DNA of 43,032 nucleotides from Candidatus Sungbacteria bacterium RIFCSPLOWO2_01_FULL_47_32 (GTDB taxonomy: Bacteria > Patescibacteriota > Minisyncoccia > Sungbacterales > GWA2-42-14), in contig MHQP01000001.1 of assembly GCA_001820685.1 (NCBI GenBank), forward strand, positions 1 through 43,032, given 5' to 3'. The position numbers and the translations under genes were made by a program. Positions 1-43,032 of this stretch are shown here, piece by piece. The notes beneath the pieces were generated by a model. The model was not told the DNA's origin, ran no database searches, and worked only from the letters and a program-made list of their open reading frames with translations. Every line of letters begins with the position of its first letter. The stretch's first letter is position 1.

Positions 1-131
1 AATTCGGAACCTTTCCTTCTTCCGTGGATGACCTTGTTAGTCGCCGCATAATTCCCGTTCTCCCGCCAGAACTGAAGGGCTTCCGGTTTGAAATTGATCC
101 GAATACCGGACGAATAACATTTGCTCATTAA
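1..131 (+). CDS. C-terminal end of an unknown protein (truncated by window edge)
   Basis: The frame starting at base 3 is open from the window edge to a TAA at 129-131 and encodes about 42 residues ending in ITFAH. The tail (RIIPVLPPELKGFRFEIDP, then a short Gly-Arg-Ile-Thr-Phe strand) has a proline-led, beta-hairpin look, but too little remains to assign a family. It is followed by a strong bidirectional terminator hairpin, which supports it being a real gene end. Confidence 0.5.
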   Translation, partial: FGTFPSSVDDLVSRRIIPVLPPELKGFRFEIDPNTGRITFAH

Positions 132-162
132 TTTTTTCGGTAGTTAATTTTCATACACGCAA

Positions 163-195
163 AAAACCGTCCCGATGGTCATCGGGACGGTTTTT
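163..195. terminator. Bidirectional intrinsic terminator
   Basis: Perfect 14-bp arms at 163-176 and 181-194 with a 4-nt loop; A-run on the left and T-run on the right, so it can work in both directions. It lies between the converging truncated gene and the minus-strand tRNA. Confidence 0.85.
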
Positions 196-204
196 GTTAT
201 TTTG

Positions 205-275
205 TTGCGGGACCAGGAATTGCACCTGGGCCTTGAGGTTATGAGCCTCACGACGTACTGCTCGTCCATCCCGCA
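205..275 (-). tRNA. tRNA-Met (anticodon CAT), initiator-like and atypical
   Basis: Read on the minus strand this folds as a cloverleaf: a 7-bp acceptor (TGCGGGA/TCCCGCA), a 4-bp D stem (GACG/CGTC), an anticodon stem TGAGG/CCTCA with loop CTCATAA, and a T stem CCAGG/CCTGG. T8 is in place if position 1 is the T pairing with A72, a weak first pair reminiscent of initiator tRNAs. It is only 71 nt: the D loop has 7 nt and lacks the G18-G19 pair, and the T loop is TGCAATT (G where U55 should be), so the usual D-loop/T-loop contacts are missing. The anticodon stem lacks the canonical GGG/CCC of initiators. CCA is not encoded. It may be a divergent initiator or a decaying tRNA. Confidence 0.75.
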
Positions 276-485
276 TGAAGAAGTATACAACACTTGAATA
301 AGTGAATCAATAGCGGCTTCTTGAGTAAAAACTGACTTTCTCAAGCTTACTCATCCGTCTCAGCTTTGGTCACGATTTATCACTTTTTGGGCACCAGATG
401 GGCACCGTTCAACTGGCACCTCAGGTATTATTCGCAAGAGCAATATGGGAAAAAGGCAAACCACCCAAAAAGTTGCTTTTAACTA

Positions 486-511
486 AAAATAAAAGCCGTC
501 TATAAGACGGC
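486..511 (-). terminator. Terminator of the 247-aa minus-strand gene
   Basis: Stem GCCGTC/GACGGC at 495-500 and 506-511; on the minus strand it is followed by TTTTATTTTT. It begins 4 nt beyond the stop codon of the gene at 516-1259. Confidence 0.8.
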
Positions 512-515
512 GGGG

Positions 516-1259
516 TTATGAAGGGGGTTTCACCATAATAGGTACGAGCCTCCTGTCGGAATCTTCCTTGTTTGCTGGTGTCAAATAAGCGCGAATGTCT
601 TCTTCTTTTCCACAAAAAATGTCGAGAAAGGAGCATGGTTTTCCGTCGTTGTCATAAACATAGAGTTGCGGGTTCTTGTTAGAATATGCGACAACGAGGC
701 CCGGAATAGAATACAATGCCACATTCTTTCTTAGGAACAACATAAGGCGGAGCCATTCAACGAATGTACGCCAGCGCGGAGCGAAAAGACCTTTCTGGCC
801 TCCGCCGCAACGAGGGTCTCCGCCACAGAGCCGGTCGTAAAAGTAGGATTTTGCAAGGGAGTAGTGGCCGTGGCAGCCGCGCCTCACACTTGATGCTTTT
901 ACAGAAAACACTCGGACAAAACGCAGGGTAACTTTGATCGGGGCATTTTCAACCTTTTCCATTAAGAGAACAGATGGAATTTCAAGCACGTTGGCTGTTT
1001 CTTGATGCGTGTATCCAGGAAGTCTCGCGCCCAGAACCTTTTCAACTTCGACTGAAAGGTGGCACGGGTGCGGAATTCCAAATGCTTCGGCCATGTTTTT
1101 AGAGCCGGATTCTTTTCGCGCGCGATACGCGCCTCCAGTGGCACGCCACGCAAAGTAGAGCGCAGTCGGCCAAAAAAGAAAGCCGAGAACTGCAAGTATG
1201 ATGATGCCAAAGAGCGTAGCGAGCACATTCCAAAGCGTTAGGTGAATTGCAATGTCCAT
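516..1259 (-). CDS. Unknown protein with one N-terminal membrane segment
   Basis: 247 aa. I chose the start at 1259 over an upstream in-frame ATG because AGGAG lies 8 nt before it. Residues about 8-32 form a hydrophobic segment (NVLATLFGIIILAVLGFLFW), so the protein is probably an N-terminally anchored membrane protein. The rest is soluble, with a Cys/Gly-rich patch near the middle (CGGDPRCGGG). No family recognised. It is monocistronic, with its own minus-strand promoter (TTGATA, 17 nt, TATATA) and terminator. A cytoplasmic domain following a signal anchor is the only inference I can make. Confidence 0.75.
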   Translation of the reverse strand: MDIAIHLTLWNVLATLFGIIILAVLGFLFWPTALYFAWRATGGAYRARKESGSKNMAEAFGIPHPCHLSVEVEKVLGARLPGYTHQETANVLEIPSVLLMEKVENAPIKVTLRFVRVFSVKASSVRRGCHGHYSLAKSYFYDRLCGGDPRCGGGQKGLFAPRWRTFVEWLRLMLFLRKNVALYSIPGLVVAYSNKNPQLYVYDNDGKPCSFLDIFCGKEEDIRAYLTPANKEDSDRRLVPIMVKPPS

Positions 1260-1297
1260 TACTTTTCTCCTGTTGAGGGTATGCTCGTGTAGCGATA

Positions 1298-1326
1298 TAT
1301 ATAGCATGACATTTATATTTTATCAA
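1298..1326 (-). promoter_or_regulatory. Sigma-70-type promoter for the 247-aa gene
   Basis: On the minus strand: TTGATA (1321-1326), a 17-nt spacer, TATATA (1298-1303), about 40 nt before the start codon. Confidence 0.65.
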
Positions 1327-1435
1327 GGGGCATTAAATTTTTTCTGTCTCCGCAACTGACTTACAAAGGTTGTCCTGACCATATCAAGGCGCGCTCTCTT
1401 TGAAATAAGGGCAGTAAACCCTCTGATGCCTTCGC

Positions 1436-1462
1436 TCGTCCCGCCTGCGCGGGCAGGTCGGA
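1436..1462. repeat. GC-rich palindromic intergenic sequence
   Basis: CCTGC and GCAGG arms around a GCGG core within an otherwise AT-rich spacer (1327-1511). It resembles the short GC palindromes scattered in many bacterial intergenic regions; no gene was seen in this spacer. Confidence 0.35.
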
Positions 1463-1500
1463 AATGCAGAAGTTTTCTCTTGCGTTTCTCTCGCTGGCCA

Positions 1501-1530
1501 ATAAAAAACCACTATAAAACTATAGTGGTA
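1501..1530 (-). terminator. Terminator overlapping the stop of the 366-aa gene
   Basis: Stem CCACTATA/TATAGTGG (1509-1516, 1521-1528), followed on the minus strand by a T6 run. The stop codon at 1512-1514 lies inside the hairpin. Confidence 0.8.
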
Positions 1531-2612
1531 TCGACTCCTTTCTTTAAAGTATTTTCTCCTGGCCATATGTAGCCATTGATGGCCATTGTGGACGGCTCAA
1601 GATATTCGGGCGAGGCGTCTACCTCTAAAACGTCTACAATGTCGGCAACGCCATAAGAATTTTCTCCCAAATATACATATCGCGGGTATGGTTTTTCGTC
1701 TGGAATTGTCAGGCGGACCCGGGCGATGGGAGCATACATTGCGACTTGCTTCGATAATGTTGAGGCCGAAATAAATTCCGCCATTACCGACCGGTGATAG
1801 GTTCCGGCTCCCAAGGGAAGCCTGTACGCGCGCTGAACGTCTTCAGACCATGATGTGGTGCGTTCGCCCGACTTGAAGTTTTCAGAAATTTTATACCGAA
1901 GCACGGCGTCTTTTACTTTTTCGTACAATTCACGGAGAGGTTCTTCGGATTCTTTGGTAAAGTCGCCGTAAAACTTTTTAGCAAGCGTAATATCCGGCAT
2001 GTATCCCCCATGCGACCCGTGCGGAACGGGGGAATTCCATATCCCGTCTCCTTCATATGTCGGCAAGTAGAGGGTGTCACAAAGCGACTGTAACTCCTCG
2101 AGCGCTTTCGGGTTCGTGGTGGTGCCGGGAATTGATATGGTCAGAGTATAAGACGGTTGTGTGTCAGATTCCTGCTTCGTTATTTGCCACGCAGTGTAAA
2201 TGCTCCAAGGCTGGTTTAACTGTTCCAGCTCGGCGGGGAGGACATGTATGGTATAGGAAGGACTGTGATATGGTGCTCCGATGGAAAGGTCGCTGTATCG
2301 CAGGCGGCTTAGTTCAAAGTCAATCAGCTTCTGTGAAAGCTCGATTGGATTTGCGTATTCCATTTCTGCGGAATATCCATACGTTTTAAACCCAACGCTG
2401 TGGTGGATATCGCCGACATTTGTACTGCCTTCTTTGCCGGTGCGGTAAATTTTTATGGCTCTTCCCAGTTTGGCAATTTCGGTAGTCGGCCAATCGCATC
2501 GGCGCTGGTCGTCAGCATAAATTGCCGCAACAGTCGAAGTCGCCTTTTCCAAATCGGAGTCCTGAAGCAAATACCGTAGCCAAACTTTCCCAGTAAATCC
2601 TTTTATTTTCAT
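1512..2612 (-). CDS. Unknown 366-aa soluble protein
   Basis: 366 aa, no signal peptide or membrane segment, mixed alpha/beta composition. The start has GAGG 7 nt upstream. The C-terminal third carries His, Arg and Tyr residues (GAGTYHRSVMAEF) and the middle a Gly-His-rich stretch (PHGSHGGYM), but I recognise no catalytic signature. It is monocistronic: minus-strand promoter TTGCCC, 17 nt, TATATT, and a terminator overlapping its stop. Length and composition would suit an enzyme or structural protein, but the function is unknown. Confidence 0.75.
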   Translation of the reverse strand: MKIKGFTGKVWLRYLLQDSDLEKATSTVAAIYADDQRRCDWPTTEIAKLGRAIKIYRTGKEGSTNVGDIHHSVGFKTYGYSAEMEYANPIELSQKLIDFELSRLRYSDLSIGAPYHSPSYTIHVLPAELEQLNQPWSIYTAWQITKQESDTQPSYTLTISIPGTTTNPKALEELQSLCDTLYLPTYEGDGIWNSPVPHGSHGGYMPDITLAKKFYGDFTKESEEPLRELYEKVKDAVLRYKISENFKSGERTTSWSEDVQRAYRLPLGAGTYHRSVMAEFISASTLSKQVAMYAPIARVRLTIPDEKPYPRYVYLGENSYGVADIVDVLEVDASPEYLEPSTMAINGYIWPGENTLKKGVDTTIVL

Positions 2613-2670
2613 GGGGAACCTCTGTTCAAGGAAGCATGAACAATATACCAGGATGATGGCCTTAGGGCAA

Positions 2671-2692
2671 GCTGATAAGATAACCTATCAGC
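2671..2692. promoter_or_regulatory. Perfect inverted repeat in a divergent control region
   Basis: GCTGATA (2671-2677) and TATCAGC (2686-2692) flank an 8-nt loop. There is no U-run, so it is not a terminator. It sits between the divergent genes at 2612 and 2788 and could be an operator or an mRNA hairpin. Confidence 0.35.
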
Positions 2693-2726
2693 AGAAACAA
2701 ACAAAAATTTTTCGACAAAATGGGAC

Positions 2727-2755
2727 TTGAAATTATCCTAAAAATCTGCTATAAT
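2727..2755 (+). promoter_or_regulatory. Promoter for the gene pair at 2788 and 3082
   Basis: TTGAAA (2727-2732), 17-nt spacer, TATAAT (2750-2755). Confidence 0.75.
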
Positions 2756-2787
2756 TAAAATATAGCCGATTTACGCTCTATTAGCAT

Positions 2788-3069
2788 ATGAAAAGCAAAC
2801 AAGAACTGATTAAAAAAGGGCATAGCATTCTGGATGGCGCCGGCCTTTCGGCAGAAGACCTTGAATTATGGAAAGGCGTGCTTTTGCAGGCTCCGACAAT
2901 AAATCTTGTTCTTTTTGTTGACGCATTCGGCAAAAATAAAGAACTTTTGCTTCTTACGACCGATATGCTGAAAAAGAAAATTGCCGCCGGGACCGACACT
3001 GGAAAAATTCTGAACCTTGTTTCAGAGGAAGAAGAGGCTATTAGAAAAGCTTTTGAGATTCAATCGTAA
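2788..3069 (+). CDS. Unknown 93-aa protein
   Basis: 93 aa, soluble and largely helical by composition (LSAEDLELWKGVLLQAPT, then a hydrophobic strand and a charged C-terminal helix). There is no clear SD before the ATG, which lies about 30 nt after a good -10 box. It forms a pair with the next gene (12-nt gap), so the two may act together. The hydrophobic centre (TINLVLFVDAF, LLLLTTDML) is too short and polar to call a membrane segment. No family recognised. Confidence 0.65.
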   Translation: MKSKQELIKKGHSILDGAGLSAEDLELWKGVLLQAPTINLVLFVDAFGKNKELLLLTTDMLKKKIAAGTDTGKILNLVSEEEEAIRKAFEIQS

Positions 3070-3081
3070 CCACTATACACT

Positions 3082-3645
3082 ATGGAAAGAGAATCATTCG
3101 AATTACCGCCCGCCGGAGGGCAGGGCGAAGATAACGAAGGGGCACTAGAATCCCCGCAAAAACTTCTCGAAAAAACGGAACGAGGGGTAATTTCGGATGC
3201 TCTTTGGCGAGAGGCTTTGCGTACGGAAAGCATGCCGCACGGAGCCGGAGAAAGAACGCTTGTGGAAGAACATAGCGAAACGAACGGAGTGTTACGGCTT
3301 ATCAGCAAAATGCCACAAAGCGCAAAGAAACTTTTGCTTGTTATGATGGCTTCAACCGCGTTTGTGGGAGGAATGGGAAGCATGTCTTCGGGCGAAGCCG
3401 CATCGGGTGCTTGGGGCAATAATAAAGAAGAAGTTGCGAGGGTCCAAAGGGAAAACGAAGCCGCAATTAAAAATGATGCGATACGCCGGAAGCAGGAGTA
3501 TGAAAATTGGAAACAGCAACAGGAAAATATCCGGAAAGCGCCAATCCCGCAACAAAGAATTGATATCAACGTGAATGTCCCCGGGCTTCTTCGGTCGCTT
3601 ATAAGGGAGATGGCAGAGGAGAGAAGAACGGGAGAACGGCGTTAA
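3082..3645 (+). CDS. Unknown 187-aa protein, possibly membrane-associated
   Basis: 187 aa, charged throughout, with one moderately hydrophobic stretch near residues 77-100 (KKLLLVMMASTAFVGGMGSM) followed by a long Glu/Lys/Gln-rich helical region (about 112-155) that could form a coiled coil. Topology suggests a cytoplasmic N-terminus, a single membrane crossing and an external or periplasm-like coiled coil, but this is inference. It is second in a two-gene operon ending at a strong terminator. Family unknown. Confidence 0.65.
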   Translation: MERESFELPPAGGQGEDNEGALESPQKLLEKTERGVISDALWREALRTESMPHGAGERTLVEEHSETNGVLRLISKMPQSAKKLLLVMMASTAFVGGMGSMSSGEAASGAWGNNKEEVARVQRENEAAIKNDAIRRKQEYENWKQQQENIRKAPIPQQRIDINVNVPGLLRSLIREMAEERRTGERR

Positions 3646-3679
3646 AAGCGCGAGAGACAGGTCTTAAAACTGAATTTAA

Positions 3680-3706
3680 AAAAAAGACGGTTCATCCGTC
3701 TTTTTT
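3680..3706. terminator. Bidirectional terminator between convergent genes
   Basis: 11-bp stem (3680-3690 and 3696-3706) with A-run and T-run flanks, between the genes ending at 3645 (+) and 3728 (-). Confidence 0.85.
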
Positions 3707-3727
3707 AAGCGCATTTTTACTAGCGGG

Positions 3728-4948
3728 TCAGTCTTGCCGTTTCGTTATTCGCACGCGCCCTATTTGGTTCATTCCCATTTCAAGCACGTGGAATGTAAGG
3801 TTGCCCAAAACGATTTTCGCCTCACTCTCCGGAAGTTTTCCGAATTTGTCGAGGAGGTACCCGTTCAGGGTTTTTTTAGATTTTATCTCGGTATTGAAAA
3901 AGTGATTAATTGAGGCAATGCGGGTCTGGCCATGCGCGATAATTTCCGTTTTTGAAACGCGCTTCATAAGATCCGGCGCTACATCTTTTTCATCGATAAT
4001 TTCTCCGACAAGCTCCTCCAGTACGTCTTCAAGTCCAACAGCTCCGGCCATTCCGCCGTATTCGTTTACAACAATGGCAAGGTGGAAGCGCTTCTCTTGA
4101 AAATCGCGCAAAATGTCGTCGGCAATTTTGGTTTCGGGTACGAACATGATCTCGCGGGCGAACGCGGACACTTTCTGTTCGGCTTCGCCGTCAATGAGCG
4201 CTTTAAGGAGATCGCGCACATGCACTACTCCTACGATATTGTCTTCTTTTCCTTCGAAAACGGGAAGTCTCGAATGAGTAGATGCCTTGATAATATTTGC
4301 CGAGTCTTTAATGGTTCGCGCGCCGTCGATGGTGGTCACAAACGGCCGCGGCGTCATGATGTCGCCCGCGGTTATGTCTTTCAGCTTGAAAACTTTTTGT
4401 ATCATCTCCGCTTCGTATGGTTCAATCTTTCCTTCGCTGGCGCCCAACTTCGTAAGAAGCGCTATTTCTTCCTCCGAGGTTGTGAAAGGAGAAGCTCCAT
4501 ACGCGAATGGGCGCACGACGGCTTCAAGGAGGGCAATCAAGGGCAGGAGGGCAAGCGTGAGGCCGCGCAGAGGAACTGCCGCAATCGGGAATATGACGTG
4601 GTTCCAGCGCTCACCGATATTTTTTGGGATAATTTCGGAGCAGAGAATGGAAGAAAGAGTAAGGAACGCGGAAAAAATTCCGAGCCCGGTGCTTGAAAAA
4701 TAGCCGGCCGCGCGAGAACCAACGAAAATACTCCCTCCGACGGAAACAACGCTCGAAAGAATGACGAACGTGGCGATGGTTCTAAATGGTTTTTTCCGTA
4801 TTTCGATTGCTTGTCGTGCCCGAAGGTTGCCTTTTTCCGCTTCAACGTGTCCGCGGGATACTGAATAGGAAAATAAAGAAGCCTCAACCATCGAAAGAAG
4901 TCCGGAGGCTAAAACAACTGTTATCGCGAGTAAAATAAGTTCTGCCAT
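3728..4948 (-). CDS. CNNM/CorC-family membrane protein with CBS domains (hemolysin-like)
   Basis: 406 aa, the usual length for this family. The N-terminal 175 residues or so form a DUF21/CNNM transmembrane domain ([20 protein letters not shown]..., then [12 protein letters not shown], the family's EIIPK motif). Two CBS repeats follow (about 190-315, beginning near [14 protein letters not shown] and including the VVNEYGG motif), and then a C-terminal CorC_HlyC transporter-associated domain. Homologues are implicated in Mg2+/Co2+ export or resistance; the substrate cannot be read from sequence. Monocistronic, with a probable minus promoter TCGACA, 17 nt, TATGAT. Confidence 0.93.
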
Positions 4949-5142
4949 ATAAAAAGAGTAGAGTATTAATCATATAAGCTTTCCACCGTTTTGTCGAGGC
5001 TTTGCTGGCTTTTTCCATAAAACATGTTATACTCAAAATCTATGCCGCTTTATAATGAAGGGTGGCATGAGATATTCACAGTTCAGGGCTTACACAGTGC
5101 GGGCATGCGTATACCCGACAATAAAAAAATAAGTAGAAAGGT

Positions 5143-6135
5143 GTGAAAAATATACAACCGACAACTCAAATAAAAAGCACGCCAAAAGACGTTTTTTTGC
5201 ATCTCTTGCATATTGTTACGTTTTACATAAGCGTCGTAAGCCTTACGTCACTTCTTATACAATATATAGACATTATGTTTCCTAATCCGCTCAATTTTGA
5301 CTTGAGCGGAGTACTTAATTTAATTCTGTGGTTTACCTCGATACTGGTCATTGCATTTCCGTTTTATATCGGAACTTCTTTGCTTATGGCGCGGGATCTT
5401 TCGGCAAACCCCGCAAAGACTGAATTAAAAGTGAGAAAGTGGTTCATATATTTTACGCTTTTTCTTGCGGCCCTCACGGTACTCATTGACCTTATTTTAC
5501 TTGTCTATAATTTTTTAAGCGGAGAATTAACGGCCTCTTTTTTCCTTAAGACGCTTATCGTCCTTGTTGTTGCCGGTGCGGCATTTGGATATTATCTATG
5601 GGACTTGAAAAAGAAGGCTGACGAAAATGCTTCCAGTACACGGAAAATGATAGCGTGGGGAGTAACTGTTGCCGTTTTGCTTTCCATCATCGGGGGATTT
5701 TTCCTTGTAGGTTCTCCCGCAACCCAACGCGCGCGAAAATTTGATGATAGGCGGATCCAGGACCTTTCAGCTATTAAGGATCAGATTGTCTTTACGTATT
5801 GGACGCAAAAAGGCAAGCTTCCAGAAAAATTCGGAGATTTGGATGATAAAATATCGGGATTCATTATTCCGAACGATCCCGAAACAATGGCGCCGTATGA
5901 ATACAACGTAACGGATCAGTTTTCATTTGAGCTTTGTGCGAACTTCAAAACAAAAAGCCTCGTTCGAGGCGCTACTCCGGCAACTCCCGCGATGTATCGT
6001 GGAAGCCAGTTTGAGCAGAATTGGACGCATAATGCCGAACGCACATGTTTTAAACGCACAATTGATCCTGAACTATACAAACAGCAGATCGGGAATATTC
6101 CCGCCGCAAAGCAGCCGCTTCCGCTTCAAAAGTAA
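5143..6135 (+). CDS. DUF5671-like multi-pass membrane protein
   Basis: 330 aa from a GTG start (AAGG just upstream; no better in-frame ATG). Five membrane segments are visible near residues 18-45, 55-80, 100-125, 133-155 and 168-190. The C-terminal soluble part begins with an RAR/DDRRIQDLSAIKDQI segment, which I recognise from membrane proteins common in Parcubacteria (DUF5671-type), and ends near residue 330 with a Cys-containing domain (FELCANF, ERTCFKR). Function unknown. The soluble tail resembles pilin-like or secretion-associated tails, but no catalytic motif is present. It follows a leader of over 80 nt containing a small CGGG/CCCG hairpin. Confidence 0.75.
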   Translation: MKNIQPTTQIKSTPKDVFLHLLHIVTFYISVVSLTSLLIQYIDIMFPNPLNFDLSGVLNLILWFTSILVIAFPFYIGTSLLMARDLSANPAKTELKVRKWFIYFTLFLAALTVLIDLILLVYNFLSGELTASFFLKTLIVLVVAGAAFGYYLWDLKKKADENASSTRKMIAWGVTVAVLLSIIGGFFLVGSPATQRARKFDDRRIQDLSAIKDQIVFTYWTQKGKLPEKFGDLDDKISGFIIPNDPETMAPYEYNVTDQFSFELCANFKTKSLVRGATPATPAMYRGSQFEQNWTHNAERTCFKRTIDPELYKQQIGNIPAAKQPLPLQK

Positions 6136-6154
6136 TTTCTTCGTTAGAGAAGAT

Positions 6155-6182
6155 AAAACCCTCCGCAGAGGAGGGTTTTATA
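6155..6182 (+). terminator. Intrinsic terminator after the DUF5671-like gene
   Basis: 10-bp stem (6155-6164, 6170-6179) with a T-run. Confidence 0.85.
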
Positions 6183-6215
6183 ATTTTTAAAAAAACAGCT
6201 GTCCGTCCGCCTGTC

Positions 6216-6244
6216 TTGACTTTTTATCTATTGTTCTTTATAGT
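6216..6244 (+). promoter_or_regulatory. Promoter of the DUF350-like operon
   Basis: TTGACT (6216-6221), 17-nt spacer, TATAGT (6239-6244). It is followed by a 5' leader with a perfect 8-bp hairpin AAGAGGCC/GGCCTCTT near 6256-6280 and a strong SD AGGAGG at the first gene. Confidence 0.75.
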
Positions 6245-6314
6245 ACAAAACGCTGTAAGAGGCCGGAATAGGCCTCTTGCCGGACACGACCTTTGAAAAC
6301 AAGGAGGATCCTTC

Positions 6315-7169
6315 ATGCATGAAATTCTCGTGAATGCTCTCAGCCAAGGGGGCCTGCTTTTCGGCCTTACCATATTTCTTTTAATGACGGCACGGAGTTC
6401 GTTCGGCGTCGGAGCGCGGTTTCGCGGCTATAGTTTCAAGGAGCAGGCTGTTGTTAAAGACAACCCTGCTGCATCCATTCGCCTTGCGGGGATGCTTGGC
6501 GGGTCACTTATCGCTTTCTTCGGGGTGTTGCATCCATCCGGCATCGGCTGGATGGAAGACCTGAACCTCATCGCCGAGTATTCAATGCTCGTTGTCCTTC
6601 TCTTGTGGGTGTCGCGTGTCGTTAATGACAAGCTCATCCTGCCGGAGTTCGACAACAACAATGAAGTCGTCGGCAAAAAGAACGTCGCCGTTGCCGTGGT
6701 TGAGTTTGCAACGTATCTTGCGACTGGTCTTGTTATGTGGGGCGCTCTGGAAGGGCAGAACGGCGGATTCGTCGTATCCCTCGGGTGGTTTGTCGTCGGG
6801 CAGGTTCTTTTGATCGGACTCTCGTGGTTCTACCGGATGTTCATGCCGAAAATCGCTTCCGAGCTCGGTCTGCAAAACGCCGCGTGCGGAGTTGCCCTTG
6901 CGGGTTATCTCATCGCGGGCGGAATTGCGCTTAAGACTGCGGTAAGCGGGTCTTTCACCACGTGGTCTGCCGAGCTGGCGAGTGTCGGTATTTACATGGC
7001 CGTTTGGTTTGTAACGCTTTTCTTTGTTCATCTTGTCGCGAATTTCATTACGTTCTGGGGGCATCCTTTGAAGCGCGAGATTATGAGCGATAAGAACTGG
7101 GGATCTGCCGTGCTTCACGCAGGCATCTCCGTCGCTTTCACCATTGTCTTCACTCATTGGATCGGATAA
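6315..7169 (+). CDS. DUF350-like membrane protein, first gene of an envelope module
   Basis: 284 aa, with eight or so hydrophobic segments arranged as two similar halves. The second half starts near residue 185 with NAACGVALAGYLIAGGIAL, resembling the Gly-rich helices of the DUF350 (YjfL) family; the first half has FATYLATGLVMWGAL. Strong SD AGGAGGATCCTTC before ATG. The gene shares a transcript with the secreted Ser/Pro-rich protein and the DUF2491/DUF4178-like protein. YjfL relatives are known to sit beside PspA and DUF2491 genes in envelope-stress clusters; a similar role here is inference. Family call from pattern only. Confidence 0.65.
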   Translation: MHEILVNALSQGGLLFGLTIFLLMTARSSFGVGARFRGYSFKEQAVVKDNPAASIRLAGMLGGSLIAFFGVLHPSGIGWMEDLNLIAEYSMLVVLLLWVSRVVNDKLILPEFDNNNEVVGKKNVAVAVVEFATYLATGLVMWGALEGQNGGFVVSLGWFVVGQVLLIGLSWFYRMFMPKIASELGLQNAACGVALAGYLIAGGIALKTAVSGSFTTWSAELASVGIYMAVWFVTLFFVHLVANFITFWGHPLKREIMSDKNWGSAVLHAGISVAFTIVFTHWIG

Positions 7170-7179
7170 GGGGCAGGCA

Positions 7180-8205
7180 ATGAAAAGAACGGGAAAAACA
7201 TTCTCGCTCATTCTTCTGCTTCTCTTTGCTACAACTCTTCTTCCGGCGGATGCGCTTGCGAAAGGCGGTGGAGGATTTAGCTCATCAAGTAGCGGTTCGC
7301 GAAGCTATAGCTCGCCATCGCCGTCTCCTTCTAAGGGAACGGGTTCAAGTAATTGGGGAGGAGCGTCAACTCCTTCCCGTCAGCCGAGCCCTCCTCCCGC
7401 TTCGCACTATAAGTCGTCACCTCCTCCCGCCTCGTCACCAAGCTCAAAGTGGGGTGGTGCGAATACGTCTCCGGCTCCAAAAGTAAAAGATGTTCCCATG
7501 TCGCAGGACTACGCGACGCGTCAGGACAGGCCTGCGGAGAACGCCACGCCGGCGAAGAGTCCAAAAATTCCGCCACCGGGAACCGATCCGCCTTCTTCAG
7601 TTCCTTCGTATGATGCTGCTGCGCAGAAAGCGGTACAGCGCGAACAGTCCCGTGAAAAATATGCCAAGTCAAACCAGCCGAGGCAGACACATTCCGCTTC
7701 TCAAGAGAAGGCCGTCAAGAACTTGAAGCCCGAGATGACCTACGACAAGTGGAATACGCGCCAGTCCCGCCATGACCAGGTGTATAGCCGCTATTATAAT
7801 CAGCCGCCGGTCTATGTTTTCAGGAGCCCATACTACAGCGACCCGTTCAACAACCCGTGGTTTTGGATGTGGTATTGGAACCAGACGAATATTGAGCGCG
7901 ACATGTGGGTTTACAACCACAGAAGCGAACTTGATTCAGCGCGTTACGAAGAGCTCAAAGCTCGCGACCGGGAGCAGGAGCTCCGTCTTGCGGAGCTTGA
8001 GCGTCAGGGTGTGAGGCAGGACTCTACGTATACGCCATCAGACCTGAAGGGCAATCGCGACCTCATGTATGGGGACGATGTTGCTAAACCTGCGTATGCC
8101 GAAGCCAATGCGTCGCATATTCCGTGGTTCTGGGTTTTCCTGGTTCTTTTTGGCCTTCTTGTTGCCGCGGTGTTCTTTTTTCCCATCATCAAACGGAGGA
8201 AATAA
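7180..8205 (+). CDS. Secreted Ser/Pro-rich protein with C-terminal membrane anchor
   Basis: 341 aa. The start at 7180 gives a clean signal peptide (MKRTGKTFSLILLLLFAT... ADALA) with GGGCAGG upstream. The mature part begins with a Gly/Ser block and a long Ser-Pro repeat region (about 30-170), then a Tyr/Trp/Asn-rich segment (FNNPWFWMWYWNQTN), a charged helix, and a C-terminal transmembrane helix (IPWFWVFLVLFGLLVAAVFFFP) ending KRRK. This indicates a protein outside the cytoplasmic membrane held by its C-terminus. It overlaps the next gene by one base (TAATG), implying coupled translation. No family recognised. Confidence 0.75.
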   Translation: MKRTGKTFSLILLLLFATTLLPADALAKGGGGFSSSSSGSRSYSSPSPSPSKGTGSSNWGGASTPSRQPSPPPASHYKSSPPPASSPSSKWGGANTSPAPKVKDVPMSQDYATRQDRPAENATPAKSPKIPPPGTDPPSSVPSYDAAAQKAVQREQSREKYAKSNQPRQTHSASQEKAVKNLKPEMTYDKWNTRQSRHDQVYSRYYNQPPVYVFRSPYYSDPFNNPWFWMWYWNQTNIERDMWVYNHRSELDSARYEELKARDREQELRLAELERQGVRQDSTYTPSDLKGNRDLMYGDDVAKPAYAEANASHIPWFWVFLVLFGLLVAAVFFFPIIKRRK

Positions 8206-8873
8206 TGAGCACGAGCGAGCGCAAATATATTACCATCGCGCAGGCGCTCAAAGATTGGTGGTATAAGGATGCAAAAACTCCTGCCGAACTCAAAACGCTG
8301 AATCCGCTTCAGATAAAAATAGGGGACGAGATAACAATTGAGAACCCCGACCTTCAGAACTTCAAGTTCAAAGTAGCGCTCTTTGATGTCTACACGCGCG
8401 TGATCGACGGAAAGGAATACAGTTTCGTTGACTATCAGCTTCACGATGATGTTTCGGAGCCTGAGACCTGGGTAACGTTCCGCGTTATTCCGGTCGAGGG
8501 CGAAGACCCGAACATTCCGCCGAAGCTCTCCATGCTTCTCCTCTTTCCGCATCGGCAAGAGGAATATGATGAAACACTTCACAAGAAGTTTCTTCCGTCA
8601 GGTGTTCTCAAAATATTCGAAGACGGAAAAGAGCCCGAGGTTTACGAGCGCTGTGCGGGCTTGAGGAAGCCGTATGTCGCGGTGGTCACCGAATACATGG
8701 GCAAGGAAGTCGCCGATCCCGAAGAGATTACCTACTGGGATTTCCAGCGCACTCTTCCGGACGGACAGATCCAATACTATTTCGTTGAACTTGATAGCGC
8801 GAAAATGTTCAAAACCTATCACGCTCGCCAGGTTTCCAGCAATGATGTGAATATTTTGAGCACGGAAGTCTAA
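8205..8873 (+). CDS. DUF2491/DUF4178-like cytoplasmic protein
   Basis: 222 aa, soluble. It starts at the ATG overlapping the previous stop, with GGAGG 7 nt upstream. The sequence (LNPLQIKIGDEITIENPDL, then a Y-x-R...GKEYSFVDYQL strand pair and ETWVTFRVIP) looks like the beta-rich proteins of the DUF2491 (YjfK) or DUF4178 families that accompany DUF350 proteins. The assignment rests on the strand pattern and on the neighbour, so it is moderate. Likely acts with the two upstream products on the inner face of the membrane. Confidence 0.6.
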   Translation: MSTSERKYITIAQALKDWWYKDAKTPAELKTLNPLQIKIGDEITIENPDLQNFKFKVALFDVYTRVIDGKEYSFVDYQLHDDVSEPETWVTFRVIPVEGEDPNIPPKLSMLLLFPHRQEEYDETLHKKFLPSGVLKIFEDGKEPEVYERCAGLRKPYVAVVTEYMGKEVADPEEITYWDFQRTLPDGQIQYYFVELDSAKMFKTYHARQVSSNDVNILSTEV

Positions 8874-8888
8874 TTTTCTAATATTTTT

Positions 8889-8912
8889 AAGCTCTCGCAC
8901 GAGAGCTTTTTT
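8889..8912 (+). terminator. Terminator of the DUF350-like operon
   Basis: AAGCTCTC (8889-8896) pairs with GAGAGCTT (8901-8908), followed by T's. Confidence 0.85.
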
Positions 8913-8927
8913 ATTGCGCCGTTAAAA

Positions 8928-8946
8928 CACCAGACTCTGTCTGGTG
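8928..8946. repeat. Perfect 7-bp hairpin in spacer
   Basis: CACCAGA (8928-8934) and TCTGGTG (8940-8946) flank a 5-nt loop; no T-run. It lies between the operon terminator and the promoter of the TPM gene. Role unknown. Confidence 0.35.
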
Positions 8947-9053
8947 ATGAAGCGGCCGCCCGGAGGGCTTGCATAGCATAATATATGGAGAAACCGCTGA
9001 CTCCGTCGACAGAGCTTCGCTTCGTTTTTCGAAATCTTTCCGGCAAGGAGCAT

Positions 9054-9083
9054 TTGACAATGTATCATTAGGCGTGCTATAAT
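9054..9083 (+). promoter_or_regulatory. Strong promoter of the TPM-domain gene
   Basis: Consensus TTGACA (9054-9059), 18-nt spacer, consensus TATAAT (9078-9083). AGTTCT starts at 9093, resembling the transcript-start motif described in the findings. Confidence 0.85.
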
Positions 9084-9124
9084 TCTTTTTATAGTTCTCC
9101 GACATTCTCCATGTGAGGTAGCCA

Positions 9125-9643
9125 ATGGCTCCGTTCGAATTTGTGCCTGTTGCTCAAGCCTTCTGGCTCAAAGGGTTGCCAAACACTGTCGACAAGCTGA
9201 TTCCTTCGTCCGAACATCATCTCATCGACGAAGCTGTCCGCGAGGCAGAAAAAAAGACGTCTTCTCGTATCAGATTTCTTGCTCTTGGATGCGTCGATAA
9301 AGATGTAAAATCGTTTTCTCAACAGGTCGCGCGCGATTTTGTTTTGCTGAGGATGAATGAGACTTCCCTCCGGAATTCCGTCCTCATTGCTGTCCTCGTC
9401 ACGGAGGAGCGCAGGGCGTTTGTCATCTGTCCTGACGAAGGGGTTCTCGCTAAACACCCGCAGTCTTACTGGGATAACCTTACAAGCAACTTCAAGGGCA
9501 ATTTTTCGAAGTATCCGACATATACGCCGGGAATTGTCGCCATCATTAACGAAGTCGGACGCGTTCTCGCTTCTGACGGAATGTTTCCGCGTACTGTCGC
9601 CGACGCTGACAAAGTTCGTAATACAACTTCTCTGGAAAAATAG
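9125..9643 (+). CDS. TPM-domain protein (Psb32/MOLO-1-like)
   Basis: 172 aa without signal peptide or membrane segment. The central part matches the TPM fold pattern: an IDEAVREAEKKTSSRIRFL helix-strand, the RNSVLIAVLVTEERRAFVIC strand pair, an EGVL...W segment and YTPGIVAIINEVGRVLA at the C-terminus. In other bacteria this domain usually follows a signal peptide and works in membrane-protein quality control; here it appears cytoplasmic. SD GAGG is well placed. It sits just after the DUF350-like module but has its own strong promoter and terminator. Confidence 0.75.
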   Translation: MAPFEFVPVAQAFWLKGLPNTVDKLIPSSEHHLIDEAVREAEKKTSSRIRFLALGCVDKDVKSFSQQVARDFVLLRMNETSLRNSVLIAVLVTEERRAFVICPDEGVLAKHPQSYWDNLTSNFKGNFSKYPTYTPGIVAIINEVGRVLASDGMFPRTVADADKVRNTTSLEK

Positions 9644-9648
9644 TTCAA

Positions 9649-9676
9649 GCCCACGCACCTGCGTGGCATTTTTTTA
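9649..9676 (+). terminator. Terminator of the TPM gene
   Basis: CCACGC (9651-9656) pairs with GCGTGG (9661-9666); T7 run. Confidence 0.85.
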
Positions 9677-9768
9677 TCTTGCTCCCTCAAAAATATTCCT
9701 GACTTAAAAAATTTTATACATTAGGTATGCTGAATGTAGCTCCTTTACTCAATGTTCAGGAGGCGCCG

Positions 9769-10005
9769 ATGGGGATTTTTGCAGCGATTCTCGTTATTCT
9801 AATCTGTTACGCTATAATCTTTTCTCTCATCGTTTTTCCCGTGCGGATGCTTATCCATTGCATTATTCGCACTACCACGATGTGGCCGGACGAGAAAGAA
9901 ATGAACCTTCCGATGCTTCTCCTTGTCTTCTTTACTGATAGTATCGGAACGGTCGTGTACTACTTTGTTTTCTACAAAAACCCGCTTGCCCGGAAAATGA
10001 GCTAG
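9769..10005 (+). CDS. Small two-helix membrane protein (PLDc_N-like)
   Basis: 78 aa. I chose the start at 9769 over an upstream ATG because AGGAGG lies 6 nt before it. Two transmembrane segments: residues 2-28 (FAAILVILICYAIIFSLIVF) and about 50-70, ending in GTVVYYFVFYKNPLARK. This hydrophobic helix followed by a short basic tail resembles the phospholipase-D nuclease N-terminal (PLDc_N) membrane domain of small uncharacterised proteins. Own terminator. The relation to the neighbouring envelope genes is only positional. Confidence 0.65.
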   Translation: MGIFAAILVILICYAIIFSLIVFPVRMLIHCIIRTTTMWPDEKEMNLPMLLLVFFTDSIGTVVYYFVFYKNPLARKMS

Positions 10006-10043
10006 GCTCTCTTAATTTTCGGCACACCGCCGATAAGCCATAG

Positions 10044-10066
10044 CCGGAGCACTGCTCCGGTTTTTT
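10044..10066 (+). terminator. Terminator of the small membrane-protein gene
   Basis: CCGGAGC (10044-10050) pairs with GCTCCGG (10054-10060), then T6. Confidence 0.85.
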
Positions 10067-10111
10067 CTTGATTTCAAACAAAAAATAGGCTACAATAAAA
10101 CGGAGTTTTTC

Positions 10112-10183
10112 GCCTCTGTAGTTCAACGGTTAGAACGGAGCACTCATAACGCTCAGAAGATGGTTCGACTCCATCCAGAGGCA
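10112..10183 (+). tRNA. tRNA-Met (anticodon CAT), elongator type or Ile2
   Basis: Complete cloverleaf: acceptor GCCTCTG/CAGAGGC, D stem GTTC/GAAC, loop CTCATAA, T stem GATGG/CCATC with a normal TTCGACT loop, discriminator A, no encoded CCA. The anticodon stem has one A-C mismatch next to the loop. A strong G1-C72 pair argues against an initiator. A CAT anticodon could also be the lysidine-modified isoleucine tRNA. A downstream ATG follows only 2 nt after the tRNA end. Confidence 0.93.
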
Positions 10184-10239
10184 CTATGGAAATCGAACAT
10201 GAGCCAGCCGGAAAAGAGTCTCTTTTTGAGGAGCTAACC

Positions 10240-10548
10240 ATGAAGCGCTTTATTGAGGTGCGCTCGATTTTGCCCGAAGACTTCGGGGTTATCGAGGAGC
10301 TTTCAAAATTTCCGAGCGACCTTATCACGGAGCAGCTTCACAATGTATTTAACGTGTATAAAGAACGGAGCGTAAAAGAGCTTGCACGGCTTGCCGAAGG
10401 TGAGAAGAGCGGGCGGAGGAGGTACGTATACGAGCTTGCCCGGACTTTTGGAGGAAAATACGGCTGGGCTGCGGGGTGGAATTTAGTAGGAGTTCTTGAA
10501 GACCGAAACGTACCATATACGGTTAAAGATATTGAAGAATTGAAATGA
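10240..10548 (+). CDS. Unknown 102-aa protein following a tRNA
   Basis: 102 aa with the start at 10240, preferred because GAGGAG lies 6 nt upstream. An in-frame ATG at 10186 would add 18 residues but begins 2 nt after the tRNA. Helical, charged and soluble (ITEQLHNVFNVYKERSVKELARLAE), with a KYGWAAGWNLVGVLEDRNVPYT motif near the C-terminus. No family recognised. Its stop overlaps the ATG of the next small gene (ATGA), so the tRNA, this gene, the 49-aa gene and pyrH may share a transcript. Confidence 0.6.
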   Translation: MKRFIEVRSILPEDFGVIEELSKFPSDLITEQLHNVFNVYKERSVKELARLAEGEKSGRRRYVYELARTFGGKYGWAAGWNLVGVLEDRNVPYTVKDIEELK

Positions 10549-10694
10549 TTAAAAAAATAAAAAGGAAATATACTGTGGTGTCCGAGAAGACAGGCCGTTC
10601 ATTTGGTTCGTACATGACAATGGCCGAGGCAAAAAAGCGGCTCCGGCAAGTTGAGTTTTTCAAGCATCAGGCGGCTAATCGTAAAAAAGGATAA
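10545..10694 (+). CDS. Small basic 49-aa protein upstream of pyrH
   Basis: ATG at 10545 overlaps the preceding stop by 4 nt (ATGA) and reads 49 codons to TAA. The product is strongly basic (MIKKIKRKYTVVSE at the N-terminus, NRKKG at the end) with a KTGRSFGSYMTMAEAKKRLRQ helix. The conserved-looking 'SEKTGR...AKKRLRQVEFFK' pattern is one I associate with small uncharacterised proteins that may bind nucleic acid; that is inference. The 7-nt gap to pyrH suggests cotranscription. Confidence 0.65.
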   Translation: MIKKIKRKYTVVSEKTGRSFGSYMTMAEAKKRLRQVEFFKHQAANRKKG

Positions 10695-10701
10695 TAATTT
10701 T

Positions 10702-11418
10702 ATGGCACACGTTGCATACAAGAGAGTCATTTTAAAGCTTTCCGGAGAAACGCTTGGGGGGAAAGGACAGTTTGGGCTTGATGTTCAGGCGGCGGAATAT
10801 ATCGGCGGGGAAGTTAAGACAGCGCACGACCTCGGGTGCGAGGTTGCTATTGTCATCGGCGGAGGGAATTTTATTCGCGGGGAAAAGCTTTCGAAATTAG
10901 GCATCGACCGCGAAACAGCCGACTACATGGGAATGCTTGGGACGGTCATCAACGGGCTCGCTCTTCAGAGTGTTCTTGAAAAAAAAGGTCTTTATACACG
11001 TGTAATGACCCCCATTGATATGCGGGAAGTTGCGGAGCCGTTCATCCGGCGGCGGGCATTGCGCCACCTGGAAAAGAAGAGAATCGTTATTTTTTGCGGA
11101 GGAACGGGAAGCCCTTATTTTTCAACCGATACGGCAGCAGCATTACGGGCTTCCGAAATCGGGGCTGACGCAATTTTGAAAGCAACGAATGTCGAGGGAG
11201 TGTATGAATCCGACCCGAAGGTAAATAAAAAAGCGAAACTTTTTCGGGAAATTACTCCTATGGACGTCGTAAAAAAGCATCTTAAAGTAATGGACCTTAC
11301 GGCAATTACGCTTTCGATGGAAAACAGTATTCCTGTCGTCGTGTTTGATGTCTTCAAGAAGGGAAACCTCGGAAAGCTTCTTAAGGGCGAGAAGATCGGA
11401 ACTCGCGTCCGAGCGTAG
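10702..11418 (+). CDS. pyrH: UMP kinase
   Basis: 238 aa, full length for the family; cytoplasmic enzyme phosphorylating UMP to UDP. Amino-acid-kinase fold signatures: KLSGETLGG at the N-terminus, IVIGGGNFIRG, DYMGMLGTVINGLALQ, CGGTGSPYFSTDTAAALRA and DLTAITLSMEN. The start MAHVAYKRV fits homologues; an upstream in-frame extension would overlap the 49-aa gene. No clear SD. It begins 7 nt after the small basic gene. The usual frr neighbour is not seen downstream, where an unusual tRNA-Asp locus follows instead. Confidence 0.97.
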   Translation: MAHVAYKRVILKLSGETLGGKGQFGLDVQAAEYIGGEVKTAHDLGCEVAIVIGGGNFIRGEKLSKLGIDRETADYMGMLGTVINGLALQSVLEKKGLYTRVMTPIDMREVAEPFIRRRALRHLEKKRIVIFCGGTGSPYFSTDTAAALRASEIGADAILKATNVEGVYESDPKVNKKAKLFREITPMDVVKKHLKVMDLTAITLSMENSIPVVVFDVFKKGNLGKLLKGEKIGTRVRA

Positions 11419-11506
11419 CGGTATTGAATTTTCATCGGATGCAGAGTAGTATGATATAGCATCAGTTTTTAAAATTTAAAATTTAGATTTTAAAATTTGA
11501 TCATAT

Positions 11507-11543
11507 GCGGCCATAGCTTAGCCCGGCTTAAAGCGCCACACTG
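11507..11543 (+). pseudogene. 5' half of tRNA-Asp (positions 1-34), partial copy
   Basis: 37 nt identical to the first 37 nt of the intact tRNA-Asp at 11608, ending exactly after the first anticodon base (G34). Bases on both sides differ from the intact copy, so it is a half gene. See the matching 3' half at 11747. Confidence 0.85.
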
Positions 11544-11549
11544 CCTGCC

Positions 11550-11740
11550 CCGTGCTTTTTCTAAACATAATATATTGTTCTAAATGTAGTATTCTTAAAT
11601 ACTCTGCGCGGCCATAGCTTAGCCCGGCTTAAAGCGCCACACTGTCACTGTGGAGATCAGGGGTTCGAATCCCCTTGGCCGCGCAGAGTATTGAAGCGAA
11701 AAAGATATTCAAAAATAAGTTAGTATTTTTAGAAAAAGTT
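11550..11740. repeat. Inverted repeats bracketing the intact tRNA-Asp
   Basis: CTTTTTCTAAA after the 5' half is the exact complement of TTTAGAAAAAG before the 3' half, with GCCCC/GCGGGG further out. Immediately around the intact tRNA, AATACTCTGC and GCAGAGTATT extend the acceptor stem by ten pairs. The 203-nt insert (11544-11746) is thus a long imperfect palindrome with a tRNA in its middle. Confidence 0.75.
11608..11683 (+). tRNA. tRNA-Asp (anticodon GTC)
   Basis: Full cloverleaf: acceptor GCGGCCA/TGGCCGC, D stem GCTT/AAGC, anticodon stem CCACA/TGTGG with loop CTGTCAC, T stem AGGGG/CCCCT with TTCGAAT loop, and discriminator G as expected for Asp. CCA is not encoded. It is flanked on both sides by half copies of itself. 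Confidence 0.95.
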
Positions 11741-11746
11741 TGCGGG

Positions 11747-11799
11747 GTCACTGTGGAGATCAGGGGTTCGAATCCCCTTGGCCGCGCAGAGTATTGAAG
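11747..11799 (+). pseudogene. 3' half of tRNA-Asp (from G34) plus 3' flank, partial copy
   Basis: 53 nt identical to 11644-11696, starting exactly at the first anticodon base and running 13 to 16 nt past the tRNA end. Together with the 5' half it would reconstitute one whole tRNA-Asp sharing the single base G34. Confidence 0.85.
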
Positions 11800-11834
11800 T
11801 TTATAAGTGCCAAAGTACTCTTAGCCACGAGCTA

Positions 11835-11864
11835 TTGACAATCGGCACATTTGTGTGCTAGTTT
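11835..11864 (+). promoter_or_regulatory. Promoter of the gene at 11898
   Basis: TTGACA (11835-11840), 18-nt spacer with TG two bases before a TAGTTT -10 (11859-11864). Confidence 0.6.
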
Positions 11865-11897
11865 TGTTTTATCGTCGCAAAAGCATGGAGAAAGCAA

Positions 11898-12293
11898 ATG
11901 CGCGTAGTACGGGTTCTTTCACAAAATGAATTTGAGGCGTTTCAAACCGGTCTGGAATTTCTTGGCGAAGTTGAAGAAAGTGTCACATACCGTGCCGGCT
12001 GTTTTGGCGGTAGCGCAGATTTGTCGGAATTTGCTCTTTTTGATGTATTGTTGGGGCTTAAAGACCAAGCAGTAACTTTGGGTGGCCATGTTTTGATTTT
12101 AGAAAAACCTGATATCGAGCCTAATCGCAGAGTTCGACAAAAAGGGAAAGTGTATCGGTGGAAAATGGTAACTATGGAAGACGCCGAGAAAGCGTTGGGA
12201 GAGCTTGCTCGAATGAAAGGGAAGACACTTGAGGAAATGCGGGAAATTATGGACGAAATTAGCCGCAAACTCTCGAAGGGATGCAGTAAATGA
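11898..12293 (+). CDS. Unknown 131-aa protein
   Basis: 131 aa, soluble, SD GGAG 8 nt before ATG. The N-terminal half is alpha/beta (MRVVRVLSQNEFEAFQTGLEF); the C-terminal half is a long helical pair (TMEDAEKALGELARMKGKTL...). A short Cys-Gly-Gly motif (AGCFGGS) lies near residue 35. No family recognised. The stop overlaps an ATG that may start the next, frameshifted gene, so the two likely form an operon. Confidence 0.7.
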   Translation: MRVVRVLSQNEFEAFQTGLEFLGEVEESVTYRAGCFGGSADLSEFALFDVLLGLKDQAVTLGGHVLILEKPDIEPNRRVRQKGKVYRWKMVTMEDAEKALGELARMKGKTLEEMREIMDEISRKLSKGCSK

Positions 12294-12561
12294 AAAAATT
12301 CTTTTAACAGAAGAAGAGTGGGTTGCGCTTTGCGACAGGGAGATTGATCAGGAATTCTCTGCACTACCAATCTGCTGTGCAAATGTGAGCGCTCTTCGGG
12401 ACGAAATTATCGTTTTGTATGAGAATGGCGGTTTGCTAAGCGACGAGAACAAGGCTGACCTCTTGCAGGCGTTTGAGTGGTTTAAGGATGGCCATGAGCA
12501 CGAAAACAACTTAGAGAACTGGACGACGCTCAAGAAATTGATAGAACAGATGAGGGGGTAA
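12290..12561 (+). pseudogene. Unknown ~90-aa protein with a frameshift in an A6 run after the start
   Basis: The best start, ATG at 12290 overlapping the previous stop with AAGGG upstream, runs out of frame after five codons. The long frame that follows (ILLTEEEWVALCDREIDQ... to TGA-free end at 12561) would be joined if the A6 tract just after the ATG were A7, giving a natural MKKILLTEEEW start. The only alternative start in the long frame is a TTG at 12229 inside the previous gene. So this is a gene with a one-base indel, a slippage-dependent start, or a sequence error. The protein is acidic and helical; family unknown. Confidence 0.5.
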
Positions 12562-12575
12562 GTATTTTAATACAT

Positions 12576-12607
12576 CCGCTCCGATGTCCATCGGAGCGGC
12601 TTTTTTA
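12576..12607 (+). terminator. Intrinsic terminator
   Basis: 11-bp perfect stem (12576-12586, 12589-12599) and T-run. Confidence 0.9.
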
Positions 12608-12608
12608 T

Positions 12609-12637
12609 TTGATTTTTTCAGTTTTTTCAGGTATAAT
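12609..12637 (+). promoter_or_regulatory. Promoter implying a leaderless mRNA
   Basis: TTGATT (12609-12614), 17 nt, TATAAT (12632-12637). The ATG at 12644 begins 7 nt after the -10 box, so transcription should start at or next to the start codon. Confidence 0.75.
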
Positions 12638-12643
12638 ATAAAC

Positions 12644-14404
12644 ATGGAAGGGCTCGAAAAACCACAAAGCGCCGATACACACAAACGCGGGGGTGAGCGC
12701 CTCTCGGAGCTTGAATTTTACAAAAATAACTCAAAAGAGGCGCTCCATCAAAAACTGCGCGAATACATCCGCCGCCGTCTTTTTTCCGCTCGGCGGGAGA
12801 TTTTTTCAAGCGGCAACAAATTGCTCTTCAGGGCCACCGCCCTTGATGAGCTCGTCAGCGTCGGGGAAATTATTGAAGACGTTGAGAGGCGGCTTGTAGG
12901 CCAGGAGCATGCAAAACATCCCGATGTGGAGCATATCCTCGCGCGTGTTCCGGAAACGGCGCTTGACGAGAACGGGCTTTCGCTGAAAGACGCGTTCAGG
13001 ACGTTCCTCGGTGATTACTATGAAGAACGAAATGAACTTGAATATTTTCTTCGCGAGCACGCTCCACCCTACACGTACGAAACAATAGTCGGCCATCCTC
13101 CGAAGGGCGCCATTTGGCAGGAACGTGTTCTTGATTCCGTGGCGTGGATTTTTGAGGAAGAAAGCGACTGTCGCGACTATTATGCGTCAGAGCGCGGCAA
13201 TACGGATGAAGCCAGAAGTGCCGCACAAGAGATGGTGGGAGAAGTTTCAGCTCATATCATCGACGGAAAGATTATCCGCATCGTGACATATCCGAAAGTT
13301 CCGATAAAAGCAACGGAAGTTCACGAAACACGGCATGTCATATTCGACGCATCAACTCTGCCCGAGGCTCCCATTGATAAAAAATTTGAAGAAAGTTCTG
13401 CTCAAAATGAAAAAGAACTGGCAAAACTGCTTGAAACCAGGTGGGGTGAGCGTCTTAAAAACGAACTTATCGCGTATCTCCGCGAGGCGCTTGAGGGCGA
13501 TGAGCGGCACGTTGCCTTGGCGTATCTTATAAATTTCGGCGAGAGTGGCCTTTATAACTATCCGAAACAAAACAAAGAGGAAGCGGAAAAAATATATGAT
13601 GGCATACCTGGTGCGAGCGAGGATTTTGAGGAGTACTATAAAAAAATTACCAAGTCATATTACGCATTCGCAAATGAGACTGTAGGCCGCGTTGCCGGAG
13701 AGTTCAATGAAATCGCGTATAAAAGCTCCATAGTTTATGATGAAGGATACGAAGGGCCGAGAGAAGACGACCCGAATAATCGCCTTGACGCAGATGTCAT
13801 AATAAGCGAAAAAGAAGACAAAAACCGTATTCGGGCGCTTCGCGTTCTCGAGTTCTATCCAATAGAGGAGTGGCCGAAGCTTTTAGACAATCTCGGTGAA
13901 TTTCTGGAATTTTCGGAGAATGATTTAAGCGGCGAGATATCCTCCTGGGAATGGGCCGTGGAAAAGGAAAATTTAAAAACCAAAGACAAACGGCTGCTTC
14001 GTCTGTTTGAGGAACGCGTTTGCGAATCCGAATCCTTAAAACGGTTTTTTGAAAATATCCGCAAAAAAGGAAAGAATACGGTTTCTGCGGTGGAAGAAGA
14101 AAAAATCATGAGAATCGCCGAAGAGCTTGAGGCCGGACGCGAAGAAGTTCTTACTGCCTCTCTTCATTCCACGCAAATTTGGGAGGAGATCATTGCGGAA
14201 CTAAGCGAAGAAGGAACCAGTCGTTCTCACAGCCGAGTTTCCCGCGCTATTGGGGTGGCTAAACTTATTTTGGATATGAAAGAGGAGTGGGCACGAGAAG
14301 TGGCTCCGCTCATCCGAAAACACGCCGTAAAAACTGAAAAATTTTTGAAGAAACTTTTTATATTGTCGGAAAAATTCGGAGAGCCGCTTGTGGGGCATGT
14401 GTAA
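12644..14404 (+). CDS. Large unknown protein with an HExxH motif (candidate metallopeptidase)
   Basis: 586 aa, highly charged and mostly helical, no signal peptide or membrane segment. Near residues 221-233 the sequence KATEVHETRHVIFD contains HETRH, matching HExxH with hydrophobic residues after it, and it follows strands (GKIIRIVTYPKVPI) as in zincins. A third ligand is not obvious, though acidic residues abound 90-150 residues later. The start at 12644 is supported by a promoter whose -10 box ends 6 nt before it. It is monocistronic with its own terminator. Peptidase function is inference; HExxH also arises by chance in charged proteins. Confidence 0.7.
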   Translation: MEGLEKPQSADTHKRGGERLSELEFYKNNSKEALHQKLREYIRRRLFSARREIFSSGNKLLFRATALDELVSVGEIIEDVERRLVGQEHAKHPDVEHILARVPETALDENGLSLKDAFRTFLGDYYEERNELEYFLREHAPPYTYETIVGHPPKGAIWQERVLDSVAWIFEEESDCRDYYASERGNTDEARSAAQEMVGEVSAHIIDGKIIRIVTYPKVPIKATEVHETRHVIFDASTLPEAPIDKKFEESSAQNEKELAKLLETRWGERLKNELIAYLREALEGDERHVALAYLINFGESGLYNYPKQNKEEAEKIYDGIPGASEDFEEYYKKITKSYYAFANETVGRVAGEFNEIAYKSSIVYDEGYEGPREDDPNNRLDADVIISEKEDKNRIRALRVLEFYPIEEWPKLLDNLGEFLEFSENDLSGEISSWEWAVEKENLKTKDKRLLRLFEERVCESESLKRFFENIRKKGKNTVSAVEEEKIMRIAEELEAGREEVLTASLHSTQIWEEIIAELSEEGTSRSHSRVSRAIGVAKLILDMKEEWAREVAPLIRKHAVKTEKFLKKLFILSEKFGEPLVGHV

Positions 14405-14460
14405 GGGCTCATTGATGCGTAACGCATCACGCGGTAGTATCATCGTGTGATTTATGATTG

Positions 14461-14482
14461 GACCAGTAATGGTCTGTTTTTA
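14461..14482 (+). terminator. Terminator of the 586-aa gene
   Basis: Short stem GACCA/TGGTC with a TGTTTTT tail. The spacer before it holds a second small hairpin, GATGCG/CGCATC. Confidence 0.6.
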
Positions 14483-14484
14483 TT

Positions 14485-14513
14485 ACAAAAAAACTTCACG
14501 CGAAGGCGTGAAG
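14485..14513 (-). terminator. Terminator of the secreted-protein gene
   Basis: CTTCACGC (14494-14501) and GCGTGAAG (14506-14513); minus-strand T7 run. Confidence 0.85.
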
Positions 14514-14520
14514 CGTACTA

Positions 14521-14976
14521 CTATATTCTCCTTCCGAAGTTTTTCAGAAGCTCCTGGGCCCGCTCGCTTTTGGCGATACAAACCGGGTCGTCTGTCTTCA
14601 TGATAATAAACTTCGGAAAATCTCCGATGGGCGCGCCCTTTGGGGAAAGAATTCGCGCCCAGTGGGTGACGCTGTTATTTTTTAGCGACCAGAAGCTTAC
14701 GAAGAAATTCCCGTCTTCGCCGAGCGTCCATTCTTCCAAATGCAGGAAGAACTCGCCGCTGTCGGTAATGGCAAAATAGGCAACTTCTCCGACCTCATAC
14801 GTTTCCCCGACCTGGATCTGCTTGAGCATGACAGGTCCGTAGTCCTTCATAGGTTCTTTTTCGGCAAGGCTCGTAAAGAATTCGAGAAGACCGCCGCTTG
14901 GCATATACTCTGCAGAAACGGGGAAGGGAAGCAAAACCAAAACAAGCAAAGCAAGCGCGATTACCGGATTTTTCAT
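14521..14976 (-). CDS. Small secreted protein of unknown function
   Basis: 151 aa with a textbook signal peptide (MKNPVIALALLVLVLLPFPVSA, cleavage near residue 22). The mature part of about 129 residues is beta-rich (GETYEVGEVAYFAI, GEFFLHLEEWTL) with one Cys near the C-terminus (DDPVCIAKSE), so it is a soluble extracytoplasmic protein. AGGA lies upstream of the start. It is transcribed from one half of a divergent promoter pair with a near-perfect sigma-70 site. Family unknown. Confidence 0.75.
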   Translation of the reverse strand: MKNPVIALALLVLVLLPFPVSAEYMPSGGLLEFFTSLAEKEPMKDYGPVMLKQIQVGETYEVGEVAYFAITDSGEFFLHLEEWTLGEDGNFFVSFWSLKNNSVTHWARILSPKGAPIGDFPKFIIMKTDDPVCIAKSERAQELLKNFGRRI

Positions 14977-15016
14977 TGTCGGTTCCTGGTCAAAACAAAG
15001 GACTTTGGATAAGTGT

Positions 15017-15045
15017 ATTATACAATAAGCAAATTATATTGTCAA
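15017..15045 (-). promoter_or_regulatory. Perfect consensus promoter for the secreted-protein gene
   Basis: On the minus strand: TTGACA (15040-15045), exactly 17 nt, TATAAT (15017-15022). It stands back to back with the plus-strand promoter whose -35 starts at 15057, leaving 11 nt between the two -35 boxes. Confidence 0.9.
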
Positions 15046-15056
15046 ATAATGGCTAT

Positions 15057-15085
15057 TTGACAAACAATTACTAATGTTATACAAT
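15057..15085 (+). promoter_or_regulatory. Promoter of the gene at 15121
   Basis: TTGACA (15057-15062), 17-nt spacer, TACAAT (15080-15085). Its leader carries a small hairpin GTTCT/AGAAC at 15102-15115 overlapping the SD GGAG. Confidence 0.85.
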
Positions 15086-15120
15086 ACTTATACTCAAATA
15101 CGTTCTTTGGAGAACGCCGT

Positions 15121-15375
15121 ATGGCAGATGAAATGAAGGCAGTCGTACTCACGAATTTTACATCTCTTGGGAATGTCATCGAAGCACTTGATCGCTTTGG
15201 ATTTTGCACCCTTGATGAGATGAACCCGCTTGACGTTTTGACGCAGCTACTTAAGGTAGGGGATGCTGTACAGCTCCAGGGTTGCGGTTACAGCTCGCAA
15301 AGAGTTGCCACTCTTGTCGGCATACAGGTCAAAGATTCAAATACTCAAGTACTTATTTTTAGAAAACAGCTTTAG
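15121..15375 (+). CDS. Unknown 84-aa protein
   Basis: 84 aa, soluble, alpha/beta (KAVVLTNFTSLGNVIEALDRF then LLKVGDAVQLQGCGYSSQRVATLVGIQV). The GD-V-x-hydrophobic strand pattern in the second half suggests a small beta-barrel or beta-sandwich tail. SD GGAG is 8 nt upstream, but it can pair in a leader hairpin that may reduce access. Divergent from the secreted protein, so the two may be co-regulated. Family unknown. Confidence 0.65.
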   Translation: MADEMKAVVLTNFTSLGNVIEALDRFGFCTLDEMNPLDVLTQLLKVGDAVQLQGCGYSSQRVATLVGIQVKDSNTQVLIFRKQL

Positions 15376-15400
15376 CCGGATTTCCCCGGCCTTTTTTGTT
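15374..15400 (+). terminator. Terminator with GCCGG/CCGGC stem
   Basis: Short GC stem directly after the stop codon, followed by T6. Confidence 0.7.
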
Positions 15401-15440
15401 TTAAAAATTGAGTTATACTACAAATTGAAACCAAAGAAAT

Positions 15441-16061
15441 ATGGTAGGAAACGTCGCAAAAACAAAAACAGACCTCATGCGGAGCATACGCGACGAGATT
15501 TTTAATTTTAAAGACTCGCCGTTGTATGCCGAGCGGGCAGGAAATAAGGTGTTTCCTGTGATTGGCGAAGGGTCTCATGACGCGGCTATTATGTTTATAG
15601 GCGAAGCTCCCGGAAAAAATGAAGCGCTTACGGGGCGTCCTTTTTGTGGAGCGGCGGGGAAAGTGCTTGACCAAATGCTCGGGTCAATAGGCGTACCAAG
15701 AAAGGATGTTTACATCACAAACATCGTAAAAGATAGGCCCCCGCAAAATCGCGACCCTCTGCCGGAAGAAATATCCGCGTATGCTCCGTTTCTTGACAGG
15801 CAAATCGACATCATTCAGCCGAAAGTCATTGCAACACTCGGAAGGTTTTCAATGAAATATATAATGGAGAGACTCGGACTTGGAAATATGCTACAGTCCA
15901 TCAGTGCGATCCACGGGAAAATATTTGAAGCAAAAACTTCATATGGTTCGGTCACGATAGTTCCTCTTTACCATCCCGCGGCAACTCTCTATAATCCGGA
16001 GCTTAAAAAGGAACTGCAAAAAGATTTTGAGGTTTTGAGTGAGTTTTCTCTGGAAAAATAA
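15441..16061 (+). CDS. Uracil-DNA glycosylase, family-4-like, lacking Fe-S cysteines
   Basis: 206 aa. Removes uracil from DNA in base-excision repair. Family motifs are clear: FPVIGEGSHDAAIMFIGEAPGKNE (here broken as GEAPGKNE plus preceding strand), GRPFCGAAGKVLD, VYITNIVKDRPPQNRDP, and the C-terminal HPAA of the leucine-loop side. The four cysteines that bind [4Fe-4S] in classical family 4 are absent: the N-terminal CxxC region reads DSPLY, and the KCRPP and later Cys positions read KDRPP and SAYAPFL. No SD; a TATACT box lies about 20 nt upstream. Activity without the cluster is plausible but unproven here. Confidence 0.85.
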   Translation: MVGNVAKTKTDLMRSIRDEIFNFKDSPLYAERAGNKVFPVIGEGSHDAAIMFIGEAPGKNEALTGRPFCGAAGKVLDQMLGSIGVPRKDVYITNIVKDRPPQNRDPLPEEISAYAPFLDRQIDIIQPKVIATLGRFSMKYIMERLGLGNMLQSISAIHGKIFEAKTSYGSVTIVPLYHPAATLYNPELKKELQKDFEVLSEFSLEK

Positions 16062-16072
16062 AAACAGTTTCG

Positions 16073-16101
16073 TTGACAAAAAACAGTTTTTTGCATACGC
16101 T
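16073..16101 (+). promoter_or_regulatory. Promoter of the CutA-like gene
   Basis: TTGACA (16073-16078), 17 nt, TACGCT (16096-16101). Confidence 0.7.
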
Positions 16102-16133
16102 TAAAAGAGTAGCTTTCTTTTCTCGAGGGCGCC

Positions 16134-16466
16134 GTGAAAGACTCAAAAGACGGCAGAATGCTTCTTTGGTTTTTTATACCTCTTGAACATACGGCAAAAG
16201 CCGATCGGTTCATTAAAAAACTGGCTGCACGGAAAATTATTTCTGCCGCCCGTACGTACAGCGCCTCGATTACCATTGTCTCAAAAGATGGAATTGAAGA
16301 AACGCAGGCAAAAAGATATTTGCTCGAGTTCTCCGGAAGTGAAGAAAAAGCAGAACGGCTCCTTAAGGCTTTGTACAAGAGAAAGATAGTCCCCGGAGGA
16401 AAAATGTGGACCATCTATTATTGCCGGGAATCGGCATACATGCCAGCTCATTATCACCGCCACTAG
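16134..16466 (+). CDS. CutA-like small protein
   Basis: 110 aa from a GTG start with GAGGG upstream. The pattern of an opening strand (MLLWFFIPL), a helix with paired basic residues (KADRFIKKLAARKIISAA), an antiparallel strand (ASITIVSK), then a strand-helix (YLLEFSGSEEKAERLLKALY) follows the ferredoxin-like CutA fold, with ISAARTY in the place of the family's LAACV segment. CutA proteins are trimers first linked to copper tolerance, and their true role is unsettled. Similarity is by pattern only. Single gene with own promoter and terminator. Confidence 0.55.
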   Translation: MKDSKDGRMLLWFFIPLEHTAKADRFIKKLAARKIISAARTYSASITIVSKDGIEETQAKRYLLEFSGSEEKAERLLKALYKRKIVPGGKMWTIYYCRESAYMPAHYHRH

Positions 16467-16479
16467 GCGGTATTTTTTT
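16456..16479 (+). terminator. Intrinsic terminator
   Basis: ACCGCC (16456-16461) and GGCGGT (16466-16471), then a T-run. Confidence 0.85.
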
Positions 16480-16527
16480 GTTTCCTTCAGCTATGCTATA
16501 CTGGCAGAGTAGCTATAACAAAAATAC

Positions 16528-17253
16528 ATGCTTTCAATAAAAAATCTTACAAAAAAATTCGAGGGAGTTACCGCCGTAAATAACCTGACGGTTGAAGTAA
16601 AAGAAGGAGAGATTTATTCGCTCATCGGCCCGAACGGTTCCGGCAAAACGACGACTGTAAAGTCAATAACGGGCCTTTATCAGCCGACATCAGGAGATAT
16701 TTCTATCGGCGGATTCAGCGTTATACGCGAACCGGAACGAGCGAAGTCAGTCATCGGATATATTCCCGACGACCCGTTCGTCTATGAGCGCATTACCGGG
16801 CGCGAATTTCTTCATCTTGTTGGCTCTCTTTTTGGGATGAACGAATCACAGCGGAACGAAAAAATAAAGGAACTTATCGGTGTTTTCTCGATAGAGCCTC
16901 TTATTGACGGGTTTGTCGACAACTACTCGCGCGGAAATAAGCAGAAGCTATCAATTCTCGCGGCTTTTCTTCACAGTCCAAAACTCCTTGTGGTGGACGA
17001 GCCAATTGTGGGGCTCGACCCCGAGAGCGCAATTGCTACGCGCGAACTTTTTTCCGGATTTGCGAAAAAAGGAGGCTCGGTGTTTTTATGCACGCACACC
17101 TTAAGTTTCGCGGAGGCAATAAGCAGTCGTGTGGGGCTTCTTCAGGAAGGAGCGCTTGTGAGAGAAGGAACTCTTTCTGAACTAAGAAAGGCGGCAAATC
17201 TGTCGCACGGAACTCTTGAAGAATTGTATCTTCATTTCACACAGAAAAAATAA
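16528..17253 (+). CDS. ABC transporter ATP-binding protein
   Basis: 241 aa, complete nucleotide-binding domain. Walker A GPNGSGKTT (residues 34-42), Walker B LLVVDEP (near 155) and the switch His in FLCTHTLS. The signature motif is YSRGNKQK rather than LSGGQ, a variant seen in some exporter ATPases. The probable partner is the ABC-2-like permease at 19982, but two minus-strand genes separate them. No SD; a TATAAC box ends 8 nt before the ATG and a TATACT box lies 25 nt upstream, so the mRNA may be leaderless. Substrate unknown. Confidence 0.93.
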   Translation: MLSIKNLTKKFEGVTAVNNLTVEVKEGEIYSLIGPNGSGKTTTVKSITGLYQPTSGDISIGGFSVIREPERAKSVIGYIPDDPFVYERITGREFLHLVGSLFGMNESQRNEKIKELIGVFSIEPLIDGFVDNYSRGNKQKLSILAAFLHSPKLLVVDEPIVGLDPESAIATRELFSGFAKKGGSVFLCTHTLSFAEAISSRVGLLQEGALVREGTLSELRKAANLSHGTLEELYLHFTQKK

Positions 17254-17256
17254 TTT

Positions 17257-17355
17257 ATCCAGTTAGAGCGCGCTGATTTCTGCTTGAAGGAGCTACGTAG
17301 CCGGCGGGGGCAATGTTCGCATCGACCTGATGTGAAGTTCGTTCTGTCGGGGTTA
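17257..17355. repeat. Possible degenerate copy of the CCCCGTTAGA element
   Basis: Left end CCAGTTAGAG and right end TTCTGTCGGGGTT resemble the ends of the elements at 34130 and 40296, about 95 nt apart, with an ACGTAGCCGGC core similar to ACGTAAGTCGGC in the element at 34130. The match is partial, so confidence is low. Confidence 0.3.
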
Positions 17356-17366
17356 CCAAAAGAAAA

Positions 17367-17387
17367 ACCCGCTAATTTATAGCGAGT
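17367..17387 (-). terminator. Terminator of the 118-aa minus-strand gene
   Basis: 7-bp stem with one mismatch (17367-17373, 17381-17387); on the minus strand it is followed by T5. Confidence 0.65.
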
Positions 17388-17395
17388 TTATATTA

Positions 17396-17752
17396 TTATT
17401 TCGAAATGACCGATAAGGAAAGTGTATGCCTTTGCAGTAAACGAAGCGTTCGTTCTTGATAGATAGCAAAATCCAGTACTAAGCCCCCGACTTCAAGAGG
17501 AGTGAGCACGAACTGTCCCGTGCCGCCATCCCCGTTTCTTTCTAGGGTGAGACTGAATGAACACGGTTCGATTCTAGCCTCAAGATTGCTAAAAAAAGAC
17601 ATCATCAAGTTGAGTGTTTCCTGGCTACCCCAGTCGACTTGAAAGCAACCTTCTCTGGATTTTTCTTTCATTTCAGCTCCGACATCAAAACCGATCGTGT
17701 AATCTTTATAAACGACCAAAGGCAGTTCTTTCTCTAGTAACCATGCTTTCAT
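17396..17752 (-). CDS. Unknown 118-aa protein
   Basis: 118 aa, soluble, SD GAGGAG 8 nt before ATG. It appears beta-rich (LPLVVYKDYTIGFDVGAEM, CSFSLTLERNGDGG, GQFVLTPLEVGGLVLDFAIY) with two Cys. No family recognised. Its predicted transcript begins with AAGTTCTTC 7 nt after a TATATC -10 box, the same start motif seen at several accessory genes near 33-41 kb. It lies with the following TMTC-like gene between the two halves of an ABC transporter. Confidence 0.65.
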   Translation of the reverse strand: MKAWLLEKELPLVVYKDYTIGFDVGAEMKEKSREGCFQVDWGSQETLNLMMSFFSNLEARIEPCSFSLTLERNGDGGTGQFVLTPLEVGGLVLDFAIYQERTLRLLQRHTLSLSVISK

Positions 17753-17775
17753 GGTTCTCTCCTCATATTGTCAGT

Positions 17776-17797
17776 GAAGAACTTTCTCGAAGATATA
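17776..17797 (-). promoter_or_regulatory. -10 box and transcript-start motif AAGTTCTTC
   Basis: Minus strand: TATATC (17792-17797), a 7-nt gap, then AAGTTCTTC (17784-17776). A TTTACA at 17813-17818 could be the -35, though the 15-nt spacing is short. Confidence 0.5.
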
Positions 17798-17888
17798 TTA
17801 AATGAGCATATTTGTAAATATACTTCACATAATGACATACCCACATGGTATTACCGTGCGGCTTTTGTTTAGTTTTTCTTTAATGGGA

Positions 17889-19868
17889 TTAGTACCTAAG
17901 CCGTTTCAGCCCTTGATGAGCATCAATTGAAACTGAATTATACTCAAGCGCAATAGTATAGGCGGTTGCCGCCTCTTCGGGCCTGCCGGTTTTTTCGAAA
18001 GCTTGACCGAGCCAAATATAGGGCTCAAGCGTCGGCGGGGCAGGATACTCCTTAAGGGCTGCCGAAAGAAAATCGGCGGCCTCTTTCCATTTTTGTTCTA
18101 GCAATGCTTTCTTCCCGAACGCAATCAGAATTGCCGCAGGGCGGAATGCAGCGTTTGGTATCTTGTCAACGTCTTTTTTAATTTCGGCGGGATTTTTTCC
18201 TCCGGCTGTTTCCGCGATTACGAGATACATATACGCGGTGTTTCCCTTATTTCCTTCGGCGACATTTCTGAAAATCTTCTCAGCATCCGCGAATTTTTTT
18301 TCCGCAAGTTTTGCCTGTCCCAGGATAAGGAAAAAGCCAAGGTCATCTGGGAAGCGCTTCCTCATTTCAAGGAGAAATTCCGAAGCTTTCTCCGGTTCCC
18401 CAGTCCGTATATGGGCAAATGCGAGGGATTTGGCCGAAAGGATGAAAAAAAGAGTATTATGCTCTTTTGTTGAGGCTTCCATCGCAAGAGCATAGTGCCT
18501 GATCGCCTTTTTTGAATCGTTATCCGCTTCAAGGGAATGAGCAAAATTTCTCTGATTTCTCGAGCTGTTTGGCTGAAGCATAACCTCATGCGTCCACAAC
18601 GCACGCTCGCTTTCCCAGTCGGAAAGACGGAGAACTGTCCCATAGGTGGAAAAAGCAAAAAGAAGAATGAATACACCTACTAAAACAAGACGTAAGGAGG
18701 AGAGGCCCGCAAAACGCTTTGTGGCATATTCCACGAGGGCCGCTAAAGAAATAATGAATCCGGCAATCGAAAAGTAGAGGAAGCGCTCGTTAAGTATTTC
18801 TTTAAGCGGAAAAATCACATTTGAAACCGGTGCCAATGAAACAAAAAACCAAAAAATTCCGAGCGACAAAAACGGAAGCCGTCGCATAAAAATAAACGCA
18901 ACAACCGCAAGCCCAATAAGGAGAAATCCAGAAAAAAGAACGGCGGGCGAAAGAATACTTCGCGAGATGCCGAATAAGTCATAGTTGACCGACAGCGGAT
19001 GCGGCCAGAATGCGAGCTTCACGTAGTGCGCGAACGCGCGGATCATAGTAAGGGCCATGGTGTACCTGCCTCCTCCCCATCCGTCTGTTTGAGACATTTG
19101 GCCGACTACAATTCCACGGATAACAATGTAAAACACCACTGGTATCGTAACCAGAACGAGTTCTTTCCAAAAATTTCTGAAAACGGATCGTATATGTGAG
19201 ATAATCTTTCTTTTTTCTTTCGTTTCTCCGGCGAGACTCTGTGCGAAAAAAAGGAAAAACGCGATTGCCGGCAAAGTTGCCGCCTGTTCTTTTGAAAATA
19301 TTGCGCAAAAAGTCAAAAAAAAGATTCCGAATCGGCAGGTGAGTTTGCGCTTATTTGCGCTTCTTGCCCGCAAAAGCAAAAGAATCACAAGAAATGAAAA
19401 AAACCATGACAAAAGCCCGACCTGCTGGTACGCCCAAGCGACTGATTCGGTCATAACGGGATGTGCGCCGAACAAAAGTCCTCCCGCGAACGAAAGCGGA
19501 ATATTTTTAAAAAGCAAAAGAAGAATAAAGGCGAACAGCACCGCATTTGCGGCATGCAGCAAAAGATTTACGGCATGAAATATGAACGGGTCTTTTCCGG
19601 CAATTCGGTATTGAAGCGCCAGAAACCACCCCGGAAGCGGACGATACTGGTCTCCGTGCGCGAGTGCCGTTTCCGGCTCGGAGGTTTCCGGGTCTCTGAA
19701 ATAGTAGATCGGATTTATGGTTGTCTTGAGCGCCAGATTCGAAAGAATGAGGAAGTTATCGTCATAAATGAAAGGGTTTTTCAGTATTCCTCCGAAAAGC
19801 CCCGCAATAGTGAGGAAAAGGAGGATTGAGTATATGAATGTTTTGTTTAACGACGGTGATTGTTCCAT
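17889..19868 (-). CDS. TMTC-like GT-C membrane glycosyltransferase with TPR tail
   Basis: 659 aa. About ten transmembrane helices fill residues 10-430, followed by a soluble TPR solenoid (about 440-655). GT-C features: an Asp-Asp motif in the first external loop (NPFIYDDNFLI), YRPLPGW, GAHPVMTESVAW and FSKEQAATLP, as in TMTC and related O-mannosyltransferase-like proteins. Such enzymes are thought to move sugars from polyprenyl carriers to proteins on the outer face of the membrane; activity here is inference. It is the only gene of its kind in the window and interrupts the ABC ATPase-permease pair. Confidence 0.85.
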   Translation of the reverse strand: MEQSPSLNKTFIYSILLFLTIAGLFGGILKNPFIYDDNFLILSNLALKTTINPIYYFRDPETSEPETALAHGDQYRPLPGWFLALQYRIAGKDPFIFHAVNLLLHAANAVLFAFILLLLFKNIPLSFAGGLLFGAHPVMTESVAWAYQQVGLLSWFFSFLVILLLLRARSANKRKLTCRFGIFFLTFCAIFSKEQAATLPAIAFFLFFAQSLAGETKEKRKIISHIRSVFRNFWKELVLVTIPVVFYIVIRGIVVGQMSQTDGWGGGRYTMALTMIRAFAHYVKLAFWPHPLSVNYDLFGISRSILSPAVLFSGFLLIGLAVVAFIFMRRLPFLSLGIFWFFVSLAPVSNVIFPLKEILNERFLYFSIAGFIISLAALVEYATKRFAGLSSLRLVLVGVFILLFAFSTYGTVLRLSDWESERALWTHEVMLQPNSSRNQRNFAHSLEADNDSKKAIRHYALAMEASTKEHNTLFFILSAKSLAFAHIRTGEPEKASEFLLEMRKRFPDDLGFFLILGQAKLAEKKFADAEKIFRNVAEGNKGNTAYMYLVIAETAGGKNPAEIKKDVDKIPNAAFRPAAILIAFGKKALLEQKWKEAADFLSAALKEYPAPPTLEPYIWLGQAFEKTGRPEEAATAYTIALEYNSVSIDAHQGLKRLRY

Positions 19869-19955
19869 AAAAAATTTTGGTGCGAAGGCAAGCCCACGGA
19901 GTTCAGCCCGTGTTTGCTGAAATCGCCCGCGCTATAAAAAATGAATGGGTTTTGG

Positions 19956-19961
19956 TATACT
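19956..19961 (+). promoter_or_regulatory. -10 box upstream of the ABC permease gene
   Basis: TATACT 20 nt before the ATG; no convincing -35. It supports separate transcription of the permease from its ATPase. Confidence 0.4.
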
Positions 19962-19981
19962 GGATATGTAGAAGAACACCT

Positions 19982-21661
19982 ATGAAAACTATCTTTTTCA
20001 TTCTCAAGCAACGGGCTTCGTTTGTCAAAACGGTAATCAGGGGGGAGCGCAAGGCTCCGAAGTTCGTTTTTTTTGTTTTTGCGGGAATCTTTGCTCTTCT
20101 CATGATGGGAGAGTTCTTTGGCTTTCTTCGAGGTTTTTTATTCCTTTTCCGGCAGGAATTTTTCGGTCCTCCGCTTACTCTTTTCATCATTGAGGAGTTC
20201 ATTCTTTTTATTATGGCTCTCTTTGTTTTGAGTTCCGCGTTGCTCGGATTCTTTGCGTTCTTTCGCTCGCCAGACCACCCATTTCTCCTTTCAACCCCGC
20301 TTGGCTCCGGAGATATCTTTTTGCTCAAGTTCTTTGAAACAGCCATTATTTCATCCTGGCCGCTTGTCGTCATTGGTTTGCCGCTTACGTTAGCGCTCGG
20401 CATAGCGCGTGGAGACGGACTCCTTTATTACGGGCTTGGTGTTATTTTGTTTGGCGCATTCCTCCTTTTAGCCTCTTCCTTTTCGACTCTGCTCGATTTT
20501 TTTGCCTCATTCCTTTTACGTTTTGTCCGGCCGTGGCTTTTTACCGTTCTTTCTTTGCTTGTTCTTTTTCTTGCGGGATCCGGCATTGTCGGAGTTCTTG
20601 TTCCGCGAGCAAGCGTTCTTGAGGTTGTTTTCGAAGCAACAAATTTGAATGATGCCACTGCCAATACCAGCCTTATCAGCGGAATGTTCTCGCGGTTTCC
20701 GAGCCACTGGTTCGCGAATGTTCTTTTTTGGGCTTCTGAAAAGCCTGCTACGGCACTCGAATATCTTTTGCTTGCACTTCTTTCCGGCGGAGTTCTTTTC
20801 GCCGCTCTTTTCTTTTTTGCCAGGAGGTTTTATCGCGCCGAAGTGCTTTCGTGGCAGGAGTCCCATTTTTACGCGGACGGAAAAAGAAAGGAGGCTGTTA
20901 GGAGCTCGGCGTGGTTTTCAAACGCTGTGCGAAGGATGACTCCTGGAACGTTTGGTTCGCTCCTTTCAAAGGATATTTTGTCGCTCTCCCGCAACTACGA
21001 AGATCTCTCAAGGGCCGTTTTCATTCTTTTTCTTCTTTTTATCTATCTTGTCGCAATCGTGAGTTCCGGACGGAGGATAGGCGGGGCGTTCGCGGGGACG
21101 GAGGGAATTGTGTTGACCCTTCACCTCATTGCCGTTGCGTATTTTGCGACAACCCTTTCTCTTCGCTTTGTTTTTCCCTCCATCAGCCTTGAAGGGCGCT
21201 CCGCGTGGATAATATGGTCGTCTCCCGTGAGCCGGGCATATATTTTTTGGGAAAAGCTTTTGCTTTACGGGGTGCTTTTCTTTGCTTTAACGGAGTTTCT
21301 TCTTTTTATTACGGCTTCTTCGTTCAATCTTTCCTCGTCGGCCCTTCTTGTTTCAAGCATATTTCTTTTCTTTATTGTCATGACGATCACGTCGCTCTCT
21401 CTTGCAATCGGAACCATCTATCCCGATTTTCATGAAACAAGCGCGGACAGTCTCGCAACGTCCGCTCCGGGTCTTGCCGTAACGTTCATTTCGCTTTTGT
21501 ACGGAGTTTTCATGGGCATCATCAACTTCCGCGTCATAGCATACGAGTCGAACGGACTTTTCGGGCCTTGGATGAACTTCGCTCTTTTGGTCTCCATGCT
21601 CCTCATGGTCTCGGCGATATACGCCGGCATTCAAAAAATTCAGCGTCTTGAGGTTGTTTAG
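19982..21661 (+). CDS. ABC-2-like permease, probable partner of the ATPase at 16528
   Basis: 559 aa. I chose the start at 19982 (MKTIFFILKQRASF) over a longer frame because a -10 box lies just upstream and the upstream residues are not membrane-like. About twelve hydrophobic segments occur in pairs; an amphipathic N-terminal helix precedes the first, as in ABC-2 exporters. A loop FRSPDHPFLLSTPLGSGDIF in the first half resembles the cytoplasmic coupling loop of large ABC-2-like permeases, and a second one (FPSISLEGRSAWIIWSSPVS) occurs in the second half. Same orientation as the ATPase, 2.7 kb away. Confidence 0.75.
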   Translation: MKTIFFILKQRASFVKTVIRGERKAPKFVFFVFAGIFALLMMGEFFGFLRGFLFLFRQEFFGPPLTLFIIEEFILFIMALFVLSSALLGFFAFFRSPDHPFLLSTPLGSGDIFLLKFFETAIISSWPLVVIGLPLTLALGIARGDGLLYYGLGVILFGAFLLLASSFSTLLDFFASFLLRFVRPWLFTVLSLLVLFLAGSGIVGVLVPRASVLEVVFEATNLNDATANTSLISGMFSRFPSHWFANVLFWASEKPATALEYLLLALLSGGVLFAALFFFARRFYRAEVLSWQESHFYADGKRKEAVRSSAWFSNAVRRMTPGTFGSLLSKDILSLSRNYEDLSRAVFILFLLFIYLVAIVSSGRRIGGAFAGTEGIVLTLHLIAVAYFATTLSLRFVFPSISLEGRSAWIIWSSPVSRAYIFWEKLLLYGVLFFALTEFLLFITASSFNLSSSALLVSSIFLFFIVMTITSLSLAIGTIYPDFHETSADSLATSAPGLAVTFISLLYGVFMGIINFRVIAYESNGLFGPWMNFALLVSMLLMVSAIYAGIQKIQRLEVV

Positions 21662-21679
21662 ACAGACATGTTTTCAAAA

Positions 21680-21701
21680 TTCCTCTTCAGAGGGATTTTT
21701 T
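21680..21701 (+). terminator. Terminator of the permease gene
   Basis: Short TCC-TCT/AGA-GGA stem with one bulge, then T6. Confidence 0.6.
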
Positions 21702-21716
21702 AGTTGCTTGCAATTC

Positions 21717-21744
21717 TTGACAGCAAAATTAGCCATGCTATCAT
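21717..21744 (+). promoter_or_regulatory. Promoter of the 89-aa gene
   Basis: TTGACA (21717-21722), 16-nt spacer, TATCAT (21739-21744). Confidence 0.75.
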
Positions 21745-21779
21745 GTTTTTTGGGTGGTCCGACAAAGCGGAGGACGCGC

Positions 21780-22049
21780 ATGACCGCCGGGAACACGCTT
21801 TGTTTATTTGGTCTTCACTGGTTTGAAAAAGAACCCTCGGAAAAGGAACTTATAAAAGAAACCGGCAGCCACAAGGCATTTTGGAGCGAGGGTATCCAAA
21901 AAGGGGTTAAGCATTGCGTACGCTCCGGATGTCCGGCAACCAAGAAGGTTTGGAGAACCGGATGGGTTGGTATCGGAGGCAAAGGGACGAGATGGAAAAA
22001 GGTGGACGAAGAAAAAGAGGCCTACATTGATTCTCTCCCCATAATGTAA
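21780..22049 (+). CDS. Unknown 89-aa protein
   Basis: 89 aa with SD GGAGG 6 nt before the ATG at 21780; a longer frame upstream would run into the promoter. Basic, with two Cys in HCVRSGCP and a Trp-rich stretch (WRTGWVGIGGKGTRW). It resembles a small nucleic-acid-binding or enzyme-associated domain only by composition. No family recognised. Monocistronic, own promoter and terminator. Confidence 0.65.
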   Translation: MTAGNTLCLFGLHWFEKEPSEKELIKETGSHKAFWSEGIQKGVKHCVRSGCPATKKVWRTGWVGIGGKGTRWKKVDEEKEAYIDSLPIM

Positions 22050-22060
22050 TTTTAAAATCG

Positions 22061-22083
22061 CCACCCATGGGTGGTATTTTTTT
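22061..22083 (+). terminator. Intrinsic terminator
   Basis: CCACCC/GGGTGG palindrome (22061-22066, 22069-22074), then a T-run. Confidence 0.8.
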
Positions 22084-22147
22084 ATTAAACCGCCAAAAAA
22101 CAAGCGTATGTGCGCCCCATATGGGTTGCATACCCCGCTCTTTTTGC

Positions 22148-22153
22148 TACAAT
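22148..22153 (+). promoter_or_regulatory. -10 box close to the pheS start
   Basis: TACAAT ending 11 nt before the pheS ATG; predicts a leader of about 5 nt and no room for an SD. Confidence 0.5.
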
Positions 22154-22164
22154 AGGCGTATTCT

Positions 22165-23211
22165 ATGGTAAAGGAAATTAAGAAAATTGAAGATTCGGCG
22201 GGTTCTGAAATTCCCACCGCAAAAAACCGCGAGGAGCTTGAAGAGCTCCGCATTAAATTTTTAGGCAGGGAAAAGGGTGCTTTGACGCTTATTTTGCGGA
22301 GCCTGAAAACGCTTCCCGACGCAGACAAAAAGCGCGTGGGAGAAGAAGCGAACAAGTTGCGGGGCGTGATTGAAGGACTTTTTGCAGCCCGGACAGAAGA
22401 ACTCAAGCGCACAGAAACGGAATCAATCCTGAAAAAAGAATGGCTTGATGTAACCCGCCCCGGCAAAAAAGGGCCACATGGCCATCTGCACCCGGTAACG
22501 CTTGTCCGAAGAGAAGTCGAGAAGATATTCGCCTCCATGGGATTTGGCGTCGTTGAGGGGCCGGAAGTCGAGACCGAATGGTACAATTTTGACGCGTTGA
22601 ACATTCCGGTTGACCACCCCGCGAGGGACATGGTGGACACATTTTTCCTGAAAAACCCGAAAGGCAAAAACCAAAGCCCAAAGCTGCTTTTGCGCACCCA
22701 CACAAGCCCCGTTCAAATCCGCTACATGCAAAAACATAACTCGCCTCTCCGCATAATCGTTCCGGGAAGAGTTTATCGCTATGAAGCGACCGATGCGTCT
22801 CACGACATCCAGTTCCAGCAGGTTGAAGGACTCATGGTTGATAAAAACGTTTCGGTGGCGAACTTCAAAGGAGTAGTGCTTGAATTTTTTAAGAAGCTCT
22901 TCGGGATGAATGTTGAAATTCGTCTCCGCCCGAGTTTTTTCCCTTTTACCGAACCGAGTTTTGAGATAGACATATCCTGCATCGCGTGCAATAAAAAGGG
23001 CTGCTCAATTTGCAAAAAAACCGGATGGCTTGAGGTTATGGGTGCGGGCATGGTTCATCCGAAAGTATTTGAAGCGGCGGGATATGCTCCGGGGAATCAG
23101 CAAGGGTTTGCGTTCGGATTCGGGCTTGACCGCGTTACGATGATGAAATACAAAATTCCGGACATCCGGCTGTTTCATTCAGGAGATATCCGTTTCCTTA
23201 AGCAGTTTTAA
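22165..23211 (+). CDS. pheS: Phenylalanine--tRNA ligase alpha subunit
   Basis: 348 aa, standard length. N-terminal coiled coil (about 1-90), then the class II catalytic domain: HPVTLVRREVEKIFASMGF, motif 2 in VPGRVYRYEATDASHDIQFQ, and motif 3 in FAFGFGLDRVTMMKY near the C-terminus. A Cys cluster CIACNKKGCSICKKTGW (about residues 272-288) precedes motif 3 and could bind zinc; it is found in some bacterial PheS. Works with PheT, whose start lies 2 nt beyond this stop. No SD; the -10 box lies very close to the start. Confidence 0.97.
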   Translation: MVKEIKKIEDSAGSEIPTAKNREELEELRIKFLGREKGALTLILRSLKTLPDADKKRVGEEANKLRGVIEGLFAARTEELKRTETESILKKEWLDVTRPGKKGPHGHLHPVTLVRREVEKIFASMGFGVVEGPEVETEWYNFDALNIPVDHPARDMVDTFFLKNPKGKNQSPKLLLRTHTSPVQIRYMQKHNSPLRIIVPGRVYRYEATDASHDIQFQQVEGLMVDKNVSVANFKGVVLEFFKKLFGMNVEIRLRPSFFPFTEPSFEIDISCIACNKKGCSICKKTGWLEVMGAGMVHPKVFEAAGYAPGNQQGFAFGFGLDRVTMMKYKIPDIRLFHSGDIRFLKQF

Positions 23212-23212
23212 T

Positions 23213-25294
23213 ATGAAGTATTCATATAATTGGCTTCGAGAACTGGCAGGATTCAAAGAAGGCCCTGAAAAATTGGCGGAAGTTTTGACCATGAAAAGTT
23301 TTGAGGTTGAATTCGTCGAAAAATCCGGAAATGACTGGAAGCTCAACGTTGCCATCCTTCCGAACCGCGTCCCGGACTCTTCGGGCCACTTCGGGCTTTC
23401 ACGTGAAATTTCCGCAATGCTTGGATTGAAATTCAACGCCGAAAAATTCGGCGCAAAACAATATCCGAGCGGGGGAATACGGCAAATGCTTGACGTTGAA
23501 ATTGAAAATCCGGAAGATTCAGCACGCTATATGGCGATCGTTCTTGACGGCGTCAAAGTAAAAGATTCTCCCGCTTGGATGAAAGAGCGCCTTGAACTTT
23601 GCGGGATACAGTCAATCAACAATCTGGTGGACGCGGCAAACTACGTGATGCTTGAAACAGGACAGCCTCTGCATGTCTTCGATTGGAGCAATCTCCGCGG
23701 AAAAAAGAAGGGCATAAAAGGAATTCGAGTTCGGCACGCAAAAAAAGGCGAGAAGCTGAAAGGGCTGGATGAAAAAGATTATGTGCTAAGCCCAAATATC
23801 CTTGTTATTGCCGATGGAGAAGGGCCGGTTGCGGTTGCGGGCATTAAAGGGGGAAAGGGCTCCGGGGTTTCAAAAGATACAAAAACAATCGTTCTTGAAG
23901 CGGCAAATTTCAGCCAATCCGTCGTACGGAGAGGTTCACGCGAGCTAAACCTCAAAACCGACGCTTCTCTCCGCTTTGAGCATGGGTTGGACCCGAATTT
24001 AGCGGATTTTGCTATACGGCGTCTTGCTGACCTCATTATCAAGCTTGCGGGAGGTGCTTCAAAAGGGCTTCTCGATGTGTATCCAAAAAAAGATATTCCG
24101 AGGTCAATACTTTTCACGGTTGAGCGCTCAAACGCTGTTTTGGGGGAAACACTCACTGCGCATGAATATAAAAAAATATTTGAATCTCTTGGCTTCAAAG
24201 CAGAGGAAAAAAGCAAAACAGAATTCCTCGTTGAAATTCCCACTATCCGCCGTGATATTTCAATTGAGGAAGATTTGATAGAAGAAGCCGGAAGAATTTA
24301 CGGGTATGAAAAAATAAAACCCGTCTTGCCGAGCACTTCGCATATTCCGGATGCTGAAGAACCCGAGCTTTACTGGGAGGCGAGAACGCGCGATTTGCTG
24401 AAGTCTTCGGGCTACATCGAAAGCTTTGTCTACGAATTTACAGGGAGTACTGAACTTTCCTTATTTGAAGAATCTTCAAACGGTCTTCTTGAACTGGAAA
24501 ATCCGGTTTCTCCAGAAACAAAATATCTTTTAGGGCGTCCGGTTCTTAAATACATTCTGCAAACCGCGGAAAACATTCGGAACAACATTGAAATAGCGCG
24601 TCTTTTTGGAGTTGCAAAGTCAATCCGAGCAGGAGGGAAAGGAAACGAAGAGCCGGCGAACGAACGAAAAACTGTTTCGATTGTATTAGGGCAAAAGGGT
24701 GGAAAAAATGGAGAAGAGTTTTATGAAGTGAAAGGGGCGGTTGATGCCTTACTTGAGTCGCTTGGCATCGCTGAACACTGGTATGATGAAAAACTCGACC
24801 GGGCGGAGGCAAAAGAAGCCGCAAAACTCTATCATCCGTACCGCCGGGCTGAAATTAAAATTGATGATGAGTGCATCGGATGTATCGGCGAAGTTCATCC
24901 GGCAACACGTGCTCGGATAAAAACAAAAGCGCGGATTGTCGCGGCCGAACTCGATATGAAGCTTTTGGCGAAACACGCGGAAAGCGATGCGCACTATTCA
25001 CACATCTCAAAATTTCCCGCCATCATCCGCGACATCGCGGTTATCGTTCCGGAATCCGTCAAAACGGAAGACGTGTTAAATGTAGTTGAGGGAAGCGCCG
25101 GAGGCAATCTTTTCGACACTGACCTATTTGATTATTTTCAGGACGAAAAAATGGAGGAAGGAGAAGAAAAGAGCCTTGCGTTTCACTTAATATTCCAATC
25201 AAGCGAAAAAACCCTTACCGACGGCGAGGCAGACGCAAGTATCGCAAAAATCGTTAAAGCCCTCGAAGCAAAAAGCTGGACAGTGAGGAAATAG
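23213..25294 (+). CDS. pheT: Phenylalanine--tRNA ligase beta subunit, short form
   Basis: 693 aa, about 100 residues shorter than typical. After the N-terminal MKYSYNWLRELAGF it passes almost at once to ILPNRVPDSSGHFGLSREIS, so the OB-fold tRNA-binding (EMAP-like) domain normally at about residues 40-150 is missing. The B3/B4 editing region, the B5 domain (about 300-375, EIPTIRRDISIEEDLIEE), the catalytic-like core and a C-terminal anticodon-binding FDX-ACB domain (HISKFPAIIRDIAVIVPE) are present. Cotranscribed with pheS (1-nt gap). Loss of the OB domain looks genuine, since the frame is intact. Confidence 0.96.
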   Translation: MKYSYNWLRELAGFKEGPEKLAEVLTMKSFEVEFVEKSGNDWKLNVAILPNRVPDSSGHFGLSREISAMLGLKFNAEKFGAKQYPSGGIRQMLDVEIENPEDSARYMAIVLDGVKVKDSPAWMKERLELCGIQSINNLVDAANYVMLETGQPLHVFDWSNLRGKKKGIKGIRVRHAKKGEKLKGLDEKDYVLSPNILVIADGEGPVAVAGIKGGKGSGVSKDTKTIVLEAANFSQSVVRRGSRELNLKTDASLRFEHGLDPNLADFAIRRLADLIIKLAGGASKGLLDVYPKKDIPRSILFTVERSNAVLGETLTAHEYKKIFESLGFKAEEKSKTEFLVEIPTIRRDISIEEDLIEEAGRIYGYEKIKPVLPSTSHIPDAEEPELYWEARTRDLLKSSGYIESFVYEFTGSTELSLFEESSNGLLELENPVSPETKYLLGRPVLKYILQTAENIRNNIEIARLFGVAKSIRAGGKGNEEPANERKTVSIVLGQKGGKNGEEFYEVKGAVDALLESLGIAEHWYDEKLDRAEAKEAAKLYHPYRRAEIKIDDECIGCIGEVHPATRARIKTKARIVAAELDMKLLAKHAESDAHYSHISKFPAIIRDIAVIVPESVKTEDVLNVVEGSAGGNLFDTDLFDYFQDEKMEEGEEKSLAFHLIFQSSEKTLTDGEADASIAKIVKALEAKSWTVRK

Positions 25295-25306
25295 TTTATA
25301 ATTGTT

Positions 25307-26176
25307 GTGACTCACATAAACGCAGAAACAAATAAAAAACTTGTTATTGAATATTATGAGCGAAGCCACATTGGCTATCGCCTTTTTTGGTACGGCAAGA
25401 ATGATCTTGCGATGCATTATGGATTTTGGGACGCGAGTACAAAGAATCGTAGTGAGGCGCTCATCAACGAGAACAGATTTCTTGCAGAAAAAGCGAATAT
25501 AAAAAAAGAAGACCGCGTCCTTGATGCTGGTTGTGGTGTGGGAGGAAGTGCGATCTGGCTTGCGCGTACTATCGGATGCAATGTATTAGGTATTAGTATT
25601 GCTCCCTCGAATATTCGCGAAGCGTCAGAAAACGCCAAGCACAATAATGTGCCTGATCTTGCCGTATTTGAGCTTCGTGACTATATGAGAACAGGCCTTC
25701 CAAATGAAACATTTAACGTCGTGTGGGCGATCGAGAGTTTCTGCCATGCCCTTGATAAAAAAACGCTTTTCTTTGAAATGCACCGTCTTTTGAAACCGGG
25801 AGGACGTATCATCATAGCTGATGGTTTCCAAAAAAGGCCTACGACAGATGCGGCAGAGGAGGGCATGTGGCAGCGAACTCTGCATGGGCTTGGTGTGTAT
25901 CAAACGCAATGGTGGAATGAGCATAAAGAGCATCTTCGCGAATGTGGCTTTAAAAATATTTCACGCTGGGATATGACCGGTCAGGTCAAAAAAACTGTGT
26001 ATTATATTTTTTGGCTCGGTGTTGTGTTTACCCCACTTGTTCCGTTGCTTACTGCTCTAGAGAAATTTTTTGGGCATCGCTCGGTCATGCTTGGAAATTG
26101 GCGCGCATCTCTTGCCCAGCGCCGCGCCTTTGAAAAGGGCTTGTGGCTATATGGTGTATATTACGCAGAAAAGTGA
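25307..26176 (+). CDS. Class I SAM-dependent methyltransferase
   Basis: 289 aa from GTG, 12 nt after pheT. SAM-binding motif I is VLDAGCGVGGSAIWLA (residues 69-84), followed by GCNVLGISIAP and the post-I region FNVVWAIESFCHA and LLKPGGRIIIAD. The N-terminal HYGFWD...R...N motif and overall order resemble the small-molecule or lipid methyltransferases of the tocopherol/cyclopropane-synthase-like group. A hydrophobic C-terminal helix (TVYYIFWLGVVFTPLVPLL) suggests membrane association. Substrate unknown. No SD. Confidence 0.88.
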   Translation: MTHINAETNKKLVIEYYERSHIGYRLFWYGKNDLAMHYGFWDASTKNRSEALINENRFLAEKANIKKEDRVLDAGCGVGGSAIWLARTIGCNVLGISIAPSNIREASENAKHNNVPDLAVFELRDYMRTGLPNETFNVVWAIESFCHALDKKTLFFEMHRLLKPGGRIIIADGFQKRPTTDAAEEGMWQRTLHGLGVYQTQWWNEHKEHLRECGFKNISRWDMTGQVKKTVYYIFWLGVVFTPLVPLLTALEKFFGHRSVMLGNWRASLAQRRAFEKGLWLYGVYYAEK

Positions 26177-26213
26177 TTCACGTTTTTCTTCACAAACCAC
26201 CGTAGAATATAAA

Positions 26214-26240
26214 ACCGCCCCGATGAATATCGGGGCGTTG
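26214..26240. terminator. Bidirectional terminator
   Basis: 9-bp stem CGCCCCGAT/ATCGGGGCG (26216-26224, 26229-26237), between convergent genes. Confidence 0.75.
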
Positions 26241-26243
26241 TTG

Positions 26244-29250
<3,007 letters not shown>

Positions 29251-29287
29251 CCACTGTATGAAGCCTTACCACGGGCCATTTTTGCTC

Positions 29288-29316
29288 TTGACTTTTTTAC
29301 GGGGCGGGAGTAAGAT
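29288..29316 (+). promoter_or_regulatory. Promoter of the secE-nusG operon
   Basis: TTGACT (29288-29293), 17 nt, TAAGAT (29311-29316). Confidence 0.65.
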
Positions 29317-29326
29317 TACGAGGTAA

Positions 29327-29346
29327 AAAAGGCCTTGCGGCCTTTT
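29327..29346 (+). terminator. Hairpin between gyrB and secE, downstream of a promoter
   Basis: AAAAGGCC/GGCCTTTT (29327-29334, 29339-29346), T4 then A-rich. It may terminate gyrB, but since the secE promoter lies upstream of it, it is also at the very 5' end of the secE transcript. Confidence 0.6.
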
Positions 29347-29391
29347 AAAAAAGCTTGAAATTACACGCGTATTTTGAACTAACGCATATTT

Positions 29392-29577
29392 ATGATAGAA
29401 AGACTCATAACATTCTTAAAAGAAGTCCAGGTTGAAATGAAAAAAGTAACCTGGCCGACACGGGAGCAGACCATTCAGTATACTATCGCAGTTATCAGTA
29501 TTTCGGCGGTTCTTGCCGCGTTTTTGGGCGGGCTTGACTATGTATTCCAGAAGGTTATAAATACGTTTATTTTATAA
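29392..29577 (+). CDS. secE: Preprotein translocase subunit SecE
   Basis: 61 aa, minimal SecE with one transmembrane helix (about residues 32-55). The family motif EVQVEMKKVTWPTREQ before the helix is clear. It forms the SecYEG channel in the cytoplasmic membrane. No SD. It begins the secE-nusG-rplK group, as in most bacteria, but an extra gene sits between it and nusG. Confidence 0.95.
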   Translation: MIERLITFLKEVQVEMKKVTWPTREQTIQYTIAVISISAVLAAFLGGLDYVFQKVINTFIL

Positions 29578-29639
29578 CGTGCGTATGGGACCCATCGTTT
29601 CGTTTGCGAAGCCTTGGAACTCAAAAACACACAACGTAT

Positions 29640-30074
29640 ATGGCACAACACGAGAACAAGTTTGGAGTTTATGAAGATGGCGGCCTGCGAGGTTCAGAGG
29701 AGATACCCGAGGAAGAAAAACGGACAAAAGAAAAGAAGAGCGCTCACCGCGGGGATTTTCTTGCGGTTGAAGATATTCCGAACTGGTTTAATGATATCGG
29801 CGAGGAAAGAGGTGATGCACTTGAGCAACTTGTGGGGACCGATATCGAAGATTTGGCAAAAAAAATGGCAAAACTCGACCGTGTTGTACAAGACGAGATA
29901 GCGCACGATATTGAAGCGCGAAAAGCCAGAGGGTTTTTCAAAACAAAAAAAGAGCTCTATGACCGCGTTCTCTATATGATAGAAAAGAATCTGGAGCACA
30001 GGCCGCGCATTGCTGGCGCAAAAGCGATTGAGGAAGATGCGACAGCCCAACGAAGAGGACGGCTCAAGAAATAA
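29640..30074 (+). CDS. Unknown protein between secE and nusG
   Basis: 144 aa starting at 29640 (MAQHENKFGVYE); a longer in-frame reading lacks an ATG. Strongly charged and helical, no membrane segment. Acidic N-terminus (GSEEIPEEEKRTKEKKS), a short NWFNDIGEERGDALEQLV motif in the middle and a basic C-terminus (AQRRGRLKK). No family recognised. Its place between secE and nusG, where other bacteria usually have nothing or tRNA-Trp, suggests a role near transcription or translation, which is only positional inference. Confidence 0.65.
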   Translation: MAQHENKFGVYEDGGLRGSEEIPEEEKRTKEKKSAHRGDFLAVEDIPNWFNDIGEERGDALEQLVGTDIEDLAKKMAKLDRVVQDEIAHDIEARKARGFFKTKKELYDRVLYMIEKNLEHRPRIAGAKAIEEDATAQRRGRLKK

Positions 30075-30092
30075 TATTTTCGTTAGTAACCT

Positions 30093-30638
30093 ATGCCAAA
30101 ACAAACAGGCGAATTCGGGCGGAACTGGTATGCGGTGCACACATATTCCGGCTATGAGGATGCGGTTAGCCGTAACCTCAAGCAAAGAATTGAATCCCTT
30201 GGAATGGAGGATAAAATTTTCAGTGTGCTTGTTCCGACCGAAAAAAAGATAAAAATAAAGCACGGCAAACGGAAAGTCGTTGAGGAAAAAATTTATCCGG
30301 GCTATGTATTGGTTGAAATGATCGTGACGGATGACTCCTGGTATGTTGTTCGGAACACCCCGCGTGTTACGGGATTTGTCGGCTCGGGAACGACCCCAAC
30401 GCCTCTTTCGCAGGGGGAAATGGATATTTTGCAAAAACGCATGGGGGTTGAAGAGCCGAAGTTCAAGATTGATGTTTCGTTGGGAGACGCGATAAAGATA
30501 ACCGACGGCCCATTCAAAGATTTTGATGGAAAGGTTGCTTCTATTGACGAAGAACGAGGCAAGGTTAAGGTTTTAGTCAACATGTTCGGGAGAAACACTC
30601 CGGTGGAGCTTGACTCACTCCAGATTAAAAAGCTATAA
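30093..30638 (+). CDS. nusG: Transcription elongation/antitermination factor NusG
   Basis: 181 aa, standard length. NGN domain (about 8-120) with NWYAVHTYSGYEDAVSRNL, EEKIYPGYVLVEM and TPRVTGFVG; C-terminal KOW domain with GDAIKITDGPFKDFDGKV. Binds RNA polymerase and couples transcription to the ribosome. No SD. Cotranscribed with secE and the 144-aa gene (18-nt gap). Confidence 0.97.
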   Translation: MPKQTGEFGRNWYAVHTYSGYEDAVSRNLKQRIESLGMEDKIFSVLVPTEKKIKIKHGKRKVVEEKIYPGYVLVEMIVTDDSWYVVRNTPRVTGFVGSGTTPTPLSQGEMDILQKRMGVEEPKFKIDVSLGDAIKITDGPFKDFDGKVASIDEERGKVKVLVNMFGRNTPVELDSLQIKKL

Positions 30639-30811
30639 AAGTGGATGGCGACCCCGACCCAATTTTATAGGTAGGGAATAAGGCGCGCGCTTCGCGCATG
30701 GAGGGGTGGACTATTAGCCCCCCGCACGCCGGACAGCCAGCCACTAGAGGAGTAACACAAGTTTAACTGATTTTTTGTAAGGCAAAATTGAGTCGGGATG
30801 CTCATATGTGT

Positions 30812-30848
30812 AGCGAAATTTTGTTCGCTCATGGGCTCCAAAATTTCG
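30812..30848 (+). promoter_or_regulatory. Mutually exclusive hairpins just before rplK
   Basis: CGAAATTTTG (30814-30823) pairs over 10 bp with CAAAATTTCG (30839-30848), ending 6 nt before the rplK ATG. The same 5' arm can instead form a 6-bp hairpin AGCGAA/TTCGCT (30812-30817, 30824-30829). The 216-nt nusG-rplK spacer also has a GCGCGC/GCGC stem near 30684. Confidence 0.5.
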
Positions 30849-30854
30849 ACAAAT

Positions 30855-31277
30855 ATGGCAAAGCCAATCAAAATAAAACTCACAATCCAGCTTCCGGCAG
30901 GTTCCGCAACCGCAGCCCCTCCTGTTGGAACGGCTCTCGGCCCGCATGGCATTAACATAGGTGACTTTGTGAAACGATACAACGAAGCTACGGCCAAAAT
31001 GAAAGGCGATATTGTTCCGGTTGAGGTTACAATTTATGAGGACCGTTCGTTTGACTTCAAATTGAAAACTCCGCCTGCTTCCGACCTTTTGCGCAAAGCC
31101 GCGGGGATTGAAAAAGGATCCGGTACTCCGAACAAAGTGAAAGTCGGAAAAGTGACGCAAGACGACATTCGAAAAATCGCAGAAAAGAAAAAAGAGGATT
31201 TAAACGCGGAAACGATTGAAGCCGCAGAGAAAATTATTATGGGAACGGCTCGAAGCATGGGGATTACAGTGGAATAA
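30855..31277 (+). CDS. rplK: 50S ribosomal protein L11
   Basis: 140 aa, standard length. The start [16 protein letters not shown] is supported by homology; in-frame residues before it are leader. N-terminal domain with [24 protein letters not shown], which binds release factors and the GTPase centre, then the C-terminal rRNA-binding domain ending [10 protein letters not shown]. rplA (L1), which normally follows rplK, is absent: a terminator and a guanylate-kinase-like gene come next. Some CPR lineages are reported to lack L1. Confidence 0.97.
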
Positions 31278-31295
31278 TAGTGGTTTTCATGAAAC

Positions 31296-31324
31296 CTCCC
31301 CAATGAATATCGGGGTGGTTTTTT
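31296..31324 (+). terminator. rplK terminator
   Basis: ACC-CCCC/GGGG-GGT stem with one T-T mismatch, then T6. Confidence 0.75.
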
Positions 31325-31413
31325 GTTTTCTTACCTAGTGCCATTCCCCAAGCCACAGGCATAAAGCAAAGGCGTTTCACGACGTCTTTTTTCTTTTTTA
31401 TAAATTTATTCTG

Positions 31414-31440
31414 GACAAATCCGATTTACTGATTATAATT
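31414..31440 (+). promoter_or_regulatory. Promoter of the guanylate-kinase-like gene
   Basis: TGGACA, 16-nt spacer, TATAAT ending near 31440. Confidence 0.6.
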
Positions 31441-31473
31441 GGCAATAGCTTTTTGACCTAGCAGAGGCTTCCC

Positions 31474-32064
31474 TTGAAAAAACGCATTGTGACTATAAGT
31501 GGTGCAAGTGGCACAGGAAAGTCGGCTATCATCAGGGCCCAGCTTAATTGGGCCTCTCATCTTGCGAGTCTTGTCTTAAGCACGACGATGCGTCTTCCGC
31601 GCGTAAAAGAGCCTGATATGTGGGGCGAGTATGAATATATATCGATGACGGAATTCGAACTGCTTGAGTCCCAGGACGCCTTTTTGTGGGTTATGAACGT
31701 TGCCGGGAACAAATACGGAACAAAAAAATCGGTGCTTGACGAAATTCTTCAAAGAGACAGAAAAAAAATCGGGCTTATGATACTAGCTCCGCATACGCTT
31801 TCTGCCCTAAAAGAGTATGCTCCCGGGCAAGTCTATAGCTTCTACATCCTTTCGCCTGAAGAGTCCGAGCTCAAAAGGCGCATGGTTGCCCGGGGCGATT
31901 CTCCTGAAACTGTGGAAAGTCGCATTGCCGAACGGCGCGAATGGGATGAGTGGGCGCTCCAAAACGAGTCGATCATTGATGAATATCTTGTAAACAACGA
32001 ATCGATCCTAAAGCCGGCCGCGCGCGTTCTCGCAACAATTATCGATTTATCAAAAAGAGACTAA
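31474..32064 (+). CDS. Guanylate-kinase-like P-loop protein
   Basis: 196 aa from TTG with AGAGG upstream. P-loop GASGTGKS (residues 10-17), then a guanylate-kinase GMP-site layout: STTMRLPR, YEYISMTEFE, KYGTKKS, and IAERREWDEW late. The Glu that contacts guanine in Gmk (in FLEWAxxxGNYYGT) is replaced by Trp (FLWVMNVAGNKYGT), and the Arg-rich loop has an insertion (VKEPDMWGEYEY). So it is a Gmk-family kinase of uncertain base specificity. It sits beside tmk in a nucleotide-metabolism region. Confidence 0.8.
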   Translation: MKKRIVTISGASGTGKSAIIRAQLNWASHLASLVLSTTMRLPRVKEPDMWGEYEYISMTEFELLESQDAFLWVMNVAGNKYGTKKSVLDEILQRDRKKIGLMILAPHTLSALKEYAPGQVYSFYILSPEESELKRRMVARGDSPETVESRIAERREWDEWALQNESIIDEYLVNNESILKPAARVLATIIDLSKRD

Positions 32065-32099
32065 CCGCACCGACGGCCATTGGGGCGGTCTTTTTTTAG
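32063..32099 (+). terminator. Terminator with ACCGC/GCGGT stem
   Basis: A 5-bp closing stem with a large internal loop overlapping the stop, then T7. Confidence 0.5.
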
Positions 32100-32126
32100 A
32101 AGTTTTCGTGTGTTATACTCATAGTA

Positions 32127-32819
32127 ATGAAAAAAGGAAAAGGAAAACTCATTGTGATAGAAGGAACGGACGGCTCCGGCAAAAAAACGCAGGTACAGCT
32201 TTTAATAGACAGATTGCAAAATGAGGGGCACCGCGTCGCAACGGCTTCATTTCCCCAGTACGGGAAAAAATCTGCCGGCCCTATTGAAGAATATTTGAAC
32301 GGGAATTATGGAAAATCGGATGAAGTGAGTCCGTATGTTGCTTCGCTTTTTTATGCAATTGACAGGTTTGACGCCGCGCGGGATATAAAAAAATTCTTAT
32401 CCCAAGGTACGCTTGTTGTGCTTGATCGCTATGTGGATTCGAACGCGGGACACCAGGGCGGCAAGATAAAAAACATCGCCGAAAGAAAAAAATTCATCAA
32501 ATGGCTGTACGATATCGAATTTTCGGTCTTTGGCGTGCCGAAGCCGGACCTCACCATTATTCTTCATGTCCCCTCGGCCATCGGCTACGAACTTGTCTAT
32601 AAAAAACAGCAGCGGCTGTACCTCGAGGAAGGAAAAACCCACGACGCGCACGAAGCGGATAAGGAACACTTAAAGAACGCAGAGGCGTCCTACTTGTGGC
32701 TTGCCAAGCAGTTTCCCAAAGACCACGGTGTTATTGAATGCGTAAAATACGGAAAATTGCTATCGCCCGAGGAAATTCACGCTCTTGTGTGGAAGCAAGT
32801 ACTCTCGCGTTTGAAATAG
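32127..32819 (+). CDS. tmk: Thymidylate kinase
   Basis: 230 aa. Phosphorylates dTMP to dTDP. P-loop IEGTDGSGKKTQ (residues 11-22), the VVLDRYVDSNAGHQ segment with the DRY motif of TMP kinases, and a LID region QQRLYLEEGKTHDAHEAD. Slightly longer than usual (about 210). Its -10 box TATACT (32114-32119) ends 7 nt before the ATG, so the mRNA is probably leaderless. Follows the Gmk-like gene. Confidence 0.95.
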   Translation: MKKGKGKLIVIEGTDGSGKKTQVQLLIDRLQNEGHRVATASFPQYGKKSAGPIEEYLNGNYGKSDEVSPYVASLFYAIDRFDAARDIKKFLSQGTLVVLDRYVDSNAGHQGGKIKNIAERKKFIKWLYDIEFSVFGVPKPDLTIILHVPSAIGYELVYKKQQRLYLEEGKTHDAHEADKEHLKNAEASYLWLAKQFPKDHGVIECVKYGKLLSPEEIHALVWKQVLSRLK

Positions 32820-32833
32820 TGCTGAACGACGCC

Positions 32834-32868
32834 TGCTGTCTTGACAGACAGCATTTTTTATATACCAT
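32834..32868 (+). promoter_or_regulatory. Terminator whose loop is the -35 box of the next promoter
   Basis: Stem TGCTGTC/GACAGCA (32834-32840, 32847-32853) with the 6-nt loop exactly TTGACA, then T6; TACCAT (32863-32868) follows 16 nt after TTGACA. It can end tmk and start the gene at 32905. Confidence 0.7.
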
Positions 32869-32904
32869 TATTACGGGAAAGGCCATACGACGAGGAGCGC
32901 TGAT

Positions 32905-33234
32905 TTGAGACCGGAATTTCCGTCCTATCACCAGTGGCTTCCGGCCATGATGGCGGTGGAAAAGCAGAATTTAGCTCCTGAAGCGTGGTTCGAACTCTTT
33001 ATAAGGACTGATGTTCTTATTAGGGGATATTTGGATATCGAGTCTTTCAAGGAACCGCGACGCGCATCAAATTGCGCGGAAGCGATATTCGCACTTCCAA
33101 GAGGGGAACGTAAATCTGCGGCGTTTTTCTATCTTCGTTCCATGATGTTTGGAGAAAATATTCCCGCTCGCGAATTGAGTACTACGATTCAAACTATTCT
33201 TCTTAGGAGTTACATGACCGGGGAAGAATCGTAA
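32905..33234 (+). CDS. Unknown 109-aa protein
   Basis: 109 aa from TTG with GAGGAG 9 nt upstream. All-helical by composition (PSYHQWLPAMMAVEKQNLAPEAW broken by Pro, then EAIFALPRGERKSAAFFYLRSM). Soluble, mixed charge. No family recognised. Own promoter and terminator within the nucleotide-metabolism region. Confidence 0.65.
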   Translation: MRPEFPSYHQWLPAMMAVEKQNLAPEAWFELFIRTDVLIRGYLDIESFKEPRRASNCAEAIFALPRGERKSAAFFYLRSMMFGENIPARELSTTIQTILLRSYMTGEES

Positions 33235-33240
33235 AAAATC

Positions 33241-33265
33241 AAAGACGTAGCATTACGTCTTTTTT
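33241..33265 (+). terminator. Intrinsic terminator
   Basis: AAGACGTA (33242-33249) and TACGTCTT (33254-33261) with GCAT loop, then T's. Confidence 0.85.
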
Positions 33266-33308
33266 ATTTGTATAAAAATTCATAATTCTATGACAGGGGC
33301 GCATACCC

Positions 33309-33355
33309 TTGAAATAGTTATGGGCGTGTGCTACATGTGCACATACAGTTCTTTT
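33309..33355 (+). promoter_or_regulatory. Promoter and AGTTCTTTT start motif of the double-MazG gene
   Basis: TTGAAA (33309-33314), 17 nt, TACATG (33332-33337), then AGTTCTTTT at 33347-33355 after a 9-nt gap. Confidence 0.6.
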
Positions 33356-33372
33356 ACAGCCCACGGGAATCT

Positions 33373-34041
33373 ATGATGGCCAGACGTCCAAAAACTCTGG
33401 ATGAACTTCAAGGTATGTTTGCGGGCATCTATACTGAATGCAACGACAAACACTACCACGATACCGATCTTATGTTCCGGCTTTATGAGATTGTCATGAA
33501 GTGCCTTGAGTCGCTCCGCAAGGAAAACGACGCGGAAATTATTGAGCGCCTCCCGCATATTTTTTCCTGGCTTTGCGCGTTTTGCAATCGCTCAAATATC
33601 CATCTTTCGGAAGCGGTATGGCATAAGTATCCGAATGTGTGTCCGTATGGGCTTGAAGAACGCGGGTGTGTCTGCATTACCCGTGAAGAGGTCTATAATC
33701 CGACTCTTCCCGAACTGCTTCGCTTCCGGAATGACTATAGAAACATGCCTTCGACCATGAAAGAGTTTCAAGACATGTTTGATCGTATCTACGGGCCGGT
33801 AAACAAGGTGAAGTCGAAAGTCGCGGTGCTTTGCCATCTGGCTGAAGAAGTCGGCGAGGTGGGGAAAGATTACAGAACGAAAAATCGAGAAGGCCTTGAA
33901 GCCGAAGTCGCCGATACATTCGCGTGGCTGTGCGGACTTTCTGCTCGCCTTGCCGTTGACCTTGAAGACCTGGTTTGGAAAAGTTATCCTGGTGTTTGCA
34001 ACTCATGCCATAAAGACGTGTGCGTCGGCGGAGGAAACTAA
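33373..34041 (+). CDS. Tandem MazG-like protein
   Basis: 222 aa with two similar halves. Each starts with a helix of the form LDELQGMFAGIY / MKEFQDMFDRIYG and ends with WxxYPxVC plus Cys pairs (CPYGLEERGCVC; CNSCHKDVCVGG). The second half keeps the MazG metal-site residues AEEVGEVGKDY...EAEVADTFAWLCG; the first half has lost them (KCLESLRKENDAEIIERLPHIFSWL). MazG proteins hydrolyse nucleoside triphosphates. The Cys pairs may bind a metal between halves. The start at 33373 removes an N-terminal stretch that overlaps the promoter. Confidence 0.8.
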   Translation: MMARRPKTLDELQGMFAGIYTECNDKHYHDTDLMFRLYEIVMKCLESLRKENDAEIIERLPHIFSWLCAFCNRSNIHLSEAVWHKYPNVCPYGLEERGCVCITREEVYNPTLPELLRFRNDYRNMPSTMKEFQDMFDRIYGPVNKVKSKVAVLCHLAEEVGEVGKDYRTKNREGLEAEVADTFAWLCGLSARLAVDLEDLVWKSYPGVCNSCHKDVCVGGGN

Positions 34042-34067
34042 TTTATTCACGCATCTGTTTAATGTGG

Positions 34068-34095
34068 ACAACCTTCTCTTGAGGGTTGTTTTTAT
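34068..34095 (+). terminator. Terminator of the double-MazG gene
   Basis: 9-bp stem (34068-34076, 34081-34089) with a TCTT loop and T-run. Confidence 0.85.
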
Positions 34096-34129
34096 TTGTG
34101 GGAATATAAGATACCTTTTACGTTCTTTT

Positions 34130-34240
34130 ACCCCGTTAGAAGTCTAAGAGTGGGTTTCGGCTGAAAAAAACAAGGACGTAAGTCGGCTTCGCCTTTTTGC
34201 CAAATTCAGAAGTTGAACAGTGCCGGACTTCTAACGGGGT
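34130..34240. repeat. CCCCGTTAGA element 1 (111 nt, terminal inverted repeats)
   Basis: Perfect 15-bp terminal inverted repeats: ACCCCGTTAGAAGTC (34130-34144) and its complement (34226-34240). The interior holds GACGTAAGTCGGCTTCGCC, also found in the element at 40296 in the opposite orientation with small changes. It ends 20 nt before the ThyX-like start, so it forms that gene's leader or was inserted there. Confidence 0.8.
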
Positions 34241-34259
34241 TTATGGAAAAACAAAGCGT

Positions 34260-36008
34260 ATGCATTCAAACCTGCCGCTCGAAGCGTTCGAGCCATTATT
34301 TGAGCCCGATCAATATTCCGATACCGACACATGGCACCTTGCGCCATTTTTTACCAATCTTGATTCCTCTGTTTTTGTGCCTCTTATCTTTTCGCCGGAA
34401 CTTATTGGAGCGCTCTGCTCGCGGGCGAGCCGTGCCACACGCGACCTCCGGCATATTTATCTGAATGAATTCATCTATCCCTTTGTCAGCCCGACGCGAA
34501 CGGAAAAAGACAGCGAAGAATCATGGAAAGAAAAGGTCGCCTATGGGAAAGAGCTCAAGTGGTTCATTGATTTCATTCGCGAACATCCTCTGACCGAAGT
34601 ATTTTCAAACCCCAGAGCGCGGTCGTTTTATGTAACGTGGCTTGCGCAATATGGAGACGACTCAATCGCGCAGATGGCGGGGATGCACTTAGGGTTTGCG
34701 TCCATTTCGCAGGTTGCGATAAAGCATCCGGAAGATCAGCGCATCGGCCTTGCACCGATAGAAAAATCCAGCCGCTATGTGAACTTCGGCCAAAAAGTTA
34801 AGGGGCACTATGTGTACTACACCGACCCGACCCTTGAGTCGCTTGGCCTTAAAGAAGAATACGAGCGGGCAATGGACGGCCTTTTTTCGCGCTACAACGA
34901 ACTCATTCCGAAACTTTCAGCGTGGCTTGCCAAAAAATTCTCCGAAGAAAAACCTGGTGTTGTTGAAAAAAAAGCGTTTGATACTCTCCGCGGGCTCTTG
35001 CCGATGTCGACACTTTCGCAAGTTGCGTTCTTTGGGAACGGACAGGCGTTTGAATATATGATAACGCGTTCTCTCGGACATTCGCTTGGCGAGATTCGAT
35101 GGATGGCAACTCGCTCAAAAGAAGAGCTTGCGAAGCTTGCACCTTCGTTTTTCAGGCGTCTTGACGAAACGGACGCGGAAAAGAAAAAGCTTCTTTCGGA
35201 ATATCAGGAGTATCTCGCGGGGCGCGGAAGGAGGGCGAGTCCGTTCGTTGAAGAATTTTTCGGTGCGAAGAAAGGTGTTGTTGGTGGGGAAATGAAGTTT
35301 GGTCCGACAAAAGCCGAAGTCCGCCTAATTGAACACGACCCGGAAGGGGAGAACAAAGTTATTACGGGAATGCTCTATTCGGCGCCGAACATGAGAGTGG
35401 CTTGGAGTGAAATTTTTGAACGCGTGAAGCGCATGAGTGGTGCTGAAAAAGAGAAGATTGTCGCCGCATACATGGAAGGGCGCTCAAAGCGTTTCCATAA
35501 GGCTGGGAGGGCGTTTGAAAATGCATATGTTCGCTTTGAAGTTGTTATGAATAACGGCGCCTGGCGCGACCTTCAGCGGCATCGGATGCTGACACAACAG
35601 CGCCAACTTTTTACGTGTGTTCACGGATTTGATATCCCGCCGGAGGTTACTGAAGCTGGGCTTGAAGCAGAGTTTAAAGAGCCAATCATGGGGGCTGAAG
35701 AAGTATTTGCAAAAATTGCCTCGCGCGACCTTGAGCTTGCGCAATATGCCGTCACAATGGCTCACCGAATTCAATTCATGCAGTGGGAGAATACCCGCCA
35801 GTGTTTTTGGGAGCTTGAACTTCGTTCGATTCCAGAAGGACATCCAGATTACCGCGTGGTTGAGCAGGAAAAGTTCAGACAGCTTGAAAAAGTATATCCG
35901 CTTATTTCGAAATACATGCTCGTTAATATGGGTGAATACGATTTTGCCCGCAGAGGACAGGAAGAAAAAATACAGAAAAAAGCGGAAGAGCTTTTGAAAA
36001 ATCTTTAG
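34260..36008 (+). CDS. Tandem ThyX-like FAD-dependent thymidylate synthase
   Basis: 582 aa from the in-frame ATG at 34260 (MHSNLPLEAF); a longer reading from TTG 34197 would run through the repeat element. Two ThyX-like halves: the first has SSRYVNFGQ and AFEYMITRSLGHSLGEIRW; the second has the ThyX motif as RDLQRHRMLTQQRQ, plus QFMQWENTRQCFWELELRS. ThyX makes dTMP from dUMP with FAD and folate. Standard ThyX is about 220 aa; double-length forms of this kind occur in many bacteria. The Ser of the RHRxxS motif is Thr here, so catalysis is probable but unproven. Followed by a strong terminator. Confidence 0.85.
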   Translation: MHSNLPLEAFEPLFEPDQYSDTDTWHLAPFFTNLDSSVFVPLIFSPELIGALCSRASRATRDLRHIYLNEFIYPFVSPTRTEKDSEESWKEKVAYGKELKWFIDFIREHPLTEVFSNPRARSFYVTWLAQYGDDSIAQMAGMHLGFASISQVAIKHPEDQRIGLAPIEKSSRYVNFGQKVKGHYVYYTDPTLESLGLKEEYERAMDGLFSRYNELIPKLSAWLAKKFSEEKPGVVEKKAFDTLRGLLPMSTLSQVAFFGNGQAFEYMITRSLGHSLGEIRWMATRSKEELAKLAPSFFRRLDETDAEKKKLLSEYQEYLAGRGRRASPFVEEFFGAKKGVVGGEMKFGPTKAEVRLIEHDPEGENKVITGMLYSAPNMRVAWSEIFERVKRMSGAEKEKIVAAYMEGRSKRFHKAGRAFENAYVRFEVVMNNGAWRDLQRHRMLTQQRQLFTCVHGFDIPPEVTEAGLEAEFKEPIMGAEEVFAKIASRDLELAQYAVTMAHRIQFMQWENTRQCFWELELRSIPEGHPDYRVVEQEKFRQLEKVYPLISKYMLVNMGEYDFARRGQEEKIQKKAEELLKNL

Positions 36009-36018
36009 AAATAATTGC

Positions 36019-36045
36019 AGCCCCGCGTTTCGCGGGGCTTTTTGT
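36019..36045 (+). terminator. Strong terminator of the ThyX-like gene
   Basis: 9-bp stem AGCCCCGCG/CGCGGGGCT (36019-36027, 36031-36039), T-run, leading directly into the next promoter. Confidence 0.92.
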
Positions 36046-36050
36046 TTTTG

Positions 36051-36095
36051 TTGACAAACCAATGTTTCATGTGCTACTTCTGGCCTAGTTCTTAC
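36051..36095 (+). promoter_or_regulatory. Promoter and AGTTCTTAC start motif of the 106-aa gene
   Basis: TTGACA (36051-36056), 18 nt, TACTTC (36075-36080), 6-nt gap, AGTTCTTAC (36087-36095). Confidence 0.65.
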
Positions 36096-36114
36096 TGGAG
36101 TGAGGATTGTAACC

Positions 36115-36435
36115 ATGCGGAAGTGGACACATGACGAACTCCATTTGCTGATGGAGAAGGATTCTGCGCTAAAACTAAAGTCAGACCGTGTTCACGCAAT
36201 TCCTCAGATAAGTGTGGACGAGCGCAAACAGGGGAAAATCAAAATGATGGAACTTTACACAGAAGCGGTTGGTTGTAAGCGTGTCGATGAGGCAAAAGAA
36301 TTCGTCGAAAAGGTCTTTGCTTGCATGAAGCGGGGAGCAGGTCTGGAGCACATACACGACGAATACGCAACAAAAAAGTTGTGTCATTCTCCGCTTGGAA
36401 ATGATTATGTATGTTTTTGCGAACCGGCGGTTTAA
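36115..36435 (+). CDS. Unknown 106-aa protein
   Basis: 106 aa from the ATG at 36115 (GAGG 10 nt upstream); an in-frame GTG at 36100 lacks an SD. Helical and charged, with a Cys-bearing C-terminus (KKLCHSP, YVCFCEP). The Cys and His residues near the end (HIHDE, LCH, CFC) could bind a metal, but this is inference. No family recognised. Monocistronic with own promoter and terminator. Confidence 0.65.
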   Translation: MRKWTHDELHLLMEKDSALKLKSDRVHAIPQISVDERKQGKIKMMELYTEAVGCKRVDEAKEFVEKVFACMKRGAGLEHIHDEYATKKLCHSPLGNDYVCFCEPAV

Positions 36436-36457
36436 CACTATGCCTCCTTTTATTATC

Positions 36458-36485
36458 AAATCCTGCGATATGCAGGATTTTTCTT
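36458..36485 (+). terminator. Intrinsic terminator
   Basis: AAATCCTGC/GCAGGATTT (36458-36466, 36472-36480), T-run. Confidence 0.85.
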
Positions 36486-36560
36486 TTGGAGTAACATTGA
36501 CAAATAAGCAAAAAATATAATCTATACAATAGTTCATTGGTAATTTTCTAGGAGCTGCTC

Positions 36561-36863
36561 ATGAAAGAAGGCTTTGTTAGTTTTGTTGCAAGAAAGAAGT
36601 CCGGTCAGCCAAGCTTTGATGAATATCAGACCATGGACCATGCTGTTCGCATTCAGGCTCGTCAGGAGTTTGTTAAAGAGTTTGCAGATGAAGTTGGAAA
36701 GCTTGTGCCTGAGGCCAATATCGATTTTCTAAATTGGCTTTCTGGTGCGGTATATTTTTCTCTTCCAGAAAACCAAGCCGAAGAGAACGCTTCAAAAATT
36801 GCAGAATATATCAAATGTGAAGTTCGTAAAGAGAGCCCCGCCCCCGTTAAGGTAATCGAATAA
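36561..36863 (+). CDS. Unknown 100-aa protein
   Basis: 100 aa, SD AGGAG 8 nt before ATG. N-terminal strand-helix (MKEGFVSFVARKKSG), a long amphipathic helix (QARQEFVKEFADEVGKLV), and an acidic-basic C-terminus (YIKCEVRKESPAPVKVIE). TTGACA at 36497-36502 with an AT-rich region gives a promoter whose exact -10 is ambiguous; AGTTCATT at 36531 resembles the start motif. No family recognised. Confidence 0.65.
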   Translation: MKEGFVSFVARKKSGQPSFDEYQTMDHAVRIQARQEFVKEFADEVGKLVPEANIDFLNWLSGAVYFSLPENQAEENASKIAEYIKCEVRKESPAPVKVIE

Positions 36864-36975
36864 AAAACAAGACTCTTATCTCAAGGGCTTTTTATGATGT
36901 TAATCCAAAAGATTGACTTTGCGTTCGATCTGTGCCACCTATTAAAATAGCTCATTACGATTTTGGAGGTATATA

Positions 36976-37692
36976 ATGAAAAACCCAGCGTCGTGTTTTG
37001 ACCTTGCGTATCTTTCTGCAAACGGCGAGAAGAAAAATATCGCCGAACTCGCGGCGGTCGCTCGAAACATCGGTTCGCGTTCCGCGATAGTGCATTGTGC
37101 GGATATCAAATTGCTTCGCGAGGCGCTTGATTTTGAGCGCGATAAGAATCCGCATTCCGTTATGGCGGAAATTGTAATTGACTTTCCGGACGGTGCCGGG
37201 GGAGATGAAACAAAACTTTTCCAGGCGCGGAGTGCCGCACTCTTTAAAGCCGACGGAGCGGATATTGTCATCAATCTCCGATGGGTGAAGGATAAGAACT
37301 CTTCGATGCTCCTGCGGGAGTTTCGTGCCGTAGCGCAATATTTTAAAGAATCAAAAGCTATTATTCAGCTTCCGTATCTCTGGCAGTTTCAGAGGGATGA
37401 CATCGGCTGGCTCCTTGAGCTTCTCGTTGAAGGAGGCGTGAAGTACGTAAAAGATTGGACGACGCGTTCCGATAACTTTACGGAAAAAGTGCCGGTTGAT
37501 GACGATACGCGTATTGCGTATCTCGAATATATTTCAGAATACATTGCGAAACATTCGCTTCCTCTAAAAAAAAAGATCGCCGGAAAAGTTACTCCCGAAA
37601 ATGCGCGGCGGTTTCTCGACGCAGGAGCGGATGTTCTTGGTATTGGGTACGGCAAAGCGTTTGCCGTGCAAAAGGCGCTCATGGGCTCATAA
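36976..37692 (+). CDS. DeoC-like aldolase
   Basis: 238 aa, SD GGAGG 6 nt before ATG. Deoxyribose-phosphate aldolase pattern: EIVIDFPDGAGGDETK (DeoC has a V/I-DFPxGA segment), GADIVINLRWVKDK, a late VKYVKDWTTRSDNF holding the Lys that would form the Schiff base, and KKIAGKVTPENARRFLDAGADVLGIGYG holding the second Lys of KxxGG. The substrate loop differs from canonical DeoC, so a related aldolase is possible. DeoC cleaves deoxyribose-5-phosphate in nucleoside salvage, fitting its neighbours. Confidence 0.75.
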   Translation: MKNPASCFDLAYLSANGEKKNIAELAAVARNIGSRSAIVHCADIKLLREALDFERDKNPHSVMAEIVIDFPDGAGGDETKLFQARSAALFKADGADIVINLRWVKDKNSSMLLREFRAVAQYFKESKAIIQLPYLWQFQRDDIGWLLELLVEGGVKYVKDWTTRSDNFTEKVPVDDDTRIAYLEYISEYIAKHSLPLKKKIAGKVTPENARRFLDAGADVLGIGYGKAFAVQKALMGS

Positions 37693-37698
37693 GTCGTG

Positions 37699-37722
37699 CG
37701 GCTGTTTTCCAGCCGTTTTTTG
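37699..37722 (+). terminator. Terminator of the DeoC-like gene
   Basis: CGGCTG/CAGCCG (37699-37704, 37710-37715), T-run. Confidence 0.85.
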
Positions 37723-37725
37723 TTT

Positions 37726-37753
37726 TTGAAAAAACCATTCGGCATGTTACAGT
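37726..37753 (+). promoter_or_regulatory. Promoter of the first NDT-like gene
   Basis: TTGAAA (37726-37731), 16 nt, TACAGT (37748-37753), giving a leader of about 85 nt. Confidence 0.5.
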
Positions 37754-37808
37754 AAATATATACGGTAAAAATAAGACCAAGCGAAACCTTGCGGCATGTC
37801 CCCGCGAC

Positions 37809-37830
37809 ACGCCCAAGAGAGGGCGTTTTT
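37809..37830 (+). promoter_or_regulatory. Terminator-like hairpin in the leader of the NDT-like gene
   Basis: ACGCCC/GGGCGT (37809-37814, 37821-37826) with T5, ending 14 nt before the start codon. It follows a GCGG/CCGC hairpin and may act as an attenuator. Confidence 0.5.
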
Positions 37831-37843
37831 GGCTCAAATAATT

Positions 37844-38269
37844 ATGAAATCAGTTGTTATCTGCGGCTCCCAGCGCTATAAAGATGAAATAAAAGCATTC
37901 GCGCAAAAACTTAGGAGTCTCGGCATCCCTGTAGTGTTCGAACCAAATTTTGAACGCCAGCGCACTAAAATGCTTGCCAAAGAAGAAAAGGACCGATTGA
38001 AATCAAAATCATATCGTGTCCGCGTTCCAGCGATGGTGCATGAACACTTTGATCGTATTCGCAAAGCAGATGTTGCCTATTTTTACAACAGGAACGGATA
38101 TCTCGGCGTAAACTCAACGCTCGAGCTCGGATTTGCGCACGGAAAAAACATGGTCATCTACGCGCTTGAACCGGAAAGAGAGGTCGCGGAGGGAGGAGAG
38201 ATATGCCGCGATATTTTGTTTACCGAAATTATTGTGACGCCCGAAGAGCTGGTGAAACGCCTTATTTGA
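37844..38269 (+). CDS. Nucleoside 2-deoxyribosyltransferase-like protein A
   Basis: 141 aa. The ATG at 37844 gives MKSVVICGSQRYKDE, the start also found in the paralogue at 39833. Rossmann-like NDT fold: opening strand plus SQR, FEPNFERQ, KADVAYFYNRNGYLG, and the late NSTLELGFAHGK motif, whose Glu matches the nucleophile of nucleoside 2-deoxyribosyltransferases. These enzymes swap or hydrolyse the base of deoxynucleosides, and relatives include effector domains of conflict systems. Exact activity unknown. Confidence 0.7.
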   Translation: MKSVVICGSQRYKDEIKAFAQKLRSLGIPVVFEPNFERQRTKMLAKEEKDRLKSKSYRVRVPAMVHEHFDRIRKADVAYFYNRNGYLGVNSTLELGFAHGKNMVIYALEPEREVAEGGEICRDILFTEIIVTPEELVKRLI

Positions 38270-38329
38270 TTTTTCTTTTTTTGCGCGTAATCTTAAAACA
38301 GACCTTTAATTTTTATGGGAGAATCGCCC

Positions 38330-38851
38330 ATGAATATAGCGGTTGGAACAAAAAGCGAGTTAAAACTTCGGGCCGTTGCAAATGCTTTCGCACGGGCCGG
38401 TTTGATCGTTAACGTGAGAGGGTACAAAGTTGAGTCGGATGTTCCAAAACAGCCCTTCTCGACGGAAGATATCATGCTTGGCGCAAAGAACCGCGCGGAA
38501 AGAGCTCTTGTCGAGGACGGGAGCGCACACTATGGGGTTGGCGTTGAATCAGGCATCATCCGCGAAGGGGGCGCCTATTTTGAGATTGCAGGATGCATTC
38601 TTGTCGATACGTCATTCGCTGTCGTCGGGAAAAGTTTTTCTGCCGCAGTTGAAACGCCTTCAAAAGTGGTTGAGCGCATCAAGGAAGAAGACTCAGAGGC
38701 GGGAGTCGTTGTCGGAGAGCTTACCGGGAATAAAGAAAAGGATCCGCCGTCATATTATACGGGCGGGAAAATGAAGCGCGAGGAGCTTTTGGAAGATGCC
38801 ATTTTTATTGCGCTTACGCGTTCCCTTTTAAACCCGGAGGCATATAGGTAA
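38330..38851 (+). CDS. YjjX/DUF84-type inosine/xanthosine triphosphatase
   Basis: 173 aa. The start at 38330 (MNIAVGTKSELKLRAV) is supported by GGGAG 8 nt upstream; an ATG 15 nt earlier lacks an SD. The order MNIAVGTKSELK, VPKQPFSTEDIMLGAKNRAERAL, YGVGVESGI and SYYTGGKMKREE matches the DUF84 NTPases, which hydrolyse non-canonical ITP/XTP and keep them out of nucleic acids. Sits among NDT-like genes in the nucleotide region. Confidence 0.85.
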   Translation: MNIAVGTKSELKLRAVANAFARAGLIVNVRGYKVESDVPKQPFSTEDIMLGAKNRAERALVEDGSAHYGVGVESGIIREGGAYFEIAGCILVDTSFAVVGKSFSAAVETPSKVVERIKEEDSEAGVVVGELTGNKEKDPPSYYTGGKMKREELLEDAIFIALTRSLLNPEAYR

Positions 38852-38863
38852 GAAAGAAGCCAC

Positions 38864-38895
38864 AAAACAAGGCGTCCTACGGTCCTTGTTTTTAT
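38864..38895 (+). terminator. Intrinsic terminator
   Basis: 9-bp arms AAAACAAGG/CCTTGTTTT (38864-38872, 38884-38892) with T's. Confidence 0.85.
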
Positions 38896-38905
38896 TATTA
38901 TGGCC

Positions 38906-38949
38906 TTGATTTTTTATTCGGGCGTGGTACCTCTTAAGCAAGTTCTTTT
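38906..38949 (+). promoter_or_regulatory. Promoter and AAGTTCTTTT start motif of NDT-like gene B
   Basis: TTGATT (38906-38911), 16 nt, TACCTC (38928-38933), 6-nt gap, AAGTTCTTTT (38940-38949). Confidence 0.6.
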
Positions 38950-38975
38950 CATGAAATATGCCGCGTGAGGCATCC

Positions 38976-39728
38976 ATGCTTCCGAGAAAGCTTGCGAAAT
39001 ATATTGATCACAAACGAAGACGTTCGATAAAGGCTCTCTTAAGGAAATACAAAAAGAACCCAAGGAATATCCTTGTTATCGTCATCTATACCATCGGTTC
39101 CATTCAGAACAAGTACCAGGAGCGTCCCGGAGAAAAAAAATCGAATGGCGACTACGGCCGGCGATGGAGGCGTACATTCGACCGCATGATAGAGGCAACG
39201 GCTGAAGACCTTATCAAGTCAAATCTCCTTTTGGTGCATATCGACCCCACACGGCTTGACTCCATTGTGGCCCGGCGCTCCATGCGCGAGCTTCAGCCGA
39301 AGTTGAGAAGGCTTCAGGAGCAGTTAAAGCTCCGGGAGCTTTACAAAGTGTTTGACCCAATCCGCCAAAAAGAGCTTGAGGTCATGTCGCTTCAAACTCA
39401 TAACACAATGGTTGTTTCGGTCGTCCATCTAGCCGAGACAAGCGTTTCGGGCGGATCCGCCCAGGAGCTTTTGTGGGCAGACATGGCGGGAATTCCGGTG
39501 TATCTGTATTGTTCGGAAGATATTCTGAAAAAATACCGTTCGCGTCACGTTATCATGAGCGTTATTTCCATCGGAAATACGGTTGTCCGCGGGCGCAATA
39601 TCTTCCATACCGCAGAAGATGTCCTGAACAAAATTAGGAAGGATATCCCGCGTCTCAGAAAAAAGCGTCCCACGCCTCCCCTCGGAAAACTTTTTATGAA
39701 ACTAGTTTCCGACAAGAACAAGAAGTAG
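38976..39728 (+). CDS. Nucleoside 2-deoxyribosyltransferase-like protein B (long form)
   Basis: 250 aa from ATG 38976 (GAGG 6 nt upstream; an ATG 18 nt earlier lacks one). Basic N-terminal extension (residues 1-40), then IVIVIYTIGSIQNKYQE..., and a long helical insert (RRLQEQLKLRELYKVF). The SGGSAQELLWADMAGIPVYLYC segment matches the NDT signature with its candidate nucleophile Glu. Much larger than its neighbours, so the basic extension may bind nucleic acid or another protein. Family assignment moderate. Confidence 0.65.
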   Translation: MLPRKLAKYIDHKRRRSIKALLRKYKKNPRNILVIVIYTIGSIQNKYQERPGEKKSNGDYGRRWRRTFDRMIEATAEDLIKSNLLLVHIDPTRLDSIVARRSMRELQPKLRRLQEQLKLRELYKVFDPIRQKELEVMSLQTHNTMVVSVVHLAETSVSGGSAQELLWADMAGIPVYLYCSEDILKKYRSRHVIMSVISIGNTVVRGRNIFHTAEDVLNKIRKDIPRLRKKRPTPPLGKLFMKLVSDKNKK

Positions 39729-39730
39729 CC

Positions 39731-39803
39731 TTTCGGGTTATTCCCGAACGCCTGCCATATGCAGGTCCTACCCTCCGAAGCGTTATGCGAAGGAGGGTTT
39801 TTT
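39731..39803 (+). terminator. Three consecutive hairpins ending in a terminator
   Basis: TTCGGG/CCCGAA (39732-39748), CCTGC/GCAGG (39751-39765) and CCCTCC/GGAGGG (39771-39797) with T6. The last is the terminator; the first two may stabilise the 3' end. Confidence 0.8.
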
Positions 39804-39820
39804 GTTTTTGTCCGCCGTGG

Positions 39821-39832
39821 TATGATAATTAT
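39821..39832 (+). promoter_or_regulatory. -10 box implying a leaderless mRNA
   Basis: TATGAT (39821-39826) ends 6 nt before the ATG at 39833; the -35 is weak. Confidence 0.4.
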
Positions 39833-40291
39833 ATGAAGTCAGTTGTTTTTTGTTCAAGCCAGCGCTTTAAGAAGGATCTCGAAGAGTTCATTTCTTCTTT
39901 GCGGCATGCGGCTGAATCTCACAATGCCCATCTTGTGATATTTGACCCGGAATTTGAAGAACAGCCGGAGGCTTTCCTTCGGAGCCACGAAAAGGACCGC
40001 ATGGCGGATACCGCGTATCGCGCAACCATCGCCGGAAAAGTATATGACCATTTATTCCGAAAAGTGCGCGTTGCCGACGTGTGTTTTATTTTTAATAAGG
40101 ATGGATACTTGGGGGCAAACACGAATGGAGAACTTTTCGCGGCGGCGGCATTGGGGAAAACCATTTATGCTTTCGACGAGCGCACGCTCATGGGACACTA
40201 CCCGAAAGAACTCTACGAAGAGCCGTCCTCCCGTAAACTTATCCATGAAATAGTTAAAACCCCTGAACAGCTTTTTAAACGGCTTGTCTAG
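39833..40291 (+). CDS. Nucleoside 2-deoxyribosyltransferase-like protein C
   Basis: 152 aa, a paralogue of the gene at 37844: both start MKSVVxCxSQR, share a FxPxFEEQ/FEPNFERQ strand, a VADVCFIFNKDGYLGANTNGE stretch and the catalytic-site pattern with Glu (NTNGELFAAAALGK). The pair differs enough to suggest different substrates. Separate start and terminator from its neighbours. Its stop lies 4 nt before repeat element 2. Confidence 0.7.
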   Translation: MKSVVFCSSQRFKKDLEEFISSLRHAAESHNAHLVIFDPEFEEQPEAFLRSHEKDRMADTAYRATIAGKVYDHLFRKVRVADVCFIFNKDGYLGANTNGELFAAAALGKTIYAFDERTLMGHYPKELYEEPSSRKLIHEIVKTPEQLFKRLV

Positions 40292-40295
40292 ATTG

Positions 40296-40409
40296 ACCCC
40301 GTTAGAGGCTTAAGATTTTTTTTGTTTATTCAAACTATTGTGAGCCGAAGGCGACTTCGTCTTATTATATCTTGCATACGAAAGACTTGGGCAAACCTCT
40401 AACGAGGTT
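40296..40409. repeat. CCCCGTTAGA element 2 (about 114 nt, inverted copy)
   Basis: Ends ACCCCGTTAGAGGCTT (40296-40311) and AACCTCTAACGAGGTT (40394-40409), which pair at 13 of 16 positions. The interior, GAGCCGAAGGCGACTTCGTC, is the reverse complement of a GACGAAGTCGCCTTCGGC sequence that resembles the core of element 1. Its right end merges into TTGACA of the next promoter. Confidence 0.7.
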
Positions 40410-40452
40410 GACAAAAATTTTGATTTAAATACACTAGAAGAGAAGTTCTTTT
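40408..40452 (+). promoter_or_regulatory. Promoter and AAGTTCTTTT motif of membrane gene 1
   Basis: TTGACA (40408-40413), 16 nt, TACACT (40430-40435), 7-nt gap, AAGTTCTTTT (40443-40452). Confidence 0.75.
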
Positions 40453-40467
40453 AAAACGGAGCATGAC

Positions 40468-40707
40468 ATGCTTCCCCTCGGGTTCCTCGGCCTAGTGCTA
40501 ATTTTTGTCGGCGGTGCAATTTTCTGGTTTAAAAATAAAGTTGTCGGTTCTGTGCTTCTTAGCATCGGCTCGCTTTTTTCCGGTATAGATGGCCTTGCTT
40601 CCGACCACGAATACCTCGGCGTCTTCATGCTTTTTCTCGCGCTCTGGTGGGCAATCAGTGCATACGTGGAATACAAAAAATCAAAAGACAATAGCGACTC
40701 TGTATAA
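40468..40707 (+). CDS. Tiny membrane protein 1 of a four-gene array
   Basis: 79 aa with GGAG 6 nt before ATG. Hydrophobic stretches at about 3-20, 25-45 and 48-66, so three helices; the tail is charged (YKKSKDNSDSV). Shares with the next gene a pattern G-x-x-L-hydrophobic near the start, a central GS-LxS-G-D-ASxxxxLG motif, and W-A-xx-AY-x-E at the end, so they are paralogues. Function unknown; small paralogous membrane proteins of this kind may act in envelope stress or toxin-antitoxin-like roles, which is inference. Confidence 0.7.
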   Translation: MLPLGFLGLVLIFVGGAIFWFKNKVVGSVLLSIGSLFSGIDGLASDHEYLGVFMLFLALWWAISAYVEYKKSKDNSDSV

Positions 40708-40719
40708 GAGTCGTTTTTT
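40695..40719 (+). terminator. Terminator overlapping the stop codon of gene 1
   Basis: CGACTC/GAGTCG (40695-40700, 40708-40713) with a 7-nt loop containing the TAA, then T6. Confidence 0.85.
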
Positions 40720-40750
40720 CTAAAGTTCCGCAAGAAGTTTCCTGCGCTCA

Positions 40751-40795
40751 TTGACAAAATTTTACATACTGATAGTCTGGAAAAGAAGTTCTTTT
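40751..40795 (+). promoter_or_regulatory. Promoter and AAGTTCTTTT motif of membrane gene 2
   Basis: TTGACA (40751-40756), 16 nt, TAGTCT (40773-40778), 7-nt gap, AAGTTCTTTT (40786-40795). Confidence 0.75.
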
Positions 40796-40811
40796 TTAGG
40801 AGGAACATAGC

Positions 40812-41015
40812 ATGCTAAGCCTGCTTGGGTTTGTACTGATTGTTGTCGGTGTTATTCTCATGCTCCTCACGTCTCGGCTTGTTGGTTATGCGGTGCTTTG
40901 TGTCGGGTCTCTTCTTTCTGCTTTTGGCGACTTTGCATCGGAAAACACCTTTCTTGGAATCATCATGCTTGGTTTTGCGTGCTATTGGGCGGTACTAGCC
41001 TATAAAGAGCTCTAA
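40812..41015 (+). CDS. Tiny membrane protein 2 of the array
   Basis: 67 aa, SD AGGAGG 8 nt before ATG. Three hydrophobic helices as in gene 1, and the same sequence skeleton: LGFVLIVVGVIL at the start, CVGSLLSAFGDFASENTFLG in the middle, FACYWAVLAYKE at the end. It lacks the charged tail of gene 1. Paralogue of gene 1; own promoter and terminator. Confidence 0.7.
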   Translation: MLSLLGFVLIVVGVILMLLTSRLVGYAVLCVGSLLSAFGDFASENTFLGIIMLGFACYWAVLAYKEL

Positions 41016-41047
41016 GAAAATCTATAACGTTTCAAGAAACAAAGACG

Positions 41048-41068
41048 GCTCCGCAGAGGAGCTTTTTT
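41048..41068 (+). terminator. Terminator of gene 2, abutting the gene 3 promoter
   Basis: GCTCC/GGAGC stem (41048-41062), T6, and the next -35 box begins 2 nt later. Confidence 0.85.
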
Positions 41069-41069
41069 G

Positions 41070-41098
41070 TTGACATTTTTTGTTTTTTTTGATACATT
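41070..41098 (+). promoter_or_regulatory. Promoter of membrane gene 3 (no start motif)
   Basis: TTGACA (41070-41075), 17 nt, TACATT (41093-41098). No AAGTTCTTTT motif follows. Confidence 0.75.
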
Positions 41099-41134
41099 TA
41101 CAAAGGCTCCCTCGAAACCAACAGGAGAAAAGCC

Positions 41135-41350
41135 GTGATTTGGATTCTCTACTGGGTTGTCTTTTTAATTATCTATATCTACTCACCGTGTATCGGTTTG
41201 GCTATGAACGCGGCCTTAAGCCTTATTTTTGCGGTGAGGGTCTTCATGGCCGGTCAGCCGCTCAGCGGACTTTTCTTCCTTGCTGTTGCGGTGTTCTCCG
41301 CATACTTAAGCTATCGTGAGTACAAAAAGCGCAACCAACCAAAGTCATAA
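41135..41350 (+). CDS. Tiny membrane protein 3 of the array
   Basis: 71 aa from GTG, SD AGGAG 8 nt upstream. Two to three hydrophobic helices and an end FSAYLSYREYKKRNQ like the AY-x-EYKK of gene 1, though the middle is less similar. Own promoter and terminator. Probably a divergent member of the same family. Confidence 0.65.
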   Translation: MIWILYWVVFLIIYIYSPCIGLAMNAALSLIFAVRVFMAGQPLSGLFFLAVAVFSAYLSYREYKKRNQPKS

Positions 41351-41356
41351 AAAAAC

Positions 41357-41378
41357 GCACTCCGAAAGGGGTGTTTTT
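41357..41378 (+). terminator. Terminator of gene 3 fused to the gene 4 promoter
   Basis: Stem around a GAAA tetraloop (41357-41374); its T-run contains the TTGACA of the next promoter (41378-41383). Confidence 0.8.
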
Positions 41379-41422
41379 TGACAAATAAATAGAAAGGCTG
41401 TATACTGTGATTAAGTTCTTTT
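41378..41422 (+). promoter_or_regulatory. Promoter and AAGTTCTTTT motif of membrane gene 4
   Basis: TTGACA (41378-41383), 17 nt, TATACT (41401-41406), 6-nt gap, AAGTTCTTTT (41413-41422). Confidence 0.8.
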
Positions 41423-41443
41423 TTGTCGGTTTGGGGTGTGGCA

Positions 41444-41551
41444 ATGGTTGCAGTTCTTGTCATCGTTGGCATTTGGGCGCTTTTTGCAGGTAAGATTTTT
41501 CTTGCCATAATCGCGTTTGGTGCCGCATATCTATTAATAAGTAGAAAATAA
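41444..41551 (+). CDS. Micro membrane protein 4 of the array (35 aa)
   Basis: 35 codons, ATG at 41444 to TAA, too short for usual gene calls. A single hydrophobic helix with a Gly-Lys break (MVAVLVIVGIWALFAG, then KIFLAIIAFGAAYLL) ending in SRK. The reading is credible because it is bounded by a strong promoter, the shared leader motif and a terminator, like genes 1 to 3. SD is weak. Function unknown; it may be the shortened member of the array. Confidence 0.55.
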   Translation: MVAVLVIVGIWALFAGKIFLAIIAFGAAYLLISRK

Positions 41552-41558
41552 ATAAACT

Positions 41559-41579
41559 AGCCAGAAATGGCTTTTTTTA
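41559..41579 (+). terminator. Terminator of gene 4
   Basis: AGCCA/TGGCT stem with GAAA loop (41559-41572), T7. Confidence 0.85.
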
Positions 41580-41606
41580 TTGCCTTTTTTATGCTAGTTT
41601 ATTGAT

Positions 41607-41684
41607 ATGGCTGAAAAATATGAGCCTGTCATAGGCCTCGTCCCGATTTGTAAAATTCTGAAATGTTCTATACTTACATTTTAA
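41607..41684 (+). pseudogene. Stranded N-terminus of GatB
   Basis: ATG at 41607 reads MAEKYEPVIGL, the typical beginning of GatB (KYEPVIGLEIH), then diverges (VPICKILK) and stops after 25 codons. The whole gatB restarts 379 nt downstream as MKLDPIIGLEIH, with the GIY-YIG gene between. A TAGTTT -10-like box ends 6 nt before this ATG. It looks like the original gene start separated from its body. Confidence 0.6.
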
Positions 41685-41989
41685 TCTCAAAAAATAGCGG
41701 GCGATATTATATTGGCGCAACCGGAGACTTAAAAGTCAGGATTTTTGCGCATAACCATGGTAAAGTAAGGTCAACAGGTAGCTATAAACCGTGGGAATTG
41801 TTTTATTTTGAAGAATTTTTCTCGATGGGCCAGGCCCTTAGGCGAGAAAAACAGATAAAAAAGTGGAAAAGTCGCGACGCCATTAGGCGCTTAGGAGAAC
41901 ATTTCAGAATTTTAGACAAATCGAGGATCCTCGATTTTGTAGCCCCGAAAGGCGGGGACAAAATCGGGAAAATTCGTGCTGAAGTATGA
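41663..41989 (+). CDS. GIY-YIG endonuclease-like protein
   Basis: 108 aa. Small stand-alone GIY-YIG nuclease domain of the UPF0213 kind: MFYTYILISKNSGRYYIGATGDLKVRIFAH (GIY as TYIL, YIG as YYIGA, catalytic Arg in LKVRI), the metal-site Glu in RREKQIKKW near residue 61, and the usual trailing basic helix. Such domains cut DNA or belong to mobile endonucleases. The stop overlaps the ATG of gatB (ATGA), and the gene lies between a stranded GatB start and the GatB body. Confidence 0.85.
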   Translation: MFYTYILISKNSGRYYIGATGDLKVRIFAHNHGKVRSTGSYKPWELFYFEEFFSMGQALRREKQIKKWKSRDAIRRLGEHFRILDKSRILDFVAPKGGDKIGKIRAEV

Positions 41990-43032
41990 AACTTGACCCA
42001 ATAATCGGACTTGAGATCCACGCCGAATTAAATACTCGCACAAAGATGTTTTGCGACTCTTTGAACGACCCGGATGAAAAACATCCCAATATTAATATTT
42101 GCCCTGTTTGCATGGGACACCCGGGAACACTCCCCGTTATTAATCAAGAAGCCGTTAAAAAAGTTATTCAGGTGGGTCTTGCTCTCGGGGGAACCACTCC
42201 GGAGTTTTCCCAGTTCGACCGTAAGAATTATTTTTATCCCGACCTGCCAAAAGGATACCAGATATCTCAATACGAACACCCGCTCGTATCGGGCGGCGTC
42301 ATTGAGGTTCGGGGGCGTCCTATTCGCATAACGCGGGTTCATCTTGAAGAAGATACGGGGAGGCTCATCCATAATTCAAAAAGCGGGGGGACGCTTGTTG
42401 ATTTTAATCGCGCGGGAGTTCCTCTGATGGAACTTGTAACAGAACCCGACTTGAGGACGGGCTCCGAAGTGCGCGAGTTTGGAGAAACACTCCAGCAGAT
42501 ACTTCGATATATCGGAGCATCAAGCGCTGACATGGAAAAAGGACAGATGCGCGTTGAGGTTAACGTTTCACTAATTCCCGCGAATGCCTCACGAATTTCA
42601 CAAATACCCGAAGGCAAAGAGAAAGAATACATCCGTGGCATCGACGGTCAGTTCGTGCATATTCGCGACTTAGGTACGAAAGTGGAGATAAAGAACATCA
42701 ATTCGTTCAAGTTTGCCGCAGACGCGGTTGACTATGAGATAGAACGGCAGAGCAAGGTTTTAGACGACGGAGGGAGCGTTGTTCAGGAAACGCGCGGATG
42801 GAACGAACGAAAAGGAGAGTCGTTCTCCCAACGCCTAAAAGAAGGGTCGCATGATTATCGCTATTTTCCGGAGCCTGATCTGCCTCCGCTTTCGATATCG
42901 CGCGAACTTGTCCAGAAACTGCAGGGCTCGCTTCCGGAACTTCCCAAGCAAAAGCAGGTTCGTTTTACGGATGAATACGGTATAGATGAAAAAATAGCAA
43001 GCGTTATCGTAAGAGAAAAAACACTTGCCGAT
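41986..43032 (+). CDS. gatB: Asp-tRNA(Asn)/Glu-tRNA(Gln) amidotransferase subunit B (truncated by window edge)
   Basis: 349 codons in the window, reading off the end. With GatA and GatC it converts Glu-tRNA-Gln to Gln-tRNA-Gln (and the Asp form). Motifs: IIGLEIHAELNT, the CPVCMGHPG zinc-like loop, RKNYFYPDLPKGYQISQYE, HLEEDTGR, FNRAGVPLMELVTEPDLR, and KVEIKNINSFKF. The catalytic and kinase parts are present; the C-terminal YqeY/tail lies outside. Its start overlaps the GIY-YIG stop by 4 nt, so translation is probably coupled. Confidence 0.96.
   Translation, partial: MKLDPIIGLEIHAELNTRTKMFCDSLNDPDEKHPNINICPVCMGHPGTLPVINQEAVKKVIQVGLALGGTTPEFSQFDRKNYFYPDLPKGYQISQYEHPLVSGGVIEVRGRPIRITRVHLEEDTGRLIHNSKSGGTLVDFNRAGVPLMELVTEPDLRTGSEVREFGETLQQILRYIGASSADMEKGQMRVEVNVSLIPANASRISQIPEGKEKEYIRGIDGQFVHIRDLGTKVEIKNINSFKFAADAVDYEIERQSKVLDDGGSVVQETRGWNERKGESFSQRLKEGSHDYRYFPEPDLPPLSISRELVQKLQGSLPELPKQKQVRFTDEYGIDEKIASVIVREKTLAD

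Follow-up and report, generated by a model that had tools for sequence, protein, structure and literature searches.

A tRNA-Asp inside a broken tRNA-Asp

We analysed a 43,032-nt stretch of DNA (hereafter the window) from a Sungbacteria genome of 1.15 Mb, which is a draft in 48 contigs and is 98.5% complete. Downstream of the gene for UMP kinase, an intact tRNA-Asp(GTC) at 11608-11683 lies between the two halves of a second tRNA-Asp that is split at the anticodon. The features of this locus are:

10651..11418, + strand: pyrH (UMP kinase), the syntenic anchor of the tRNA-Asp locus (NCBIfam TIGR02075, 1.1e-89)
11507..11543, + strand: 5' part of the outer tRNA-Asp, interrupted at the first base of the anticodon (37 nt, 100% identical to 11608-11644)
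11544..11547, + strand: CCTG, four extra bases from the 5' half to the left insert end (direct reading)
11548..11607, + strand: left insert arm, starting with CCCCG (11548-11552), an imperfect complement of the right arm (inverted repeats, fold)
11608..11683, + strand: inner, intact tRNA-Asp(GTC) (ARAGORN; Rfam, 68.1 bits)
11684..11747, + strand: right insert arm, ending in CGGGG (11743-11747), whose last G is common to the 3' half (sequence, inverted repeats, fold)
11747..11799, + strand: 3' part of the outer tRNA-Asp and 14 nt of 3' flank (53 nt, 100% identical to 11644-11696)

The first-pass annotation had described an intact tRNA-Asp within a split one, with both halves broken at the same anticodon base, and this holds: the direct repeats of 37 nt and 53 nt are both 100% identical to the inner copy, and the halves meet at the anticodon G (tRNA positions 1-37 and 37-77 when the tRNA is aligned to its own flanks). 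The 14 nt past the tRNA within the 53-nt repeat, GCAGAGTATTGAAG, also follow the inner copy. The complementary insert ends that had been noticed (CTTTTTCTAAA and TTTAGAAAAAG) are real and lie within the longer CCCCG and CGGGG ends; an inverted-repeat search found the insert arms to be 72-80% complementary. The RNA fold of 11507-11799 has a predicted energy of -113.5 kcal/mol (z = -5.5, with 0 of 200 shuffles as good). In the predicted fold, the outer cloverleaf forms and its anticodon opens into a long hairpin with the inner tRNA at the tip.

ARAGORN and Rfam call the inner gene as the only tRNA-Asp at the locus. At the gathering threshold, Rfam found only tRNAs in the whole window, with no group I intron and no group I core in the tRNA-Asp insert, in agreement with the earlier reading. 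The insert holds no nuclease gene. A promoter and terminator scan (4 found vs. 1.2 expected) gave no convincing promoter for the outer tRNA.

In DNA and tRNA searches of the whole genome, no second intact tRNA-Asp turned up. By tblastn synteny, pyrH and tRNA-Asp also occur together in the relatives G002, G016, G011, G017, and G009. Because G016, G011, and G017 carry a single intact tRNA-Asp beside pyrH (the empty site), the outer tRNA-Asp marks the ancestral position. The inner tRNA does have the extended acceptor stem that the first-pass annotation had associated with the nest, but so do the single tRNA-Asp genes of G003 and G004, so this extension is not a sign of nesting. A search of viral contigs with pyrH as the query gave no match, and a permissive Rfam scan of nine relatives gave tRNAs and weak matches under the gathering scores. 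The outer, inner, and G002 tRNA-Asp are all identical, so that a recent event would look the same here as gene conversion or a local duplication.

Other structures were seen at tRNA-Asp genes of relatives. In G003 (locus L009, contig C4), the D loop of a second tRNA-Asp contains two inserted hairpins, of which one has CCCCG...CGGGG ends. In G002, G009, G010, and G079 (L004, L012, L014, and L017), tRNA-Asp is followed on its 3' side by a structured piece of about 140 nt; the start of these pieces resembles the antisense of a tRNA 3' end, their finish is a displaced tRNA 3' end, and they match no Rfam family at the gathering score. These pieces looked related to the nested element, but a tie to the same element could not be made.

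Nested tRNAs across isoacceptors and genomes

The first-pass annotation had proposed looking for the same structure in related genomes, and it is there. Our strict test asked for a 5' part upstream of an intact tRNA and a complementary 3' part downstream, with other intact tRNAs masked, and it was applied to this genome and six relatives. Across the seven genomes, 17 of 233 tRNAs passed it, each lying between halves of its own isoacceptor. As a control, the test was run with tRNAs of other isotypes as queries, and it gave 1 of 2796 (Fisher p of about 1e-18, which is indicative, as the loci and the relatives are non-independent). The opposite strand gave 0 of 233 and swapped order gave 0.

In this genome, where each tRNA was aligned to its own flanks, the strict test counts 7 of 33 tRNAs and 14 of 33 have any remnant. 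Same-isotype remnants surround the tRNAs for Asp, Phe, Thr(TGT), Cys, Ser(TGA), Pro(TGG), Gln(CTG), and Thr(CGT), and one-sided remnants adjoin those for Lys, Ala(TGC), Val(GAC), Glu(TTC), and Tyr. tRNA-Cys is nested twice over: one copy is split with TCCCGTTCAAACTTTTG/CAAAAGTTTGAACGGGA, and inside it lies a copy split with TCCCGCCGCAAAATGTT/AACATTTTGCTACGGGA. (The outermost copy of this triple nest, L068 at C28:1200-3800, also has solo hairpins in its D loop.) In tRNA-Gln, the break is in the T loop, with CCCCGTTAGAT on one side and ATCTAACGGGG on the other. As far as the approximate end points of the alignments show, the breaks are mostly in the anticodon, T, or D loop. All nested copies run in the same direction as the outer tRNA. 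The tRNA-Asp nest is one of many cases and is not unique.

A second element in the window, at gatB

Near its right end, the window has a comparable arrangement in a protein-coding gene that we call gatB (from a reading of the translation, with no family match):

41607..41640, + strand: outer 5' fragment of gatB, encoding MAEKYEPVIGL; it resumes at 41970 as EIRAEV, then a stop (reading frame)
41641..41969, + strand: nuclease-bearing element in the start of gatB, with a TCCCG-hairpin, a GIY-YIG gene, and a second hairpin ending in CGGGA (sequence)
41663-41875, + strand: GIY-YIG domain of the gatB element (PF01541, 63.6 bits)
41920-41935, + strand: junction ATCGAGGATCCTCGAT of the gatB element (junction search)
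41986..43032, + strand: replacement gatB that has a complete start of its own, MKLDPIIGLEIHAEL..., and runs off the contig end (translation)

The insertion is at codon 12. Judged by this anatomy, the gatB case is a protein-gene parallel to the nested tRNAs and a second member of the class in the window.

Insert ends and miniature elements

The inserts usually have the ends (T/C)CCCG...CGGG(A/G), and at clean joins the base before them is G. They are about 90-450 bp long and, by reading, contain either a GIY-YIG gene or no gene. One end type, CCCGTTAGA, has 28 copies in the genome vs. 8 for the reversed control. These copies are mostly paired, 45-140 bp apart and without a tRNA, and many CCCGTTAGA elements have neither nuclease nor tRNA. 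One of them is in the window:

34130..34240, no strand assigned: 111-bp miniature inverted-repeat element with ends ACCCCGTTAGAAGTC/GACTTCTAACGGGGT (15-bp perfect arms; a CCCGTTAGA copy)

Its end type is also found around the nested Gln and Arg tRNAs. (In the window, CCCCGTTAGA ends occur as a pair at 34130-34240 and singly at 40297-40306, for 3 matches vs. 0.07 expected.) On contig C15, another CCCGTTAGA element (L113, C15:14296-14575) has a GIY-YIG gene with one TAG stop between its ends, and it sits right where a sugar nucleotidyltransferase-like gene begins.

The second end type is a junction palindrome, ATCGAGGATCCTCGAT, between two hairpins. Of 384 genomes of the class, 31 have this junction, and the reversed control gave 0. 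(The highest count seen in the class search was in G305, with 23 copies in a 0.7-Mb genome.) Two simpler forms also occur: for Thr-TGT, a minimal element has its ends directly against the tRNA, and solo hairpins are found in loops of the outer Lys and Cys tRNAs. The terminal inverted repeats of MITEs are present, and no target-site duplication was seen at clean joins such as GGTTTG/CATCCGG (L177) or, in tRNA-Gly, GCGGTCATGG/TTTAGTGGTA (slashes mark the joins).

A GIY-YIG nuclease in the fuller elements

The genome has six GIY-YIG matches (PF01541), two of which are genes between a 5' remnant and an intact tRNA, namely Gly(GCC) on contig C4 and Ala(CGC) on C24. In this genome and its relatives together, we found eight GIY-YIG genes that are followed on the same strand, after 4-123 nt, by an intact tRNA (two of these eight loci were chosen for their nearby tRNA; among 34 loci returned by score alone, the count is 6). 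All eight have an upstream 5' remnant of the matching isotype. Most GIY-YIG genes in these genomes have no adjoining tRNA.

Structures with a complete tRNA, a nuclease, and both halves were seen twice. In L177 (G001), the order is GGTTTG / TCCCG-(GIY-YIG)-CGCGGA / TCCTCG-(intact tRNA-Ala)-CGGGA / CATCCGG, and L163 (G142), from another family of the class, has the same arrangement at the same site. Both are nuclease-bearing elements in tRNA-Ala(TGC) at TTTG/CA, with the halves flanking the GIY-YIG gene. The fuller form is a TCCCG-hairpin with the GIY-YIG gene in its loop, closed by CGNGGA, and then a TCCTCG-hairpin with the complete tRNA in its loop, closed by CGGGA. Ten of the proteins, including the gatB-associated one, share the invariant, catalytic-type residues Y5, Y16, G18, R26, H30, and E62. 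The domain with these residues is present in the fuller relatives and in the gatB element, and absent from the tRNA-Asp element. An NCBIfam search of the GIY-YIG proteins gave no named family.

At L123, L144, L176, and L137, other hairpins form the ends and a search for the 3' half found none, so these counts may mix several processes. At L137 (G009), broken copies of tRNA-Lys stand in tandem, the hairpin TCCGTCAGCCGACGGA takes the place of the anticodon-stem and T-loop segments, and the start codon of the nuclease lies inside the outer tRNA.

These elements might instead be miniature transposons with (T/C)CCCG ends, moved by a transposase or recombinase that favours hairpin loops and carrying tRNAs as cargo, with the GIY-YIG genes as passengers. 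Hits in essential single-copy tRNA genes would then survive only if the cargo was the same tRNA. The many CCCGTTAGA elements without nuclease or tRNA, the minimal Thr-TGT element, and the solo hairpins in the outer Lys and Cys tRNAs all fit this explanation. However, no target-site duplication was seen in the clean cases, and the GIY-YIG genes recur at a fixed place in the fuller elements, with the same isotype on both sides. We consider a transposon origin unlikely.

Inner and outer copies

In 15 of the 17 strictly nested cases, the inner tRNA has no bad pairs. At five loci, those of Phe, Thr(TGT), Ser, Pro, and Lys, 4-7 pairs of the outer tRNA are broken. Inner and outer copies differ by 3 compensated pairs for Gln and by 6 for Thr(CGT), and the joined outer Gln keeps all its pairs. 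Because compensated differences suggest divergence as two working genes, the inner Gln and Thr(CGT) tRNAs probably came from elsewhere. Also, the inner Ile(TAT) and Arg(TCT) tRNAs have 0.99-1.00 identity across genera, vs. at most 0.91 for the outer copies; as tRNAs are short and conserved, such cross-genus identities are supporting rather than decisive. The compensatory differences and the near-identical inner copies across genera point to incoming foreign tRNAs. At tRNA-Asp, inner and outer copies are the same, which does not tell a foreign from a local origin.

The first-pass annotation had also raised a nested duplication. In such an event, replication slippage or break repair would have placed a copy of the tRNA in its own loop, and no element would have come in. 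Taken alone, the tRNA-Asp of the window fits this well, as its copies are identical, including the 14 nt of 3' flank. But the insert ends are common to many loci, inner copies are common to several genera, and compensatory changes separate inner from outer copies at Gln and Thr(CGT). Across the class, we regard local duplication as improbable.

Still less probable is that the insert acts like an intron and is removed from the transcript, leaving an outer tRNA that is also functional. The predicted fold in the window would suit this idea, with the outer cloverleaf kept and the insert as an anticodon hairpin, and so would the intact pairing of the joined outer Gln. Against it, many outer copies are damaged, with broken pairs or missing segments, and the window has no group I match. 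We know of no bulge-helix-bulge splicing in bacteria, which also disfavours this explanation. A split tRNA of the archaeal type, another early suggestion, would need functional outer halves and is unlikely as well, since at other loci many of them have decayed. Finally, an assembly artefact, which the first-pass annotation had allowed for and which the 48-contig draft and the identical halves at tRNA-Asp might suggest, is hardly credible, as the longest exact repeat (53 nt) is shorter than ordinary reads and other genomes have the same architecture with diverged halves.

A proposed mechanism

We propose that the tRNA-Asp in the window is probably a nuclease-less member, or remnant, of a set of small, hairpin-ended mobile elements of Patescibacteria in which a nuclease cuts a tRNA gene and the element rescues the cell. 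The idea of a tRNA-carrying mobile unit was already in the first-pass annotation, and it has gained from the recurrence of the same anatomy in several isoacceptors and genera, with common ends and sometimes a nuclease gene. On balance, we lean towards a broader statement as well: that Patescibacteria have natural home-and-rescue elements, which pair a homing nuclease with a functional version of the essential tRNA that it destroys, spread across genera, replace tRNAs isoacceptor by isoacceptor, and stack like matryoshka dolls.

The element would sit in a loop of a resident tRNA of the same isoacceptor, usually the anticodon loop, splitting the gene. Its nuclease would cut intact copies of the target tRNA gene, and repair that uses a copy bearing the element as template, and the tRNA halves as arms of homology, would copy the element in. 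The cell would survive solely through the working tRNA that the element brings. Since every nested copy runs in the direction of the old tRNA promoter, this promoter presumably drives the inner tRNA. The broken outer tRNA would then decay, and the next invasion could stack inside. Cutting, homing, rescue, promoter use, and mobility are steps that we infer, as is a nuclease that the window copy once had or depended on. Because most GIY-YIG genes lie away from tRNAs and many CCCGTTAGA elements have neither nuclease nor tRNA, another enzyme may move the elements.

Relation to known systems

In fungal mitochondria, elements with an endonuclease ORF carry a foreign replacement gene end, as in atp6 of Allomyces macrogynus and in atp6, atp9, cox2, and nad3 of Glomus sp.; their enzymes are LAGLIDADG (GIY-YIG in atp9), and the native part is left downstream (PMC3630166). 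As in our proposal, an endonuclease gene interrupts an essential gene and supplies a foreign substitute for the part that it displaces, and the gatB element resembles these end-replacing elements (PMC3630166). The fungal cases differ in replacing a gene end only and in being mitochondrial, whereas the bacterial, hairpin-ended elements described here carry an entire essential tRNA, which is nested and can be stacked. A foreign copy of the displaced sequence is indicated at other loci, by compensatory differences and cross-genus identity; the tRNA-Asp copies are identical.

SegB of phages T4 and T6 is a free-standing GIY-YIG homing endonuclease of a tRNA gene region that cuts inside tRNA genes (PMC13096335, citing Brok-Volchanskaya 2008). 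It is similar in that a GIY-YIG enzyme beside tRNA genes drives inheritance of the tRNA region (PMC13096335), and it differs in belonging to phages, in having no hairpin ends, and in not lying inside a tRNA with a same-isotype replacement. Engineered home-and-rescue and Cleave-and-Rescue drives link a cutter of an essential gene to a working copy (PMC7968924, PMC7951863). The logic of cutter and rescue is alike, but such drives are synthetic, are engineered in animals, and are not found in nature.

Among CPR bacteria, rRNA insertion sequences encode homing endonucleases that are mostly LAGLIDADG; in that study GIY-YIG enzymes are sparse and seemingly outside homing, and tRNA is unmentioned in the main text (PMC11270868). 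The bacterial group is the same and stable-RNA genes are again the hosts, with rRNA there and tRNA here.

Integrases also use tRNA genes as attachment sites and target the anticodon and T loops. They restore part of the tRNA only, and their elements need an integrase, whereas here there is a full tRNA copy with both halves and, by reading, no integrase was seen. Within the open-access literature, we found no description of nested tRNAs or of tRNA-carrying homing elements in these bacteria. Each component has precedent; a whole tRNA nested inside the tRNA that it breaks is, within that literature, apparently new.

If our proposal is correct, then bacteria have long used the logic of rescue drives, in which an element breaks an essential gene and carries the cure. 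It would explain the foreign replacement of essential single-copy tRNA genes, and it would explain nests that tRNA annotation has overlooked. It would also provide a test bed, since the target site could be read from each nested locus, and the nuclease from the fuller ones. For Patescibacteria, these elements would be a visible route of gene exchange.
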